NCBI GenBank assembly: GCA_902826615.1
Contig: CADEFN010000002.1
Coordinates: 874,671 to 938,670, forward strand
Direction: 5' to 3'
Source of the DNA: an uncultured Gemmatimonadota bacterium
GTDB lineage: Bacteria > Gemmatimonadota > Gemmatimonadetes > Gemmatimonadales > Gemmatimonadaceae
Length of the DNA: 64,000 bases
Program-made: the position numbers and the translations under genes
The notes under the pieces: generated by a model
Told to the model about the DNA's origin: nothing
Seen by the model: only the letters and a program-made list of their open reading frames with translations
Database searches by the model: none
Part shown: positions 1 to 64,000 of the stretch, piece after piece
Layout: the number at the start of each line of letters is the position of its first letter
Numbering within the stretch: position 1 is the stretch's first letter

Positions 1-1317
1 CCAGGCATCGTCTTCCATCATGACGAACACCTCCTGACCACCCCACTCGCTCACCGGTGTACGGGTGTTCAGTTCAATGGAGATGTACGAGCCTTTGCGG
101 AGCTTCTTTCCGGTGGCGCCAAGCTCGGGACGTTGCGCCGACCGGAAATCGATGGCCGCTCCCAGTCCATGTCCCTGCGCCCCGATGGGGTGTGAGTAGA
201 TCTGTGCGGTGATCCCGCGGCGTTTCATCTCGGCCATCGTCGAGTCGTACACGTCGGACACCAGGGCACCGGGACGTGAGTACGTCTTCATCAGCACGTC
301 CTGCAGTGTGTTGGTGTTTTTCATCGCCTGCTTGAGCCCTGGTGGCACGTCACGTTCGCCGGGCTTGAGCACATACGCCATCTTCTGCCAGTCAGTGTCA
401 AAGCCCATGGCCGTCACGCCGAAGTCCAGGTGGACCACGTCACCGCGCTGGATGGTTACGCTCTCCGGGGCAACCGCCAGAAAGCCGCGCGAGGTGGCCT
501 TGCCCAGCCCCGGGCGCTGCACCCGCAGGTCGGGCTGGAACCAGGTGCGCACCCCACTGGCCCACAACGCGTCATACAGCCACTTCCGCACATCACCTAC
601 ACGTGTTTTGCCGGGGACGATGACTTCATTGGAGAGCGCGCGTTTGGCCAGGCTTTCCGTGAGAGCCACGGCGCGTGTGTAGTAGTCGAACTCCTCGGGG
701 ATCCGGGTGTCGAGGTACTCCTCGATGAGATCGGCGGCACTCACCACACGCTGCTGACCTTCAGGGCCCAACAGGTTCACGATGTCGACGTAAGTGTCCC
801 TTGTGAGGGAACGTGTGACACCGCGGCGGCCGCCATAGTTGAGCCCGATCCGTTTGGGGCGGAATCGGTCGTACAGGTCGGGCAGAACGATGTTGATGGG
901 CTTGGGCTCGTCAGGTGACTCGAAGAAGCGCTTGAGGTTGTCCTCGGAGTAGCCGGTCACGGCCACCTTCTTGAGCGAGGAGCCCCCGGTATCGACGAAG
1001 ATGAAGAAGTCCCGATTGCCTGTATACGGACGTGGTGGCGCGATGTACTGCGTGAGGGGGTCATCATGGAACTCCTCGTTCACCACCACCCACATCTGGA
1101 TGTCGTTGCGTCGCATCATGTCCAGCAACATGCCGTGCCGCTTTTCGAGCCACCCCTCGCGCACCCGCATCTGCTCCGACCAGGAGGGGATCTTTGGCAC
1201 ACTCGCCTGCTGACGCCGCTCGACGGCGCGGGAGACCGGGCGGTCCTGGGCGCCCGCAGCCGATGCCGCGAGTACAAGTGCGAGGAGGAATGGACGGCGG
1301 GGGAAACGTCGCTTCAT
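1..1317 (-). CDS. Exported M24-family metallopeptidase (Xaa-Pro peptidase-like), C-terminus cut by window edge
   Basis: About 438 residues are visible from an ATG at 1317; the C-terminus lies before position 1. The first ~23 residues form a signal peptide (basic MKRR, hydrophobic core, A-G-A-Q cleavage site). The M24 (pita-bread) metal ligands are in the expected order: Asp in HLDFG, Asp in TDWQ, His in GAQGHGLG, Glu in SIELNT and Glu in GGQEVFV, so a two-metal active site looks intact. Members of this family cut N-terminal residues ahead of proline. Export suggests periplasmic peptide scavenging, like many other hydrolases in this window. It is divergent from the next gene. The exact substrate is unknown. 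Confidence 0.88.
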
Positions 1318-1440
1318 TGGAATCGTGAAGGGAGAGGAGAATAATGAAGGTGGGTGTGGTCAGGCTGCACGGCGAGGGGGCACCGGGATCTCTGGTCATG
1401 GTGCGTTCCAATTGACCCCGCTTGCGAACATCTTCCGGCC

Positions 1441-2082
1441 ATGAGCCCAGCGCCCCAGTCACGCTCCGGCACGGTGGAGTCCAGTACGGCTTCGCGATTT
1501 GTCTTCGAAGCTGCCCTCATCGTCCTGTCGATTTTGCTGGCCTTCGTCCTGAATGAGTGGCGAGAGAGCCGCCGGGATGCCGCTACGGTTCGCGAGGCGA
1601 CGGCACGAATTGCCACCGAGGTGGAACACAACATCGCGGCGCTCGATTCAGTCATCAGCTATCACGAGGGCATCGTCGCTCGCGTCAACGCCTTGCTGGA
1701 CTCCCTGGCCCATCCCGGGGTCCGTGAGCAACTCAAAGCGCCGCCGACGCTCGGCTTTCTGGGCCGTCTCGCGCCGGAGGGGCTTCGCCCGCCCGAGCTA
1801 CGTACCGCCGCGTGGCGCGCGAGCGAAGTTGGCGGCACCCTCCCCCTTTTCGACGCAGACCGTTTGCAGGCAATCGCGGCAGCCTATCAGTCTCAATTGG
1901 ACGGGGTCCAGTCCACGATGAATCGCCTGACGACCTCAATTCTGGCGCCCGAGCGCTTCTCACAGGAATCGCTGCTCCTCCTCCGTTACCTGCAGGCTGA
2001 AATGGGCAACCTTGTAGGGCAGGAGCGCTTTCACCGTGCCACACTCTCCGCCCTGTCCGGTTCACTGCGCGACGTTCGCTGA
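1441..2082 (+). CDS. Membrane-anchored protein of unknown function
   Basis: 213 residues. One strong N-terminal membrane helix (residues ~20-38, ALIVLSILLAFVLNEW) is followed by WRESRRD and a largely helical, probably periplasmic or coiled-coil domain. I do not recognise a named family; the architecture (short N-terminus, one helix ending in NEWRE, then a helical domain) resembles conserved hypothetical proteins of heterotrophic soil bacteria. I chose ATG 1441; the frame is open back to 1354, but the extra 29 residues are Cys/Trp-rich and unlike a real N-terminus. It ends 19 nt before the next gene and may share its transcript. Confidence 0.65.
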   Translation: MSPAPQSRSGTVESSTASRFVFEAALIVLSILLAFVLNEWRESRRDAATVREATARIATEVEHNIAALDSVISYHEGIVARVNALLDSLAHPGVREQLKAPPTLGFLGRLAPEGLRPPELRTAAWRASEVGGTLPLFDADRLQAIAAAYQSQLDGVQSTMNRLTTSILAPERFSQESLLLLRYLQAEMGNLVGQERFHRATLSALSGSLRDVR

Positions 2083-2101
2083 CCCTTTCCACGCTCATCA
2101 A

Positions 2102-3532
2102 ATGTCATCGCTAATCAGGCTTTCGGGACTTTGCCTTCTGCCGGCGCTTCTGTCGGCCCAGCCACGTACCGCAGAGACGGCCCTCCGTGGGCTCGACGAG
2201 CGCGCCGGGCACTACGGCGCCGTCGCGCGGCAGATCTGGGGGTTCGCCGAGCTGGGGTACCAGGAGCAGAAGTCGAGCGCTCTCCTGCAGGGCGAGCTGC
2301 GCGCCGCCGGGTTCAAAGTGGAGGTCGGCGTTGCCGGAATGCCCACAGCGTTCACGGCCACCATCGGGAGTGGCAAACCCGTCATTGCCATCCTGGGGGA
2401 GTACGATGCACTGCCCGGGTTGTCGCAGGACGCCACGCCCTTTCGCAAAGCCATCGCCGATGGCGGCTCGGGTCATGGCTGTGGTCACCACCTCTTTGGC
2501 ACGGCGTCCACGGCGGCAGCGATTGCCGTGAAGGAGTGGATGGAAGCCAACCAGGTGAAGGGCACGCTGCGGTTTTATGGCACCCCGGCCGAGGAGGGAG
2601 GTTCAGGAAAGGTCTACATGGTGCGTGCCGGAATGTTCAGTGACGTCGATGCGGTGGTGGCGTGGCATCCGGGTGATCGCAATCAGGCCGACGCCAACAG
2701 CACCCTGGCCAACATCTCCGCCAAATTCCGTTTCCGCGGTGTGTCGGCGCACGCAGCCGCCGCCCCCGAACGGGGCCGCTCTGCCCTCGATGGCGTGGAA
2801 GCCATGACGCACATGATCAACATGCTCCGTGAGCATGTCCCGCAGGACACCCGCATTCACTATGTGATCACCAACGGTGGGCGTGCACCCAATGTCGTTC
2901 CCGACTTCTCCGAAGTGTTTGTCTACGCGCGGCAGGGTGACATGCGTATCCTCGACGAGATCTGGGAGCGCATCATTGCCATCTCGAAAGGGGCGGCCAT
3001 GGGCACCGGAACCACTGTCGACCATGAGACCATCGGGGCCGTGTACAACGTGCTGCCCAACGAGTACCTGACCCGTGTGCAGGAGAAGAACCTGAAGCGG
3101 GTGGGTGGCTACGCCTACACGCCGGAGGAGCGGGCCTTCGCCGAGCAGATCCGCAAAACCATGACGGGCGATCTGCTGCCGTTAGGCAGCGAGGCCACGG
3201 TGATCCCCTGGACGACCTTCGGGGTCGATCCCGCCTCGACCGATGCGGGCGACGTGAGCTGGGCGGTTCCTACCGTGCAGATGTCGGCGGCCACCTGGGT
3301 GCCGGGGACTGCTGCCCATACGTGGCAGGCGGTGGCGGCGGGTGGTACAAGTATCGGCGCCAAGGGCATGATGGTCGCCGCCAAGACCATGACCCTGACG
3401 GCGATGGACCTCTTCACTGACGCCTCGCACATCGTCAAGGCGCGCGAGGAGTTCAACCGTCGGCGCGGACCGGGCTTTGTCTACAAGACCCGCCTCGACC
3501 GCGAGACACCCGCCTTCGACTACCGGAAATAG
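2102..3532 (+). CDS. Exported M20D amidohydrolase, AbgB-like
   Basis: 476 residues with a signal peptide (LSGLCLLPALLSAQ). M20 family landmarks are visible: GEYDALPG, GHGCGHH (metal-binding histidines), EEGGSGK (catalytic/metal Glu pair), GVSAHAAAAP in the dimerisation domain, and STDAGDVSWAVPT near the C-terminus, which is characteristic of p-aminobenzoyl-glutamate hydrolase subunit B-like proteins. It likely hydrolyses an N-acyl amino acid or similar amide in the periplasm; the substrate cannot be told from sequence. The stop is 2 nt before the cydA start, so the two are probably co-transcribed. The start is ATG 2102; the frame is open to 2036, but those residues overlap the preceding gene and precede the signal peptide. 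Confidence 0.87.
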   Translation: MSSLIRLSGLCLLPALLSAQPRTAETALRGLDERAGHYGAVARQIWGFAELGYQEQKSSALLQGELRAAGFKVEVGVAGMPTAFTATIGSGKPVIAILGEYDALPGLSQDATPFRKAIADGGSGHGCGHHLFGTASTAAAIAVKEWMEANQVKGTLRFYGTPAEEGGSGKVYMVRAGMFSDVDAVVAWHPGDRNQADANSTLANISAKFRFRGVSAHAAAAPERGRSALDGVEAMTHMINMLREHVPQDTRIHYVITNGGRAPNVVPDFSEVFVYARQGDMRILDEIWERIIAISKGAAMGTGTTVDHETIGAVYNVLPNEYLTRVQEKNLKRVGGYAYTPEERAFAEQIRKTMTGDLLPLGSEATVIPWTTFGVDPASTDAGDVSWAVPTVQMSAATWVPGTAAHTWQAVAAGGTSIGAKGMMVAAKTMTLTAMDLFTDASHIVKAREEFNRRRGPGFVYKTRLDRETPAFDYRK

Positions 3533-3534
3533 CC

Positions 3535-4866
3535 GTGTCGGACCTCCTTGCCGCCCGGTCGCAGATGGCGATGTCGCTCGCCTTCCACATCATCTTCGCC
3601 ATGATCGGGATCGGCATGCCAGTGTTGATGGTGCTGGCCGAGTGGCGGTATGTGAAGACGGGAGACAAGGTCCTCCTCGATCTGGCCAAACGATGGGCCA
3701 AGGGCACGGCCATCATGTTCGCGGTCGGCGCGGTCTCGGGCACGGTCCTCTCGTTCGAGCTGGGGTTGCTCTGGCCCGGCTTCATGCAGTTTGCCGGTGG
3801 GATCATCGGTATGCCCTTTTCGCTTGAAGGGTTTGCCTTCTTCACCGAGGCGATTTTCCTGAGCGTCTACCTCTACGGATGGAACCGCGTGTCGCAACGC
3901 GCCCATCTCGCGGCAGGGGTGATGGTCGCGGTGAGTGGGGCGTTGTCCGGGGTGTTTGTGGTCATCGCCAATGCCTGGATGAATGCCCCCACCGGGTTTC
4001 GCATGGTGAATGGGGTGGCCACGGAGATCGATCCGGTTGCCGCCATGATGTCACCCGCAGTCTTTCCGCAGGCACTGCACATGACGCTGGCTGCATACGC
4101 GGCCACGGGATTTGCGGTGGCGGGGATCCATGCCTGGTTTGTGCTCCGACACCGGCATCATGCGTTTCATCGGCACGCGTTAGGCCTGGCCCTGCGCATG
4201 GCGGTGCCGGCGGCCCTGCTGCAGCCCATCTCGGGGGATCTCAGCGCCAAGTTCGTCGCCAAATGGCAACCTGCCAAGCTGGCCGCCATGGAGGGACACT
4301 TCGTGACGGAACGCGGCGCTCCATTGCGGATTGGCGGGTGGCCCGACGAAGAGGCCCGAGTCACACGATTTGCCCTCGAGATTCCGAAGGCACTCTCCGT
4401 GCTGTCGTTTGGTGACCCCAACGCGGAAGTGCAGGGACTGGATCGGGTGCCGCGAGAAGACTGGCCGCCGGTGCCGGTGGTCCATGTCGCCTTTCAGGTG
4501 ATGGTCGGCATCGGCACCTTTCTGGCCCTGCTCAGTCTCTGGGCGAGCTGGGTCCGGTGGCGCAAGCACGATTTCGGCGGCCGACCCTGGCTCCTGCGTG
4601 CGATCGTCGCCTCCATCCCACTCGGCTTTATCGCCACCGAAGCGGGGTGGGTGGTCACCGAGGTGGGGCGCCAGCCCTGGATTGTTCAGGGAGTGATGCG
4701 CACGCGCGATGCCGTCACCCCCATGCCGGGGTTGGTGGTGCCATTCGCTCTCTTCACCGCGCTCTACATCCTGCTCGGCTTTGTCGTGGTCTCGCTCCTC
4801 TGGCGGCAGGTCTCCCGCGCACCCGCTGCACCTCCTGCGCCCCAGCTCGTCACGGTGCGCCGCTGA
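3535..4866 (+). CDS. cydA: Cytochrome bd oxidase subunit I
   Basis: 443 residues from GTG 3535, multi-spanning inner-membrane protein. With CydB it oxidises quinol and reduces O2 to water at low oxygen tension. Landmarks: His18 in LAFHIIFA (haem b595 ligand, His19 in E. coli), SFELGLLWPGFM and SLEGFAFFTEAIF (conserved acidic residues of the proton path), LHMTLAAYAATG (haem b558 His), and GRQPWIVQGVMRT (signature GRQPW). It is shorter than the ~520-residue E. coli protein because the Q-loop region is short, as in the short-Q-loop/CIO-type oxidases. It overlaps cydB by one base (TGATG), implying translational coupling. Confidence 0.96.
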   Translation: MSDLLAARSQMAMSLAFHIIFAMIGIGMPVLMVLAEWRYVKTGDKVLLDLAKRWAKGTAIMFAVGAVSGTVLSFELGLLWPGFMQFAGGIIGMPFSLEGFAFFTEAIFLSVYLYGWNRVSQRAHLAAGVMVAVSGALSGVFVVIANAWMNAPTGFRMVNGVATEIDPVAAMMSPAVFPQALHMTLAAYAATGFAVAGIHAWFVLRHRHHAFHRHALGLALRMAVPAALLQPISGDLSAKFVAKWQPAKLAAMEGHFVTERGAPLRIGGWPDEEARVTRFALEIPKALSVLSFGDPNAEVQGLDRVPREDWPPVPVVHVAFQVMVGIGTFLALLSLWASWVRWRKHDFGGRPWLLRAIVASIPLGFIATEAGWVVTEVGRQPWIVQGVMRTRDAVTPMPGLVVPFALFTALYILLGFVVVSLLWRQVSRAPAAPPAPQLVTVRR

Positions 4867-5945
4867 TGGATTCGTCCCTCGTTGCCACCCTGCTCGCCCT
4901 CATCATGCTGGCGGGAATGAACGTCTACCTTCTGCTGGGCGGAGCCGACTACGGCGGCGGTGTGTGGGACCTCCTTGCCTCGGGTCCACGGAAGGAGCGG
5001 CAGCGGGCCCTCATCGCCGACTCGATCGGGCCAGTGTGGGAAGCCAATCATGTGTGGCTCATTCTGGTGGTGGTCATCCTCTTCACCTGTTTTCCGCCCG
5101 CCTTCGCCACCATTTCCGTTGAGCTGCACATCCCGATCACCCTCATGCTGGTGGGTGTGGTGCTTCGTGGCTCGGCGTTCACCTTCCGCACCTACGACGC
5201 GCAGCATGACGCAGTGCAGCGCCGCTGGGGGTTGATCTTTTCACTCTCGAGTGTGCTGACGCCGGCCTTGTTAGGCATTTGTGCCGGAGCGATCGCTTCG
5301 GGTGCGGTTGGAACGGCCGCTGCAATGGGATCGGTGCCCTTCGCCGACCGGTTTGTGACACCCTGGTTCAATCCCTTTGCCTTTGGCGTGGGTGCCATGA
5401 TGCTGGCGCTGTGCGCCTTTCTCGCCGCGACCTACCTGGCGGTTGAAGCCGGCGACGATGTGGCGCTGCGCGATGACTTCCGGCGGCGCGCCCTGTGGGC
5501 GGCAGGAGCGGTGTTCCTCTCGGCCTTTGGCACCTTGCTCGCCGCGCGACCGCACGCACCGCGTGTCATGGCCACCATGGGCAATCTCGACGCGTCCCTG
5601 CTGCTGCATGTCGCCACTGGACTCTGTGCGCTGGCCGCCATTGGTGCGCTGGTACGGAATCGCCTGCGAGCCGCCCGGGTGTTCGCGGCCCTGCAGACGT
5701 CATGTATCATGTGGGGCTGGGCCCTCTCCGACTTCCCGTACCTCATTCCTCCCGATCTCACGCTGACGGCGGCCTCTGCGCCCGCGGCCACCCAGCGTCT
5801 GGTACTGGGGGCCCTCGCGGTCGGTGCCGTCATCCTGCTTCCCTCCCTCGCGTACCTCTTCCGGGTGTTCAAGCGGCAACCCGCGGTGTTCGGCGAGTTG
5901 CACGAGGAGACCACCGAGTACGCGGTGCCTGCATCTCATGACTAG
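4866..5945 (+). CDS. cydB: Cytochrome bd oxidase subunit II
   Basis: 359 residues, about eight or nine membrane segments. GGADYGGGVWDLL near the N-terminus and PVWEANHVWLI are the hallmark CydB motifs. It is the structural partner of CydA. ATG 4866 overlaps the cydA stop by one base; the frame is open upstream to 4557, but that stretch lies wholly inside cydA. Its 3' end overlaps the next gene (P450) by 8 nt, which is unusual for a cyd operon. No small CydX-type ORF is visible, since there is no room after cydB. Confidence 0.96.
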   Translation: MDSSLVATLLALIMLAGMNVYLLLGGADYGGGVWDLLASGPRKERQRALIADSIGPVWEANHVWLILVVVILFTCFPPAFATISVELHIPITLMLVGVVLRGSAFTFRTYDAQHDAVQRRWGLIFSLSSVLTPALLGICAGAIASGAVGTAAAMGSVPFADRFVTPWFNPFAFGVGAMMLALCAFLAATYLAVEAGDDVALRDDFRRRALWAAGAVFLSAFGTLLAARPHAPRVMATMGNLDASLLLHVATGLCALAAIGALVRNRLRAARVFAALQTSCIMWGWALSDFPYLIPPDLTLTAASAPAATQRLVLGALAVGAVILLPSLAYLFRVFKRQPAVFGELHEETTEYAVPASHD

Positions 5946-7299
5946 TGTTGCCGCCCCACTCCACCGCAAGGAACCGCCAAAGTATCGCCCGGCGTGGCCA
6001 GGGGAGATCCTCGTCCGTCTGCTCCGCGACCCGTTAGGCTACCTGACCGACCTGGCCCGCATACACGGCGATGTGGTCCAGATGCGCAGCAGCGCTCGCG
6101 AGAACGTCTACCTCATCAGCCACCCCGAGCTGATTCGCGAGATCCTCGTCACCAACCAGCGCAACTTCAAGAAGGGGCGCGCCCTCGAGCGTGCGAAGCT
6201 GCTGCTGGGGGATGGACTGCTGACCAGTGAAGGCGACGTCCATCGCCGCCAGCGCCGCATGATCCAGCCCGAGTTTCACCGCCAGCATATCGCGGGGTAC
6301 GCGGAGACCATGATGTCGCTGACCAGCCGCCGGATGTCGCGCTGGTCCGCAGGCACCACGCTCGACATCCACGCCGAGATGGCGGCGCTCACCCTGGGCA
6401 TTGCCGGCTCTACCCTGTTTGGGGCGGAGGTGGAGCACGAGGCCGCCGAGATCGCCACGGCGCTCGACGAGACGTTCACCACCTTCATGCGCACGTTCTA
6501 CCTCCCCTTCGGCGATCTGCTGCTGCGCTTGCCGCTGCCGTCATCGCGGCGCTTCTGGGCCAGCACCCGACGGATCGAGGCCACGGTTACACGGCTGATC
6601 AGCGAACGACGGCGCAATCCCGGCGAGCGCGCGGACCTGCTCTCGCTCCTGCTCAAGGCACGGGACACCGAAGGGGATGGTGCCGGCATGACCGACCAGC
6701 AGGTGCAGGATGAAGTGCTGACCTTCTTCCTGGCCGGACACGAAACCACGGCGAATGCGCTCACCTGGAGTCTCTACCTCCTCGCCCGGCATCCCGAAGT
6801 GGCCCAACGCGTGCGCGAAGAAGCACGTGCGTTAGGCGACCGCACCCTCGTCGCCGACGACCTGCCCCGGCTGCCCTACACCCGCCAGGTGTTCAGCGAA
6901 GTGATGCGTCTCTTTCCGCCGGCGTGGACCATCGCACGCCGAGCCCTCGGCGATTTCGAACTGGGGGGTTACCAGCTCTCGGCCGGCTCGCTGGTGATCA
7001 TGTCGCAATGGGTGGTCCATCGCGATCCGCGGTGGTGGACGGTGCCCGAACGTTTCGACCCCGACCGCTGGGCGAATGAACCGGGGGATCGGCCGAAGTT
7101 TGCGTACTTCCCATTTGGCGGTGGGGCCCGCATGTGTATCGGAGAACACTTCGCATGGATGGAGGGTATCCTCGTCCTCGCCACCATCATGCGTGAGTGG
7201 TCGTTCACGCTCACTTCACAGGACGCCGTTCGGATGCAGCCCTCCATCACCCTGCGACCCAAGGATGGAATCCAGGCGGTCGTGTCCCGTTGCGGGTGA
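5938..7299 (+). CDS. Cytochrome P450
   Basis: 453 residues from ATG 5938, overlapping the end of cydB by 8 nt. Complete P450 landmarks: I-helix AGHETT (~residues 266-271), K-helix E-V-M-R (~321), and the haem loop FPFGGGARMCIG with the thiolate Cys400. No signal or membrane anchor is visible. The sequence style (FFLAGHETTANALTW, ARRALGDFELGGYQL) is that of bacterial class I enzymes related to CYP102/CYP4-like fatty-acid or terpene hydroxylases; the substrate is unknown. There is no ferredoxin or reductase gene nearby, so electrons must come from elsewhere. The overlap with cydB suggests co-translation with the oxidase. Confidence 0.95.
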   Translation: MTSVAAPLHRKEPPKYRPAWPGEILVRLLRDPLGYLTDLARIHGDVVQMRSSARENVYLISHPELIREILVTNQRNFKKGRALERAKLLLGDGLLTSEGDVHRRQRRMIQPEFHRQHIAGYAETMMSLTSRRMSRWSAGTTLDIHAEMAALTLGIAGSTLFGAEVEHEAAEIATALDETFTTFMRTFYLPFGDLLLRLPLPSSRRFWASTRRIEATVTRLISERRRNPGERADLLSLLLKARDTEGDGAGMTDQQVQDEVLTFFLAGHETTANALTWSLYLLARHPEVAQRVREEARALGDRTLVADDLPRLPYTRQVFSEVMRLFPPAWTIARRALGDFELGGYQLSAGSLVIMSQWVVHRDPRWWTVPERFDPDRWANEPGDRPKFAYFPFGGGARMCIGEHFAWMEGILVLATIMREWSFTLTSQDAVRMQPSITLRPKDGIQAVVSRCG

Positions 7300-7372
7300 G
7301 AGATGGGGTAAGGCGGGGCTCCCCTGTCGTGTGTCCATACCGTACCGCTCGTCCACGTCCTCGGCACAAGTC

Positions 7373-8530
7373 ATGTTGACCAATCGACTCGCACATCAGG
7401 TTGCTGTTCTGGCTATGGTCGGGGTGCTCACTGCCTGTGCGGGCGAAGGCAACGGCGTGGTCGACCCACTGAGTGGAGATCCTGCACTCTTTACCTGGGA
7501 TCTCCCCGCCGGAGTCACGCCACCCCCGGTTCCTGCCGACAACCCGATGTCGGCGTCGAAAGTTGAGCTGGGTCGTCGACTCTTTTATGACACCAGGCTT
7601 TCTAGCAACGGCGCTTTTTCCTGTGCGTCGTGCCACCGGCAGGACAACGCCTTTGCCGATGCGAAGAACGTTCCTGTGGGCACAACGGGTGAAGCCCACA
7701 CGCGCAATTCGATGGGGCTGGTGAATGTGGGCTACCAGCGCACCTTCGGCTGGGCGGGGCCCTCCACCACCGCACTCGAAGCCCAGGCGCTGATCCCGAT
7801 GTTCGGCGACGTACCGGTGGAGCTCGGCCTCAAGGGGCGCGAGGCCGACCTGCTGCAGCGTCTCCGGAGTGTCGCCATTTACCAGGAGCTTTTTCCGAAG
7901 TCGTTCCCTGGCACGTCCGACCCCTTTACCGTGCCTAACGTGACGAAGGCCATCAGCACCTTCGAGCGCACCTTCAACGCCTTCAACGCACCAATCGATC
8001 GCTTCCGCCGAGGTGACTCAACGGCCTTGTCGGCGGCGGCGCGACGCGGCCAGAACCTCTTCAATGCACACCGCTGCGCGCAGTGCCATGGCGGCACACT
8101 CTTTGGCGGTCTTTCGGCCACCCCGGGCATGGGGAGTGATGTGGAGTTTGCCAACACCGGGCTCTACAACGTCGGGGGTACGGGAGCCTACCCGGCGAAA
8201 AATGGCGGCCTCTTCGAGACGACGGGTCGCCCGGGTGACATGGGACGCATGAAAGTCCCGTCGCTCCGCAATGTGGCGCACACCTTTCCCTATGCGCACG
8301 ACGGAAGTGTAGGCTCGCTTCAGGAGGTCCTCGACAACTATGCCCGTGGCGGCCGAGCTATCGCGGTCGGGCCTAACGCGGGTGATGGACGGCTCAACCC
8401 GTTCAAGGACCGGCGGGTCAATGGATTCCCGATGAACCCACAGGACCGGCAGGATCTGGTGGAGTTTCTGCGTTCGCTCTCGGACAGCAGCTTTGTCACG
8501 GCGCCGCGGTTCTCGAATCCCTGGCGGTGA
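7373..8530 (+). CDS. Di-haem cytochrome c peroxidase (MauG/CCP family) lipoprotein
   Basis: 385 residues. The N-terminus is a lipoprotein signal ending in LTAC-AG. Two CxxCH haem-attachment sites: CASCH (residues 84-88) and CAQCH (235-239), the spacing expected for bacterial di-haem peroxidases. GRRLFYDTRLSSNG and QDNAFAD around the first haem are family-typical. It probably reduces H2O2 in the periplasm, or acts as a MauG-like oxidase. The frame is open back to 7076, but that region is inside the P450 gene. It follows the P450 by 73 nt on the same strand. A second, distinct paralogue lies at the far end of the window (62367-63800). Confidence 0.93.
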   Translation: MLTNRLAHQVAVLAMVGVLTACAGEGNGVVDPLSGDPALFTWDLPAGVTPPPVPADNPMSASKVELGRRLFYDTRLSSNGAFSCASCHRQDNAFADAKNVPVGTTGEAHTRNSMGLVNVGYQRTFGWAGPSTTALEAQALIPMFGDVPVELGLKGREADLLQRLRSVAIYQELFPKSFPGTSDPFTVPNVTKAISTFERTFNAFNAPIDRFRRGDSTALSAAARRGQNLFNAHRCAQCHGGTLFGGLSATPGMGSDVEFANTGLYNVGGTGAYPAKNGGLFETTGRPGDMGRMKVPSLRNVAHTFPYAHDGSVGSLQEVLDNYARGGRAIAVGPNAGDGRLNPFKDRRVNGFPMNPQDRQDLVEFLRSLSDSSFVTAPRFSNPWR

Positions 8531-8572
8531 CGGGGAGGCGGGATTTTAGAGGACAGAGGGCAGAGGGCGGCG

Positions 8573-9637
8573 TCAGTCAGGTTGCGGCTTCACTTCCTCG
8601 GGCGCACCGTGTTTCGCTACGCGCCACACGGTGCGCTGCGCAGAGTTTGCCGCGAGTGCCGTCTCGAGATCCTGCAGCGGCTCATTGTCCCCATCGTCGC
8701 CCAGCTGCCAGGTCCCAAAGTGAATGGGAATGGCCACACGTGCACCCAGGTCGATACTGGCCTGCACGGCTTCGGCTGGCGTCATGTGGTTCTCCTTCAT
8801 GAACCAGACAGGCATGTAGGCGCCAATTGGGAGTAGGGCCACGTCAGGGGTGCCCACTCGTGCGCGTACGAGGGAGAAGTGCTGGCCATATCCCGTGTCA
8901 CCGCCGAAGTAGACCCGTCCCGATGGACCGGTGAAGACAAACCCGGCCCAGAGTGTGTGTCGCACGTCGGTCTGCCCGCGAGCCGACCAATGCTGCACGG
9001 GCACCGCGTGAACGGTGACACCTGAGATCGACGTACTGTCCCACCAATCCATGTCGCGGGTTCCTGTCACGCCACGCGCCGCGAGGTAGGTGGTGTTCCC
9101 GAGCCCGACGAGCATGGGGGGCTTCTCCGGCCGAGCCGCGAGCCGACGGAGTGTGGGGAGATCCATGTGGTCGTAGTGATTGTGGCTCACAACGACCACG
9201 TCAATCGGGGGAAGGTCGTCCCACGCAATGCCCGGTACACGATGCCGCGCCGGCCCAGCCCAGGACACCGGCGAGGCAAACCGCGAAAAGGTGGGGTCGG
9301 TGAGGATGTTCACGCCGTCCATCTGTATCAGCACCGTCGCATGGTTCACCCAGGTCACGCGGATGGTGCCATCGTTCACATGTTCGGCGGGCCTGGGGCC
9401 GGGTGCCTCGTCAATCCACCTGGTCCACGGACGTTTTTTGCTCGTGAGCTGCCACTTGAGCACATCACGTCCCGTTTTGTCTGGAACGTTGCCGAGGTTG
9501 GAAAAGCGGCGTCCGTCAAAGTGGTCGCTGACCGGCCCGGTCCACGGCTTGGCTGTCATCTGCTGAAAGAAAAGCAGCACAGCACCGACGAGGGCGACAA
9601 CCACGGCAAGAGCGATCAGCAAAGTTCGGCGGAGCAA
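8573..9637 (-). CDS. MBL-fold hydrolase, NAPE-PLD-like
   Basis: 354 residues. An N-terminal hydrophobic segment (LLIALAVVVALVGAVLLFF) anchors or exports the protein. The metal-binding motif SHNHYDHMD (HxHxDH type), HWSARG, GGDTGYG and a C-terminal IPIHFGT match metallo-beta-lactamase-fold phosphodiesterases of the N-acyl-phosphatidylethanolamine phospholipase D group (also annotated UlaG-like). A role on phospholipid or phosphodiester substrates in the envelope is inferred from the family. The reading frame starts with TTG at 9637; no strong ribosome site is visible, so the start is uncertain. It lies downstream of the large TonB receptor on the same strand. Confidence 0.85.
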   Translation of the reverse strand: MLRRTLLIALAVVVALVGAVLLFFQQMTAKPWTGPVSDHFDGRRFSNLGNVPDKTGRDVLKWQLTSKKRPWTRWIDEAPGPRPAEHVNDGTIRVTWVNHATVLIQMDGVNILTDPTFSRFASPVSWAGPARHRVPGIAWDDLPPIDVVVVSHNHYDHMDLPTLRRLAARPEKPPMLVGLGNTTYLAARGVTGTRDMDWWDSTSISGVTVHAVPVQHWSARGQTDVRHTLWAGFVFTGPSGRVYFGGDTGYGQHFSLVRARVGTPDVALLPIGAYMPVWFMKENHMTPAEAVQASIDLGARVAIPIHFGTWQLGDDGDNEPLQDLETALAANSAQRTVWRVAKHGAPEEVKPQPD

Positions 9638-9672
9638 GAGAGTCGGCGGTTGGGAAGAGGCAGATGGCAGAG

Positions 9673-9709
9673 CAACGTTGACGGTTGAGCTCCACCCGTC
9701 AAGCCGTTG
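9673..9709 (-). terminator. Hairpin between TonB receptor and MBL gene
   Basis: Arms CAACG-TTGACGG (9673-9684) and CCGTCAA-gc-CGTTG (9696-9709) pair with a two-base bulge. It lies just after the stop of the receptor gene at 9739 on the minus strand. There is no T-run after it, so it may attenuate rather than terminate transcription. Confidence 0.5.
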
Positions 9710-9738
9710 CCATTACCGTGCCTTCACCGCCGCTGCCC

Positions 9739-12700
9739 TCATCGTCTCCCCTGCCCGGGCCCGCGCGCGGGATTCCGCACGCGAGGCGGCACCTTCGCCC
9801 ACTGCTCGGGAGTCAGCACCGACTGCAAGCGTTTGACCGCCTCTTCATTGTCCTTCCGGATCTGCTCGAGGCGTCCCGTCATGCGACCCATGAGCGCGCC
9901 CATATCCGGATTCGCACCGGCGTTCCGCATGGTCTCCTGGAACTCCTTCGTCAGTGCGGTGGTCTTGGTCGTAATCGAATCGGAGAGCGGCGTCAGGGCC
10001 GCTACCTGCTGCTCGGTGAGCTTGAGCGAATCCTTGAGCTGCAACACGGCGGACACGGGGTTGAAGGCCAGTCCGGCCAGCATACCTGCCCCGGCATTCC
10101 CACCAGCGGCGTTACCGCCCGCGCCAGCTGCGCCGCCACCAAACCCGCCGAAGCTACCGCCCTGGCCGCCCCCGCCGCGAATCATCCCGTTGATCATTTC
10201 ACGCATGCGGTCGGGACCAAGGGTGTAACGCGCCTGGACGCCGATCTGGAATGGCACCGTGATCCCGTTGGCGCCGTTGCGTGTGGCACCAAATCGTTCG
10301 TTGACTTCGTACTTGTAGGCATTGGTGGCCGGATCGAAGCCACGCACGTACAGCAGGGTGTTGTCCTGTCCGCGGAACTGCCCCCAGCCACGAAGATTGT
10401 TCTGGCCGTGCAACATCTGATCGAGCCCGCCCAGGAAGTTCACGGTCAGGAACGACACGGCAAGGCGGCGATTGAGATGCAGGAAGTTGGGGCGCCAATT
10501 GAGCTGGAGGTCGAGGGAGGGCTGCCAGATACCAATGCAGCTGTTACGCGCCGCAATGCCGCCGAGCTGTTTCGTGAGGCACTCACGCACTGAACCCGGC
10601 ACGGTCGACAGGAGCCGCGACATGCCTTGTGCCACCACCGGATCATTGGCCGCCGTCGGATCGAAGAGGAAGGCCCGATCGTTGCGCGAGCCGTCGCCGT
10701 TGATGTCGGCGTTGACCATCGGCGTGAACGGCGACCCCGAGGTCATTCGCCCGAACGCGGTGAGCTCGAGTCCGAGATTGAAGGGATAGTTGACCGTGGC
10801 CACCCAGACATGCCGGCGTTCGAAGGAGGAGCGCGACCACTCGCGGACGTTGGGATTCCCGCCGGTGGTCGGGGCGCCGAATCCACTGACGCCACCACCA
10901 CCGTTGCCGCCACCAAATCCACCAAACCCGCCAAAGCCACCGCCGCCTCCACCAGACCCCTGGTCGCGGGCACGGGCGAAGGTGTACGACAGATTGAAGT
11001 TGGCGCCCTTGCTCGTGAAGCCACCCATCGACAGGGTGGCCTGCTTCGAATCGCTGGAAAGATCGGAGCGTGTCACCAGCACCTGACCGTAGGCGGGATC
11101 GGTGCGCGACGCCAGGACGGTGGTCGCTCCGGTAAAGGGAATCACGGTGGACGCCGGGACAAAGACGGGACGATTCCCTTCACCGGCGAGCGCAAATTGT
11201 GGCGCCGTGCTCAGGTTGGCGTCGAGATATCCCGTTTGCGCCACACCACGGGCGTAGGCCAGGTCGACATTGAGGGTGTAGCGCTGCCAGAAGCGACGGG
11301 TGGCACCTAACGAGGCACGCCAGGCCCGGGAGGCCGCAAAGTCGTCACCGAACACGGTCACATTGGGACGCGCCGTCGGGACAAACTGGTTGCCACCACC
11401 CAGGCAGGCTCCCGGAATGCTGCCGGGGTCGGAGGCAAAGGTGTTCCACGCCGGCACCGGAACAACCGATCCGATGCAGATCAGCTGCGATTCATTGTTT
11501 GGAAGGCCCGTAGCGCCCGCCGCATTGGCCACCAGTCCGGTCGACGGCGCCGACCGGAACTCGCCGATCCCGCCGCGAATCGTCAGGCTCGGCGGTCCGC
11601 CAAACCCGCCAAAGCCGCCTTGGCCGCCGCCACCAGGTCCCGCGCCCTGACGTCCACCCGCTCCGCCCCCCTGCCCGCGACCGCCACCCTGGCCCTGACC
11701 CCCTTGCCCGCCGGCCCCACCTGCTGCCGGTAAACCCGGTGTCCAGGTGAAACCGATCCGCGGTGTGATCCGCACATCCGTTGGCACTTCGTCCGTGCGA
11801 TAGCCGAACTTGGCGTCTACCTCAGGGTTGTAGGCCGGGGTCTTGCCGAAGAACGAACCTTCTCCGCGCAACCCATAGGTGAGCTGCAAACCACGGTTCA
11901 CACGCCAGGTGTCGCCGAGGTAGAGGTTGAGGTTGGTGCCCTGTCCCTCGCGCAGACGCGGCGTCAGAGTGCGCGTGTAGCTGGCCGGCACACCGTTCTC
12001 GAAGTCCTGCAGCGAATTGAAGGTGTACGTGCCCCAGCGGTTAGTCGTGACATCCTGCGTGAACGACGTGGAGTTCACCAGGAGCCCGAGCTTGAGGCGG
12101 TGTCCGTCGGCCACCCACGACACTTCGTTGGTCGCCTCGATGCCGGTGTTGTTCCCTTCCTGGGGAAGCCCGGTGTTGCCGCCGAACGTGAGCGTCGCAA
12201 TACCGGTCTGCCCGGCGTCGAACTGTGACGCCACCTGCACCCGTCCCGCGGGAATCTCGATGAAGGGGCGTCCTTCGTTTCTGTCTTTCGAGAGATAGAA
12301 CTTGAATTCGTTGAGAAAACGCCCGGCAAAGTTCGACGTCACCGTCGTCATGAGCCCGCCACCGACGGAGTTGTTGTTTCCGCCGGTTTGGGGAAGCGCC
12401 AGTGGCCCGATGCGGGCGGGGTCCTGGTCACTCATCCGCCAGTCCCCGCGAAAGGTGATCGAGTGCCCGCCATCGGTGAGGTAGTCGAAGCGCACCAGAC
12501 CCGAGAGATTGTCCGACAGCCGGTCGTCGGCCAGGACACTGAAGGGATTCCCGCCAGCGCCACTCAGCAGTGAGGTGAAGCGCGCGACCGAGTCGGCGTT
12601 CACACCAAAGCGTTCGAGGGTGAGGGCGTCGCTATTGGCCAGCGACGACACCACATCGTTTCGCCGACGCGCCTGCAGTGCGCCAAAGATGAAAAGTTTG

Positions 12701-13584
12701 TCGCGGACGATCGGGCCGCCGAAGCCGCCGGAGAACTGGTTCTGCGTGAAGCCCTGTGCCGCGGGACCGGGGTCTTCACCCTCCACGGCCAGATCCCGGT
12801 CGCGCAGGGAATAGGTGAAGTTGCCCTGCATCGTGTTGGAACCGCCGCGCGAGGTGGACGAAATGAGCCCACCGGAGAATTGCCCGCGCGAGACGTCGAA
12901 GTTGGAGGTTTGCACGCGAGAATTGCGCACGGCCTCCTGTGGCACCGACGCCGAACCGAACGACATGCCGTCGAGTGTGATGTTGTTGGCGTCCGGGGCG
13001 AGGCCGGCAACAGAGAACCCGCCAGCGGTCGAGTCACTCCCGCCAATCGACACCAATCCCGGAGAGAGCAGCGCAAGCTGTGTGAGGTCCCCCGCGTCAA
13101 TCGGGAGCCGCGCCGCCTGATCGGTGTTCACATTCCGCTCGGCCGAACCTGGTGTTGGGCCGTCACGATCCCTCGGGGTGTCCTGCCGCGCGCGAACCTG
13201 CACCGCCGACAGCACCGTCGGGTTTGTCGACAGGACAAAGTCGTGCACCAGTCGGTCCTCGTCGGCATTGCGCAGGACATTGGCTGTTTGTGGGGCCAGG
13301 CCTAACGCGCGCGCTGTGACCCGGTACTGACCACCCCCATCGGGGAAGAGCACGGTGTACTTGCCCTGCGCATTGGTGCGCGTGCGGCGCGTGATGTTCG
13401 ACTCGAGTGAGAGCACCTCGATCTGCGCTCCCTCGAGGGGAAGGTTGCCCTCCGCGCGGCGCACCACACCGGTGATGATGTCGGTGGTGGCACCGATCTG
13501 GGCCAGAGCCTGGCCCGAGCTCAATGCCAGAAAAAGAGCCCCGATGATGAGACGAAAGGGCCCCACTATTGAATGAGATCGCAT
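9739..13584 (-). CDS. TonB-dependent receptor with glycine-rich insertions and a C-terminal LTxxQ (Spy/CpxP-like) extension
   Basis: 1281 residues. Order: signal peptide (1-28, ending ALAQ); carboxypeptidase-regulatory/CNA-B-like domain (~30-115, GVVRRAEGNLPLEGAQIEV and GKYTVLFPDGG); plug (~150-260); outer-membrane barrel. The barrel holds two Gly-rich insertions (DNA ~11590-11730 and ~10880-10965) built on GGQGG and FGGFGG. The last barrel strand appears to be IGVQARYTL; ~159 residues follow it (DNA 9742-10218): another Gly-rich linker, then a helical region with LTEQQVAALTPLSD and LTPEQW, the LTxxQ signature of Spy/CpxP/ZraP periplasmic proteins. The usual C-terminal aromatic of barrel proteins is therefore internal. 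The ligand is unknown. ATG 13584 is chosen because the signal peptide begins there; the frame is open to 13884, inside the divergent gene. Confidence 0.88.
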   Translation of the reverse strand: MRSHSIVGPFRLIIGALFLALSSGQALAQIGATTDIITGVVRRAEGNLPLEGAQIEVLSLESNITRRTRTNAQGKYTVLFPDGGGQYRVTARALGLAPQTANVLRNADEDRLVHDFVLSTNPTVLSAVQVRARQDTPRDRDGPTPGSAERNVNTDQAARLPIDAGDLTQLALLSPGLVSIGGSDSTAGGFSVAGLAPDANNITLDGMSFGSASVPQEAVRNSRVQTSNFDVSRGQFSGGLISSTSRGGSNTMQGNFTYSLRDRDLAVEGEDPGPAAQGFTQNQFSGGFGGPIVRDKLFIFGALQARRRNDVVSSLANSDALTLERFGVNADSVARFTSLLSGAGGNPFSVLADDRLSDNLSGLVRFDYLTDGGHSITFRGDWRMSDQDPARIGPLALPQTGGNNNSVGGGLMTTVTSNFAGRFLNEFKFYLSKDRNEGRPFIEIPAGRVQVASQFDAGQTGIATLTFGGNTGLPQEGNNTGIEATNEVSWVADGHRLKLGLLVNSTSFTQDVTTNRWGTYTFNSLQDFENGVPASYTRTLTPRLREGQGTNLNLYLGDTWRVNRGLQLTYGLRGEGSFFGKTPAYNPEVDAKFGYRTDEVPTDVRITPRIGFTWTPGLPAAGGAGGQGGQGQGGGRGQGGGAGGRQGAGPGGGGQGGFGGFGGPPSLTIRGGIGEFRSAPSTGLVANAAGATGLPNNESQLICIGSVVPVPAWNTFASDPGSIPGACLGGGNQFVPTARPNVTVFGDDFAASRAWRASLGATRRFWQRYTLNVDLAYARGVAQTGYLDANLSTAPQFALAGEGNRPVFVPASTVIPFTGATTVLASRTDPAYGQVLVTRSDLSSDSKQATLSMGGFTSKGANFNLSYTFARARDQGSGGGGGGFGGFGGFGGGNGGGGVSGFGAPTTGGNPNVREWSRSSFERRHVWVATVNYPFNLGLELTAFGRMTSGSPFTPMVNADINGDGSRNDRAFLFDPTAANDPVVAQGMSRLLSTVPGSVRECLTKQLGGIAARNSCIGIWQPSLDLQLNWRPNFLHLNRRLAVSFLTVNFLGGLDQMLHGQNNLRGWGQFRGQDNTLLYVRGFDPATNAYKYEVNERFGATRNGANGITVPFQIGVQARYTLGPDRMREMINGMIRGGGGQGGSFGGFGGGAAGAGGNAAGGNAGAGMLAGLAFNPVSAVLQLKDSLKLTEQQVAALTPLSDSITTKTTALTKEFQETMRNAGANPDMGALMGRMTGRLEQIRKDNEEAVKRLQSVLTPEQWAKVPPRVRNPARGPGQGRR

Positions 13585-13749
13585 GTATGGATGATTTCGA
13601 GGGGCGACGCCCCAACCCCTGTTCGACCGCGTGATCGCGGGTTCGTTAATGCCGAATGTCGCGGTGAAGCGCGGCTTAACGCCCGACCGCCCTATACGTC
13701 TGACAGGGTGAAACTCGTTGTGAATTCGACACTTGAAGGAGTCTGACCA

Positions 13750-14469
13750 ATGCTTGACTATCGAACACCCCTTCTCGCAATCGCGCTCTCCGCACCCCTG
13801 GTGGTGTGGGCCCAGCCCGACCGTCCACGTCGGCCAGACCGGCCTGGCATCAGCGCGAGCGAGCTCCTCGACGCCCGCCGGCATCTCGACCTCTCTCCAC
13901 GCCAGGTCGCCCGACTCGACTCGATCGAGCGTGCAGAATTCCGGCGCCGTGACGCGATGCGCCAGCGGATGACCACGCTCAGGGATTCCGTCTGTCCAGG
14001 TCGCCAGCGCTGCGACCTCAGTTCAGAACAGCGCCAGACACTCCGTCAGAGAATGGATGCGCTTCGTGATACCCGTGGTGACTCCGTCGGCCGCTCCATG
14101 GCGATGGGCCTTCTCGACAGCACACAGCGGGGACGTGTGCAGGGTTGGCGAATGAGCCAGGGTCGCGGTATGCAGGGTCCGCGAGGCTTTGGCCCCGCAA
14201 CGCGAGGCCGTGGAAACGCTCCTGGGTTCCGCGGAGGCGGGGGCTTTGAACCGCAGCGCGGCTTTGGCCCCGGAATGCGGGGACGTGGATTTGGGCCTGG
14301 AATGGGGCCGGGGGGTGGCGGCGCGTGGAACGGTCGCGGCGGGAACGGCGGGCCGGGCTGGGATCGCCAGATGGGCCCAGATCGCCCACTACCCCCCGTT
14401 GAGCGTCAGGGTCGCCGTCCCCGTCGCGGCGGCGGCGAGCTGGATACGTTGCCCGACAGCACACGCTGA
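13750..14469 (+). CDS. Exported LTxxQ (Spy/CpxP-like) protein with Gly/Arg-rich tail
   Basis: 239 residues, good ribosome site AAGGAG ahead of ATG 13750. Signal peptide (~1-21, ALSAPLVVWAQ). A helical domain carries two diverged LTxxQ motifs: LDLSPRQVARLDSI and CDLSSEQRQTLRQRM, as in Spy/CpxP proteins. Two cysteines (VCPGRQRC) could form a disulfide. From ~residue 130 the protein becomes a low-complexity tail of RGRG, RGFGPG and GGGG units, unusual for a periplasmic protein. It is divergent from a TonB receptor that ends in an LTxxQ domain and Gly-rich linker, 165 bp apart, suggesting shared regulation or physical partnership (inference). Confidence 0.8.
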   Translation: MLDYRTPLLAIALSAPLVVWAQPDRPRRPDRPGISASELLDARRHLDLSPRQVARLDSIERAEFRRRDAMRQRMTTLRDSVCPGRQRCDLSSEQRQTLRQRMDALRDTRGDSVGRSMAMGLLDSTQRGRVQGWRMSQGRGMQGPRGFGPATRGRGNAPGFRGGGGFEPQRGFGPGMRGRGFGPGMGPGGGGAWNGRGGNGGPGWDRQMGPDRPLPPVERQGRRPRRGGGELDTLPDSTR

Positions 14470-14477
14470 GTTTGGGT

Positions 14478-14502
14478 AGGCCCCCGCATACGGCGGGGGC
14501 CT
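14478..14502. terminator. Bidirectional hairpin between convergent genes
   Basis: Perfect 10-bp stem AGGCCCCCGC / GCGGGGGCCT (14478-14487 with 14493-14502), 5-nt loop, 9 nt after the stop of the LTxxQ gene and 46 nt beyond the stop of the minus-strand receptor. There is no clear T-tract on either side, which is common in high-GC genomes. Confidence 0.75.
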
Positions 14503-14548
14503 GCGGGCCCGTCCCGGGGTTTGTGACGCTCGCGCGAGTGGGGACGGG

Positions 14549-16639
14549 TCAGCGAGCGCCACGGACCGAAAGTGCCACGTACACCCGACGACCCGCCCCT
14601 GGCTCGAAGAAGCGGCCCCGCGTCGCGTTCGTGACAACATTCGCACTGTAGGTGCGGCCAAAGATGTTCTCCAGGCCAATCACAGGCTCGATTCCCCGGA
14701 AGGTCGCGCCTGTGAGACCAGTCCGCGCATTCCACAACACATACCCGGGCGCATAGTTGAGGTTGGCGTCGTCGGCTGCGCTGCGCGATGCCTGCTGCAC
14801 TTCCAGGGTCACAAAGCCCCACGAACGGCGACCCGTCGCAAAGAGCGAGGACGTCAGTGGTGAGACCCCCGGCACATCGTTGCCGTCGAGCACCGTTGTC
14901 CCCACGCGAAAATCCTCGTAGCGATACCGCAGGGTGGCCACCGACGCGCCGATGTCCACGGCGCCCAGCACGGCGGTGAGCCCCAGCTCCGCCCCACTTC
15001 GCGACGTTTCACCGGCATTCCTGAAGTAGCGCCGCCCCCCGCTGTTGGGGATCTCGAACGGGATCAGCTCATCGGTGGTTCGAATGCGAAACAGGGCCAC
15101 GTCGTACAGGAGACGCCCGCCCAGCAGCCCCTTGGCACCCGCCTCGAGTGTGCGACCACGCTGCGGGTTGAGCTCCCGATTGAGACCCCCCTGACCATTC
15201 GGCTGGTTGGCCAGCTCGGTGGTGGTTGGTGTCTCGAACGAACTCGCCATGTTGGCGTAGAGAGACATCCCCACACGCGGACGCACCGTCACACCAATCA
15301 TCGGCGTCACCGCCCCCATGTTGATCGATTCGATGAGGCCGAGCGTGGAGCGACGGTCTCGCACATTGAAGTTTGTCCGGTCGCCGCGCAGCGTCGCCGT
15401 CATGGTCAGGCGCGACCGCGTCACCTCACCACGCGCAAAAACACCCGCCGAGGTCACCTTCTCCAGCTGATGGATGTTTTCCACGCCCTGATTGGCGGAG
15501 GTCGGGCAGGTGGCAATGGGGCGCTGCGTGCCGGTAAGCCCGGCGCAATTGGAAAAGTTGCGGCGGTCGTCACGCTGCGAGAGGAGGTCGGCGCCTGCCG
15601 ACAAGCGCCAGAGATGCCGACGCAACAGACCTCCGTGCTGCACCCTCGACGTCACCCCGGTCATGTAGCGATTGAATCCGACAATCGCGAAGGCCTGCGG
15701 GTTGTACAACTCACGCTCGGCGCCGAACACACTCGCGCTGGCGCTCCCACCATCCCACGACCGATCGGCCACAAGGGACACCATCTTGTGGTTGACGGTC
15801 TTGCTCGCCAGTCGCCGGATATTCTGCGAATCGGCAATCACCAGACCTCGCGACAGCTCACTCGCCGTGAGCGCCCCGGGATTCTCACCTTCTGGCGTGT
15901 CATAGTATGTGAACTGGGCGCGCAGCATGGTTTCCCCAACTTTTCGCTGCAGGTCGGCGAGCCCTGCGGTGGAGCGGAAGCGCGCGTAATCACGGGGGCC
16001 GTCGCTGGTGTTACGCGTGAGGGTGCCCTGCCAGCCCCAACCGCTGCCGCCGCCCGCCACCGACGCCGAATACCGCTCGGCATCTTCGTTCCAGGTTCCG
16101 CGCAGCTGCCCGCGCACACCGCTGGCCGGGAGTGGCGCACTTCGCAAATCCAACACCCCGCCTGAGGCATTTCCGTAGAGTGCGCCTGCCGCCCCACGCA
16201 TCACTTCGGCGCTGCCCACCGTCTCCAGATCCACAAAGTCGATGGCCGACTGGCCGTCGGCGAGGGTGAGAGGCACTCCATCGCGAATCACGCGCAACCC
16301 ACGGATGCCAAAGGCCGAACGCGCGCCAAAACCGCGCACCGACACCCGTGGATCCTGCGTGGGGTTGTGGCGGTTGGAAGCCGTGAGCCCGGGGACCGTA
16401 ATGAGAAGATCGGTCAGCGACCCGCGCCGGGCACCAGTGCGAGCACTATCCATGGAGAGCCGCGACACACTGAACGGGAGTTCGAGTGTGGAACGCGAAG
16501 CGTCACGGGTCACGGTCACGCGGACTGGACGCAGAGTCTGAGTGGCGGCTGTGTCTCGTGTGGTCTGCGACCCAAGCACCATGGGCGAGCAGGCCAGTGC
16601 CAGGGCGAGCGCGCGGATCGGGGGTGTAGAAAAGGACAT
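14549..16639 (-). CDS. TonB-dependent outer-membrane receptor (FecA/siderophore-receptor type)
   Basis: 696 residues. Signal peptide (ALALALACSPMVLGSQ), then a plug with LLITVPGLTASNR, RVSVRGFGARSAFG, RGLRVIRDGVPLT and EVMRGAAGALYGNASGG, all standard TonB plug features. The barrel ends RVYVALSVRGAR. Unlike the other two receptors here it has no carboxypeptidase-regulatory domain and matches the classical iron-chelate receptor length. The QTLRPVRVTVTRD stretch after the signal could serve as TonB box. The substrate is probably a ferric siderophore or other metal chelate, but nothing in the context proves it. It is convergent with the LTxxQ gene and divergent from hsp20. Confidence 0.9.
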   Translation of the reverse strand: MSFSTPPIRALALALACSPMVLGSQTTRDTAATQTLRPVRVTVTRDASRSTLELPFSVSRLSMDSARTGARRGSLTDLLITVPGLTASNRHNPTQDPRVSVRGFGARSAFGIRGLRVIRDGVPLTLADGQSAIDFVDLETVGSAEVMRGAAGALYGNASGGVLDLRSAPLPASGVRGQLRGTWNEDAERYSASVAGGGSGWGWQGTLTRNTSDGPRDYARFRSTAGLADLQRKVGETMLRAQFTYYDTPEGENPGALTASELSRGLVIADSQNIRRLASKTVNHKMVSLVADRSWDGGSASASVFGAERELYNPQAFAIVGFNRYMTGVTSRVQHGGLLRRHLWRLSAGADLLSQRDDRRNFSNCAGLTGTQRPIATCPTSANQGVENIHQLEKVTSAGVFARGEVTRSRLTMTATLRGDRTNFNVRDRRSTLGLIESINMGAVTPMIGVTVRPRVGMSLYANMASSFETPTTTELANQPNGQGGLNRELNPQRGRTLEAGAKGLLGGRLLYDVALFRIRTTDELIPFEIPNSGGRRYFRNAGETSRSGAELGLTAVLGAVDIGASVATLRYRYEDFRVGTTVLDGNDVPGVSPLTSSLFATGRRSWGFVTLEVQQASRSAADDANLNYAPGYVLWNARTGLTGATFRGIEPVIGLENIFGRTYSANVVTNATRGRFFEPGAGRRVYVALSVRGAR

Positions 16640-16785
16640 GCCGGAAAGTGGCGCGTGTCACCCTCCCAAGGAATCCCGGCCAAGCCTGCCGAGACGACAG
16701 CCCACCTGTCAGCGCGACTCCTTCGGCATCGCAAAGGGCGCCAAGGTGACACATCCGGCCGGGCACGGCCCCTGCCCCTTCTCTC

Positions 16786-16795
16786 ACTCGCGAGT
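16786..16795. promoter_or_regulatory. Palindrome ACTCGCGAGT upstream of hsp20
   Basis: A perfect 10-bp palindrome 53 bp before the Hsp20 start, in the divergent region. It is followed by TCGCGA and GACTC half-repeats. It could be an operator, but it does not match CIRCE (TTAGCACTC-N9-GAGTGCTAA) and may be chance in GC-rich DNA. Confidence 0.25.
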
Positions 16796-16848
16796 CGCGA
16801 ATGACGACTCCACCAACCGCGATTCACTGAATGCCAGGAGCCTTTTTC

Positions 16849-17283
16849 ATGCGTACCGTTCCCCCCCTCAATCACGTGCTCGACCGGATGGTCACCCTTT
16901 CGCGCGCCATGGACGACGCCTTCAACGCACCGGCCAATGGGCACGGCGTCACCAGCTGGTCACCCGCCCTCGACACTGCGGAAACCGAACAGGCATACAT
17001 CGTGTCGGTGGATCTTCCGGGCGTGAAGGCCGGCGACGTGGATGTCCACTTCGAGCGTAACACCCTCACGATCAAGGGCACACGCGGCGCACAAACGAGC
17101 GACAGCGAGCCTCGGCCCTTCATTCGCGAGCGAGTCTTCGGCAGCTTCGCCCGCTCGCTGCGCTTTCCGCAGCACGTGGAGGGCGACCGGATTTCGGCGG
17201 CCTTCAGCAATGGGGTGCTGACCGTGACCGTGCCCAAGTCCGAAAGCACCAAGCCACGCAAGGTGGAGATCGTCGCGGCGTAA
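16849..17283 (+). CDS. Small heat shock protein Hsp20/alpha-crystallin
   Basis: 144 residues. The alpha-crystallin domain is clear: SWSPALDTAETEQAYIVSVD begins it, LPGVKAGDVDV and NTLTIKGTRG follow, and AAFSNGVLTVTVPK carries the G-V-L signature. A holdase chaperone that keeps denatured proteins soluble. I prefer ATG 16849 over the in-frame ATG 16831 because AGGAG (16836-16840) sits at the right distance before it. It stands alone between a divergent receptor and the protease cassette, with a hairpin after it. Confidence 0.94.
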   Translation: MRTVPPLNHVLDRMVTLSRAMDDAFNAPANGHGVTSWSPALDTAETEQAYIVSVDLPGVKAGDVDVHFERNTLTIKGTRGAQTSDSEPRPFIRERVFGSFARSLRFPQHVEGDRISAAFSNGVLTVTVPKSESTKPRKVEIVAA

Positions 17284-17291
17284 CCGCCGAG

Positions 17292-17326
17292 CGGGTGAGG
17301 GGTGGCAACGCGCTGCCCCTCACCCG
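17292..17326 (+). terminator. Hairpin after hsp20
   Basis: 11-bp stem CGGGTGAGGGG / CCCCTCACCCG (17292-17302 with 17316-17326), starting 9 nt after the Hsp20 stop. No T-run follows. Confidence 0.65.
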
Positions 17327-17442
17327 GGTTCCACTCCCCCGAACGTCCGAGTGTTGCAACGGCGTCGTCGCCCCGAGGTTGGGAGCAGTCCCGTGTGGCA
17401 CCCCTTCTGCTCGCCACCAGCTCTCACTTCCCCGGTTCCCCA

Positions 17443-18354
17443 ATGACTGCCCTGCAATCCCTCTCTGACGACCTGGCCGCTGCGGTCGATCGTGCCTCAG
17501 CTGCACTGGTCTCGGTGCACGCGCGCCGTCGTATTCCTGCCTCCGGCATTCTCTGGAAGCCGGATGTGGTCATCACCAATCACCATGTCATCCAGCGCGA
17601 AGAAGGGATCAAGGTCACGCTGGCCGATGGCACCACCGTTGGTGCCACCCTCGCCGGCCGTGATCCGGCCACCGACATCGCCGCGTTACGGCTCGAACGT
17701 CCGGCGCCCACAAGCGCCGCGCTCGGTCATGGTCCGCTCAAGGTCGGCCAGCTCGTCCTGGCGTTAGGCAGGCCTGGCCCGGCGGTTACCGCCGCGCTTG
17801 GTGTCGTGAGCTCCGCCGGGGGCGAATGGCGTACCTGGAGCGGAGGGCGCATCGACCAGTTTGTCAGCCTCGACGTGTCCATCTACGACGGCTTCAGCGG
17901 TGGGGCCCTCGTCAACTCGGCCGGTGAAATCGTCGGCATGAACTCATCCGGACTGTCGCGTGGGGCGGCGATGACCATTCCCTTCCCGACAATCATCCGG
18001 GTGGCCGAGCAGTTGCTCACCAGCGGGCACATGCGCCGCGGGTATGTCGGAGTCGGGTTGCAGTCGGTCCGGCTGCCGTCGGCAATTGCGTCGCAGCTCA
18101 CCCCCGCGCGTGACGTGGGACTGATGGTGGTGAGCGTCGACGATGGTGGCCCGGCCGCGCTGGCCGGGTTGCACATCGGCGATGTCATCGTGGCGTTCGA
18201 CGGGCACCCCGCCTCCGAACCCTCGGAAATGCTCGCGCAGCTCACCGGCGACCGGATCGGGCAGATAGCGGCGGTCCGTGTGCTTCGCGCAGGTGCTTTT
18301 GCCGATTTGTTACTCACGGTTGGTGAACGCCCGGCGCGAGCCGGCAGGAGATAG
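17443..18354 (+). CDS. Trypsin-like serine protease with C-terminal PDZ domain, no signal peptide
   Basis: 303 residues. Chymotrypsin/HtrA-type triad: His in ITNHHVI, Asp in ATDIAAL, Ser in DGFSGGAL. A PDZ domain follows (GYVGVGL, GPAALAGLHIGDVIVAFDG). The order is that of the DegP/HtrA (S1C) family, but the protein is short and has no visible signal or membrane segment, so it is probably cytoplasmic. ATG 17443; the frame is open to 17302, through the hsp20 terminator region. It is separated by 4 nt from a second protease gene and begins a three-gene cassette with a LuxR-type regulator. Confidence 0.88.
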   Translation: MTALQSLSDDLAAAVDRASAALVSVHARRRIPASGILWKPDVVITNHHVIQREEGIKVTLADGTTVGATLAGRDPATDIAALRLERPAPTSAALGHGPLKVGQLVLALGRPGPAVTAALGVVSSAGGEWRTWSGGRIDQFVSLDVSIYDGFSGGALVNSAGEIVGMNSSGLSRGAAMTIPFPTIIRVAEQLLTSGHMRRGYVGVGLQSVRLPSAIASQLTPARDVGLMVVSVDDGGPAALAGLHIGDVIVAFDGHPASEPSEMLAQLTGDRIGQIAAVRVLRAGAFADLLLTVGERPARAGRR

Positions 18355-18358
18355 CGCG

Positions 18359-18967
18359 ATGCGCACAATCCCGGTGGAAAACGACCTCTCCGGCCTGGCT
18401 GCGCTCGTGCGCAGCTGGACGGTGGAGGTGGCGGGCGTCGATGGCGAGGGCAGGGGGAGCGGAATCCTCTGGCATCCCAATGGGCTGATCGTGACCAACG
18501 CCCATGTCGTGGCACGCACCACCCGTCAGCGCATCAAACTCGCCGACGGGCGCGAGGCCGAGGGCAAGCTGCTGCTGCGCGACGATCGCCGCGATATCGC
18601 GCTGATTCAGTCGGGTATTTCCGGTGCCCCCGATCTCCCGTTAGGCAACCCGCAGGCACTCGCACCCGGCGCTCTTGTCCTCGCGCTGGGCCATCCCTGG
18701 GGGGTGGCGAATGCCATGTCGCTTGGTGTGGTCCACGGAGTGTCACTCGACCGGCGTGGATTTCCGCGGTACATCGCCGCCGACGTGCGACTGGCCCCCG
18801 GAAACTCCGGCGGTCCCCTGGTAGACGCCACCGGCCGCCTGGTCGGCGTGAACGCGATGATCGTCGGCGGGCTTGGTGTGGCCATTCCGGTGAATGTGGT
18901 GCAGCGCGTCGTGCGAGAGGCGTCGCAGTCGGGGGCGCTTCCCTTTCCTGAAGCGTTCGCCGCGTGA
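18359..18967 (+). CDS. Trypsin-like serine protease without PDZ, no signal peptide
   Basis: 202 residues. Triad: His in VTNAHVV, Asp in RRDIALI, Ser in PGNSGGPL. It ends soon after the protease domain, so it lacks the PDZ of its neighbour and is a minimal HtrA-like catalytic unit. No signal peptide is seen. ATG 18359 lies 4 nt after the previous stop; its own stop overlaps the GTG start of the regulator by 4 nt (GTGA), so translation of all three genes looks coupled. A substrate, or processing of its partner protease, cannot be inferred from sequence. Confidence 0.87.
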   Translation: MRTIPVENDLSGLAALVRSWTVEVAGVDGEGRGSGILWHPNGLIVTNAHVVARTTRQRIKLADGREAEGKLLLRDDRRDIALIQSGISGAPDLPLGNPQALAPGALVLALGHPWGVANAMSLGVVHGVSLDRRGFPRYIAADVRLAPGNSGGPLVDATGRLVGVNAMIVGGLGVAIPVNVVQRVVREASQSGALPFPEAFAA

Positions 18968-19611
18968 GCCGTCTGGTTCTCATTGCGCCGTCTCGCCTGG
19001 CGCTGGCCTCACTCGAGGCCGGCCTGGGCGACGACCCGCAGGTGACGGTGGTGAGCCGCGCCACACACCTCGACGCGGCCATGCGTCCGCCCATTACTCT
19101 GGGCGCGAGTGTCGCCATTGTGGCCGTGGACGATGTGGCGTCCATCCGGCTCGCACTCGCCGGGAGCGACGAAGAGCACACCCCGCTCCCGATGGTGCTG
19201 CTGGTGCCCCCCGATGACCTCACGGATGCTGTTGCTCTCTTGTCTTCGGGGCGTGTGCGTGCCGTGCTCCCTCGGCATGCGTCAGCCCGGGAAATTCTGG
19301 CCGCCGTCGATGCGACACTCAGTGGCCTGGTGACACTCACACCAGACGCCGTCGACATACTCATGCGCAACGCGACACGAACCCCGGTGCGTCTTGCCGC
19401 GCCGACCGGGCTGGTGCCTTTGTCGCCACGCGAGCGCGAGATCCTGGCCCTGGTTGCCGACGGGCTTGGCAACAAGATCGTGGCCGCGCGGCTCGGCATC
19501 TCGGAGCACACGGTCAAGACCCATGTCACCTCGATCTTCACCAAACTCGGCGCCGAGTCACGCGCCGAGGCCGTGGCCATCGGGGCACGAATCGGGGCGC
19601 TGATGTTGTAG
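18964..19611 (+). CDS. LuxR/NarL-type regulator with degenerate receiver domain
   Basis: 215 residues from GTG 18964. The C-terminus is a clear GerE/LuxR helix-turn-helix: LSPREREILALVADGLGNK, ISEHTVKTHVTSIFTKLG. The N-terminal ~130 residues have the length and strand/helix pattern of a receiver, but the acidic pair near residue 8 is missing (LIAPSRLA), the phosphoacceptor strand reads VAIVAVDD, and the conserved Lys position reads LPRHAS. It therefore probably does not respond to ordinary phosphotransfer. It is co-translated with two proteases, so it may be regulated by, or regulate, proteolysis (inference). Confidence 0.85.
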   Translation: MSRLVLIAPSRLALASLEAGLGDDPQVTVVSRATHLDAAMRPPITLGASVAIVAVDDVASIRLALAGSDEEHTPLPMVLLVPPDDLTDAVALLSSGRVRAVLPRHASAREILAAVDATLSGLVTLTPDAVDILMRNATRTPVRLAAPTGLVPLSPREREILALVADGLGNKIVAARLGISEHTVKTHVTSIFTKLGAESRAEAVAIGARIGALML

Positions 19612-19691
19612 CCGGGTCGGCACTCAAACCTTCCCCGGGAATGGGTTGTCAGATGTTGCGCACGTCCTGACCGTCCCACACTGTCACACCC

Positions 19692-20588
19692 ATGCGCTCA
19701 CCTCTCATTCTTGCAGCCCTCGCCGCCGTTGCGTCCAGCGTGTCGGCCCAGGATATCGTCGGTCGTCGGGACCGCACCTTCTCGCTCTCAGAGCAAATTG
19801 CCTCGGGCGGGCGGGTGAACATCTACAATCGAACCGGCATGATCACGGTCACCGAAGGCTCCGGTACCACGCTGCAGTATCGCGCGGAGAAGGAGCGGGG
19901 CGACGCGGACGACATCGGCTTCGTGATCCTCAAGGAGGGCGGCGGAATCACCATCTGCGCCGTGTACGACGAAGACGACCAGTGTTCGGATCGTGGCTTG
20001 AATCGTTCGCGTCGCGAGCGTCGGCGCAACTGGGGCGATCGCGCCCGCGCCAATATCACGGTGTCGGTGCCGCGCGGCACCATCCTCCGCGCCTCCTCCG
20101 GCAATGGTGAGGTGTCGGTGACCGCGGCGGTGGCAGAGGCGAGTGTGGTGAGCGGCAACGGCAAAGTGCGCGTGTCGGGTGTGCGGGGTCGCGTGGATGC
20201 CTCGACGGGCAACGGGGTGGTGAGTGTGGACGATGTCGAAGGACCGGTGAAGGTCTCGTCAGGCAATGGCGACATCACGGTCGGCACCGTTCGGGGCCCG
20301 GTGAATGCCTCGTCAGGCAACGGCGACGTGATTGTGCGGATGTCGCGCCTCGACGGCACCGACGATATGGAGTTCTCGTCAGGCAACGGGCGCATCGAGG
20401 TGACAGTGCCGGGCGACTTCAGCGCCGAGGTGGATGCGTCGACCGGCAATGGGCGTATCACCACCGACTTTCCCATTCGGGTGGTGGGTCGCCTTCAGCC
20501 CACCAGGTTACGGGGCACCATCGGTGATGGCGGACGCAAGCTGCGGATGTCGACCGGGAACGGCTCGATGGAGATCAGGAAAAGCTGA
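19692..20588 (+). CDS. Exported DUF4097-family beta-solenoid protein with SGNG repeats
   Basis: 298 residues. Signal peptide (AALAAVASSVSAQ). The second half is built of eight repeats of about 19-25 residues, each with S-S/T-G-N-G followed by alternating hydrophobic residues (EVSV, KVRV, VVSV, DITV, DVIV, RIEV, RITT, SMEI). This is the pattern of DUF4097 (putative adhesin/auto-transporter-like) proteins and implies a right-handed beta-helix with a ladder of asparagines. An Arg-rich stretch (NRSRRERRRNWGDRAR) separates it from the N-terminal strand region. Function unknown; surface or periplasmic location is inferred. A strong hairpin follows. Confidence 0.85.
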   Translation: MRSPLILAALAAVASSVSAQDIVGRRDRTFSLSEQIASGGRVNIYNRTGMITVTEGSGTTLQYRAEKERGDADDIGFVILKEGGGITICAVYDEDDQCSDRGLNRSRRERRRNWGDRARANITVSVPRGTILRASSGNGEVSVTAAVAEASVVSGNGKVRVSGVRGRVDASTGNGVVSVDDVEGPVKVSSGNGDITVGTVRGPVNASSGNGDVIVRMSRLDGTDDMEFSSGNGRIEVTVPGDFSAEVDASTGNGRITTDFPIRVVGRLQPTRLRGTIGDGGRKLRMSTGNGSMEIRKS

Positions 20589-20597
20589 ACCGCGCAC

Positions 20598-20634
20598 CGG
20601 GTGGAGTGTCGGCATGACGCAGACACTCCACCCG
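20598..20634. terminator. Bidirectional hairpin between convergent genes
   Basis: 13-bp perfect stem CGGGTGGAGTGTC / GACACTCCACCCG (20598-20610 with 20622-20634), 11-nt loop, 9 nt after the DUF4097 stop and 9 nt before the stop of the minus-strand receptor. Confidence 0.8.
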
Positions 20635-20643
20635 AGGTCCCGC

Positions 20644-23403
20644 CTAACGCGACAGCAGCAGCTCCGTGCGCACGTAGACATAACGCCCGCTGAACCCGAA
20701 GGGCGACGCCCCCGGCCAGATGAAGGCGCCATTGTTGGTGTTGGCCTCGACCGTCACCTGGTCCGGGAAGGTGTTGAAGAGATTCCGCGCCCCGAATGAC
20801 AGGTTCATCTGGTCGAAGCGATATCCCAGCTCGGTGTCGAAGAGCGCCTTCGACTTGAACGTTTCGAGCCCGTCCAGGCTGCCGTCGCGGAACGTGCCGT
20901 AGTCCTGGATTCGCCCCATGCCGTGGAACCGCCCCTTGGTGTAGTTGGTCGTGAACGAGGATCGGCGATTGGGACGATTCCGCTCGATCGCATTGATCGT
21001 GACGATGTCGAGCGCACTCGTATAGATGGTCGGCGTCCCCTGCAGAATGGCAGGCAGCGGGTCGACCCGATCGACTTCGTTCTTGGTGTAGTTGAAGGAG
21101 AGGATGAAGTCGAACTGCCCTCCAGCAGCAAGCGCGCGATAGTTGGCCGTCACGTCGACACCGTCCGTCTTGGTGTCGAGGGCATTGGTCGGGAACTGGA
21201 CGCCCGCAATCTGCCGCAACCCGGAGTCGGCAAGAATTTTCTCCACCACCGGGTCCGACGTGCCATCGTACGTGGCGCCCAGGAGAATCCGGTCGTTGAT
21301 GTCGATGTGGTAGTAGTCGAGTGCGAGGTTGAAATCGTTGGTCGGCGACCAGACGATGCCCGTGCTCAGGTTCACCGACGTTTCTTCATTCAGTGGCCGC
21401 GCCCCGAAGATGCGTGAGGCACGATTGGTCACCGGAAAGTTTCCGATCTCGATCAGCACACCGTTCTGGATGGCCGTGGTGGTGTGGCTGTACCAGCTCT
21501 GCGCGAGACCCGGCGCGCGGAATCCGGTGCTGGCCGCCGCACGCCACACAAAGCGCGCGTTCGGCTGGTACCGTGAGGCGAGTTTCCCGGTGATGCGCTG
21601 ACCGAAGTCGCTATAACTCTCAAATCGCGTCGCCGCATTCACCAGGAAGTTTGGCGTGAGGTTCGTCTCGAGATCGGCAAAGACACCGAAGTTCGTGCGA
21701 GAGTTGTTGCTTTCGTCGCTTGGGGCAAACCCCTGGAAGACCGACGAACCTGCCTGCGCAATACCCGAACTGTCACGGGTCTGATGGTAGCCATTGATCC
21801 ATGAGGCCCGCTCGCCAGCGATCACCTCATAATTCTCGCGACGGAAGGCCGCACCCAACGCCACACTCACCGGCTTCGGGAGGCCGAGTGCGACGCTCTT
21901 GGACATGCTGAAGGTGGTGTTGAACTCTCCGCGTCGCAGCGCCCCGGCGTCGAACGAGGTCTGGTTGGGAATGCCCGGGTCATCGGCCGTGCCCAGTCGC
22001 CCATCGGGGCCGGGTGCCGTGGGCACCGAGAGACTCGGCCCTAACGATGTGTTGAGTGTGTTGCGCAGGTTGAACTCGAAGGAGTTGAACCCGTAGTTCA
22101 TTCCCACATCCATCGCCCATCCACCTGCATTGCCACGAACGCCGCCTGCGGCAGAGTAGTCGCGCACATTCGGCCTGAACTCGGGGAGGAATCCAAGGGG
22201 ATAGATCTGCGGCCAGTTGCGCAGATTCTGTGGCTTGCGGAAGAATCCGTTGCCCGTCCCGTCGCGGTCCGACCACCCACCAAAAGCGTAGAACTCCGTC
22301 GAGCCACTGGCCGAGAGTGGAAGACGCAGGTTGGCAAAGGTGTGGATGTCGCGTTCGGCCCCCAGCCCCCAGTTGACGTTAGGCTGCTGGAGCCCCGTAC
22401 GCTTGATCACCACGCGGCAATTCGCCACCGAATCGCTCAGTCCGTTGATGTCAGGAAATGATCCGTCCGGACAGGCCCGGTTGGCGCGCTCGCGATTCAT
22501 GTACTGGCCAAAGAGACTCAGCGACCCGCGGCCCAGCGCAAATCCCACTCCACCATTCACATCGGTGGTCAAGCCATCGTTCGGATATCCCTTGCCCGGC
22601 CGGTTCTGCCCGACACTCGTATTGATGAAGGGTGAGAAGGCGCCTTCTTTCAGCACCAGGTTCACGACCCCCGCGATGGCGTCCGAGCCGTACTGGGTCG
22701 ACGCACCGTCCCGCAACACCTCGATGCGTTCGATGACACTGGAAGGAAAGGCGTTGAGATCCACGCCGCTCGACCCGGGCGCGGATCCGTTGGAAAACAC
22801 GTTGAGCAACGCCGTCTGATGCCGCCGCTGTCCATTGATGAGCACGAGGGAGTGATCGGGCGAAAGTCCCCGCAACGTGAAGGGGCGCACGACCTCGGTG
22901 GCGTCCGTCACGGGCTGGTTTGGGAAGTTCACCGACGGCGAGAGATTCGCGAGAATCTGCGTCGTCTCGGTCGAGCCCGTGCGCTTGAGCTCTTCCACCG
23001 TGTAGACGTCGACCGGCACTGCCAGTTCTTCCGCCGCGGTATGCCGCGCACGCGAGCCCACCACGGTCTGAACGGGCGCCAGCTGGTACGCCGAACGCGA
23101 CAACACCACATCGCGCTCCATCACCTGGCCCGCCGTGAGGTTCACCGTCATCGAGTCGGGCGTGAAGCCTAACGCGCGAAAGTGCACCTTGCGCGTGCCA
23201 CTGGGCACCCCGGCCAGCACGTACCGCCCGCGGGCATTCGACGTCGTGCGCACTCCTGTGCCATCCACGGTGAACAACGCCCCCACAACGGCGGCCCCCG
23301 TACTATCGGCCACACGACCCTGGATCACACCCGATTGGGCATGCGCGGTGAGCGGCCAGGCAGAGAGGGCGACGACGAGACAGCTGAGACGAATACGCAG
23401 CAT
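20644..23403 (-). CDS. TonB-dependent receptor with N-terminal carboxypeptidase-regulatory domain
   Basis: 919 residues. Signal peptide (LVVALSAWPLTAHAQ), then a CNA-B/carboxypeptidase-regulatory domain (GVIQGRVADSTGAAVVGALF, RGRYVLAGVPSGTRKV), plug (RPFTLRGLSPDHSLVLINGQ, IERIEVLRDGASTQYGSDAI) and barrel ending FSGRYVYVRTELLLSR. The plug wording (NGQRRHQTALLN, GSDAIAGVVNLVLK) matches the large Proteobacteria/Bacteroidota-type receptors annotated as iron-complex receptors; the ligand is unknown. ATG 23403 has a good ribosome site (GAAGGAG). The frame is open to 24384, but that lies inside the divergent M20 gene. The TAG stop is embedded in a GTTAGGC heptamer. Confidence 0.9.
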   Translation of the reverse strand: MLRIRLSCLVVALSAWPLTAHAQSGVIQGRVADSTGAAVVGALFTVDGTGVRTTSNARGRYVLAGVPSGTRKVHFRALGFTPDSMTVNLTAGQVMERDVVLSRSAYQLAPVQTVVGSRARHTAAEELAVPVDVYTVEELKRTGSTETTQILANLSPSVNFPNQPVTDATEVVRPFTLRGLSPDHSLVLINGQRRHQTALLNVFSNGSAPGSSGVDLNAFPSSVIERIEVLRDGASTQYGSDAIAGVVNLVLKEGAFSPFINTSVGQNRPGKGYPNDGLTTDVNGGVGFALGRGSLSLFGQYMNRERANRACPDGSFPDINGLSDSVANCRVVIKRTGLQQPNVNWGLGAERDIHTFANLRLPLSASGSTEFYAFGGWSDRDGTGNGFFRKPQNLRNWPQIYPLGFLPEFRPNVRDYSAAGGVRGNAGGWAMDVGMNYGFNSFEFNLRNTLNTSLGPSLSVPTAPGPDGRLGTADDPGIPNQTSFDAGALRRGEFNTTFSMSKSVALGLPKPVSVALGAAFRRENYEVIAGERASWINGYHQTRDSSGIAQAGSSVFQGFAPSDESNNSRTNFGVFADLETNLTPNFLVNAATRFESYSDFGQRITGKLASRYQPNARFVWRAAASTGFRAPGLAQSWYSHTTTAIQNGVLIEIGNFPVTNRASRIFGARPLNEETSVNLSTGIVWSPTNDFNLALDYYHIDINDRILLGATYDGTSDPVVEKILADSGLRQIAGVQFPTNALDTKTDGVDVTANYRALAAGGQFDFILSFNYTKNEVDRVDPLPAILQGTPTIYTSALDIVTINAIERNRPNRRSSFTTNYTKGRFHGMGRIQDYGTFRDGSLDGLETFKSKALFDTELGYRFDQMNLSFGARNLFNTFPDQVTVEANTNNGAFIWPGASPFGFSGRYVYVRTELLLSR

Positions 23404-23610
23404 GCAGCGCTCCTTCGTTGAGGTGACCAACGAGCTCTCGGCGTTGCGGCCGCGACCTCCCTCGCAGTCGACGCACATGCCGAACATGGCTCGCCTGCTC
23501 AGGGGACGCCAGATACCTTCTCCTCCACGTCTGTCATTCCTGCCTCTGTTGTTGTTCCCTCGGCAACGTGGCGACGAAATCCACGGCTCAACCCCAACTG
23601 CTTTCAGCTT

Positions 23611-25161
23611 ATGCGGAGTATCCTGCTCGGTTTTCTTCTGCTTACGGCCGAGGCCGCTGCCGCACAGGGCAGCGACGCCCGGCGCGCCGCGCGCACCTAT
23701 CGCGAGACCCGCGAAGCCGCGATCCTGCGCGAATTCACCGAGCTCCTCTCCCTGCCTAACGTCGCCTCCGATCTGCCTAACATCCGGCGGAACGCGGCCA
23801 TGCTCATGGAGATGCTCAAGCGACGTGGCGTGGACGCCCGCCTCCTCGAGGTCGACAACGCACCGCCGGCCGTCTTTGGTGAGCTCAAGGCGCCCGGCGC
23901 CACCCGCACGGTTATCCTCTACGCGCACTACGACGGGCAGCCCGTCGACCCGCGTCAATGGACCGGGAACGGACCCTTCTCCCCGGTGCTCCGAGACAAG
24001 GCCCTCTTTCTGGGCGGTAAAGACATTCCCTTTCCGGCTGACGGCCAGCGGGTGGACGGCGAGGCGCGCATCTACGCACGATCGGCCAGCGACGACAAAG
24101 GATCGATCATTGCCATGCTGACGGCGCTCGACGCCATGCGCAGCGGTGGCCAGCGCCCGTCGGTGAACCTCAAGTTCTTCTTCGAAGGAGAGGAAGAAGC
24201 GGGGTCGGATCATCTGCGCGCCATACTCGAGAAGCATCGCGATCTGCTCAAGGCCGACGCCTGGCTCTTCTGCGACGGTCCTGTGCACCAGAGTGGTGCC
24301 CAACAGGTGGTCTTTGGACTGCGAGGGGTCACCGGACTCGAGATGACCGTCTTCGGCCCTACACGCCCGCTGCATTCCGGGCACTACGGCAACTGGGCGC
24401 CGAATCCCGGGATGCTGCTCACCACCCTGGTCGCGTCCATGCGCGACGATGACGGGCAGATCAAGGTGGCCAACTTCTACGATGATTTCCGCCCACTCAC
24501 CGCCGCCGAACGTCGCGCCGTCGGTGGCCTCCCTGCCATCGACTCGGCGATCCGCATTTCACTTGGCCTTGCGCGCACGGAAGGAGACAACGCCCTGCTG
24601 GCCGAACGCATCATGCGACCGGCCATGAATCTTCGCGGAATTCGAGTGGGCGGTGTGCAGGAGCAGGGCGCCAACGTCATCTCGACCGAAGCGCATGCCT
24701 CCTTCGACTTCCGCCTCGTACCCAATCAGACACCACAACGGGTGCGTGCACTGGTGGAGGCACACGTGCGCTCACAGGGTTTTCACATCGTCACCGACAC
24801 GCCCACGGTGGCCGAGCGGCAACAGCATCCCAAACTCATCCGGATGAAGTGGGAGACGGGATATCCGGCACAACGGGCCTTCATGGACGACGCCTTTGCC
24901 CGCGCGCTCGTGGCGTCGGTTGGTGCCGGCGCCGATCGCCCGCCGCTGCTGGTACCCACGTTAGGCGGAAGCGGCCCGGGGTATCTCTTCACCGAAGTGC
25001 TGGGGGTGCCGGTCGTGACGCTCCCCATCGCCAACTACGACAACAACCAGCACGCCGCCAACGAGAATCTGCGCGTGCAGAACCTCTGGAATGCGATCGA
25101 GATGTACGCGGCACTGATGACGGGTCTCGGACGCGAATGGAAACCGGTGGTGGTTCCATAG
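23611..25161 (+). CDS. Exported M20-family dipeptidase
   Basis: 516 residues. Short signal peptide (GFLLLTAEAAAAQ). M20 landmarks: ILYAHYDGQPVD (first metal His/Asp), ARSASDDKG (bridging Asp), FFEGEEEAGS (catalytic Glu pair), FCDGP (Asp), and NYDNNQHAANENL near the end (last metal His). LHSGHYGNWAPNP in the lid domain is typical of carnosinase/CNDP-type dipeptidases. It likely splits dipeptides in the periplasm. Two GCCTAAC heptamers occur 21 bp apart near its start (23754, 23775), each encoding Pro-Asn. It is divergent from the receptor gene and ends 5 nt before the convergent transporter gene. Confidence 0.9.
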   Translation: MRSILLGFLLLTAEAAAAQGSDARRAARTYRETREAAILREFTELLSLPNVASDLPNIRRNAAMLMEMLKRRGVDARLLEVDNAPPAVFGELKAPGATRTVILYAHYDGQPVDPRQWTGNGPFSPVLRDKALFLGGKDIPFPADGQRVDGEARIYARSASDDKGSIIAMLTALDAMRSGGQRPSVNLKFFFEGEEEAGSDHLRAILEKHRDLLKADAWLFCDGPVHQSGAQQVVFGLRGVTGLEMTVFGPTRPLHSGHYGNWAPNPGMLLTTLVASMRDDDGQIKVANFYDDFRPLTAAERRAVGGLPAIDSAIRISLGLARTEGDNALLAERIMRPAMNLRGIRVGGVQEQGANVISTEAHASFDFRLVPNQTPQRVRALVEAHVRSQGFHIVTDTPTVAERQQHPKLIRMKWETGYPAQRAFMDDAFARALVASVGAGADRPPLLVPTLGGSGPGYLFTEVLGVPVVTLPIANYDNNQHAANENLRVQNLWNAIEMYAALMTGLGREWKPVVVP

Positions 25162-25166
25162 GGCGT

Positions 25167-26084
25167 CTACTCGTCGCCCACCCCACCCTTCTGCTTGCCT
25201 AACGCCAGCCACAGCGCACTCCCGGCAATGAGGGCCGCTCCCGCAACCGTCCAGCGTGAGAGCGGCTCTCGCAGGATCAGCAATCCCACCAGCCCGGCAA
25301 ACACAATCTGCAGGTAGCCGGCCGTGGTGGCACGCGCGGCGGTCTCCAGCCTGAGACCTTTCGTCATGAAGGTCTGCGCGATTTGAGTTGTCACGGCGGT
25401 CGCCACGAGATACACCCAGTCCATGCCAACCGGCATGCGCCACTGTCCGATCGAAAGCGGCAGCGAGAGCAGCAGACCCACCAGCGGCAGGTACATCACC
25501 ACCACCGAAGCTTCCTCCGTGTGGCCGATGCGGCGCACCACCACGTAAGCCGCCCCGCTGAACAAGGCGCCCGTGAGCCCGATGGCCACGTTGACGTACG
25601 ACATACCTGCGCTCGTGGTCCCAAAGAGAAATGCCGGACGCGTGATCAGCGTGACACCCACCAGGCAGACCGCGAGACTGAGCAACTCTTCCTTCCCCAC
25701 CTTCTCGCCTAACCACAACCCCGCCAGGATGATCGCGAAGATGGGGTTGGTGTACTGCAGCAGGTTCGCCTCGGCGAGCGGATTGCGCACCAGCGAGTGG
25801 AAGAAGCAGAGCAGACCGATCGCCCCAAAGAAGCCACGCATCAGGAGCAATCGCCGGTTGTTGCCGAAGGCGGGCCGCACACCCTGACGCCGCACGGTGG
25901 CGTAGCTGATGGCGAGCGTGATGGCACACCGCAGCACAATGACCTGAATGGCCGGGAGCCGCTGCCCCGCGAGCTTCACAAAGAGGCCCATCAAGGAATA
26001 CCAGAACGCCCCCATGGCCATGGCTTGTATGCCTGGCGAGATGCCGCCGAGGCGGGCGGTCGCAGTGGGGGCGGAGCCTGTCAC
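25167..26084 (-). CDS. EamA/DMT-family transporter
   Basis: 305 residues with about ten membrane segments and two internal repeats of the EamA type (first: LRCAITLAISYATVR, FSGAA; second: LVGLLILREPLSRWTVAGA). ANLLQYTNPIFAIILAGLWLGE is the classic DMT motif. Drug/metabolite exporters of this family move amino acids, nucleobases or unknown metabolites. I chose GTG 26084, giving VTGSAPTAT as N-terminus; ATG 26021 is a shorter alternative, and the frame is open back to 26582 through the divergent PadR gene. No ribosome site is clear, so the start is uncertain. Confidence 0.82.
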   Translation of the reverse strand: MTGSAPTATARLGGISPGIQAMAMGAFWYSLMGLFVKLAGQRLPAIQVIVLRCAITLAISYATVRRQGVRPAFGNNRRLLLMRGFFGAIGLLCFFHSLVRNPLAEANLLQYTNPIFAIILAGLWLGEKVGKEELLSLAVCLVGVTLITRPAFLFGTTSAGMSYVNVAIGLTGALFSGAAYVVVRRIGHTEEASVVVMYLPLVGLLLSLPLSIGQWRMPVGMDWVYLVATAVTTQIAQTFMTKGLRLETAARATTAGYLQIVFAGLVGLLILREPLSRWTVAGAALIAGSALWLALGKQKGGVGDE

Positions 26085-26155
26085 GTGAGGCAGTTTAGCT
26101 GTTCGACAGTCGTCGTGGCACTCCGTGAGTTGTCGCTGAAACCGGAACGCTTCCC

Positions 26156-26191
26156 TTGCGTATCTAGGGAAGCATCGCGTATTACTCCTAG
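26156..26191 (+). promoter_or_regulatory. Promoter with overlapping inverted repeat upstream of padR-like gene
   Basis: TTGCGT (26156-26161) and TATTAC (26180-26185) are spaced 18 bp and would serve as -35/-10 for the PadR gene starting at 26214. An inverted repeat CTAGG-N18-CCTAG (26164-26168, 26187-26191) brackets the -10. A second imperfect pair ACTCC (26184) and GGAGT (26202) overlaps the ribosome site. PadR regulators often bind their own promoter, so this is a plausible auto-operator (inference). Confidence 0.5.
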
Positions 26192-26213
26192 AAACCATAG
26201 GGGAGTCCCTTTC

Positions 26214-26558
26214 ATGCCCGCCGAAACGCTCGAACTGCTGCGTGGAACGCTTGACCTGCTCATTTTGCGGGCGCTCAAGGTGGAGTCCACCCATGGCTAC
26301 GGTGTGTTGCGCTGGATCGAACGCGCCACCGGCGACGAGCTGCGCATCGAAGAGGGGTCGTTGTACCCCGCCCTCTACCGGCTTGAAAAGCGAGGCTGGA
26401 TCACGTCGGAGTGGGGTGTCTCGGAGAACAACCGGCGCGCGCGCTTTTACCAGCTCACCCGCAAAGGACGCGCGCAGCTGGAGACCGAAGTAGACGAATT
26501 CGTGCGGTTCGCCCGGGCCGTTTTCCGCGCCCTCGACGTCACGCCAGTCTCTGCCTGA
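26214..26558 (+). CDS. PadR-family transcriptional regulator
   Basis: 114 residues. Typical PadR winged helix: TLELLRGTLDLLILRALKV, THGYGVLRWIER, RIEEGSLYPALYRLEKRGWI, and RRARFYQLTRKGRAQLE. ATG 26214 follows GGGGAG at proper distance. It lies 10 nt before a large MacB/FtsX-type permease, the standard PadR-ADOP pairing of Acidobacteria and Gemmatimonadota, where PadR presumably represses the permease operon until a ligand relieves it. Confidence 0.93.
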   Translation: MPAETLELLRGTLDLLILRALKVESTHGYGVLRWIERATGDELRIEEGSLYPALYRLEKRGWITSEWGVSENNRRARFYQLTRKGRAQLETEVDEFVRFARAVFRALDVTPVSA

Positions 26559-26568
26559 GGATATCGCC

Positions 26569-29262
26569 ATGGAACAGGACAAACGCCGACGCTACATGAG
26601 CTTCTTCGGGCCCCGTCCCGAAAGCGACGTGGAGGACGAGATCGCTTTCCATCTCGAGATGCGCGCAAAGGAACTGATGGCGCGTGGGATGAACCAGGCC
26701 GAGGCCCGCGAAGAAGCCCGCCGACGCTTTGGCGATCGGGCGAGGTTGGAGGCCGAAATGCGGCGCATGGAACGGGAGAAGGCACGCAAAGACGCCCGTC
26801 TCGCCTTTTTCCGTGACTGGCGCAGTGATCTCACCTTCGTGCGCCGATCACTCGTAAGGCAGCCGTTGTTCACGATCGCGGCCGTCCTCACGCTTGGCCT
26901 CAGCATCGGAGTGAATGCCGCGATCTTCTCGGCGGTGAATGCATTTCTGCTCAAGCCGCTTCCGGTCCGCGACGGCGATCGCCAGATGGTGCTGATGTAC
27001 ATGTTCAAGAAGGACAACATCAGCAGCAATGTCTCATATCCGTTCTACCGCGAGGTGAAGGAACTTCCGGTATTCGAGGACGCGGTGGCCTGGTCGGGGT
27101 GGGAGGTGGCGCTCCGCAACGGCAACAACGCCCAGAAGGGCTTTGTGCTGGCGGGAAGTCCCAATTACCTGACGGCGTTAGGCATCCGGCCGGCACTGGG
27201 CCGGATCTACACCCCCGAGGATGCTGCCGCGCGGGCGCAGGTGGTGGTGCTGACCGATGCCTTCTGGGCTCGTGAGTTCAACCGTGATCCGTCGGTGCTG
27301 GGCCGGACGTTGCACCTCAACGACGCGCCTTTCACGGTCATCGGAGTGCTGCCGCCCGCCTTCATCGGCACGCAGCCCCTCATTGTTCCGCAGTTGATGA
27401 TGCCCCTGGAGTCACTGGTGAGCTTCTATCCCGAGATCACACGCAATCTCGAGGATATGTCCTGGGGGAGCCTGCGGGTTCTGGCGCGTGCGCGACCCGA
27501 CGCCTCGATGGAGCAAATCCGGGCCGCGGTCGCGCAGTACAGCGCCGACCTCGAACGGCGGTATCCCAAGGAGTTGGCGGAGCAGCGGGTGGCCGTGGAG
27601 CGGGAGACACGGGCGCGACCGGATCTCTCGATCTCCGGCATTGTGCCATGGATCGCCGGCGTCTTCTTTGGCATGGTAGGGCTGGCCGTGCTGGTGGCGT
27701 GCGCCAACGTCACGAATCTCCTGCTGGCTCGTGCCACAGCGCGCCGCTCGGAGATTGCCGTGCGGGGTGCGCTGGGCGCCGCGCGAAGCCGCGTGATCCG
27801 GTTGCTGCTCACGGAGAGTGTGGTCATCGGCGCACTGAGCCTCGCAGTGGCGTACGGGCTCGCTCGCTTCTCCATTCACTGGTTCAACAACCTCGATCTT
27901 GCCATCGACGTGCCGGTCAGTTTCGGCCTGGAGATGGATTGGCGTGTGTTTGGTTATGCCGCCGCCATTGCACTGCTTGCCGGCGTGATTGCCGGTCTCG
28001 CTCCGGCCCTGATGGGTTCGCGCACTCCCGTGAGTGATGTCTTGCGCGAGAGTGGGCGGTCGGGCGCGGGAGATCGCGGCCGGACGCGGTTCAGGAACAC
28101 CCTCGTCGTGGCACAGGTGGCCGTCTCCTTTGTCCTGCTGGTGTGTGGCGCGCTGTTCATGCGTAGTGCCAACGGCGCGGCGCAACTCGACATCGGTTTC
28201 AGGCGCGATCAACTGCTGCTGGCCAACATCGATCTGTCGTTCCGGCGGCTCGATTCGGCCCAGACACGTCGCGTGCAGGATCGTATCCTCGAGGGATTGG
28301 CCGCCCTGCCTAACGCGCAGCACGCCGGACTCGGGGCTCATGTCCCGCTGGGCGGCAACAACAATGGCGGCAATGTGTTCATCGACACACGTCCGGCAGC
28401 CGCGCCCCAGGGACTCTATCAGGTCTTCCACTCGAGTGTGACCCCGGGCTTCATCTCGGCCATCGGGCTGCGCCTGCGTGAGGGTCGCGATTTTGCACCG
28501 ACCGATGACGCCGGCACCACGCCAGTGACGATCGTGAACCGATCACTCGCCGCGGCGTTGTGGCCGGGAGAAAATCCGCTCGGCAAACGGTTCCGTCTGC
28601 AAGAAGGGGGCAAGGAAATCGAGGTCGTCGGGCTCATCGACAACGCGCAGTACCTGCTGCTCGGCGAGCAGCCACGTCCCTTTGCCTACTTCCCGCTCCG
28701 GCAGCGTCCGAGCAACCTGACGTTCATTTTCCTTCGCACCAAGTCGGCCGACCCACTCGCTTCAGTGGCCGACGTCCGGCGCGTGATACTCGATGTCGAC
28801 CCGAACATCCTGGTGACGGGATTCCGCTCCATGGAAACCCATCTCGATCACGGGCTCGCCCTCTTTTTCGTGAACATGGCAGCCACGCTGGCCACGGCCA
28901 TCGGGTTACTCGGGTTGTTGCAGACCGTGGTTGGTCTTTATGGTGTCCTGTCCTACACGGTGGCCCAGCGCACTCGGGAGTTCGGGATTCGTCAGGCACT
29001 GGGCGCCCGGGCGAGCACCATCATCGGTCAGGTGGTGCGTCAGGGATCGGTGTTATGCGGAATCGGGCTCGGGATCGGGCTGGTGATCGCGCTCGCGCTG
29101 ACGCGGACGATGGCGTCGTTGTTGTACGGGGTATCGCCTACTGATGTGTTGTCATTCGGCGGAGCATTCCTGGTGGTGTGCGCAGTGGCGTTTGTGTCGG
29201 TGTATTTGCCGGCCTGGCGTGCGTCGCGGGTGGCGCCGGCGAGCGCGATTCGGAGTGAGTAG
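26569..29262 (+). CDS. ADOP-type (duplicated orphan) ABC transporter permease, MacB/FtsX fold
   Basis: 897 residues. N-terminal soluble prefix (~1-85, DEIAFHLEMRAKELMARGM, ARRRFGDR) typical of the ADOP permease prefix domain. Then a membrane helix (~98-118), a MacB-type periplasmic domain (~125-340), the first FtsX helices (~358-490, VLVACANVTNLLLARATARR, IAVRGALGAARS), a second periplasmic domain (~510-740) and second FtsX set (~763-890, FGIRQALGARAS). There is no ATPase in or next to the gene, as is usual for these orphan permeases. Probable role: export of a peptide or lipid-like compound, or mechanotransmission to a periplasmic partner; the substrate is unknown. Co-transcribed with padR. 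Confidence 0.92.
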   Translation: MEQDKRRRYMSFFGPRPESDVEDEIAFHLEMRAKELMARGMNQAEAREEARRRFGDRARLEAEMRRMEREKARKDARLAFFRDWRSDLTFVRRSLVRQPLFTIAAVLTLGLSIGVNAAIFSAVNAFLLKPLPVRDGDRQMVLMYMFKKDNISSNVSYPFYREVKELPVFEDAVAWSGWEVALRNGNNAQKGFVLAGSPNYLTALGIRPALGRIYTPEDAAARAQVVVLTDAFWAREFNRDPSVLGRTLHLNDAPFTVIGVLPPAFIGTQPLIVPQLMMPLESLVSFYPEITRNLEDMSWGSLRVLARARPDASMEQIRAAVAQYSADLERRYPKELAEQRVAVERETRARPDLSISGIVPWIAGVFFGMVGLAVLVACANVTNLLLARATARRSEIAVRGALGAARSRVIRLLLTESVVIGALSLAVAYGLARFSIHWFNNLDLAIDVPVSFGLEMDWRVFGYAAAIALLAGVIAGLAPALMGSRTPVSDVLRESGRSGAGDRGRTRFRNTLVVAQVAVSFVLLVCGALFMRSANGAAQLDIGFRRDQLLLANIDLSFRRLDSAQTRRVQDRILEGLAALPNAQHAGLGAHVPLGGNNNGGNVFIDTRPAAAPQGLYQVFHSSVTPGFISAIGLRLREGRDFAPTDDAGTTPVTIVNRSLAAALWPGENPLGKRFRLQEGGKEIEVVGLIDNAQYLLLGEQPRPFAYFPLRQRPSNLTFIFLRTKSADPLASVADVRRVILDVDPNILVTGFRSMETHLDHGLALFFVNMAATLATAIGLLGLLQTVVGLYGVLSYTVAQRTREFGIRQALGARASTIIGQVVRQGSVLCGIGLGIGLVIALALTRTMASLLYGVSPTDVLSFGGAFLVVCAVAFVSVYLPAWRASRVAPASAIRSE

Positions 29263-29345
29263 AAGGCTGCACGCGTGACGCGAGGCAGAGGTGGCTGCGA
29301 CCGGAGCGCGCTCACCTTGCGGCTGCCCATCCTTACCGTCTTGCA

Positions 29346-32185
<2,840 letters not shown>

Positions 32186-32254
32186 CGGGCAAGACTACCA
32201 GAGGTGACGACGAACAGGAAGCGGAGCGACCCGGCTGCGACCCTTCCGATTCCC

Positions 32255-32572
32255 TCAGGAGAACCGTACGAGGAATCCCCCGTCGGCGTGGTCTTTGCCC
32301 CAGGCGCGTACCACGGTCGCCGGCTCCGCGCCGAGCAGCGCCTTCACAATGGGCTTGAGCACTGACACCCCACCGGAGCCGCGTCCCTTTCCCGTGATGA
32401 TGTGGGCCAGGCCACCGGGCGAGCGGCGGCGCGCGTTGCGGAGCCAGGCCGAAACGTGGGTGCGGGCGTCAACGGCGCTGAACCCGTGCAGGTCGAGCGT
32501 TTCGTCGACTGGCCCGTCCAGGGGGTCGAAGGGATTGCGGGCCCTGGATGGCTGCTTCTTGCGGTTAGGCAT
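32255..32572 (-). CDS. Small Smr-domain protein
   Basis: 105 residues, a free-standing Smr domain: DETLDLHGFSAVDART (LDLHG signature), HIITGKGRGSGG (TGKG signature) and a C-terminal GGFLVRF. Smr domains act as DNA/RNA endonucleases, and SmrB-type proteins cut mRNA at collided ribosomes; which role applies is unknown. ATG 32572 is preferred; the frame continues to 32662, into the divergent amidase gene. Codons 2-3 are CCT AAC, so the heptamer GCCTAAC sits across the start codon. Confidence 0.87.
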   Translation of the reverse strand: MPNRKKQPSRARNPFDPLDGPVDETLDLHGFSAVDARTHVSAWLRNARRRSPGGLAHIITGKGRGSGGVSVLKPIVKALLGAEPATVVRAWGKDHADGGFLVRFS

Positions 32573-32648
32573 GTCGCGTGGCGGTGACGACTGGCTGAGA
32601 GGCGTTGCGAGTGGTACGATGGTCGTCGCGCACCAATTTCGCCACGCC

Positions 32649-34532
32649 ATGTCCAAACCCACTCGCCTCTTTCTGCTCGCTGCCGCGTCGATTCTGCCCC
32701 TTGTCCCGGTCGGGGCCCAGGCACGTGCCGGTCGTGACCCCGTCTACGAGGCCAGTATTTCCGAACTGCAGGAGGGGATGACCCGGGGACGCTGGACCTC
32801 GGCGCGCTTGGTCGATGCGTACCTCGCCCGCATTCGTGCCTACGACCAGAAGGGACCCGCGCTCAACGCGATGATCCGGCTCAATCCCAACGCGAGACGC
32901 GACGCTCTCGCGCTCGACGCAGAGCGGCGGAAAGGACGTGTGCGTGGCCCTCTGCATGGTATTCCCATCGTACTGAAGGACAACTTCGATACGTTTGATC
33001 TTCCGACGAGCGCGGCATCACTGGCGCTCGCCGGCGTGCAGCCGCCCGACGACGGCTTCATCGTGAAGCGTCTGCGTGAGGCAGGTGCCGTGATCATCGG
33101 CAAGACCAACATGCACGAACTCGCGGCGGGGATCACTTCGGTGAGTTCGCTCGGCGGGCAGACCCGCAACCCGTATGATCCCATGCGTTGTCCGGGTGGA
33201 TCGAGTGGAGGAACCGGGGCGGCGGTGGCGGCGAGTTTCGCCGCTGTGGGCTGGGGATCGGATACCTGTGGCTCCATCCGTATTCCCTCAGCATTCAACA
33301 ACCTTGTGGGTTTGCGTCCCACGCAGGGCCTCGCCAGTCGCGACGGCGTGGTGCCGTTGTCGCACACGCAGGATATTCCCGGCCCGCTCGCGCGTTCGGC
33401 GCGTGATCTGGCGATTGCGCTCGATGTCACCGTGGGGTTTGACGCTGCCGATAGCACTACGCGTGCGGCACAGGGGTGGAGCACCACGGCCTTCACCGAT
33501 TCGCTGAGCGCCTACCCATTGCGTGGCACACGCATCGCGGTGCTCACCAACTACATGACAGGTGATATCGACGCCGACATCCGCGATTCGGTGCGTGCGA
33601 TGACGCGAACCATGCAGGGAGCCGGTGCGAGTGTGATCGACGTGCGCGTGGCCGATTTTGACTCACTCACCGCCAATGTGAGTGCCACCAACTACGAAAC
33701 GGACGCCGATCTGCAGGCGTATCTCAAAGGTATTCCGGGCGCAGGGAGTGTGACGGCGAAGAACATTCTGAGCACCGGGCTTTTCCATGAAGCCATGACA
33801 GCACGTATCACGCTGATGGATACCACCGGCAAAGGCGATCCGGCGGCCTATGGTCGTGTGCTGGCCAAACAGCAGGTGTTGCGCTCCCGGTTCATCGCGC
33901 TCATGGATTCGCTGCAGGTTGACATGATTGCGTATCCCACGAGCCGCAAGCGACCGGTGCTGGTGGGAGAGCCGCAACCGGGGAGCACCTGTGTGCTGAG
34001 CGCCGCGAGCGGACTCCCCGCACTGAGTGCACCGGCCGGATTCACCAACGATGGACTGCCTGTCGGGATCGAGTTTCTCGGCCGTCCGCGTTCCGACGTA
34101 CGGCTGGTGGCCCTGGCCTGGTCGCTGGAGCAACTCGCCGCTCGGCGCCGGCCGCCGTCGACCACACCCTCACTCGTGAGTGGGAAAGCACCACTCCCGT
34201 TGGTGTTTTCACAAACCACTCGACAGGGGCGCACGCGCGCCACCACCCGCTTCCGGTTTGATGCCCTCACGAACGTGCTGTCGTACGAGGTGCTCGTGAC
34301 GGGTGCGAGCGCGAGCACCTTCCACGCCCTGGTGTTGCGTCGGGATGGCAATGCCACGACGGGAGCGCCGGTGATTCATCGCCTGGCAGGCCCCGGCATG
34401 TTGAGCGCCAGCGGATCGCTGCCACTCTCGGGGCAGGATCGGCGGGCACTGGCCGATGGGCGGCTCCAGGTGTCGCTGTTTACCAGGGAAGGAAGCCAGA
34501 CGGAGGGAATTCGCGCCGTGTCGCTTCCGTAA
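32649..34532 (+). CDS. Exported amidase-signature enzyme with C-terminal CHRD-like region
   Basis: 627 residues. Signal peptide (LLAAASILPLVPVGAQA). The amidase-signature domain (~30-515) has all three catalytic elements: Lys in VLKDNFDT, cis-Ser in CPGGSSGGTGAAVAA and nucleophile Ser in SDTCGSIRIP. It hydrolyses a carboxamide; the substrate is unknown. About 110 residues follow (~518-627), including FDALTNVLSYEVLVTG, HALVLRRDGN, GSLPLSGQDRRALADGRLQV and SLFTREG. Their layout (strand, H-x-L/V, G.., L..LADG..V.L) recalls CHRD (chordin-type) domains. That part is an inference. It is divergent from smr by 76 nt. Confidence 0.87.
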   Translation: MSKPTRLFLLAAASILPLVPVGAQARAGRDPVYEASISELQEGMTRGRWTSARLVDAYLARIRAYDQKGPALNAMIRLNPNARRDALALDAERRKGRVRGPLHGIPIVLKDNFDTFDLPTSAASLALAGVQPPDDGFIVKRLREAGAVIIGKTNMHELAAGITSVSSLGGQTRNPYDPMRCPGGSSGGTGAAVAASFAAVGWGSDTCGSIRIPSAFNNLVGLRPTQGLASRDGVVPLSHTQDIPGPLARSARDLAIALDVTVGFDAADSTTRAAQGWSTTAFTDSLSAYPLRGTRIAVLTNYMTGDIDADIRDSVRAMTRTMQGAGASVIDVRVADFDSLTANVSATNYETDADLQAYLKGIPGAGSVTAKNILSTGLFHEAMTARITLMDTTGKGDPAAYGRVLAKQQVLRSRFIALMDSLQVDMIAYPTSRKRPVLVGEPQPGSTCVLSAASGLPALSAPAGFTNDGLPVGIEFLGRPRSDVRLVALAWSLEQLAARRRPPSTTPSLVSGKAPLPLVFSQTTRQGRTRATTRFRFDALTNVLSYEVLVTGASASTFHALVLRRDGNATTGAPVIHRLAGPGMLSASGSLPLSGQDRRALADGRLQVSLFTREGSQTEGIRAVSLP

Positions 34533-34599
34533 TCGCAGCTCAACGATTCCACTCCAGTTCCCGTTTCTTCACCAACCCTTCCCCCGTCCGAACCTCCAC

Positions 34600-36144
34600 A
34601 TGCTCACCACCGTTTGGCGTCAACGTCTGTCGTGCGTCGTGACTCTGGCCATCTGCGGCACGTCAGCGCTCCAGGCGCAATCCCGGGAGCCCTTCCCGGG
34701 ACTCGACGCCTACATGGAGGCCGCCATTCAGCTCTGGAAGGTGCCCGGTGTCGGCCTCGCGATCGTGCGCAATGACTCGGTCATTTACGCCAGGGGGTAC
34801 GGGGTGCGCGACGTCGCTCGACCCGACCGGGTGGATGAGCGCACCATCTTCGCTATCGGGTCGTCATCCAAGGCCTTTACGTCGGCCTCCGTCGCCATGC
34901 TCGTCGATGAGAAGAAGGTGTCACTCGATGCCACCGCGGCCACGTACCTGCCCGGCTTCCAGTTGTACGATCCGTATGCGTCGCGCGAACTCACGGTGCG
35001 CGACATGCTGAGTCATCGCAGCGGGCTGGCCCGTGGCGAACTCGCCTGGTACGGCTCCGGCTTCGATCGCGACGAAATTGTGCGCCGAGTGCGGTACCTC
35101 CCCCCGACCTGGTCGCTGCGCTCACAGTTCGGCTATCAGAACATCATGTACATCGCCTCGGGCCAGGTGGTCGCCAAGGTGTCGGGCAAGTCGTGGGATG
35201 ACTTCGTCCGCGAGCGCATCTTCACCCCACTCGGCATGAGTACCAGCTCGACGTCCATCGCCGCGCTGTCCGGTCAGCGTGATGTGTCGTTACCTCACGC
35301 CATGGTCAATGACACGGTGCGCAGTGTTCCCTGGCGCAACATCGACAATGCCGGGCCGGCCGGTTCGATCAATTCCAACGTGGCGGAGATGGCGCAGTGG
35401 GTGCGGCTCCAGCTGGGCCGAGGGATGTACAACGGCAAACAGCTGATCTCCTCGCGGATGGTCGATGAGATGCACCAGGCGCACACGGTGATTCGCACCG
35501 ATTCGGCGGCCCGCGCCAACAATCCCGAGACGCATCTGCAGGCGTATGGACTGGGGTGGTTTCTGCAGGACTATCGCGGGCGCATGGTTGTGCACCATGG
35601 CGGCAATGTCGACGGCTTCACGGCCCTGGTGGCGATGATGCCCGAAGAGAAATACGGCATCGTGTTGCTGACCAACATGAATGGCACCGGTTTGCCTAAC
35701 GCGTTGATGCTCAAGCTCTTCGACTTGCAGCTCAAGGCGCCGTCGCGCGACTGGGTACGCGAGGGGTTCACCCGGCTCGAAACGGCACAAGCCCGGGCCC
35801 GGGATGCGCAGCGTCGCGCCGATGCACAGCGCGTGGCCAACACCCGCCCCTCACTGCCACTTTCGGCGTACGTGGGCACCTACGTCGACTCGCTCTATGG
35901 CGACGTGGTCATTACCGAGGTGAGTGGCAAACTCCACCTCGAGTTTGGGCCGACGTGGCGTGCCGATCTCGAGCACTATCACCTGGATTCGTTCCGTGCG
36001 CGCTTTGACACGCCGGTGCTTCCCCCTGTGCCCGTGACGTTCCGCATTGGCGGAGCGGGCAAGGTTGATGAAGTGCAGCTCGATATGGCAGGACGGGCCG
36101 ACTTCAAACGGAAGGCTACGCCGCCGGCGAGCGGTTCGCGCTAG
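34600..36144 (+). CDS. Exported serine hydrolase, class C beta-lactamase/PBP4 family with DUF3471-type tail
   Basis: 514 residues. Signal peptide (LAICGTSALQAQ). Class C fold landmarks: S-x-x-K in GSSSKAFTSA (~residue 87), Y-x-N in FGYQNIMYIA (~178) and HHGGNVDG (~331, replacing K-T-G). MLSHRSGLARGELAW is typical of the family. The C-terminal ~90 residues (LSAYVGTYVDSLYGDVVITE) match the DUF3471-like lipocalin tail common in these esterases/peptidases. More likely a peptidase or esterase than an antibiotic-resistance enzyme. It lies downstream of the amidase and 10 nt ahead of the VOC gene, so a small operon is likely. Confidence 0.9.
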   Translation: MLTTVWRQRLSCVVTLAICGTSALQAQSREPFPGLDAYMEAAIQLWKVPGVGLAIVRNDSVIYARGYGVRDVARPDRVDERTIFAIGSSSKAFTSASVAMLVDEKKVSLDATAATYLPGFQLYDPYASRELTVRDMLSHRSGLARGELAWYGSGFDRDEIVRRVRYLPPTWSLRSQFGYQNIMYIASGQVVAKVSGKSWDDFVRERIFTPLGMSTSSTSIAALSGQRDVSLPHAMVNDTVRSVPWRNIDNAGPAGSINSNVAEMAQWVRLQLGRGMYNGKQLISSRMVDEMHQAHTVIRTDSAARANNPETHLQAYGLGWFLQDYRGRMVVHHGGNVDGFTALVAMMPEEKYGIVLLTNMNGTGLPNALMLKLFDLQLKAPSRDWVREGFTRLETAQARARDAQRRADAQRVANTRPSLPLSAYVGTYVDSLYGDVVITEVSGKLHLEFGPTWRADLEHYHLDSFRARFDTPVLPPVPVTFRIGGAGKVDEVQLDMAGRADFKRKATPPASGSR

Positions 36145-36154
36145 ACTTCCACAT

Positions 36155-37096
36155 ATGGGCGCGAGCACACACGACATCTTTGGCAACACGGCGGGCGAGC
36201 CGGCCACCCCCGGATCGTACGGCGAGGCTCCTCGGGGCCACCGCCTGCCCGGCGCACTGCAACTCGGTGCCGTGCGCCTTCGCGTAGCGAATCTCGCGCG
36301 ATCGGTCGAGTACTACACGTCCGTGCTCGGCCTGCAGGTTGTCGAGCGTGTAGCGACACGCGCGGCGCTCGCGCCGGTGGGGAGCACTCGTGTGCTCGTG
36401 GAGCTGCACGAAGTCTCCGGTGTCGTGCCGGCGCCCCGGCGTAGGCGCCTCGGACTCTTTCACTTTGCGATCCTGCTGCCCGATCGCGCATCACTCGGGC
36501 AGTTTGTCATGCACCTGGCCGAAAACGATGTGTATGCCGGGGCGGGTGATCACCTGGTGAGCGAGGCGTTTTATCTCACCGATCCTGACGGGCTGGGCAT
36601 CGAGGTCTATGCCGACCGGCCGCGTGATACCTGGCGGCGATCGGGCCGAGAGCTGATGATGGCCACCGACCCGGTGGACACCAGGAGCCTGATACAGCTG
36701 GGCAGTGAAACGAAATGGGCAGGCATGCCGGCTACCACGGTGATGGGGCACCTGCACCTTCACGTGGGTGCCATCGAGAAGGCGGCCGCCTTCTATTCGG
36801 AAGCGTTAGGTCTTGACCGTATCGTGTGGAGTTACCCCGGAGCGCTGTTCATGAGTGCTGGTGGGTATCATCACCACCTCGGCACCAACACGTGGGCTGG
36901 TGCCGGGGCCATTGCCGCGCAGCCCGGCGAGGCGGCGCTGATGGAGTGGACCATCGAGCTGCCTGACGAGTCCAGTGTGGCCGCCGCCGCCGCGAGTCTT
37001 GGCGCTGCCGGATATGCGGCAACGCCTGATGGCCGCGACCTGCTCACGGCAGACCCCTGGGGCACCGCACTGCGTCTGCGCCCTCTTTCCCGTTAG
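36155..37096 (+). CDS. Two-domain VOC (glyoxalase/extradiol dioxygenase-like) protein, CatE-like
   Basis: 313 residues made of two VOC modules. First module: LGAVRLRVANLARSVEYYT ... LGLFHFAIL ... YLTDPDGLGIEVYADRP. Second module: GHLHLHVGAIEKAAAFYS ... GYHHHLGTNTW. Candidate metal ligands are His in LGLFHFA and Glu in LGIEVYA (first), and His in GHLHLHV (second). It resembles the Bacillus CatE/YwbC group annotated as catechol-2,3-dioxygenase-like; real dioxygenase activity is uncertain. The stop TAG at 37094-37096 is inside a GTTAGGC heptamer. It follows the serine hydrolase by 10 nt. Confidence 0.88.
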   Translation: MGASTHDIFGNTAGEPATPGSYGEAPRGHRLPGALQLGAVRLRVANLARSVEYYTSVLGLQVVERVATRAALAPVGSTRVLVELHEVSGVVPAPRRRRLGLFHFAILLPDRASLGQFVMHLAENDVYAGAGDHLVSEAFYLTDPDGLGIEVYADRPRDTWRRSGRELMMATDPVDTRSLIQLGSETKWAGMPATTVMGHLHLHVGAIEKAAAFYSEALGLDRIVWSYPGALFMSAGGYHHHLGTNTWAGAGAIAAQPGEAALMEWTIELPDESSVAAAAASLGAAGYAATPDGRDLLTADPWGTALRLRPLSR

Positions 37097-37100
37097 GCGC

Positions 37101-37131
37101 CGCCCCTTGCCGTCTGCGGCGACAAGGGGCG
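37101..37131. terminator. Bidirectional hairpin between convergent genes
   Basis: 9-bp stem CGCCCCTTG / CAAGGGGCG (37101-37109 with 37123-37131), with a further CCG/CGG pairing inside the loop. It sits 4 nt after the VOC stop and 9 nt before the S9 peptidase stop on the other strand. Confidence 0.75.
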
Positions 37132-37140
37132 CGACGATCA

Positions 37141-39465
37141 CTACATGGCGGGCGGTGGTGCGATGGTGTAGTCGGCCGGTGTCCGCCCCTTCAGCAGATG
37201 CTCCACGAAATAATCCCAGGTGCGACGCAGCACGTATGGGTGGTTGGTCAGGTTGTGGTCGGCATCGGGGAGGATGAACATGTCGAACCGCTTGTTGGCC
37301 TTCACCAGCGCATCGACGAGGGCAATGGTGTGCGCGGGATGCACGTTGTCGTCCATGTCACCATGAATCAGGAGCAGTTTGCCCTTGAGATTGGCGACAT
37401 GTGACTTGTTGGCGGCCGGCGCAAAGTTGTCGGTGCCACGCAGCGTGTCGCGAACCAGGAGGCCCTGGAATCGTTCGCCCCATCCGTGATAGTACGTACG
37501 ATTGTCGTGATTCCCTGCCGTGGATACTGCCACCGAGTAGAAGTCGGGGTAACGCAACATGGCATCGGTCGACGAAAAGCCGCCGCCGGAGTGACCATAG
37601 ATCCCCACGCGCGAGAGGTCCATCCAGCGATGACGGGCAGCGAGCTGCGTAATCGCGGCCACGTGATCGGGGATGCCATTGTCGCCCATGTTGCCGTACC
37701 ATGCCGTGTACAACGCCTTGTTGCGCGCGGTGTTGCCTAACGCGTCGATCTCCACCACGATGAAGCCGAGTTCGGCCAGCGCCTGCACCTGTCCGGCGAG
37801 GGAGTAGGAGAACGGAGCGCGGTTGGGAAAGAACTCCTTGGGCGCCGGCGAGATGAGTGGTCCGGGATAGATGTGATCGATAACCGGATACCTCTTGGTG
37901 CTGTCGAAGTTGGAAGGCTTCCAGATGACGCCCGTGATCTCGGTGACACCATCGCGCGCTTTGGTGCGGAAGGCCTCACCCGCGCGCCAGCCCGTCGCGC
38001 GCAGGGCGCTGATGTCGGCGCGCTCGAGTTCCTTCACCACACGTCCATCGGCGCCACGCAACACACTCACCGAGGGCTGATCGATGCGTGACCAGGAGTC
38101 GACAAAGAAGCGCGCACCGGGCACGGCCGTGACAGCATGATCGCCATCTTCGGGTGTGAGCAGGGTGGTGGCACTGCCGTCGAGCCCTGCGGAGTAGAGG
38201 AAATCGTACTCGGGGTGACGCCCAGCCTCGCGACCGCGTGCGGTGAAGTACACCCGACCGGTTGCTTCATCGACGCCGAGAAGTGCGGTCACGACCCAAT
38301 CGCCGCTGGTGATTTGGTGCTTCATGGCACCATCGGCACCGAGATGGTAGAGATGTCCCCAGCCATCCCGTTCGGAGAACCAGATGAGGTCACCGTTTCT
38401 CAGCGGTTTCCAATTGGTCGCGCTGCCGAAGAGATCAAGGTTGCCCGTGACGTACGACGCCGCGCTGTCGGCAGTGATACGCCGTGGCGCTCCGCCCGCG
38501 ACGTCAGCCACCATGAGCTGCACACGTTTTGGCCCACGGTTGACGTGCGTGAACCAGACCTTGTCGGAGGTGGGGGCCCACTGCACCACCTTGGTGCCAA
38601 ATCCGTAGAATGACATCATGGGCTGCTTTGGGGCGTCGATGCGGGCGCTGGTGCGTGCGGCCACATCAACCACATAGTGCTCGATCATGGGAACGATCGA
38701 GTCGCCCGGAAGTGCATACGGATATTCGTAGTGCGTCGGGCGGGTTGTGGTGGACGAATACAGATGGAACTTCTGCACTCCGCGCTCATCAATGCGAGTG
38801 ACGACCAGACGCCGTGAGTCGGGTGACCACACTACCTCGGGGATGTTTGGGAGTTTGAGCTTGATCTGCGTTGGCGAGGGTGTGCCAACGCCGTAGGCGT
38901 AACCGGCCGAGCCATCGGTGGTAAGCTGCACCGAATCCGTGGCGCCCACACGGCGGGCCCAGAGGTTGAAGCCCGCAGCAAAGGCCTCCCACTGTTCGTC
39001 GGGTGACCGGACAAACCGTCGGCGATCTGGAAGTGTATCGGTCACCGCACAGACGTATGTCGCGAGTTCGCAGCGGAGCGCACGTTTTCCCACTCGCACC
39101 AGCACACGGCGCTCGTCGCGGCCGTCGTCAGCGAAGTCGAAGGCCTGAAAGGGCAGCGTGCCTGGCGCAAAGGCAGTATCGGCCGCCTTGGACAACGCCG
39201 CTGCAAGGCGAGTGTTGTCGAACAGAAGGGCTCTTCCACCAGTGGCAGGCGTCACGGTGACAAACTCCGCACCCCGTGGCGTCATGACGCGATACCAGAA
39301 TCGTGTGCTGTCACGATAGAACGTGGGCGCCACCTGGTCTCCCGTGACGTGACGCAGCGCGTTCCAGGTGAGCATTTGCTCGGCGCGCTGGTAGTCGGCG
39401 GTGGGCGACTGACTTTCGGCGCGCAGGGCGGTGAGGAGGAGCGCGAGACTGAACAGGCGACGCAT
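37141..39465 (-). CDS. Exported S9 family prolyl oligopeptidase (DPP IV-like)
   Basis: 774 residues. Signal peptide (LFSLALLLTALRAESQ). N-terminal beta-propeller of DPP IV type (residues ~30-500), then an alpha/beta-hydrolase domain with nucleophile Ser in YGHSGGGFSS, Asp in HGDMDDNVHPAHT and His in LPDADHNL. Enzymes of this family release dipeptides with penultimate proline. ATG 39465 begins the signal peptide; the frame is open to 39528. Together with the M24 and M20 enzymes it forms an exported peptide-degrading set. Confidence 0.93.
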   Translation of the reverse strand: MRRLFSLALLLTALRAESQSPTADYQRAEQMLTWNALRHVTGDQVAPTFYRDSTRFWYRVMTPRGAEFVTVTPATGGRALLFDNTRLAAALSKAADTAFAPGTLPFQAFDFADDGRDERRVLVRVGKRALRCELATYVCAVTDTLPDRRRFVRSPDEQWEAFAAGFNLWARRVGATDSVQLTTDGSAGYAYGVGTPSPTQIKLKLPNIPEVVWSPDSRRLVVTRIDERGVQKFHLYSSTTTRPTHYEYPYALPGDSIVPMIEHYVVDVAARTSARIDAPKQPMMSFYGFGTKVVQWAPTSDKVWFTHVNRGPKRVQLMVADVAGGAPRRITADSAASYVTGNLDLFGSATNWKPLRNGDLIWFSERDGWGHLYHLGADGAMKHQITSGDWVVTALLGVDEATGRVYFTARGREAGRHPEYDFLYSAGLDGSATTLLTPEDGDHAVTAVPGARFFVDSWSRIDQPSVSVLRGADGRVVKELERADISALRATGWRAGEAFRTKARDGVTEITGVIWKPSNFDSTKRYPVIDHIYPGPLISPAPKEFFPNRAPFSYSLAGQVQALAELGFIVVEIDALGNTARNKALYTAWYGNMGDNGIPDHVAAITQLAARHRWMDLSRVGIYGHSGGGFSSTDAMLRYPDFYSVAVSTAGNHDNRTYYHGWGERFQGLLVRDTLRGTDNFAPAANKSHVANLKGKLLLIHGDMDDNVHPAHTIALVDALVKANKRFDMFILPDADHNLTNHPYVLRRTWDYFVEHLLKGRTPADYTIAPPPAM

Positions 39466-39664
39466 AAACAGGGTGAGGTTTGGGTGTCCCAAGGTGTGAT
39501 GTGGGAAATGGAGTGGCAACCCGGGCAACCGACGCTTGACCCTGACATGAAGTCAGCGAACCTTCACGTCGAGTGATTCCACACCGCGCAGATACGGTAG
39601 AATCAGTGATCACCCACTCCGTCGTGCCCGCACAAGCGGGTACCATCCCCCAGGCAACCGCGCC

Positions 39665-40300
39665 GTGCCCATCACCGACTGCTTGAGCCTCGATGCCTGG
39701 AAAGACACCTGGACCGGACTTGGTGCCGCCACAGGCGACGAGGCGTTGCATGCCTCGCTTCTCACTCGTTATGCAGAGCCACAGCGCCACTACCATACCT
39801 TGCAGCACCTGCGCGAGTGCCTCGAGCGGCTCCGCGACGCGTCGCACATGGCCGTGCGACTTCACGAGGTTGAAGTGGCACTCTGGTTTCATGACGCCGT
39901 ATACGACGTGCGAGCCGCCGACAACGAACAACGGAGCGCCCACCTGGCCGTGGAAGCCGTCCGCGCCGCCGGGCTCACCACCGAGGTGGCCGAACGCATC
40001 TCGGCCCTGATCATGGCCACGCGGCATGATGTGGTTCCGCACGACACCGATGCGCAGCTGCTGGTTGATGTGGACCTGGCCATTCTGGGTGCTGATGACG
40101 CTCGTTTTGACGAATACGAGCGCCAGGTGCGCGAGGAGTATGCCTGGGTGCCCCGGTTCATCTTCAGGCGCAAACGGCGAGGTGTCTTGCAGGGCTTTCT
40201 CGACCGCGCGCATATCTACTCGACCGCGCACTTTCGGAATGAGCTGGAGTCGGCTGCGAGAGCCAACCTGACGCGGTCGATCACGGCACTGGGTGGCTAG
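39665..40300 (+). CDS. HD-superfamily predicted metal-dependent phosphohydrolase
   Basis: 211 residues from GTG 39665. The HD motif set is clear: RHYHTLQHLRECL (His residues), ALWFHDAVYD (the HD pair), and ALIMATRHD plus LLVDVDLAILG (further metal Asp). It belongs to the COG4339-type cytoplasmic proteins whose natural substrate is unknown. FIFRRKRRGVLQGFLDRAHIYST is also typical. The start codon is preceded by weak ribosome sequence. A candidate -10 TAGAAT lies at 39598-39603, without a convincing -35. Confidence 0.85.
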   Translation: MPITDCLSLDAWKDTWTGLGAATGDEALHASLLTRYAEPQRHYHTLQHLRECLERLRDASHMAVRLHEVEVALWFHDAVYDVRAADNEQRSAHLAVEAVRAAGLTTEVAERISALIMATRHDVVPHDTDAQLLVDVDLAILGADDARFDEYERQVREEYAWVPRFIFRRKRRGVLQGFLDRAHIYSTAHFRNELESAARANLTRSITALGG

Positions 40301-40376
40301 CCCGATGTCGGCCAGCTGACTGGAACGCCAGTCCTTGCCGTATCGTTCACCTTCAGTTCACCAGACCCCCCAGCGA

Positions 40377-41321
40377 ATGGCCGCTTCTCTTCTGACCCTG
40401 CTCGACGACCTCGCGTCGTTGTTTGACGATGTGGCCACCATGACCAAGGTGGCCACGCAAAAGACCGCTGGGGTGATTGGCGACGATCTGGCGCTGAACG
40501 CCGATCAGGTGACGGGGATGACGGCGGACCGCGAACTGCCGGTCATCTGGGCGGTGGCGAAGGGTGCGCTGGTGAACAAAGCCATCCTTGTTCCCGTGGC
40601 ACTACTGATCAGTGCCTTTGTTCCGAAGGCCATTGTGCCGCTGCTGATGGTCGGCGGACTCTTTCTCTGTTACGAGGGCTTTCACAAGATATGGCACAAA
40701 CTCACCGCACCATCAGCCGCCGACTCGGCTGAGCGTGCGGCCCGCGTGCAGGCGGTTGCTGACACTGCGGTGGACATGCAGGCCTTTGAGCGCGAGAGGA
40801 TCAAGGGTGCCATCCGCACCGACTTCATTCTTTCGTCAGAAGTGATTGTGATTGCGCTTGGCACGATGGCGTCACAACCGGTGGCCCAGCAGCTCGTAGC
40901 GCTCAGCATTGTTGGGGTGGGCATGGTGGTGCTGGTGTACGGGCTGGTGGCCGGACTCGTGAAGATCGACGACCTCGGGCTTCGGCTGCATCGCGTGAAG
41001 GGTGACGATCGCTCCGCCGCCAGTCAGCGTCAGCTTGGTGCCACGCTCCTTCGCACGGCGCCGCTGCTCATGAAAGCGCTCTCGATACTTGGCACGGCCG
41101 CTATGTTCATGGTGGGTGGGAGCATTCTTGCGCACGGCATTCCGGTGGTAGAACACGCCATTGCGGCGATAAGTGATTCACTCAGCGGGTTTGCCGCGAC
41201 TGCTGTCAAAACTTTGCTGGAGGCGGTGTTTGGTATTGCGGCCGGCGGGGTGGTTGTGGCTGTGCTATCCCTGGTGACCCGCTTCTCCCCGACTCGCGCG
41301 ACGCCTCCTGTCAAACACTGA
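40377..41321 (+). CDS. DUF808 family inner-membrane protein (YedI-like)
   Basis: 314 residues, close to E. coli YedI in length. The N-terminus LLTLLDDLASLFDDVATMTK and QKTAGVIGDDLALNA are the DUF808 signature. Several membrane helices follow (ILVPVALLISAFVPKAIV, VVVLVYGLVAG-type segments, AAMFMVGGSILAHG, VVVAVLSLVT). Function unknown in all members. It stands 76 nt after the HD gene and converges on the SARP-type regulator. Confidence 0.88.
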   Translation: MAASLLTLLDDLASLFDDVATMTKVATQKTAGVIGDDLALNADQVTGMTADRELPVIWAVAKGALVNKAILVPVALLISAFVPKAIVPLLMVGGLFLCYEGFHKIWHKLTAPSAADSAERAARVQAVADTAVDMQAFERERIKGAIRTDFILSSEVIVIALGTMASQPVAQQLVALSIVGVGMVVLVYGLVAGLVKIDDLGLRLHRVKGDDRSAASQRQLGATLLRTAPLLMKALSILGTAAMFMVGGSILAHGIPVVEHAIAAISDSLSGFAATAVKTLLEAVFGIAAGGVVVAVLSLVTRFSPTRATPPVKH

Positions 41322-41359
41322 ACATCGCGTGTGCAGGCGTGGCGACTCGCTGTCGTCCT

Positions 41360-44300
41360 TCACCCGCTGCGCGATGCGACCCGCCGACGCCCGGCCTCGG
41401 CCCGGCGCACCTGGGGAGAAAAGCTGGTATCTGCCTTGGCCAAATTGCGCAGAACGGCAGAGAAACCGGTCAATGCCGCACCTTTGTCACCGCGCTTTTC
41501 TGACAACTCGGCAAAGCGCAGCTCGGCCGTGGTGCGGTACATCAGGTCAGTGAGCTGCAGGTCGGGAAACGTTTCGAACCAGCGCGCCGCCTCGGCATCA
41601 CGTCCAAGCTCTCCCAGAAGTTCTCCACGCAGAAAACGCTCGTGGGCCTTGGGATAGCTGGTCAACTCGGTCAGGTTGCTGTCTTCCTCGACACCCGGAA
41701 GGCCGAGTGTGGCCAGCGCCTCCACCGGTCGCTTGGCGTGCCGCAGCAACTCGGCGCGCAGAAGGCGGCCGAACGATCGGGAGAAAAGCAGATTCCGGTT
41801 GTTGGCCCATGACAGCGTGAGCAGCGAGTCCGCATAACGAGCCACAGCGGCGGTGTCTCCCATGCGCAGCCTCAGCAGGCCGAGCAGATACAGCCGTCGC
41901 GGCGGGTAGATGCTGCCCGACGGCAGGGAGTATTGACCGGGGCCCACACTGAGGTCCATCGGCGGCGTGCCGAGGATCCCCTGCTCCAGCTCCTTCAGAG
42001 GAGCGACCGAGCCTGGCGCAAACGGCAGCGTGGCCAGCATGGTGCGATACTCCAGCGAACGCGCCGGGGTGAGCACATCGTTAGGCTCGAGGGTGCTCAT
42101 GGCGGCGTTGGCCTGACCGATGGCCATGAGGTGTGCGGCGTGCACCAGGTGAGCCTGGCGCCGCAGAAATGGATCAAAGGGCGGCAGCTCCAGGCGGGCG
42201 AGGAGACGCGCCAGCACCTCGGCGTCACGGGTGTGCACCGCGATCGCCCACACCACACCGCGTGCATCGCGGGAACTCAGACGAGGCAGGTTTTCAAAGA
42301 AGGCCCGCATGGCCACCGTATCGCGCGTGGCAAACGCTTCCAGCCCGCGCACCTCCGACACCTCCGCGGAGTCGGGGCCCAAGCGCAGGAGCCGCGCCGC
42401 ATACTCGGTCACACGGGCCGTGTCGCCAGCCGTGGCCGCCAATCGTACCAGATGACTCAGCGCACCAACGTTGTCCGCTTCAAACCGCAGGACCTGCTCG
42501 AATGGCGCACGGGCCTCGAGTGCGGGACGCCCAAAGACCGGACCCCAATGAAAAAGCACCTCGCCCAGGTAGAAGCTGGCTTCAACGTCGGCGGGGCGGG
42601 TGCTCAGCACTTCGCGGTACCGCTGCTCCGCGTCGACGGCATCACCTCTCAGATAGGAGCGCCAGGCGCGAAAGAGTATGCGATCGCGTTCCGGCACGTT
42701 TGTCCCGTGCCTCACCGCGGCGTCGGCCAGTGAGTCTGGTGGCAGACCAGGCGGAAGCCGCGACCATGTCAGCGCGTTGCTCAACCGGTACAGCGCGACT
42801 GCGAAGGTGCTATCCGCGCTGACGGCACCGCGAAACGCCTCGATGGCCTCGGCAAAACGGCCACGCTGAAACTCGTGTTCGCCCGTCAGATAAAGCCGGA
42901 GTGCAGGCAGGGAGTTTGTGGTGCGCGCGGCCAATCCCTCGAACGCGGCCCCCGATTGGCCGGGGAGACCAGCGATGAGCTGGAGCGCCACCTGATCGAC
43001 CACCGCGAAGTAATCGCCTCGGGCCACGCGCGCATGCGCACGCGCCAGCACCTTGCGGCTCGACGACTCGTGCAGGAGGGCTCGAACATCGAGTGAGTCG
43101 GCAGTTGCCTCGATATCTCCGCTGACAAAAAGCGATGCCCGCAGGGACGTGGCCACGGTACGGAGCCGCTCGTCCATCCCGCCACGTTCGCCCACGTTGG
43201 ATTGCGCCGGAGTAGCACCAAGCAGCGCCCGCGTATCAACAAGTCGCGAATCGCCGACCTCATCGAGCGTGGTGGCTACCAGACGCGCCATACCCTCACC
43301 AAGGCTCTCGTCGGACGGTGCCCCATGTACCGCGAAGGGAAAGACGGCCAGCGCACTTTGCGACTCAGCGCCTGAAGATGCCGTGAAGCGCGAAAAGCCC
43401 TTGGTCAGCGCCGCGGTAGCCATCGCACCAACCAGCAGCACACCCACCACGCTCAACGAAAGCGCGCCAACTGCATCTTGCCGTTTGCTTGTCCGGGCCG
43501 GAACGGCAGGTTGGTGCACTCCGCGGGCGAGGCTCGTCTCTGGTGCTGGAAGTGGCACAGGGTCGCTGCTCTCACGCTGCGTGTCGTGGACACGCGCGGC
43601 CGCAACGTCTGCCGTCGCCACACGTTTGGGGGACGCGACCTCAGGCTGCCGCGTCCGCTCACGAATGGACTCGGCCAGGGCGACTGTCGGGCCCGATGGC
43701 TCCAGCTCATAGGTGCGCCGGAGGTGTTCTCGAAAGGTGTGATAGACGCGGAGGGCACGGGCGCTATCGCCGGCGCGCTCATGTGTCTCCATCAGCTGCC
43801 GAACGACGGCTTCATCGTCGGGCGCGAGCGCATGTGCTCGCTCTGCCCACCCCAGGGCACCACCCGCGTCGCCCGCTGAGCTTGCAGCGGAAGCCAACGC
43901 CAGGGCGGCGTTTGTACTCGCTTCGCGCACACGGGTTCGCTCGCGCGACAGCCAGTCATCAAAGGCGGGGGCGTCGCCAACGACAAAGCCATCCAGCAAC
44001 TCCGACCGGGACAACTCCAGCGCCTGTTGCGGGTTCCCGCTCGCCATGGCGGCGTCGAATTCCACGAGGTCGCACCAGACAAGGTCCGACTGCACACCGA
44101 GCTCGTCGGCCCCCCGAGCGACGATCACCCCGTCGCCGAGCGCCTTCCGGAGAAAGTAGACCGCAGAGTTCAGGGCATCCCTTGCCCGCCGCTCGTCGAG
44201 CTCCGGCCAAAACAGGGCCCGGAGCGAGTCTCGACGCCGAAAACCACGTGGAGTGGACGCGAGCAAATAGACGAGGAGGGCGGCTCGCTTGGGCTGAGCG

Positions 44301-44377
44301 AGTACGGAGTCGAGGCTCAGTCCTCCAGGGTCGCGAATGTCGAGCGCGCCAAAAACCGTTACGCGAAACCGCGTCAT
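41360..44377 (-). CDS. Membrane-tethered SARP/BTAD-type transcription regulator with TPR region
   Basis: 1005 residues. N-terminal OmpR-like winged helix (~1-95: FGALDIRDPGG, QPKRAALLVYLLAS, FRRRDSLRALFWPELDE), then BTAD helical domain (~100-245: CDLVEFDAAMASGN, WAERAHALAPDDEAVVRQLM, YELEPSGPTVALAESI). A linker leads to one membrane helix (~300-322, VGALSLSVVGVLLVGAMATAAL), then a presumably periplasmic part: an SLGEGMARLVATTLDEVGDS segment like adenylate-cyclase-associated TolB-N regions, followed by a long TPR array (~480-1000). Unlike soluble Streptomyces SARPs, this would sense outside and bind DNA inside, like CadC/ToxR. It is divergent from the kelch lipoprotein, with tandem repeats in between. 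Confidence 0.87.
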   Translation of the reverse strand: MTRFRVTVFGALDIRDPGGLSLDSVLAQPKRAALLVYLLASTPRGFRRRDSLRALFWPELDERRARDALNSAVYFLRKALGDGVIVARGADELGVQSDLVWCDLVEFDAAMASGNPQQALELSRSELLDGFVVGDAPAFDDWLSRERTRVREASTNAALALASAASSAGDAGGALGWAERAHALAPDDEAVVRQLMETHERAGDSARALRVYHTFREHLRRTYELEPSGPTVALAESIRERTRQPEVASPKRVATADVAAARVHDTQRESSDPVPLPAPETSLARGVHQPAVPARTSKRQDAVGALSLSVVGVLLVGAMATAALTKGFSRFTASSGAESQSALAVFPFAVHGAPSDESLGEGMARLVATTLDEVGDSRLVDTRALLGATPAQSNVGERGGMDERLRTVATSLRASLFVSGDIEATADSLDVRALLHESSSRKVLARAHARVARGDYFAVVDQVALQLIAGLPGQSGAAFEGLAARTTNSLPALRLYLTGEHEFQRGRFAEAIEAFRGAVSADSTFAVALYRLSNALTWSRLPPGLPPDSLADAAVRHGTNVPERDRILFRAWRSYLRGDAVDAEQRYREVLSTRPADVEASFYLGEVLFHWGPVFGRPALEARAPFEQVLRFEADNVGALSHLVRLAATAGDTARVTEYAARLLRLGPDSAEVSEVRGLEAFATRDTVAMRAFFENLPRLSSRDARGVVWAIAVHTRDAEVLARLLARLELPPFDPFLRRQAHLVHAAHLMAIGQANAAMSTLEPNDVLTPARSLEYRTMLATLPFAPGSVAPLKELEQGILGTPPMDLSVGPGQYSLPSGSIYPPRRLYLLGLLRLRMGDTAAVARYADSLLTLSWANNRNLLFSRSFGRLLRAELLRHAKRPVEALATLGLPGVEEDSNLTELTSYPKAHERFLRGELLGELGRDAEAARWFETFPDLQLTDLMYRTTAELRFAELSEKRGDKGAALTGFSAVLRNLAKADTSFSPQVRRAEAGRRRVASRSG

Positions 44378-44408
44378 GTGCTCCAGAAGATCAAAATTCT
44401 CGACCCGA

Positions 44409-44441
44409 TCAGTGTCAGGTCAGCGACACGTCAGGGCCGAG
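44409..44441. promoter_or_regulatory. Three tandem 11-bp repeats, candidate SARP operator
   Basis: TCAGTGTCAGG (44409), TCAGCGACACG (44420) and TCAGGGCCGAG (44431) follow each other without gaps; seven of eleven positions agree in all three (TCAGnGnCnnG). A fourth partial copy, TCATGCC, starts exactly 11 bp on (44442). Direct repeats at helical (11-bp) spacing are how SARP/OmpR-type winged helices bind. On the minus strand the last repeat is 8 bp from AGAATT (44395-44400), the usual repeat to -10 distance of SARP promoters, and the regulator starts at 44377. Autoregulation and control of the kelch gene are inferred. Confidence 0.6.
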
Positions 44442-44453
44442 TCATGCCTGCTG

Positions 44454-44477
44454 CGTACCGTGCGGAAACAAGGTACG
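44454..44477. repeat. Inverted repeat CGTACC-N12-GGTACG
   Basis: Perfect 6-bp arms (44454-44459 and 44472-44477) with a 12-nt spacer, 75 bp upstream of the kelch lipoprotein start and next to the tandem 11-bp repeats. It may be a second operator or part of the 5' leader. Too short to exclude chance. Confidence 0.35.
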
Positions 44478-44551
44478 GCGCCGTGTCGGCCAGCTGCAAT
44501 TGAGTGCCGAAGAGCCGGCGCTGCGCGAAAACTCTTCCGAAGGAGCTGACC

Positions 44552-46444
44552 ATGGGTGTGCAGGATGCAATTGGACGGGCGCGGGTCGCCGGCGCCTTGG
44601 CGTGGGGGCTGGCAGTAACCCTCGCGGGATGCGCGGATCTGCCTCAACAGGTGGCCGGTCCCGAGCGTGGACCAATCCGTCCCGATCGGGCGATTGATGG
44701 GGTTGTTACCACGGCGGGGAACGCGTGGGCGCCGGTGGCTCCAATGCCGCAAGCAAGGTCGCACCATCGCGCGGTGACGGTGAACAACATCATCTACGTC
44801 ATCGGGGGCGTAGGCGGGATGGGTGCGCCGAATCCCTCGGTACGCGCCTACGACCCCGCGACGAACATCTGGAGTGTGCGGGCGTCGATGCCGTCGGCGC
44901 GTGCGGACATGCACGGCGCCGTCGCCATCGGGTCAACGATTTACGTGGCTGGGGGGCGGGATGGGACCGGCGCGTGGACGGGGAGCCTCTTCCTTTACAA
45001 CACCGTCACAAACACCTGGTCGTCTGGCGCACCCGTGCCCGCGGTTGGCGGCTGCGGTGGTATGACGGTCATGGGGTCCTTCATTTATGTGGGCAACGGC
45101 TGCAACAGCACCGGAGTAACCTTTGGCTTCTTTCGTTACGATCCCTCCACGAACAGCTGGACCACGCTGAACTCGGCCGGAGAGTTTCACAGGGCGGGGG
45201 TGATGTTCACGCTTGGCAACGAGGTGGTGTGGTTCGGGGGATCCACATCGGGGGGCCCGTCGGGTGATGGCGAGCGATACAACCCGACGACCAACACGTG
45301 GCGTTACATCGGCGGAGGCACGGCGCGCGCGGGCTTCGCCTTCGGGCTCGTGAATGGTATCCCGCACGTGGCCGGGGGCTTTGATTTTGCCGGACCACTG
45401 CTGAGTGCCGAGTACTACGACCCGGCAGGCAACGCATGGTTTGGTCGCGCCGCGCTGCCGCTCAGTGTCACCTACGCGGCATCTGCCGTCGCGGCCGGAA
45501 AGCTGTATCTGTTTGGGGGAGAGCCGCTTGGCGGGCGGGCCCAGACCACGGCGTTGTCGTTCACCCCTGGTGACTACTGGCTGACGCGGGCCCCCATGCC
45601 CACGGCCCGCGGATATCACGGCCTGGCGCTGGCCGGCAACCTGGCATTTGCCGTCGGCGGTCGTGTGGCGGGAAGCAACACGGTGTTGACGGTGAACGAA
45701 GCGTACGATCCCGCCACGGACACCTGGAGTCCGCGCGCACCCATGCCGTCCGGGCGATGGGCCGCAGGAACAGCGTCGTTGAACGGGAAGGTGTATGTCG
45801 CGGGCGGCTTCTCCACCGGCACCACCGCCGCGCCGACGGCGACATTGTACGAGTACACCCCATCTACAAACTCGTGGCTGCAGCGCACATCGATGCCGAC
45901 CGCCATTGGCTTCACGGCCATCGCCGCGCTCAACGGCCGGCTGTATGTGAACGACGGGGGTGACGGAAGCGTCAACACCTTTGGCAAGAACTGGTATGTG
46001 TACAATCCGGGCACCGATACCTGGTCGTCCGGTGGCCAGTCACCGGACGGCTTTGCCCAGGGAGCGGCTACCAACCTGCTCGGCAAAGTGTTCGCCGTCG
46101 GCGGCTTTGGTCCTGCGCTCTCGCTGCAAAGCAACCTGAACATCTTTGACCCGGCCACGGGGTTCTGGAGCACGGGCACGCAGATCCCGCACGCGCTGTT
46201 CGGCCAGACGGCGCGCAACGTGCTGGGACGGCTGTACGTCACCGGGGGCTCGGACCAGCTGGGCAACAAGTCCGCCTTCCTGGACATTTACGACCCACCG
46301 ACGGGCGTGTGGAGCGCCGGTATGGCGTTGCCACTCGCCCGTTCGCATGCCAGATCGTTTGCCTTCAGCAATCAGATGTTTGTCATTGGCGGGTGGCCCG
46401 ATCCCACACCGGCCACGGGGGCAAACTCGGTGTACATCCCGTAG
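44552..46444 (+). CDS. Kelch-repeat lipoprotein (12 repeats)
   Basis: 630 residues, ribosome site GAAGGAG ahead of ATG 44552. Lipoprotein signal ending AVTLAGC-A. I count twelve kelch units of ~48 residues, each with a hydrophobic strand ending G-G (IYVIGG, IYVAGG, FIYVGNG, VVWFGG, IPHVAGG, LYLFGG, LAFAVGG, VYVAGG, LYVNDG, VFAVGG, LYVTGG, MFVIGG) and a YDPATNIWS-type turn. Twelve units would make two six-bladed propellers. There are no catalytic features; ligand or glycan binding at the envelope is inferred. It is divergent from the membrane-tethered SARP regulator and probably its target. Confidence 0.9.
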   Translation: MGVQDAIGRARVAGALAWGLAVTLAGCADLPQQVAGPERGPIRPDRAIDGVVTTAGNAWAPVAPMPQARSHHRAVTVNNIIYVIGGVGGMGAPNPSVRAYDPATNIWSVRASMPSARADMHGAVAIGSTIYVAGGRDGTGAWTGSLFLYNTVTNTWSSGAPVPAVGGCGGMTVMGSFIYVGNGCNSTGVTFGFFRYDPSTNSWTTLNSAGEFHRAGVMFTLGNEVVWFGGSTSGGPSGDGERYNPTTNTWRYIGGGTARAGFAFGLVNGIPHVAGGFDFAGPLLSAEYYDPAGNAWFGRAALPLSVTYAASAVAAGKLYLFGGEPLGGRAQTTALSFTPGDYWLTRAPMPTARGYHGLALAGNLAFAVGGRVAGSNTVLTVNEAYDPATDTWSPRAPMPSGRWAAGTASLNGKVYVAGGFSTGTTAAPTATLYEYTPSTNSWLQRTSMPTAIGFTAIAALNGRLYVNDGGDGSVNTFGKNWYVYNPGTDTWSSGGQSPDGFAQGAATNLLGKVFAVGGFGPALSLQSNLNIFDPATGFWSTGTQIPHALFGQTARNVLGRLYVTGGSDQLGNKSAFLDIYDPPTGVWSAGMALPLARSHARSFAFSNQMFVIGGWPDPTPATGANSVYIP

Positions 46445-46612
46445 TCGTACCAGCGGGCAGGTTCGAGGTGGGGCGCGACATGCGTCTCACCTCGCCGGGC
46501 ACTACGCGTCAAGCCCACGGTTGCCCTTCGCGAAGACCTGTAACGCGGATTGCCTGGCATTCACGCTCGGAGACATCTGGTGGGAGGATGGCGCGGGACG
46601 GAAGTTCAATGC

Positions 46613-47824
46613 ATGCGCCTTCTTCTCCTTTCCCTCCTGCTTTCCACCCCGGCGGCCGCGCAGCTGCGCGCCTTCACCGGAGCAACCCTCCTCGATGGCA
46701 CAGGCGGTGCCCCCGTCGCAAATGCCACACTGCTCCTCCGTGAAGGACGGGTGGTCGCGGCCGGCCCTGCCGCGCGCGTCACCATCCCGCCCGGCACCGA
46801 ACGGACCGAGCTGAAGGGCAAGTTCATCATTCCCGGCCTGATCAATGCACACGGGCATGTGAGCGCGGTCCGTCAGCTGAACAGCTACGCGCAGTACGGG
46901 GTGACCACCGTCTTCTCGCTTGGCGACGAACCCGAGGAGGTGTTTGGCGCACGGGGGGCGCAGGAGGTGCCGACCCTGAACCGCTCCCGGGTGTTTGTCT
47001 CCGGTCCGGTGCTCAACGCGCCGACCCCCGATGAGGGGCGCGCCAAAGTGGCCGCGCTTGCCAGTCAGCGTACGGACTTTGTGAAGATTCGCGTCGATGA
47101 CAACCTTGGTACAGCAACCAAGATGTCGCCCGACGTCTATCGCGCCGTGATCGATGAGGCGCACAAACGGCAGATGCGCGTCGCGGCACATCTGTTCTAC
47201 CTGGCCGACGCGAAGGACTTGCTCACCGCTGGCGCGGACCTGGTGGCCCACAGTATTCGTGACGCCGAGGCGGATGCCGAAGTGATCGCGCAGCTCAAGA
47301 GGCGCAACACCTGCGTGGTGCCAACACTCATGCGCGAGGTGTCGACCTTTGTGTATGAGACCACGCCGGACTGGTTCAGTGATCCGCTCTTCCTGGCCCA
47401 CCCAGACCAGGCACAGGTGCCGGGGCTCAAGGACCCGGCTCGGCAGGAGGCCATGCGAAAGAGCACCAGCGCCCAGCGCTACAAGGTGGCGCTCCAGGTG
47501 GCGAGCCGAAATGTGAAGACACTCCACGATGCCGGTGTCCGCGTGGCGATGGGCACCGATACCGGACCAGCCGGAAGATTCCAGGGCTACTTCGAGCTGA
47601 TGGAACTGGAACTGATGGTCAAGGCGGGTCTCACTCCTGCCCAGGCCCTCGCTTCTGCAACACGGGTGGCCGCCGAGTGCATGTCGGTGGAGCGCGACCT
47701 CGGGACGCTGACCCCAGGGCGATGGGGCGACTTTGTGGTTCTCGACGCCGACCCATTGACCAACATCTCGAACGTGCGGAAGATCTCGTCCGTATGGATT
47801 GCTGGAAATCGTGTTCCCCGTTGA
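46613..47824 (+). CDS. Exported amidohydrolase-superfamily enzyme
   Basis: 403 residues. Signal peptide (LLLLSLLLSTPAAAQ). Amidohydrolase landmarks: GKFIIPGLINAHGHV (HxH metal site), VAAHLFYLADAK (His), ADLVAHSIRD (His), VAMGTDTGP (Asp), and a C-terminal TLTPGRWGDFVVLDADPL typical of imidazolonepropionase/prolidase-like members (COG1228). It likely cleaves a cyclic or linear amide in the periplasm. ATG 46613 starts the signal; the frame is open to 46550. It is followed after 20 nt by the creatininase-like gene, suggesting joint degradation of an amide compound. Confidence 0.87.
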   Translation: MRLLLLSLLLSTPAAAQLRAFTGATLLDGTGGAPVANATLLLREGRVVAAGPAARVTIPPGTERTELKGKFIIPGLINAHGHVSAVRQLNSYAQYGVTTVFSLGDEPEEVFGARGAQEVPTLNRSRVFVSGPVLNAPTPDEGRAKVAALASQRTDFVKIRVDDNLGTATKMSPDVYRAVIDEAHKRQMRVAAHLFYLADAKDLLTAGADLVAHSIRDAEADAEVIAQLKRRNTCVVPTLMREVSTFVYETTPDWFSDPLFLAHPDQAQVPGLKDPARQEAMRKSTSAQRYKVALQVASRNVKTLHDAGVRVAMGTDTGPAGRFQGYFELMELELMVKAGLTPAQALASATRVAAECMSVERDLGTLTPGRWGDFVVLDADPLTNISNVRKISSVWIAGNRVPR

Positions 47825-47844
47825 GACACCGAGCCCCTACCCTC

Positions 47845-48756
47845 ATGTCCAAGACATTCATCCTCGCGGCGCTCTTTGTGGCATCGTCCGCCGCGGTCGC
47901 CCAGAACCGCACTCCGCAAGACCCACGCAGCATGGGGGGCGGCAACTGCGCGCTGAACCCGTACAACTGCAAAGACGCGCCGAATCCGCTCCCCGCTGCC
48001 TCGACCATCTGGATCGAGGAGATGACCTGGATGGATGTGCGCGACGCCCTGAAGGCGGGCAAAACCACCGTGATCATTCCGACGGGTGGTGTGGAGCCTA
48101 ATGGTCCGTGGCTGGTGACCGGCAAGCACAACTACGTGCTCCACACCAACTGCGAAGCGATCGCCCGAAAGCTCGGCAACGCGTTGTGCGCGCCGATCAT
48201 CAAGCTGGTGCCGGAGGGAAACATCGAACCCCCGTCGAGCCACATGACGAGCCCTGGGACCATCTCACTCCGGGAGAATACCTTTCGCGCCGTGCTCACC
48301 GACGTCGTGACCAGCCTCAAGCAACACGGCTTCCAAACCATCATCCTCATCGGTGATAGCGGCGGCAACCAGGGGGGCCAGCGTTTTGTGGCCGACTCCC
48401 TCACCGGACTCTGGAAAGGCGCGCCGATCGTGGCCCATGTGCAGGAGTACTACGACTACGCCGGGGCCATGGAGCACATGAAGTCCAAGGGCATCGTGGA
48501 TGGCACCGCCGAAAACCTGCACGACGACGCCGTCATTTCGCTCAACATGTTCATCGACGACCCCAAGTCGATCAACTACGACCAGCGCGTGAAGGCCGGC
48601 AAGGCGTCGATCAATGGCGTCTCACTTGCCGACAGGAAGAAGGCGACGGAGTGGGCCAAAGAGATTGTGGCGTTCCGCTCGCAGGTGACCGTGGACGCGA
48701 TCAACAAGGCGATTGCCAAAAAGGGCACCCTGCCGGCGCCAGCAAGACGGCAATAA
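47845..48756 (+). CDS. Exported creatininase-family protein with altered metal-ligand motifs
   Basis: 303 residues. Signal peptide (LAALFVASSAAVAQ). The overall creatininase pattern is present: WMDVRDALKAGKTTVIIPTG, GGVEPNGPWLVTGKHNYV, KLVPEGNIEPPSSHM, PGTISL, IILIGDSGGNQGG. In classical creatininases the first motif reads E-x-H-G-P-H and the later one N-G-H-G-G-N; here they read E-P-N-G-P-W and G-D-S-G-G-N. Two metal-binding histidines are thus replaced, so activity is uncertain; it may be a subfamily with another metal set. It is 20 nt after the amidohydrolase gene and ahead of a strong bidirectional terminator. Confidence 0.82.
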   Translation: MSKTFILAALFVASSAAVAQNRTPQDPRSMGGGNCALNPYNCKDAPNPLPAASTIWIEEMTWMDVRDALKAGKTTVIIPTGGVEPNGPWLVTGKHNYVLHTNCEAIARKLGNALCAPIIKLVPEGNIEPPSSHMTSPGTISLRENTFRAVLTDVVTSLKQHGFQTIILIGDSGGNQGGQRFVADSLTGLWKGAPIVAHVQEYYDYAGAMEHMKSKGIVDGTAENLHDDAVISLNMFIDDPKSINYDQRVKAGKASINGVSLADRKKATEWAKEIVAFRSQVTVDAINKAIAKKGTLPAPARRQ

Positions 48757-48771
48757 ACGGTCGAAGAGAAA

Positions 48772-48810
48772 AACGAGGGCAACGTCGAGCAATCAGGCGT
48801 TGCCCTCGTT
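48772..48810. terminator. Strong bidirectional intrinsic terminator
   Basis: 13-bp perfect stem AACGAGGGCAACG / CGTTGCCCTCGTT (48772-48784 with 48798-48810), 13-nt loop, between the convergent creatininase-like and diguanylate cyclase genes. On the minus strand it is followed by TTTCTCTTCG, a proper T-rich tail for the cyclase transcript. Confidence 0.9.
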
Positions 48811-48832
48811 GCTTTCCGGCTGTCTACCGCGG

Positions 48833-50035
48833 CTACGATTGCGTTGGACCTGCAGGACCTACAACCCGGTTGCGGCCAGCTTCTTTCGCCTCGAAGAGTC
48901 GGCGGTCGGCCGTGGCAATCAAGTCGCCCACCGAACGCCCCTCGGCGGGCCAGCTGGCGACCCCCGCGCTGACCGTCACATGCACGGGCCGGTTGTCGCC
49001 AATGCTGTGCGAGGCTGACTGAATGCGTTCGCGAATGCTCTCTACCAGTGCCAGCGCCTGCTCGGCCGACGCCCCGCGGAACAGCACGACAAACTCTTCG
49101 CCGCCGTAACGCGCCACCAGGTCGGTGCGGCGCACGGCCAGCTGCAGGGCACTTGCCACCCGACGGAGCACCACATCGCCGGCCGCGTGACCAAAGCGGT
49201 CATTGAACTGCTTGAAGTGATCCACATCGATCATCGCCACCGCAATCTCGCTGCCGAAGCGTGCGGCGCGGTCCATCTCGGTGGCGAAGTAGTCGTCAAA
49301 GAAGCGGCGATTGAAGACCCCGGTGAGTGGGTCGGCGTTGGACAACTCGCGCTGCCGCTGAATACCTCCCACCACATACACACTCAGCGCCGTGGCGATT
49401 GCCAGCAGTATCACCCGTGAGATCTGATCAGCCCACTGGAACCGCCCGTATGGATTGAACACGTCAGCGTCGGTGGGCTGCATCTGCAGGGGATACGACA
49501 TCCACACGAACAGCACAATCGCCGAGAACTGCACCATCGCCGCCACACCTGCCATCACGGCGACTCGCTTGTCAAAGCGCAGACAGGTCCCGCCTAACGC
49601 CAGAAAATACGTATCAAAGGTGACCTTGCTGTTGACGGTCACGTGCGGGTTGGACACGAACGCATAGGCGAAGTTCGCCATGCTGATGAAGGTGACATCG
49701 AAGAGCGCCGTCGCCATGGGGAGCCAGGGTTCGCGCCGGTCGCGTTTGATCAGCACATAGACACACACCGACAGCACGAAGGCGATGGCGGTGATGACAA
49801 ATCCGATCAGGTGTTCCTGAAACTGGGCGCGTGGCGCCACCACCATGTTGCTGATGGGGATGAGCAGCAGCACACCCGTGAGCAGAATACGGATGCGCCC
49901 GATCAGCGCCTCACCCGCTTTGCCGGCATCGAGCAAGAACTGCTCGGGTGGCGCCCAGAATGCCCGCCACCGCGCCGCAAATCCACTGGGGTTCTCGGAA
50001 ATGGCGGCGACGGCGACGGGGCTGGGCGACGGCAT
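48833..50035 (-). CDS. Membrane-bound diguanylate cyclase (GGDEF)
   Basis: 400 residues. About five or six N-terminal membrane helices (~45-225, IRILLTGVLLLIPISNMVV, LIGFVITAIAFVLSVCVYV and others) then a GGDEF domain (~230-395): DPLTGVFNRRFFDDYF, VAMIDVDHFKQFNDRFGH and the active-site RYGGEEFVV. RRTD five residues before GGEEF fits the RxxD inhibitory site, so product feedback is likely. It makes c-di-GMP in response to an unknown membrane signal. ATG 50035 lies 1 nt after the stop of the upstream sortilin-type gene, implying translational coupling. Confidence 0.93.
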   Translation of the reverse strand: MPSPSPVAVAAISENPSGFAARWRAFWAPPEQFLLDAGKAGEALIGRIRILLTGVLLLIPISNMVVAPRAQFQEHLIGFVITAIAFVLSVCVYVLIKRDRREPWLPMATALFDVTFISMANFAYAFVSNPHVTVNSKVTFDTYFLALGGTCLRFDKRVAVMAGVAAMVQFSAIVLFVWMSYPLQMQPTDADVFNPYGRFQWADQISRVILLAIATALSVYVVGGIQRQRELSNADPLTGVFNRRFFDDYFATEMDRAARFGSEIAVAMIDVDHFKQFNDRFGHAAGDVVLRRVASALQLAVRRTDLVARYGGEEFVVLFRGASAEQALALVESIRERIQSASHSIGDNRPVHVTVSAGVASWPAEGRSVGDLIATADRRLFEAKEAGRNRVVGPAGPTQS

Positions 50036-50036
50036 C

Positions 50037-53000
50037 CTACTGAATGGTGTTGCTGAGCGCTTCGAGGCGGGCCAGCTCGGTTTGGGCGCGCCGCAACGCG
50101 GCGGCGATGAGTGCGTAGCGTTGACGATGGGTGGCCGTGGGAGGATACAGACTCCCCTGCTGCGCCCCAGCACCATTGAATTCACCCGCCAGATTGTACG
50201 CCTGTCCCCGTGCGGCCCCTGGTCCGGCGCGCACCGCGCGCTCCAGCGCGGTGAGGCGCGTGAGCGCGCTATCTGCCGACTGCCGCACCGCACTGCCCTG
50301 CGGCCCCGCGTCACGCCGCCCGGTGAGCTGACGCCGCAACGCGGTCATCCGGTCGCCTAACGCGGTTGCCGTGCGCTGCGCCTCGTCCACGTTGAGCAGG
50401 AACGCTTCACGCGCGGCGTGTTGCGCGGCTGTCAGCGGCAAGAGGGGATCAGGCTTGACGACCACCACCTGCGACATGCGCTGTCCGTCGGCATCAACCG
50501 TGACGGTGTACCGGCCCGGCGACACAAAGGGACCGCGATCATCGATTGGACGAGGAGGACGTGGCAGCGCCTCGGCACTGCCCCCTTCCTCACCACCACC
50601 AAATCCACTGCCTGGCGGGGGCTGGTAGCGCAGGTCCCAGTTGACGCGGTGAATAATTCCTCCGGCGGCCGGACCTTCCCACGTGCGCACCTGACGCCCC
50701 GCCGCGTTGGCGACCGTGATGGTCACCTTGGTCGCAGCATTCTTCAGGTAGTACGAGAGGAGGGCGCCGTCCTTCGGATTGTCGCCTGAGTACGCGGCGT
50801 GGGCACGGTAGGAGAAGTCCTGCCAGAACTGGAACAACGTCGCGGCACGGATGGGAAAGAGATGGACGGCCTTCTGGCTCACCGCGGACGACCATGCCGC
50901 GAGTGGCGAGGCGTCGTCGAGCACCCAGATCGAGCGACCGTGTGTGCCGAGGATGAGATCCTTGGTGGTCGGATGTACGAGAATGTCGTCGTAGCGCGTA
51001 GTGGGGAGACCGGAGTTCATCCGCGTCCAGCTGCGCGCCGTGTCGAGCGAGACATAGATGCCGAACTCTACACCGGCAAAGACAACACCCGGCACGCCGG
51101 GATACTCATGGATCGTGCGCACCGAGTTGTCAGCGGGAAGCCCATTGGTCATTCGTGTCCACGTCGCCCCGAAGTCGGTGGTGCGATACACGTAGGGCGC
51201 AAAGTCACCGCTGCGGTGGCCATCGAATGTCGCATAGGCCACACCGCGTCCCGCCGACGACGCCTCCACACGGCTCACCAGCGTACCCATCGGCACACCG
51301 GCAGCGTTCTTCCCCACTTCATTCCAGGTAAGCCCGCCATCGCGCGAGAGCTGGACAAGACCATCATCAGTGCCGGCCCAGAGGATCTTCGGGTCAATGG
51401 GCGATTCCGACAATGTCGTCATCTCCGAGTACGACGATTCGCCGTCGTACCGCGAGAGCGTGATGTTGCGGCCCAGCACCCCCATCACCGGAATCGTGTC
51501 GCGGTTGACCTGACGTGTGAGGTCCTTGGTGCGCGTCCAGGAGTTGCCGTAGTCCTTGGTGATGAAGAGACGGTTGCCGCCCACGTAGAGTGTGCCACGG
51601 GTGTGCCGGCTCGGATAAATCGGCGCCGTCCAGTCAAAGCGATAGGCGGTGTCACCCTCGTTAGGCGGAAAGGGCTTGAGGCCGAGGCGGTCCCCGGTTT
51701 CGACGTCGAAGCGCTGGATGCCAAGGTTCTGCGAAGCCGTGTAGATCCAGCGCGGGGTGAAGGGATCGGGGCGCTGATACATGCCGTCACCAAAGCCGAT
51801 CTGACGCCAGTCCTCATTCACGATGCCTAACCAGTGACGAGTGGCGCTGGGGCCCATCCAGGAGTGGTTGTCCTGCATGCCACCGTACACCCAGTAGGGC
51901 TCACGATTGTCGGCGGCAATGGAGTAGAACTGCCCGATCGGGATGTTGTTGAGACGCACCCAGGTCTCGCCCAGATCCCACGACTCATGCAACCCGCCGT
52001 CGCCACCAAGGTAGACATGGCGCGAGTCTTTGGGGTTGATCCAGAAGGCATGATGATCGCCCTTGAGGCCCACGTCGTAGGTGGGACCGGTGGGGAGGGT
52101 GCGGAAGTTGCGCCCGCCATCGTCGCTGCGATACACGGTCACCCCCGGAATCCAGACCCGGTTGGCGTTGGTGGGATCGATGACCGGCTTGGAGTAATAC
52201 ATCGGCCGTGGATTGAGCCGATTCACGCGAGTCCAGGTGTCGCCGCCATCTTCGGACCGGTAGGTACCGCCCTCAGAGGCATGTTCGATGGTGGCAATGA
52301 GCACACGCGGATCGGAACGTGCGATGGCGAGACCGATGCGGCCCTTGTCCCCGGCGGGGATGCCGGCCGTGATCTGACGCCAGGTGGTGCCACCATCTGT
52401 CGACTTGTAGAGCCGCGAGCCGGGCCCACCCCCATTGAATCCCGATGGCGTGCGAAGTCGCTGATAGGTGGCGGCGACGATGATGCTGGGATCGGCAGGA
52501 TTGATGACGATGTCGGTCGCACCACTCAGGGTGTCGACGTAGAGCACCTTCTCCCATGAGCGTCCGCCGTCGCGGGTGCGGTACACACCTCGATCTGGCG
52601 TAGGCTTCCACAAATCGCCCGCTGCGGCCACAAAGGCGATCTCGGCGTTGGTCGGATGGACCGCCATGCGACCGATGTGCCGCGTGGCCTCGAGGCCGAG
52701 GTGGGTCCACGTCTTTCCCGCATCGTTGGAGCGGTAGACACCGTTGCCCCACGACGAACTCTGGCGGTTGTTCTGCTCGCCGGTGCCGACGTAGAGGATG
52801 TCGGGGTTCCCTTCGAAAATGGCCACATCGCCGAAGGTGGCAACCTTCTGCCCTTCGAAGATCGGGGTCCAGGTGGTGCCCTTGTTGACGGTCTTCCAGA
52901 GCCCGCCGCTGGCCGACGCCACGTAGACCGTAAAGGGGTCACCCGGAACGCCTTCCACATCGTGGATCCGCCCGCCTAACGCTGCGGGCCCGATGGAGCG

Positions 53001-53078
53001 TGCGGTGATGCCATCGAAGGGGAGCTGCGCGCTGGCGAGGGCGGGAGCGAGGAGGAAAAGGAGAGGGATGAAGCGCAT
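50037..53078 (-). CDS. Exported sortilin/VPS10-type beta-propeller protein
   Basis: 1013 residues. Signal peptide (LLFLLAPALASAQ). A run of BNR/Asp-box turns (S-x-D-x-G-x-T-W type: SNDAGKTW, TRDGGRSW, STDGGTTW, SEDGGDTW, SRDGGLTW) builds a large propeller like VPS10/sortilin and xyloglucanase-type folds; TYDVGLKGDHHAFWINP is a family-typical segment. The last ~250 residues hold an FlgD-Ig-like part (TVANAAGRQVRTWEG, INRVNWDLRY-type) and a helical C-terminus. No catalytic motif stands out. It ends 1 nt before the GGDEF gene and is a clear paralogue of the protein at 55963-59274. Confidence 0.88.
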   Translation of the reverse strand: MRFIPLLFLLAPALASAQLPFDGITARSIGPAALGGRIHDVEGVPGDPFTVYVASASGGLWKTVNKGTTWTPIFEGQKVATFGDVAIFEGNPDILYVGTGEQNNRQSSSWGNGVYRSNDAGKTWTHLGLEATRHIGRMAVHPTNAEIAFVAAAGDLWKPTPDRGVYRTRDGGRSWEKVLYVDTLSGATDIVINPADPSIIVAATYQRLRTPSGFNGGGPGSRLYKSTDGGTTWRQITAGIPAGDKGRIGLAIARSDPRVLIATIEHASEGGTYRSEDGGDTWTRVNRLNPRPMYYSKPVIDPTNANRVWIPGVTVYRSDDGGRNFRTLPTGPTYDVGLKGDHHAFWINPKDSRHVYLGGDGGLHESWDLGETWVRLNNIPIGQFYSIAADNREPYWVYGGMQDNHSWMGPSATRHWLGIVNEDWRQIGFGDGMYQRPDPFTPRWIYTASQNLGIQRFDVETGDRLGLKPFPPNEGDTAYRFDWTAPIYPSRHTRGTLYVGGNRLFITKDYGNSWTRTKDLTRQVNRDTIPVMGVLGRNITLSRYDGESSYSEMTTLSESPIDPKILWAGTDDGLVQLSRDGGLTWNEVGKNAAGVPMGTLVSRVEASSAGRGVAYATFDGHRSGDFAPYVYRTTDFGATWTRMTNGLPADNSVRTIHEYPGVPGVVFAGVEFGIYVSLDTARSWTRMNSGLPTTRYDDILVHPTTKDLILGTHGRSIWVLDDASPLAAWSSAVSQKAVHLFPIRAATLFQFWQDFSYRAHAAYSGDNPKDGALLSYYLKNAATKVTITVANAAGRQVRTWEGPAAGGIIHRVNWDLRYQPPPGSGFGGGEEGGSAEALPRPPRPIDDRGPFVSPGRYTVTVDADGQRMSQVVVVKPDPLLPLTAAQHAAREAFLLNVDEAQRTATALGDRMTALRRQLTGRRDAGPQGSAVRQSADSALTRLTALERAVRAGPGAARGQAYNLAGEFNGAGAQQGSLYPPTATHRQRYALIAAALRRAQTELARLEALSNTIQ

Positions 53079-53114
53079 GGGCGAGATTGCGGGAAGGAGG
53101 ACGAGCCTAACGAT

Positions 53115-53573
53115 CTATCGTGCGCGCAACATGGCGACGGCTTCAATCTCGATCAGCCACTCGGCGCGGGCGAGGGCCTTCACCTCCACGAACGTGTTCG
53201 CGGGGAGCTGATCGGGGCGCAGCACGGCGTTTCTCACCTCGCGAAAGGCGGCGACATTCGAGGCGTCGGTCACGAAGGTGGTCATCTTCAGGACATCGTC
53301 AAACGAGGCGCCAACGGCCTCGAGTGCCAGCCTGAGGTTGTCAAAGACCTTCTGCGTCTGCGCCCTGAAATCACCCGCGCCCACCAATTGCCCCTTGTTG
53401 TCGAGGGCAACCTGACCGGCGATGTGCACCGTGCTGCCGTCGGGCCCGATGGTGATGTGGGTGTATCCGGTGGGTGGCGAGAGTGTGGGCGGGTTTATCC
53501 GGCGGACCTGGGCGGACATGGACGCGGGGAGGAGGGCGAAGAGGGCGACAAGAGCAACGGGCGTGAGCTTCAT
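53115..53573 (-). CDS. Exported RidA/YjgF-family protein lacking the catalytic Arg
   Basis: 152 residues. Signal peptide (LVALFALLPASMSAQ), unusual for this mostly cytoplasmic family. Rid fold: HITIGPDGSTVHIAGQVALD, QTQKVFDNLRLALEAVGASF, VLKMTTFVTD and a C-terminal ANTFVEVKALARAEWLIEIE. In E. coli RidA the corresponding stretch reads P-A-R-S-C-V-E-V with Arg105 needed for imine deamination; here that position is Asn. It therefore belongs to the Arg-less Rid groups of unknown role. It is 36 nt upstream of the sortilin-type gene on the same strand. ATG 53573. Confidence 0.88.
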   Translation of the reverse strand: MKLTPVALVALFALLPASMSAQVRRINPPTLSPPTGYTHITIGPDGSTVHIAGQVALDNKGQLVGAGDFRAQTQKVFDNLRLALEAVGASFDDVLKMTTFVTDASNVAAFREVRNAVLRPDQLPANTFVEVKALARAEWLIEIEAVAMLRAR

Positions 53574-53644
53574 ACCGAGTTGGGTCGAATTGGAGCGCTG
53601 GCGAGGTTGGCAATCGCCGGTAATGTTGTGGAGCGAACTACTGG

Positions 53645-53707
53645 TCCGGGAACCCCCGGATCCAAGTTCGGAGAGAGGCGCGATCATTCCGGCCGAGCCG
53701 GGAACCC
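53645..53707. repeat. 10-bp direct repeat CCGGGAACCC and small hairpin
   Basis: CCGGGAACCC occurs at 53646-53655 and 53698-53707, 52 bp apart, in the divergent region between the RidA-like gene and the glycosyltransferase. The first copy is part of a hairpin TCCGGG-AACC-CCCGGA (53645-53660). A regulatory role is possible but unsupported. Confidence 0.3.
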
Positions 53708-53723
53708 ATTACGATCCGGCGAC

Positions 53724-54689
53724 ATGATCTCCCTCGTCGTCCCCGCATACAACGAAGAAGCCGGCATCGAGGAACTCTACCGGCGAGTATGCAGCGCTGC
53801 CCCCGCGTGGAACGATGACTGGGAGCTGCTGGTCGTGGACGATGGCAGCAGCGATCGCACCCTGGAAATCCTCGAGCGACTCGCCACCACCGACGCCCGC
53901 CTCAAGGTCGTTGCCCTCTCGCGCAACTTCGGCCACCAGCCCGCGGTCTCGGCGGGGCTGCAGCATGCCTCGGGTTCGATTGTGTGCGTGCTGGATGCCG
54001 ACCTGCAGGACCCCCCGGAAGCCCTGCTCCCCTTCATTCAGAAGGTGCGCGATGGCATGGACGTGGTGTACGCCATCCGCACGCATCGCAAAGAGGGGCC
54101 GTTCAAGCGCATGGCGTACCATGTGTACTACCGGCTGCTGAAACGCCTCGCCACCCTCGACATCCCGCTCGATGCCGGCGACTTCTGCGTGATGCGTGGC
54201 GAGGTGGTGCAGGCCATCAATCAGCTCCCCGAACGCAATCGCTTTATCCGGGGCCTGCGCACCTGGGTGGGATACCAGCAAACCGGTCTCGCCTACGAAC
54301 GCGCCGCTCGTTATGCCGGCGAGCCCAAGTACACGCTCCGCTCGCTCTTCAAACTGGCGAGTGACGGCATCATCAACTTCAGCTATCGCCCGCTGCAGGC
54401 CATCATGCTCCTGGGCTTCATGGTCGGTGTCGCAGCCATCGCCATGGGGCTGATTTTCCTGGCGCAGTACATCTGGGACTTCCCCATCATGGGGTACAAG
54501 CCGCGCGAAGCACGCGGCTGGACGTCGCTCATCCTCGTCCTCCTCTTCTCCTCGGCGGTGCAGCTCTTCTGCATCGGCATCCTCGGCGAATACATCGGGC
54601 GCCTGTTCGAGGAAACCAAACGTCGCCCGATCTACCTGGTGAAGCGACGCATTGGCGTGGGCAAACCGGAAGAGTTGACCGGCACCTAA
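53724..54689 (+). CDS. GT2 glycosyltransferase, polyprenyl-phosphate type (DPM1/GtrB/ArnC-like)
   Basis: 321 residues. GT-A catalytic domain (~1-225): SLVVPAYNEEAGIEELY, LLVVDDGSSDRTLEIL, ALSRNFGHQPAVSAGL and the DxD-type VLDADLQDPPEAL. Two C-terminal membrane helices follow (~230-255 and ~270-295, MLLGFMVGVAAIAMGLIFL, LILVLLFSSAVQLFCIGILG). This is the layout of enzymes that load a sugar onto undecaprenyl or dolichyl phosphate for later periplasmic transfer. ATG 53724; the frame is open to 53388. Its TAA stop shares bases with the TAG stop of the convergent HTTM-like gene. Confidence 0.93.
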   Translation: MISLVVPAYNEEAGIEELYRRVCSAAPAWNDDWELLVVDDGSSDRTLEILERLATTDARLKVVALSRNFGHQPAVSAGLQHASGSIVCVLDADLQDPPEALLPFIQKVRDGMDVVYAIRTHRKEGPFKRMAYHVYYRLLKRLATLDIPLDAGDFCVMRGEVVQAINQLPERNRFIRGLRTWVGYQQTGLAYERAARYAGEPKYTLRSLFKLASDGIINFSYRPLQAIMLLGFMVGVAAIAMGLIFLAQYIWDFPIMGYKPREARGWTSLILVLLFSSAVQLFCIGILGEYIGRLFEETKRRPIYLVKRRIGVGKPEELTGT

Positions 54690-55459
54690 CGAGCGCCGGT
54701 CAGCGTCGCGACATGCCAGACCGCGGGCCATGTGGCGGCCCAGGTGAGCAGGAAACGATTGAGGCCCAGAACACCGGCGTTGACCATGTGAAAGACCACC
54801 GCCATCGTAATGAACACCACGGCGACGCGCGGCCCCAGCAGCACGGCGGGAAATCCACACTCAAAGAGCAGCACACTCCACGCCGCATAACGCGCAACCG
54901 CGGGGTTGCCTAACGCTTTGCTGGCCAGGGCCGGAGCCCCGTACGCGCGAAGTCCCGCAAACGCACGCATGGCCTCCCCGTTGCGCCACGACCGGTGAAC
55001 GAGCTTGGCCACACCGGCAATAGCGTACGACAGAATGGACTGCACCCCAATCCATACGACCGCCGCCTTGACCACCACCTCGCTGTGCGCACCGGCCGAC
55101 GTGATGACCAGCGCCGTCAGCGCAATCATCAGCATGTGGTCGCTCCCGCCGTTGTACGTCCCGCGAAAGCGCAGATTCACCAGGAGCGAGGTGACCCATG
55201 CCACCAGTGGTGCCACAGCGCCCACACCGGCAATCAGCGCTACACCTGCTGCCAGCCTCACGAGCAACATCGCGGTAAAGCTTCGCTGGCCAAGCAACAC
55301 ACCCAGCGCCGACATCTCGCGCCGCAACACACTCCATCGCCAAATCCCCACATCACTCCACGCACGCCGCACCACCAGCAGCTCCAGGGTGCCAACCACC
55401 ACAGCCACACCAGCCAGGAGCTGGGTGAGCCTGATGATCTGTTGCAGCTCTGTGCTCAC
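54686..55459 (-). CDS. HTTM-like polytopic membrane protein
   Basis: 257 residues from GTG 55459, with about six or seven membrane helices. LRFRGTYNGGSDHMLMIALTALVI, SYAIAGVAKLVHRSWRNGEAM and VLLFECGFPAVLL match the HTTM domain found in vitamin-K-dependent gamma-carboxylase-like bacterial proteins and their relatives. The catalytic role of bacterial HTTM proteins is mostly unknown. The start overlaps the stop of the small upstream gene by 4 nt (GTGA), so the two are translated together and probably work together. Its stop overlaps the GT2 stop on the other strand. Confidence 0.75.
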   Translation of the reverse strand: MSTELQQIIRLTQLLAGVAVVVGTLELLVVRRAWSDVGIWRWSVLRREMSALGVLLGQRSFTAMLLVRLAAGVALIAGVGAVAPLVAWVTSLLVNLRFRGTYNGGSDHMLMIALTALVITSAGAHSEVVVKAAVVWIGVQSILSYAIAGVAKLVHRSWRNGEAMRAFAGLRAYGAPALASKALGNPAVARYAAWSVLLFECGFPAVLLGPRVAVVFITMAVVFHMVNAGVLGLNRFLLTWAATWPAVWHVATLTGAR

Positions 55460-55860
55460 CAGGGGTGCTCCGCCGACAGCAGTGCGTCGCTGTCCCCCTT
55501 TGCGTCCCGTTCGACCACGCGAAATCTGAATCCGGTGGACGCGGGGGTGTGCGATCCGCGCAGTTCCTCGCGCGCCAGATGCACCACCAGCTCGTAGCTC
55601 ACGAGTTGTGCCGGATCGCCGGACGCCTCGCTGGCTTCATCCACCATACGCTCGACCAGGCTGTACTTGGCGAGCGTCAGGTTCCCCCACGGGTTCCACA
55701 ACAGGTGCGCCGAACGACGGGTGGGCGGTTCGAGCAGGTCAGTCCAGGCAGAACACCCCCCGTCGGCGGAGACAACACACCCCTGGAGGACCGTCGACGA
55801 AAAGGCGTCGTCGAAGAAGCGCCAGGAGGGGAGGAAGAGCCGAGCCAGCAGGTTCCGCAT
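55456..55860 (-). CDS. Small partner of HTTM-like protein (DUF5819-like?)
   Basis: 134 residues, no signal peptide. FLPSWRFFDD, SADGGCSAWTDLLEPP, SAHLLWNPWGNLTLAKYSLVE and YELVVHLAREELRG are the visible landmarks. The pattern of an aromatic-rich start, D-G-x-x-x-W-x-D-L, then a W-N-P-x-G-N element resembles the DUF5819-type proteins that often sit beside HTTM genes in Actinobacteria; I recall this by pattern only, so the family call is tentative. It is the first gene of a two-gene operon with the HTTM-like protein. Confidence 0.6.
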   Translation of the reverse strand: MRNLLARLFLPSWRFFDDAFSSTVLQGCVVSADGGCSAWTDLLEPPTRRSAHLLWNPWGNLTLAKYSLVERMVDEASEASGDPAQLVSYELVVHLAREELRGSHTPASTGFRFRVVERDAKGDSDALLSAEHPW

Positions 55861-55962
55861 TGGTCAGGGAATCTGTATCGCGTGGGTCGAGGGGGCACCG
55901 CCCCTCCCGAAGGATCGTCCCGGGACGTTTCTTGTGCACGTCCAACCCCGCAATCTCATTCC

Positions 55963-58900
55963 ATGACCCGACTTTCGTTCACCGCCTTCCTTTGCGCCGC
56001 CCAGCTCCTCGGCGTCTCCGCGATGGCGCAACGCCCGGCGCGCCCCGCCGCCGCTCGCACCGACTCCAGCTCGGCACCACGGCCGGCCATCACCGCTGAA
56101 CACATCGGCGCTCTCCGTGGGCGCTCCATCGGCCCCGCCATGACAAGCGGCCGGGTGATGAGTGTGGCGGTGCACCCGGACAACCCTGCCATCATCTACG
56201 TTGGCACGGCCTCCGGTGGGCTCTGGAAATCCACGAGTGGCGGAGCGTCATGGACCCCGATAATGGATCGCGAAGGGACCTACTCCATTGGATGGGTCAC
56301 CCTCGACCCGAAGAATCCCAACATTGTCTGGGTAGGGAGCGGCGAGCGCAACTCGCAGCGTTCGGTGGCCTACGGAGACGGAGTCTACAAGTCTGAAGAC
56401 GGCGGCCGGTCGTGGAAAAATGTCGGGCTCAAGAGCTCGGAGCACATCGGGCGCATCGTGGTGCATCCGAAGAACAGCGACATCGTGTATGTCGCGGCGC
56501 AGGGGCCGCTCTGGAGCGCCGGCGGTGATCGCGGGCTCTACAAGACCACTGACGGCGGCAAGACGTGGGAGCAGGTGCTCAAGATCTCCGAACACACGGG
56601 CGTGAGCGATGTGGTGATGGACCCGCGCAATCCCGATGTGCTCGTGGCCACGTCGTATCAGCGGCGGCGCCACTTCTTCACCCTCATCGATGGCGGCCCC
56701 GAAAGCGGCGTGCATCGCACCACGGATGGCGGCAAGACGTGGAACAAGGTGACCACCGGCTTGCCTAACGAAGAACTCGGACGCGTCGGGCTGGCCATCT
56801 CGCCGATCAACCCCGACATCCTCTATGCCGTGGTCGAGGCGGCCAATCGTCGTGGCGGGATGTATCGCTCCGCTGACAATGGCGTCACCTGGGAGCGGCG
56901 GATGGACTACAACCAGGGCTCCATGTACTACGGTGACGTCTTTGCCGATCCGCATCAGCTCGATCGCATCTATATCCCTGACGTGATTTTCCAGGTGAGT
57001 GATGACGGTGGTCGCTCGATGCGGGCGCTGGGTCAGCGCAACATGCACGTCGACAACCACATCATCTGGATCGACCCGAAGAACCCCAACCACTACCTCG
57101 TGGGCAACGACGGCGGGCTCTATCGCTCGTGGGATCGTGGCGCTACCTGGACCTTCTTCGAGAACCTCCCCCTCGCCCAGTATTACGACGTCGACACCGA
57201 CAACGCCCTCCCTTTCTACAACGTCTACGGTGGGCTGCAGGACAACAACTCAATCGGCATGCCGTCGCGCACCAATAGTGAGCATGGCATTCTCAACGAA
57301 GACGTCTTTGTCACGCAGGGTGGCGACGGCTTTGTGTCGCGCGTGGATCCCGAAGACCCCAACACCATCTACGCTGAGTTGCAACATGGCGTGATCGTGC
57401 GTTACGACAAACGCACCGGAGAGCGCATCGGCATCCAGCCGCAGGAAGAAAAAGGTGGAGCCCCGCTGCGCTGGAACTGGGATGCACCCTTCGTCATCTC
57501 GCCGTTCAACAGCAAGCGCCTCTACATGGCGGCACAGTTTGTCTATCGCAGTGACGACCGTGGCAACACGTGGCGCAAACTCTCCGGCGATCTCACCCGG
57601 CAGATCGATCGCAACAAGCTGCCGGTGATGGGCAAGATCTGGGGCCCAGATGCCGTAGCCAAGAACACCTCCACCGCCGACTACTCCAACATCTCGGCGC
57701 TTGTGGAATCGCCAAAGAAGGAAGGACTCTTGTGGGTGGGGACGGATGATGGGCTGGCGCAGGTGAGTGAGGACGGCGGCACGACGTGGCGCAAGATCGA
57801 GTCGTTCCCTGGTGTGCCGGCCGATGCCTACGTCACGCGCATCCGCCCATCCAACCACGACGCCAACGTCGCCTACATCACGTTCAGCAATCACCAGAAC
57901 GGCGACTTCAAACCCTACGCACTGAAAACGGCCGACCTCGGCAGGACCTGGAGCTCGATCACCGGAGACCTGCCCGCGCGCGGCGGCGTCTTTGCGATCA
58001 ACGAGGACCACGTCGATCCCCAGCTGCTCTTTCTCGGCACCGAGTTCGCCGCCTGGGCGTCAAAGAATGGTGGCACCAACTGGATGAAGATTCCCGGTGT
58101 GCCGACCATCAAGGTCGCCGACATCGCCATCCAGAAGCGCGAGAACGATCTGGTCATCGGCACCTTTGGCCGCGGCATCTACATCGTCGACGACTACACC
58201 GCCCTCCGCCAGCTGAATGCCCAGGTGGTCGCGACAAACGCAGCGTTGCACCCGGTCCGTGATGCCCTGCTGTACGTACCGCTGCAGCGTTATGGCGGTG
58301 GACGCAACGCCTTCCAGGGAGAGATGTTGTATTCCGGCGATAACCCGGCCTATGGCGCCTGGTTCACCTACTCCCTGAAGGACCAGCTCAAGACACTCAA
58401 GCAGAAGCGGGTCGACGCCGAGAAGGCGGCGGAGCGAGCTGGTCAGCCCATCAAGTATCCGTCGGCCGATGAGTTGCGTGCCGAGGCCGCCGAAGAAGCA
58501 CCCGCCATTCTGCTGACGGTGATGGATGAAGGTGGCAAGGCCATTCGCACCATCACCGGCCCCGGCGCAAAGGGCATGAGCCGGGTCGCGTGGGATCTGC
58601 GGTACCCCGCGCACCAGCTCTCCAGTGGTAGGCCTCCGACGGATGAGGAAGAGTTGTTTGGCGGTGGCCCAACTGGCCCGTATGTGGTGCCGGGGAAATA
58701 CTCGGTCACACTCTCACAGCGAGTGGGTGGCGTGGTCACGCAACTCGCGGGCCCGGTGTCGTTCACGGTGGCTTTGGATGGCGCCGGTGGGCTGACCCTT
58801 GCCGATCATCAGGCACGCGGGCAATTCCAGGCACAGGTGCGTGAACTGCAGCGTCAGATGACCGGAGCCACCGAACTGGCCACCGCCACCAGCACCAAGC

Positions 58901-59274
58901 TCGATCAGATCAAACGCGCGCTGGACCAGACACCCGCAGCACCAAGAGCCCTCTCCGATCAGGTGCGCGAGCATCTCCGGCGGCTCGCCGCCATTCAGAC
59001 TCAGCTCTCGGGTGACCGCGCGTTAGGCTCGCGCAGCGATGCGCAAGCCGCGTCCATCAGCGAACGTGTCGGCTCGATCACCAGCAGCATGAACCGCACG
59101 TTGCAGCGTCCCACCACCACCAGCCAGGAGCAGTACCGGATTGCGGTGGAGTTGTTAGGCGCGGAGCAGGCCAGGCTGCGTCAGCTGGTGGAGACGGATA
59201 TTCCGGCACTGGAGCGCGCGACCGAAGCGGCGGGCGCTCCGTACACCGCCGGGCGGCGAGTGGGTGGCAGCTGA
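55963..59274 (+). CDS. Exported sortilin/VPS10-type beta-propeller protein (second paralogue)
   Basis: 1103 residues. Signal peptide (AFLCAAQLLGVSAMAQ), a proline/alanine-rich linker, then repeated BNR/Asp-box turns (STSGGASW, SEDGGRSW, TTDGGKTW, SADNGVTW, SEDGGTTW) forming a large propeller; IGRIVVHPKNSDIVYVAAQG and GLYRSWDRGATW align with the paralogue at 50037-53078. An Ig-like segment (ILLTVMDEGGKAIRTITG, SRVAWDLRYPAHQL) and a helical C-terminal region (~960-1100) follow. No catalytic motif is evident. ATG 55963; the frame is open to 55465 through the opposite-strand gene. The next gene starts 31 nt later. Confidence 0.88.
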   Translation: MTRLSFTAFLCAAQLLGVSAMAQRPARPAAARTDSSSAPRPAITAEHIGALRGRSIGPAMTSGRVMSVAVHPDNPAIIYVGTASGGLWKSTSGGASWTPIMDREGTYSIGWVTLDPKNPNIVWVGSGERNSQRSVAYGDGVYKSEDGGRSWKNVGLKSSEHIGRIVVHPKNSDIVYVAAQGPLWSAGGDRGLYKTTDGGKTWEQVLKISEHTGVSDVVMDPRNPDVLVATSYQRRRHFFTLIDGGPESGVHRTTDGGKTWNKVTTGLPNEELGRVGLAISPINPDILYAVVEAANRRGGMYRSADNGVTWERRMDYNQGSMYYGDVFADPHQLDRIYIPDVIFQVSDDGGRSMRALGQRNMHVDNHIIWIDPKNPNHYLVGNDGGLYRSWDRGATWTFFENLPLAQYYDVDTDNALPFYNVYGGLQDNNSIGMPSRTNSEHGILNEDVFVTQGGDGFVSRVDPEDPNTIYAELQHGVIVRYDKRTGERIGIQPQEEKGGAPLRWNWDAPFVISPFNSKRLYMAAQFVYRSDDRGNTWRKLSGDLTRQIDRNKLPVMGKIWGPDAVAKNTSTADYSNISALVESPKKEGLLWVGTDDGLAQVSEDGGTTWRKIESFPGVPADAYVTRIRPSNHDANVAYITFSNHQNGDFKPYALKTADLGRTWSSITGDLPARGGVFAINEDHVDPQLLFLGTEFAAWASKNGGTNWMKIPGVPTIKVADIAIQKRENDLVIGTFGRGIYIVDDYTALRQLNAQVVATNAALHPVRDALLYVPLQRYGGGRNAFQGEMLYSGDNPAYGAWFTYSLKDQLKTLKQKRVDAEKAAERAGQPIKYPSADELRAEAAEEAPAILLTVMDEGGKAIRTITGPGAKGMSRVAWDLRYPAHQLSSGRPPTDEEELFGGGPTGPYVVPGKYSVTLSQRVGGVVTQLAGPVSFTVALDGAGGLTLADHQARGQFQAQVRELQRQMTGATELATATSTKLDQIKRALDQTPAAPRALSDQVREHLRRLAAIQTQLSGDRALGSRSDAQAASISERVGSITSSMNRTLQRPTTTSQEQYRIAVELLGAEQARLRQLVETDIPALERATEAAGAPYTAGRRVGGS

Positions 59275-59305
59275 GCACGTTCCCTCTTTATGGAACAGAC
59301 CTGAC

Positions 59306-60790
59306 GTGACCGACAACACCCCGACCCTTCCTGAAGCACCCACGCCCTTCACGCGCCGGGAGGCCATCCGCGCCAGCCTGGGTGCAGTGCTGGCCGGGCC
59401 GGTGTTGCTGCATCGGTCAACACACGCGGCCACCGAAATCCTGATTCGTGGCGGGCGGGTGGTGAATGCCCACGGCGTGATGGCGGCCGATGTGCGCGTC
59501 ATCGACGCGACCATCGCCGAGGTGGGGCGCAACCTTCGCGCAGGTGATGGCGCTCGGGTGATTGAAGCGGCCGGAAAGTTGGTGATGCCTGGTGGCATCG
59601 ATCCACACACCCACCTGCATCCCGGCTTTGCCGATGACATGACGAGTGGGTCGCAGGCCGCACTCGCGGGGGGCATCACGACCGTTGGGACCTTTGCCAC
59701 ACCGGCGCGGGGCGAGTCGGCGCTCGATGCCATGGCTCGTATGGAAGCCACCATCGGTCGTGAGGCCATTGCCGATGTGATTCTGCACGCTTCGGTTTGG
59801 CCACCTACGCCCGATCTCATTGCGGCACTCCCGCAGCTCGTGGCAAAGGGTCAGCCGAGTATCAAGTTCTACATGGTACGCACCGACTTTGGCGCACAGA
59901 TGGAGATGGTGATCAAGGTGCTCGAGGCGGCGCGTGAGGCTGGCGTCGTGACCATGATCCACTGCGAGGACGGAGCCTTGCTGGCGGCAGCGGTTCGCAG
60001 GCTCACGGCGCAGGGGAAGACGTCGCTGGAGCACTATATCGCCTCCCGACCGGCAGTCGCCGAGCTGGTGGCCACGCAGCAGGCCGCCGGCTTGTGCGAG
60101 GATACCCGGGCGCCGGTGTACCTCGTGCACATGTCGTCGTCACGTGCGCTCGATGCCTGTCGTGCCGCACGCGCTGGCGGTGCACCACTCTTTCTCGAGA
60201 CACGTCCCCTCTTCATTCACTTGAATGAAGAAAAGCTCCGGGGGCCCGACTATCAGTTGTTTGTGGGGCAGCCCCCACTGCGGCCGCAGGGTGACGTGGA
60301 TGCCATGATGCGTGGCCTGATTGACGGCAGCATAGACGTTCTGGCCACCGATCACGCGCCCTGGACACGCGAACAGAAGATGGACCCGCAGCTGAACATT
60401 GCGCGGGTGCGCCCGGGCGCGAGCGATCTGCAGTTCATGTTGCCGATGTTCTTCTCCGAAGGCGTGGGGAAGCGGAAGTGCTCCCTGGAACGCTTTGTGG
60501 CGGCCACCTCCACCAATGCGGCGAAGATCTTCGGGTTGTATCCGAAAAAGGGGGTAATTCGCCAGGGGGCAGACGCCGACCTCGCCATCTGGGATCCCCA
60601 ACTCACCCGCGTCGCGCGGGCGGCCGACGATCTCTCCAAGTCCGACTATTCGCCGTACGAGGGCTGGAGTGTGAAGGGGTGGCCGGTGACGGTCGTACGA
60701 CGTGGCGAGGTGGTGTTTGACGGAGGGAAAGTGACCGGCTCACCCGGAAGCGGCGTGCTGAGTGCGCGCCGGCCCTGGTCGCGTGCCTGA
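59306..60790 (+). CDS. Dihydropyrimidinase/hydantoinase-like enzyme with Tat-type signal
   Basis: 494 residues from GTG 59306 (GTG 59264 is an alternative overlapping the previous gene). The N-terminus TRREAIRASLGAVLAGPVLL looks like a Tat signal, unusual because hydantoinases are normally cytoplasmic. Metal site intact: GGIDPHTHLH (HxH), SIKFYMV (carboxylated Lys), IHCEDG (His), YLVHMSS (His), ATDHAPWT (Asp). C-terminal KKGVIRQGADADLAIWDP is standard. It opens cyclic amides such as dihydropyrimidines or hydantoins. A periplasmic location would match the many exported amide hydrolases nearby. Confidence 0.9.
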   Translation: MTDNTPTLPEAPTPFTRREAIRASLGAVLAGPVLLHRSTHAATEILIRGGRVVNAHGVMAADVRVIDATIAEVGRNLRAGDGARVIEAAGKLVMPGGIDPHTHLHPGFADDMTSGSQAALAGGITTVGTFATPARGESALDAMARMEATIGREAIADVILHASVWPPTPDLIAALPQLVAKGQPSIKFYMVRTDFGAQMEMVIKVLEAAREAGVVTMIHCEDGALLAAAVRRLTAQGKTSLEHYIASRPAVAELVATQQAAGLCEDTRAPVYLVHMSSSRALDACRAARAGGAPLFLETRPLFIHLNEEKLRGPDYQLFVGQPPLRPQGDVDAMMRGLIDGSIDVLATDHAPWTREQKMDPQLNIARVRPGASDLQFMLPMFFSEGVGKRKCSLERFVAATSTNAAKIFGLYPKKGVIRQGADADLAIWDPQLTRVARAADDLSKSDYSPYEGWSVKGWPVTVVRRGEVVFDGGKVTGSPGSGVLSARRPWSRA

Positions 60791-60845
60791 CCCCTGATGC
60801 GCTCGGGTGCACCGCGGGTGATATTCCCCGCCTCTCGCTCCTCTC

Positions 60846-61811
60846 ATGGTGTCCCCGATGCGACTCCTGATCCCCGCCATCATTGGCCTCGGCGTCTCCG
60901 CACTCGCTGCTGACGCCCAGGACATCGACGCCTACGCGGCGTCGCAGCTCAATGCCCTGAAGGCCAAAAGCAGTCTCTACGCGAAACATCTCCCCTCGGG
61001 CCGGACGATCGCGGTTCGGCCCGATCAGCCGATGAACACACTGAGCGTCATCAAGGTCCCGGTGATGCTGCTGGCCTTTCGTGACGCCGAGGCGGGGAAG
61101 CTCAAACTCACTGATCGCTACACCATCAAGCCGGAAGATCTGCGTCGCGGCAGCGGGCTGATTCAGACCTTCGAGCCCGGGCTCAACCCGACGTATCGCG
61201 ATATCATCGAACAGATGATCATCACCAGCGATAACACCGCAACCGACATCATGATCCGGACGGTGGGACTGGCTCGGGTGAATGCCATGCTTTCCGAGTT
61301 GGGCTTCAAGGAGACCCGCCTGCTGCGGACCACTGGGGACCTCTTCCGCGAAGTCTGGATTCGCGCCGACAAGAAGCATGCAACGATGAGCGATCGCGAG
61401 GTGTTCACACGCGGCTTCCCGGGCGATGCCCAATCGGCGGCGCGGAGTTTTGCGCTCGAAGGTGATTCCACTCGCTGGCTCGGCCGCACCACGGCGCGTG
61501 AGATGGCGGTGATGCTCGAGGGTATTCTCAACGCGAAGTACGCATCGAAGGCATCGAGTGATGCCATGGTGGGGATGTTGCGTCGGCAGTTCTACTCGTC
61601 GCGATTGCCGCAGCGCATCTCCTTTCGCGCGCAGGTGGCACACAAGACCGGAGATTGGCCTCCCTACGCCGGGAACGATGTGGGGATCATCTTCTACCCA
61701 GGCGGCCCGTCGATTGTGAGTGTCTTCACCAACCAGAACACGGGCGATTTCTTCGAGCTCGAGGCAACGTTAGGCAGGATTGCCGAGCGGGTGATCGACA
61801 CCTGGAAGTAG
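60846..61811 (+). CDS. Exported class A beta-lactamase-fold serine hydrolase with altered omega loop
   Basis: 321 residues (ATG 60858 is an alternative). Signal peptide (AIIGLGVSALAADAQ). Class A landmarks: S-x-x-K in TLSVIKVPVM, S-D-N in ITSDNTATD, K-T-G in AHKTGDWP. The omega loop is long and different: no E-x-x-L-N motif, and about 40 extra residues between LGFKETRLLR and the TTAREMAVMLEGIL helix. Without the general-base Glu166, fast beta-lactam hydrolysis is doubtful; a DD-peptidase, amidase or esterase role is as likely. The stop codon leads directly into a heptanucleotide repeat. Confidence 0.87.
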   Translation: MVSPMRLLIPAIIGLGVSALAADAQDIDAYAASQLNALKAKSSLYAKHLPSGRTIAVRPDQPMNTLSVIKVPVMLLAFRDAEAGKLKLTDRYTIKPEDLRRGSGLIQTFEPGLNPTYRDIIEQMIITSDNTATDIMIRTVGLARVNAMLSELGFKETRLLRTTGDLFREVWIRADKKHATMSDREVFTRGFPGDAQSAARSFALEGDSTRWLGRTTAREMAVMLEGILNAKYASKASSDAMVGMLRRQFYSSRLPQRISFRAQVAHKTGDWPPYAGNDVGIIFYPGGPSIVSVFTNQNTGDFFELEATLGRIAERVIDTWK

Positions 61812-61845
61812 ATGGTAGATGGTGGATGGTGGATGGTGGATGGCG
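61811..61845. repeat. Tandem heptanucleotide repeat (GATGGTG)5
   Basis: Five 7-bp units GATGGTA, GATGGTG x3, GATGGCG, starting on the last base of the serine hydrolase stop codon. It fills half of the 69-bp gap before the DUF4440 gene. Such repeats can vary in copy number by slippage; here it would change spacer length, not reading frame. Confidence 0.85.
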
Positions 61846-61880
61846 GGAAGTGACTAATTCGAGCTTGTGAGCAACCCCTG

Positions 61881-62318
61881 ATGCACATGAACCGCTTCTT
61901 TTCCTTCCTCGTGATTTCTGCTGGCCTCGTCGCGCAGGTGGCCGGTGCCCGGCAGCCACAAGAGGAGCAGTTGCTGCGCGTGGCGCGTTGGCGATTCGAG
62001 GCAGACTTCAAGGCGGACAAGAAGGCGCTCGACTCCCTGCTCGCCGCCGATCTCACCTACGGACGCACTTCCGGCCTTCGTCACACCAAAGCCCAGGTGA
62101 TGGAGCTGGTGGGTGCGGGAGGCCCGTACGCACTCGACTACTCCACGCCTGACTCACTCGTCGCGCGAGTGTATGGCGAGACCGGTGTGGTTACCGGACT
62201 GCTCAAGGTCAAACTCACATCGCAATCGGCCCCGTACACATTGCGCTTCACTGACACCTGGGTCCGGCGCGATGGACGCTGGCAGCTCGTGGCATTTCAG
62301 GCGACTCGGCTACCGTAG
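61881..62318 (+). CDS. Exported DUF4440/SnoaL-like (NTF2-fold) protein
   Basis: 145 residues. Signal peptide (FFSFLVISAGLVAQVAGA); ATG 61887 is an alternative start. RVARWRFEADFKADKKALDSLLAADLTYGRTSG, KVKLTSQSAPYTLRFTDTWVRRDGRWQLVAFQATRL matches the DUF4440 group of the NTF2-like cone fold. Family members bind small ligands or act as isomerases; function is not known. It is on the same strand as the serine hydrolase, followed by a strong hairpin. Confidence 0.87.
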   Translation: MHMNRFFSFLVISAGLVAQVAGARQPQEEQLLRVARWRFEADFKADKKALDSLLAADLTYGRTSGLRHTKAQVMELVGAGGPYALDYSTPDSLVARVYGETGVVTGLLKVKLTSQSAPYTLRFTDTWVRRDGRWQLVAFQATRLP

Positions 62319-62326
62319 GCGAAACC

Positions 62327-62357
62327 GTGAGCGGGAGGTCACTCACCTCCCGCTCAC
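62327..62357. terminator. Bidirectional hairpin between convergent genes
   Basis: 13-bp perfect stem GTGAGCGGGAGGT / ACCTCCCGCTCAC (62327-62339 with 62345-62357), 5-nt loop. It sits 8 nt after the DUF4440 stop and 9 nt before the peroxidase stop on the other strand. Confidence 0.85.
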
Positions 62358-62366
62358 ATCCGCGCG

Positions 62367-63800
62367 CTACTGAAACCGATGAACGGGCTTTCCGCTCGGA
62401 ACCTGCGAGGGAATGAGCGACGCGAGGCTCCTGGCCCGAGGGTCGAGAAGGCCCGTTCTGACAAACTGCACCAGGTCTGCGAACTCCTCGTCGCGGAGGG
62501 TCAGCGGCGACTTCAACCGCCCGTCGAGGCGCTGCAGGACTGGACGTATCGGACCCACCGGACCCCGCAGGTCCTGCGCTACCCCGGCTGTGACCGGTGA
62601 ATATGACATCGCGGACTTCACCGGATCGAGGTGGTGTCTGATGGCGTCCTCCAGTCGGGTGAATGCGCCGTTGTGCATGAACGTGGGCTGGAGTGCGATG
62701 TTGCGAAGAGGCGAGGATCTGAATGCGTATCGGTCTGACTCCTTACCGGTGACCTGGGCAAGCCCGAAGTCCTCGTTTGCCCCAGGTCCATCAAAGGTCA
62801 CGTTGGAGACACTCGGGACAATCTGCGGAACACCGATCACGTGCTGGCGGAAGTCGCTGAACATCTCGTTCGACTCCCCGCGCACCGAGTGACAGTTCAC
62901 GCAACGAGCTCGCCCGAAGAAGAGCAGCGCACCGCGCTTTTCGCTGTCGGTCATGGCTGCGTGGTGGCCGCGCGCGAAGGCGTCAATGGGCGCGTCCGCA
63001 AACGTAAGTGTGAACTCGAACTCGGCGATTGCGGCAGCAAACTCGTCGTAGGTGACGGCTGCCCCGCGTTTGATATTTGGGTACACCTCACCAAAGCGAA
63101 CGCGATACCCGGGGACCGCGTTGATTCGCCGGATGACCTCGTCACGAATGTCACCATTGCCACCGGGGAAGGCGAAGCCGGCCATCTCTACGCGTTCGGT
63201 CGGGGGAATAAAGGCCTGCGCGTCAAGGAGATGCGGGAGGTAGCTGAGCGATGCCCCCTCGGGTGGTGGAAAGGTGAAGCCGCGCGAATGGTCGAAGGGA
63301 TCGCCCGAGTTGGAATGGAAACGCGAGTTCCACATCAGCGCTGGAAGAAACGCGATGTTGGTGAGAAGCGGCGTTCGCCGCTGGTTCCGCGGACCCGTGC
63401 GGTCGGGTCCGACAACGCCGTTGTTCTGTATCCCAATGGCGATCGACTGCGAATCGCCGAATCCATTCTTCGGATTGTGGCAACCAGCGCAGGAGTTGTC
63501 GTTATTGAGCCCATTCTCCACATCGAAGAAGAGCAGGCGACCGATATCGGCCAGCGGACCATGGAGAGGCCGTCCGAGTCGTGCCGTCAGCGAGGCGCCA
63601 ACACGCCCTGTGAACCCGTTGGCGCGAAGGTCGCGCGCCAGCATGGCGTCGAGGTCGCGGGCGTCAGCTGAGAGGACCGCCACTGGAGTAAAACGTTCCA
63701 GTGGTGTCACGGCGCGATCCACTGAACAGGCCTGAATTGCGAGAAGACCGCCGAGCCACAGGCGGGCGGCGGTTGGTGTGAGGAGTCGCGGATGTCGCAT
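62367..63800 (-). CDS. Di-haem cytochrome c peroxidase-family lipoprotein (second copy)
   Basis: 477 residues from ATG 63800 with AGGAAGAG ahead. Lipoprotein signal ending AIQAC-S. Two haem sites: NSCAGCHNPKNGFGD and ARCVNCHSVRG. RLLFFDVENGLNND and FMHNGAFTRLEDAI are family-typical. It is longer than the copy at 7373-8530, with a longer N-terminal lead (~100 residues) and insertions between the haems, closer to the MauG-like/parallel-evolved group. Probable periplasmic peroxide reduction or substrate oxidation. The frame is open to 63986, but the signal peptide starts at 63800. Confidence 0.92.
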   Translation of the reverse strand: MRHPRLLTPTAARLWLGGLLAIQACSVDRAVTPLERFTPVAVLSADARDLDAMLARDLRANGFTGRVGASLTARLGRPLHGPLADIGRLLFFDVENGLNNDNSCAGCHNPKNGFGDSQSIAIGIQNNGVVGPDRTGPRNQRRTPLLTNIAFLPALMWNSRFHSNSGDPFDHSRGFTFPPPEGASLSYLPHLLDAQAFIPPTERVEMAGFAFPGGNGDIRDEVIRRINAVPGYRVRFGEVYPNIKRGAAVTYDEFAAAIAEFEFTLTFADAPIDAFARGHHAAMTDSEKRGALLFFGRARCVNCHSVRGESNEMFSDFRQHVIGVPQIVPSVSNVTFDGPGANEDFGLAQVTGKESDRYAFRSSPLRNIALQPTFMHNGAFTRLEDAIRHHLDPVKSAMSYSPVTAGVAQDLRGPVGPIRPVLQRLDGRLKSPLTLRDEEFADLVQFVRTGLLDPRARSLASLIPSQVPSGKPVHRFQ

Positions 63801-63942
63801 GAGCTCTTCCTGTTGTAAGGACTTAGTACGGTGTACAGGATGGGACGGTGCATGTGGCCACGCCATCGGGGTTTTCCCGCATGCAACGCACCCTGCGTGC
63901 CACTCTGGCGCGGGGACGCGCCAGGGCGCATTATCGCCCGCC

Positions 63943-64000
63943 ATGCAAGAGACCACTTCCGCGCCCGTCACCGGAGACGCCGCCAAGACGGCGCTCCTCG
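63943..64000 (+). CDS. Start of an unidentified gene, cut by window end
   Basis: ATG 63943 opens a frame that runs to the window edge (19 codons, MQETTSAPVTGDAAKTALL). It is divergent from the peroxidase gene with a 142-bp gap, the normal layout here. No clear ribosome site is seen and the product cannot be recognised. Confidence 0.4.
   Translation, partial: MQETTSAPVTGDAAKTALL

Follow-up and report, generated by a model that had tools for sequence, protein, structure and literature searches.

Among the genes of the window, by which we mean the whole stretch of 64,000 nucleotides analysed here, a TonB-dependent receptor continues well past the apparent end of its barrel, and a small gene encoding an exported protein diverges from it. 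Given this arrangement, we wondered whether the extension is a domain in its own right, how widely it is shared among related receptors, and whether receptor and divergent gene form the two-part system that an earlier note on this DNA had proposed.

The receptor and its C-terminal extension

The receptor and the parts of its extension are laid out as follows:

9739..13584, minus strand: receptor P0001, 1281 aa, Oar-type TonB-dependent receptor with a C-terminal LTXXQ domain (Pfam)
10216..10257, minus strand: region of the last barrel strand, residues 1110-1123 (VPFQIGVQARYTLG); the Bacteroidota homologues and the family members without a tail stop here
10066..10215, minus strand: Gly-rich linker, probably flexible, residues 1124-1173
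9742..10065, minus strand: LTXXQ/Spy-like helical domain with a basic Gly/Arg end, residues 1174-1281 (Pfam, AlphaFold2, VIA-align)

The frame of P0001 starts with an ATG at 13584, stops at 9739 on the minus strand, and encodes an N-terminal signal peptide (approximately residues 1-28). Pfam assigns residues 37-118 to CarboxypepD_reg (PF13620; 54.1 bits, cut-off 32.3) and residues 346-1028 to the OMP_b-brl_4 barrel (PF25183; 130.9 bits, cut-off 30); the plug-domain profile PF07715 gave no match in P0001 in the Pfam search, and no N-terminal STN signalling domain was found among the Pfam matches up to E = 1. We refer to P0001 as Oar-type because Oar shares its N-terminal architecture (PMC6434023). 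The final barrel strand, VPFQIGVQARYTLGPD, begins at residue 1110. Two plasmid-borne homologues from Bacteroidota (Rufibacter and Spirosoma) align to P0001 only through residue 1122, and the annotated genes of both end one codon past the equivalent of that residue. Since these homologues, like the tail-less family members described below, end at or near the last strand, the 159-residue extension of P0001 lies outside the barrel, which bears out the earlier estimate of about 159 residues past the last strand. Both termini of TonB-dependent barrels are on the periplasmic side, and the extension should therefore be periplasmic.

The Gly-rich linker and the two motifs that had been read in this extension were both located (LTEQQ at residues 1189-1193 and LTPEQ at 1257-1261); across the receptor family, the linker has a median length of 39 aa by our script's definition. 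The proposed LTXXQ-like character of the extension held up in profile searches: the Pfam LTXXQ profile (PF07813; cut-off 24.3) matches residues 1182-1264 with 26.5 bits in the whole protein and with 32.7 bits when the domain is searched on its own. The P0001 tail is also the top-scoring LTXXQ match of its 5.9-Mb genome, and 25 of 37 family tails match the profile at E up to 0.01. An AlphaFold2 model of the tail built from 37 sequences is a confident helical domain (pLDDT 91, pTM 0.76) with helices at H18-49, H55-83 and H86-91. When compared with VIA-align, this model gave Z-scores of ~6.3-6.6 against CnrX, Spy and CpxP, which is under the tool's safe level for helical bundles, and of 6.8 against STV and Skp, values that are not decisive for helical bundles. 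Foldseek with the tail model returned no match at E up to 0.001, and the tail sequence gave Gly-rich and chance matches only against solved structures. The sequence profile outweighs the structural Z-scores as evidence for the LTXXQ identity of the tail.

The conserved positions of the tail comprise the L and Q of both motifs, D1185, D1202, D1227, W1262 and P1266. Across 93 domains, L and Q are conserved at 94% and 94% in the first motif and at 91% and 96% in the second, and L1189, Q1193 and P1266 are invariant among 24 full-length receptors that are 31-82% identical to P0001. His and Cys make up 0.5% and 0.0% of residues in the tail domains, and the 93-domain conservation analysis found no conserved His, Cys or Met column. 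The tail core carries almost no net charge (mean +0.7). Within the genus, dN/dS is 0.34-0.41 for the tail domain and 0.10-0.16 for the barrel, ratios that are rough because dS is near saturation; a value below 1 yet above that of the barrel fits an exposed binding domain. Taken together, the extension is an LTXXQ/Spy-family helical domain outside the barrel. It is neither a part of the barrel, given where the homologues end, nor an unrelated coil, given the profile score, these being two of the outcomes that the earlier note had named as speaking against its claim. A chance motif or coil was likewise ruled out as the identity of the tail by profile score and conservation.

Spread and history of the tail

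Many receptors in 60 related genomes were matched through the tail. The fetched loci, some of them fetched twice, contain 108 complete receptor frames, of which 102 carry the tail, five are tail-less and one is a split gene (L099); leaving the split gene aside, 102 of the 107 complete family members have the tail. Each tail-less receptor (L134, L135, L137, L152 and L154) finishes with the last strand or a short way past it. A scan of the phylum with a tail profile found the tail in 273 of 395 genomes, representing 102 of 138 genera; most of the frames that carry it are 1200-1400 residues long. A distant paralogue in the same genome as P0001 (L038) has it too. The fusion is no one-off but the rule for a large receptor family across Gemmatimonadota. 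In a search with the full-receptor alignment, the best 80 loci were from Gemmatimonadota save two unassigned ones. Other phyla were sampled through a plasmid collection alone.

In the receptor tree, members without the tail fall within groups that have it, a pattern that requires at least three changes. Because of this nesting, loss is simpler than repeated gain, suggesting that the tail is ancestral in the family and was lost about three times.

The divergent gene and other neighbours of the receptors

The region around the receptor contains the following further features:

7250..8530, plus strand: MbnH-family di-heme enzyme (TIGR04039, 414 bits, cut-off 363)
13585..13749, no strand: divergent intergenic region, 165 bp, with TTAAC invariant in 5/5 genus members
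13750..14469, plus strand: P0002, 239-aa exported helical protein with degenerate LTxxQ motifs and a Gly/Arg-rich tail
14549-16639, minus strand: second TonB-dependent receptor, without an LTXXQ tail (best NCBIfam match PqqU, 224 bits, far under the cut-off of 1200)
16831-19611, plus strand: consecutive genes for Hsp20, two HtrA-like proteases and a LuxR-type regulator

P0002 is Arg-rich, has an apparent signal peptide, and carries the motifs LSPRQ and LDSTQ as well as two cysteines (Cys 82 and Cys 88) that are invariant among the genus orthologues. It scores under both Pfam cut-offs (LTXXQ, 14.3 vs 24.3; Metal_resist, 18.3 vs 29.2), the LTXXQ matches of the five genus orthologues are all weak (best E 0.001), and a profile comparison of P0002 with the receptor tail gave a probability of 57%. 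The top structural rows for its model (whole-model pLDDT 60) were CpxP (Z 7.9), CnrX (7.2), NccX (6.8) and Spy (6.7). This weak sequence and fold evidence suggests that P0002 belongs to the same superfamily as the receptor tail. The earlier description of the divergent gene as a second LTxxQ protein with a Gly/Arg-rich tail is thus right as to the gene and its tail, but its motifs are degenerate and its scores sub-threshold.

In the neighbourhood survey, P0002 adjoins the receptor in 5/5 genus genomes and in no other genus examined. The receptor/P0002 pair as a general system was ruled out on these grounds. In the intergenic region, TTAAC is possibly a promoter or operator element; no sigma-70-like promoter was found in 13500-14600, and no RNA family in 5000-20000. 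TTAAC is also ~12x denser in the 200 bp before receptor starts than in a mostly coding background, in a count for which the receptor starts were guessed by a script, several of them wrongly.

Other free LTxxQ genes do recur beside the receptor. A tail-only profile detected small LTxxQ genes within ~1 kb upstream of the receptor in the genus and at loci L051, L057, L136, L144 and L148. A second LTxxQ profile adds L128 and has L059 among its seeds; as it was seeded with near hits as well as other hits, its enrichment is biased. With this profile, free LTxxQ genes of seven lineages fall 0-1 kb upstream of receptors (~83 kb), against two free LTxxQ genes, both at one locus (L123), at 2-8 kb (~614 kb; L057 genes belonging to its second receptor set aside), and none falls 0-1 kb downstream. 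Since L051 and L057 lie in one clade of the receptor tree, the independent cases of adjacency are fewer. Outside the genus, about five lineages have free LTxxQ genes just upstream of their receptors, above the expectation from the surrounding DNA. Most receptors in the phylum have no adjoining LTxxQ gene, and a strict Pfam LTXXQ scan of 41 genomes (E up to 5e-4) turned up no strong free LTXXQ gene in the few kilobases around a receptor, so that such adjacency is confined to a minority of receptors and involves divergent LTxxQ genes. Thus the two-part idea fails for P0002 outside its genus, while the recurrence of other LTxxQ genes in about five further lineages makes a functional link plausible.

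At three of these loci (L051, L057 and L136), the receptor is directly preceded by free LTxxQ genes together with a gene for an ECF sigma factor. At L059, an ECF sigma gene, a gene for a small membrane protein and one for a membrane-anchored LTxxQ protein follow one another in this order and lead up to the receptor. In Gemmatirosa kalamazoonensis, a cultured relative, the 1.1-Mb plasmid record has receptor, free LTxxQ gene and ECF gene side by side. Most receptors, P0001 included, have no ECF gene next to them. We also observed that at L051 and L057 the ECF sigma gene upstream of the receptor has a Spy-like gene on one side and another LTxxQ gene on the other, a layout like that of CnrYXH.

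The remaining neighbours show some conservation of their own. The MbnH-family gene is convergent with the receptor, with another gene between them in the window, and such an enzyme lies near the receptor also in genomes G001, G015 and G030, with a blast-level match at L081; we count it as context of the receptor. No MbnP was found beside the receptor, and the genome carries its canonical MbnP/MbnH pair on a different contig. In G009 (L050) and G015 (L063), the gene that diverges directly from the receptor is Hsp20. The second TonB-dependent receptor is a conserved neighbour in several relatives.

Possible roles of the tail and known systems

Any explanation has to start from what was computed, namely that there is such a domain, that it lies past the barrel, that it is conserved throughout the family and that nested members repeatedly lack it. 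The reading we tentatively prefer, at a little short of an even chance, is that of a tethered periplasmic domain that binds clients or partners. An Oar-type transporter would have gained a Spy/CpxP-family helical domain early in Gemmatimonadota, and the Gly-rich linker would tether it to the periplasmic end of the barrel. There the domain may bind proteins, as a holdase on a tether or as a docking site, and capture a client or partner at the transporter's inner mouth. Candidates would be cargo, the barrel or plug during assembly, or a second LTxxQ protein; P0002 and other free LTxxQ proteins might serve as accessory partners or co-chaperones in some lineages. In favour of protein binding we count the Pfam score, the helical model and its best structural matches, the spread, the invariant residues, dN/dS, the upstream LTxxQ genes and the lack of conserved His, Cys or Met in the tail. 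Against it stand the modest structural Z-scores and the near-neutral tail core, Spy being positively charged. As some family members do without the domain, transport itself is probably independent of it.

A signalling role, which we consider rather unlikely, would have the tail pass on the state of the transporter, or stress in the envelope, to a free LTxxQ protein resembling CnrX or CpxP and, in lineages that have one, to an anti-sigma/ECF sigma pair, in the manner of CnrYXH or FecA-FecR. It would account for the ECF sigma and free LTxxQ genes upstream of the receptor at L051, L057 and L136, for the ordered cluster at L059 and for the enrichment of free LTxxQ genes within 1 kb upstream of receptors, but most receptors, that of the window included, have no ECF gene beside them, no STN domain was found in the receptor, and the tail is without metal ligands. 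We give marginally less credence to a wider proposal, in which these receptors would be a lineage-wide transporter class whose built-in periplasmic chaperone or sensor arm docks with free LTxxQ proteins and, in some species, sets off an ECF sigma response, thereby coupling outer-membrane transport directly to envelope-stress signalling. Slightly more doubtful again is a structural role without chaperoning, whereby the tail would dimerise as Spy, CpxP and CnrX do and cluster receptors, or anchor them to peptidoglycan or P0002. LTxxQ-fold proteins are usually dimers, and the long Gly-rich linker and basic C-terminal end agree with such a role; the Pfam search, however, matched no peptidoglycan-binding domain in the tail.

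Metal sensing or buffering as in CnrX and ZraP, tied to metal uptake by the receptor, is improbable. The superfamily does include metal sensors, P0002 has its two invariant Cys, and in the closest clade the receptor lies near an MbnH-family enzyme, whose known partner MbnP binds copper. Yet the tail domains are nearly devoid of His and Cys and conserve no His, Cys or Met position, so that metal sensing by the tail, as the earlier note had entertained, is disfavoured; as a metal sensor in itself, the tail was set aside on this absence of conserved ligands. The least credible reading, and one largely refuted by conservation, is that of a passive remnant or artefact, either an unconstrained coil or a gene-fusion scar: the tail does evolve faster than the barrel and is missing in some nested members, but its dN/dS is well under 1, its motif L and Q are 91-96% conserved in the 93 domains, and it is present phylum-wide.

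The literature searched yielded no account of a TonB-dependent transporter that ends in a periplasmic domain of a chaperone family, and no paper on LTXXQ-TonB fusions. Here, such a tail is the rule for a large receptor family in a phylum of common soil bacteria, and the naturally tail-less members serve as controls. Should the tail bind protein, this would speak for a part of Oar-type transporters in handling proteins; should it signal, it would connect the outer membrane to the regulation of envelope stress by a new path.

Oar of Myxococcus xanthus and Oar-type transporters share with P0001 the N-terminal CarboxypepD_reg domain (here PF13620) and the outer-membrane barrel (here PF25183), and a published survey classes receptors by their N-terminal additions (PMC6434023). 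The two Bacteroidota homologues that we checked end at the last strand, whereas the Gemmatimonadota receptors add a C-terminal LTXXQ domain. With Spy/CpxP (PF07813), the tail shares two LTxxQ motifs, a helical hairpin, a predicted periplasmic location and an above-cut-off profile score; Spy and CpxP are free, whereas the tail is near neutral and tethered to an outer-membrane transporter. CnrX, NccX and ZraP show a modest fold match to the tail and P0002, and a CnrYXH-like gene layout occurs near the receptor in a few lineages, but these are metal sensors, while the tail has no conserved His/Met ligands and no ECF gene adjoins the receptor of the window. FecA-type transducing receptors likewise combine a TonB receptor with an extra periplasmic domain, which in FecA is an N-terminal STN domain and here a C-terminal LTXXQ domain.

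Follow-up and report, generated by a model that had tools for sequence, protein, structure and literature searches.

The window, a 64 kb stretch of DNA, contains two divergently transcribed genes, one encoding a regulator with BTAD and TPR domains and the other a kelch-propeller lipoprotein. The original prediction had placed three contiguous 11-bp units, together with a partial fourth in the same phase, between a SARP/TPR regulator and a kelch lipoprotein, and both the array and its location were confirmed. The features of the locus are as follows.

41360..44377, minus strand: SARP-family regulator gene, 1005 aa (BTAD PF03704, 1.2e-14; hydropathy; AlphaFold model)
44378-44551: intergenic region of 174 bp between the divergent BTAD/TPR regulator and kelch lipoprotein genes
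44408..44414, plus strand: distal heptamer ATCAGTG, an optional fourth unit (sequence)
44419..44425, plus strand: heptamer GTCAGCG (sequence; leave-locus-out model)
44430..44436, plus strand: heptamer GTCAGGG (sequence; leave-locus-out model)
44441..44447, plus strand: promoter-proximal heptamer GTCATGC (sequence; leave-locus-out model)
44456..44461, plus strand: putative -10 of the kelch gene, TACCGT (family -10 at offset 8; site top-ranked in the window)
44540..44545, plus strand: RBS of the kelch gene, AAGGAG (sequence)
44552..46444, plus strand: kelch-propeller lipoprotein gene, 630 aa, the putative target (Kelch_1, 1.1e-65; lipobox)

The contiguous units start at 44409 (TCAGTGTCAGG), 44420 (TCAGCGACACG) and 44431 (TCAGGGCCGAG) and are identical in 7 of 11 columns (TCAGnGnCnnG), while the partial fourth unit at 44442 (TCATGCCTGCT) retains TCA in phase. 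When divided into heptamers and spacers, the plus strand reads ATCAGTG tcag GTCAGCG acac GTCAGGG ccga GTCATGC ctgctgcg TACCGT. No other three-unit array of period 11 with at least seven identical columns is present within the 64 kb, and first-order Markov resampling of the 174 bp matched the quality of the array in 2 of 20000 cases. A resampling figure of 220/3000, which allowed any period from 9 to 23, is not comparable with this value because longer units provide more columns. A search of Rfam gave zero matches in 44300-44700. We conclude that the 11-bp repeats at 44378-44551 are real. The downstream kelch protein possesses the lipobox LAGC, with the lipidation cysteine of its lipoprotein signal peptide at Cys27.

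Relatives of the regulator are present in 59 of 60 related genomes. For comparison of upstream regions we fetched those loci that, among the matches listed, gave an alignment starting near the N-terminus; the 80 named loci obtained by N-terminal alignment belong to the Gemmatimonadota, except for a few records titled as Rokubacteria or Chloroflexi MAGs. A first set of 94 loci yielded 87 upstream regions, 24 of which contain arrays of three units at period 11 in which 5 or more of 7 columns are identical, compared with 0-3 at the other periods from 7 to 24; autocorrelation at lag 11 reached a z score of +8.8, all other lags being at or below +1.8. The scan of related SARP loci in the phylum that had been proposed with the original prediction was extended to an enlarged set (174 loci, 171 SARP starts, 157 non-redundant upstreams forming 124 clusters by similarity), and the repeats recur here as well, with period 11 found in 46/157 upstreams, 1-6 upstreams for periods 6-10 and 12-24, and a lag-11 z score of +11.0. 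The same periodicity persists after similarity clustering (32/124, other periods 1-6). The likelihood calculated for period 10 is inflated by overlap of the 11 columns. Since period-11 arrays recur upstream of SARP genes, related loci are not devoid of repeats, an absence that would have refuted the original prediction.

The arrays also have a defined orientation. When arrays were called without any information on the -10, their divergent flank revealed A in 42/49 and T in 42/49 at fixed columns, corresponding to a NANNNT pattern that starts, on the divergent strand, exactly 8 bp beyond the final heptamer. A joint model gave the heptamer GT[CG]ACGG followed by the -10 [TC]ANNNT (A 0.91, T 0.94), and at a posterior above 0.9 it identified operators on the divergent strand in 77/157 upstreams and on the SARP strand in 2/157, although with a looser threshold, set at 99% of the null, SARP-strand matches were also obtained in 17/157 of this training set. 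In a cross-validation in which half of the clusters were used for training without -10 information and the other half were scored, 94 of 186 calls had NANNNT at offset 8 (calls span four repeats, so that one locus may count up to four times), the next most frequent offset being 19 (27 calls), which equals 8+11; a -10 peak on the opposite, SARP side was absent. A geometry test that makes no use of heptamer sequence and requires only period 11 and a gap of 8 detected 34/124 loci on the divergent strand, compared with no more than 5 for any other period and 4/124 on the SARP strand. With a model trained on 123 upstreams other than that of the window, scores of at least 15 were reached in 41 of the 123 SARP upstreams (which are training data) versus 0.31 expected, and at 21 of 1.82 million positions in background DNA of the same loci. 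Operator matches were observed at 37/69 loci with a divergent neighbour versus 2/15 with a same-strand neighbour (p 0.005). No operator was recognised in 70/157 loci, about half, including L006, the best full-length tblastn relative of the window regulator (35%).

A held-out set was assembled from 60 loci of other genomes in the phylum, giving 57 starts and, after removal of 10 similar sequences, 47 upstreams. These loci agree with the training set, with a weaker effect. Period 11 is again the most frequent (6/47; other periods 0-3) and the autocorrelation peaks at lag 11 (z +2.6). At a threshold of 10.7, the frozen model detected matches on the divergent strand in 9/47 and on the SARP strand in 4/47, and the geometry test with a gap of 8 gave 7/47 divergent versus 5/47 SARP-strand loci; some held-out arrays thus face the SARP gene. 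Two of these loci (L183 and L207) have CTGATCG heptamers in the same 11-bp/8-bp frame and a third (L201) has heptamers of the CTGATCG or a related type. Judged by their sequence, the CTGATCG-type heptamers represent a reading code different from GTSACGG. Several held-out loci contain other heptamers and therefore the sequence model does not transfer to all subfamilies.

At the window site, TACCGT starts exactly 8 bp past the proximal heptamer on the plus strand. A model trained on 123 other SARP upstreams, without the window locus, placed 44419 (plus strand) at rank 1 among all positions on both strands of the 64 kb, with a score of 16.6 and a runner-up at 14.85. What the window heptamers have in common with the GT[CG]ACGG consensus of the family is mainly GTCA, and a fourth heptamer, such as the distal ATCAGTG, scores in 9/48 independent arrays of SARP loci. 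From the end of TACCGT to the kelch start codon there are 90 nt, the median over 46 partners being 76.5. Transcription of the kelch gene would start about 7 nt past the -10, which would place the two proximal heptamers near -38 to -21. The SARP promoter geometry that had been predicted here was therefore found, but not on the side proposed: the prediction had assigned it to AGAATT on the regulator side, whereas the relatives favour the divergent strand (77 versus 2 of 157). Read on the minus strand, AGAATT is indeed preceded at 8 bp by three heptamers that end in CTGA, yet this hexamer has G at position 2, where the family -10 has A (0.91), and we reject it as the main promoter because no -10 peak is observed on the SARP side across the relatives. 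Assignment of the kelch lipoprotein as the likely target was supported; TACCGT at 8 bp faces the kelch gene. An inverted repeat, CGTACC/GGTACG (arms 44454-44459 and 44472-44477), overlaps the putative kelch -10 and start; it is possible that this represents a site for a second regulator or a chance occurrence.

Searching the source genome for further targets with a degenerate pattern returned the window site and one site with two mismatches. A reversed control pattern likewise gave 2 matches, and for this reason the second site, taken alone, carries no weight as evidence. An operator-like sequence is present at L176 (G000:C4:295088-295130), comprising GTCACCG, CTCACGA and CTCACAC, then 8 bp and TAGGCT; about 5.5 kb separate it from the start of L002, another SARP gene of the source genome, and a lipobox ORF follows. 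This could be a SARP target that is not adjacent to its regulator, a possibility raised by a pattern search in which the control pattern gave equally many matches.

The genes on the divergent side frequently encode lipoproteins. A lipobox is present in 20 of 41 independent partners with strong operators versus 16 of 155 other ORFs from the same loci and the window (odds ratio 8.3, p 2.5e-7); the latter control replaces a value of 1/45 that was based on another start rule. We scanned 66 partners, consisting of 65 of the 69 partner references plus the window kelch protein (L009, L015 and L019, which have doubtful or cut ORFs, and L001, the window itself, were left out), and encountered 10 PD40 propellers, 5 PAP2 proteins and 4 kelch proteins including that of the window. 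Because of the lipobox enrichment and the mixed partner families, envelope-directed output appears to be common, with kelch as one case. A phylum-wide pairing of SARPs with kelch proteins was rejected, only 4/66 partners being of this type. The regulators at the other kelch loci (L122, L130 and L136) form one clade apart from the window regulator in a quick tree, and the kelch pairings may be of one origin.

The regulator has the domain order SARP, TM helix, TolB-N-like domain and TPR, with the following boundaries.

aa 1-244: winged helix and BTA domain (PF03704, PDB profile matches, fold match)
between the BTA domain and the TM helix: linker (low model confidence)
aa 302-320: TM helix (hydropathy)
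about aa 340-491: TolB-N-like domain (fold match to TolB)
about aa 480-1005: TPR superhelix (AlphaFold model)

A single-sequence phmmer search of the PDB with the regulator gave no match. A profile built from 34 relatives matches AfsR (8hvr_I, 6.4e-10) and EmbR (2fez, 1.2e-10) over the SARP domain. The AlphaFold model, calculated from 30 sequences (mean pLDDT 86.3), aligns with AfsR (Z 17.8, 231 residues, rmsd 3.9) and EmbR (Z 16.6), and its residues 340-491 align with TolB (2hqs_B; Z 14.9, 123 residues, rmsd 2.3); these alignments cover the families listed, and other families may match as well. In the Foldseek list unrelated TPR proteins occupy the top and EmbR appears at ranks 18, 27 and 37. 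As seen in both the predicted model and the sequence profile, the regulator is a SARP with an OmpR-type winged helix and a BTA domain. The membrane helix and the long TPR region expected from the original prediction correspond to a single uncharged hydrophobic 19-mer at aa 302-320 (GRAVY 2.24; model confidence is low at this helix) and to the predicted TPR superhelix, respectively. TolB is periplasmic, which fits a putative periplasmic location for the C-terminal half of the regulator.

Under a strict rule, requiring 19 residues without D, E, K or R, a TM helix is present in 66/148 SARPs of the phylum; as this criterion is strict, tethering is probably undercounted. The tether does not serve as a condition for the operator, which is found in 37/66 SARPs with a TM helix and 43/82 without. 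Other architectures are also represented: one SARP (L088:2495-5125) is fused to a PD40 propeller, and another (L116:3486-6197) combines a protein kinase domain with TPRs, has a divergent lipoprotein and a strong operator, and may phosphorylate itself.

With respect to recognition of the arrays, heptamer similarity rises with identity of the DNA-binding domain among 48 independent loci (rho 0.32, p 0.002), compared with rho 0.10 for spacer similarity in the same loci, and heptamer identity is 0.66 within and 0.545 between arrays. The correlation between domain and heptamer may arise partly from shared ancestry.

Taken together, we consider it probable that the segment is the SARP operator-promoter of the kelch lipoprotein gene, to which the SARP would bind side by side and activate transcription. 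Copies of the neighbouring membrane-tethered SARP would occupy three or four heptamers at a pitch of 11 bp, one helical turn each, so that the array covers the kelch promoter in its -35 region. The bound SARP would hold RNA polymerase on the TACCGT -10 located exactly 8 bp downstream of the array, in the way that AfsR acts at afsS. On the far side of the membrane, the sensor half, consisting of the TolB-N-like domain and the TPR superhelix, would set this activity in response to an envelope signal. It is unlikely that the array instead functions as an autoregulatory operator of the SARP gene with AGAATT as its -10, or is bidirectional. The CTGA-ending heptamers 8 bp before AGAATT and the minority of arrays that face the SARP gene (2/157 by posterior, 4/47 held-out) are consistent with such a role, but the population has no -10 peak on that side, the G in AGAATT departs from the family hexamer, and operator matches track the presence of a divergent neighbour.

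Pho boxes are 11-bp repeats too, containing CTGTCAT, and the resemblance of GTCAG/GTCAT to this sequence at equal pitch raises the question of binding by another tandem winged-helix regulator, for example a response regulator of the PhoB/PhoP type. At afsS, one and the same site serves both AfsR and PhoP, according to the available part of PMC10972967. We regard this as quite unlikely here, given that the arrays were found via SARP upstreams, are rare elsewhere in the loci (the 21 background positions at a score of at least 15) and vary between loci along with the SARP DNA-binding domain. A repressor site, at which the SARP would act from the -35 region to block the kelch promoter, is very unlikely: the repeats do cover this region, and the activator role at this locus is a predicted one, but SARP activators are characterised by an exact spacing of 8 bp to a loose -10, and a repressor would presumably have no need of a fixed phase to the -10. 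Strongly disfavoured, and highly improbable, is a functionless chance repeat or coding remnant. The array is admittedly short, with 7/11 columns conserved, but its rarity among resamples (2/20000), the top score that an independently trained model gave it within the window and its recurrence at other loci all argue against such an origin.

SARPs are known mostly as activators of antibiotic clusters in Streptomyces and its relatives. That dozens of loci in another phylum follow the promoter grammar of SARPs (11-bp heptamers, 8 bp, -10) shows that this grammar is old or widely shared, and it provides a ready rule for target prediction in a phylum of which few members have been cultured. Of 200 genomes sampled from the phylum, 188 encode BTAD proteins, so that many regulators not yet studied could be assigned targets by this rule. 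The loci point to an envelope-directed use of SARPs, with a membrane-tethered form, and the variation in heptamers makes it possible to test how DNA is read by these regulators. More tentatively, it is conceivable, although doubtful, that Gemmatimonadota possess phylum-wide envelope circuits in which SARPs that are tethered, or fused to TPRs, kinases or propellers, each control their own divergent lipoprotein through a private heptamer code in a fixed geometry, and sense the envelope, perhaps via their own lipoprotein or via Tol-Pal through the TolB-N domain. If this were true, SARPs would fill in the Gemmatimonadota the role of the ECF sigma/anti-sigma and SusCD regulators found elsewhere.

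Among the matches listed from open-licence literature, searched as titles and abstract starts, there was no paper on SARPs in Gemmatimonadota. A close parallel is AfsR of Streptomyces coelicolor and its afs box. Excerpts of PMC10936776 state that the 3' repeat of SARP operators lies 8 bp from the -10, that the distance between repeats is 11 or 22 bp, that the afs box extends from -40 to -19 and that the afsS -10 is CACTGT; the AfsR repeat sequence is given in the accessible text of PMC10972967, together with the overlap between this repeat and PhoP. Both 11-bp direct repeats and a 3' repeat 8 bp from the -10 are found at the window site and in the population, and the proximal window heptamers, near -38 to -21, would be placed like the afs box as described in those excerpts (PMC10936776). 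AfsR shares the winged helix and BTA domain with the window regulator (E 6.4e-10 over profile positions 3-227) and, in the portions of its literature at hand, likewise uses 11-bp direct repeats on the -35 region with 8 bp to a loose NANNNT -10. These portions describe AfsR as a NOD and TPR protein with kinase input, whereas the window regulator has a TM helix, a TolB-N-like domain and TPRs; the afs box has two repeats, in contrast to the three or four of the window, where the target is a kelch lipoprotein. The small and LAL-type SARPs ActII-ORF4, DnrI and PimR resemble the window system in having heptamers with 4-bp spacers, commonly three repeats, and operators between divergent genes (excerpts of PMC5930380 and PMC10972967; the former describes SARP heptamers as arranged in triplets, with a minimum of two), but they belong to Actinobacteria and act on antibiotic clusters, and PimR recognises CGGCAAG as opposed to the GTSACGG/GTCAGSG seen here. 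EmbR of Mycobacterium tuberculosis has the SARP fold (2fez/2ff4, Z 16.4-16.6) and, in the partial sources consulted, carries an FHA domain in the place of TM-TolB-TPR.

Regulators of the ToxR/CadC type combine a cytoplasmic winged helix, a single TM helix and an extracytoplasmic sensor. The predicted layout of the window regulator, with its winged helix, TM helix and sensor, would be alike, if the proposed topology is correct. The ToxR/CadC lineage is distinguished by a winged helix without BTA, whereas the DNA-binding part of the window regulator is a SARP with a BTA domain and a SARP operator code. TolB of the Tol-Pal system matches model residues 340-491 through its N-terminal domain, but the window regulator is without the TolB beta-propeller and has the TolB-N-like domain fused to TPRs behind a TM helix. 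The phylum, the tethering and the lipoprotein targets are new to the literature searched, while the geometry is that of the Streptomyces SARPs.
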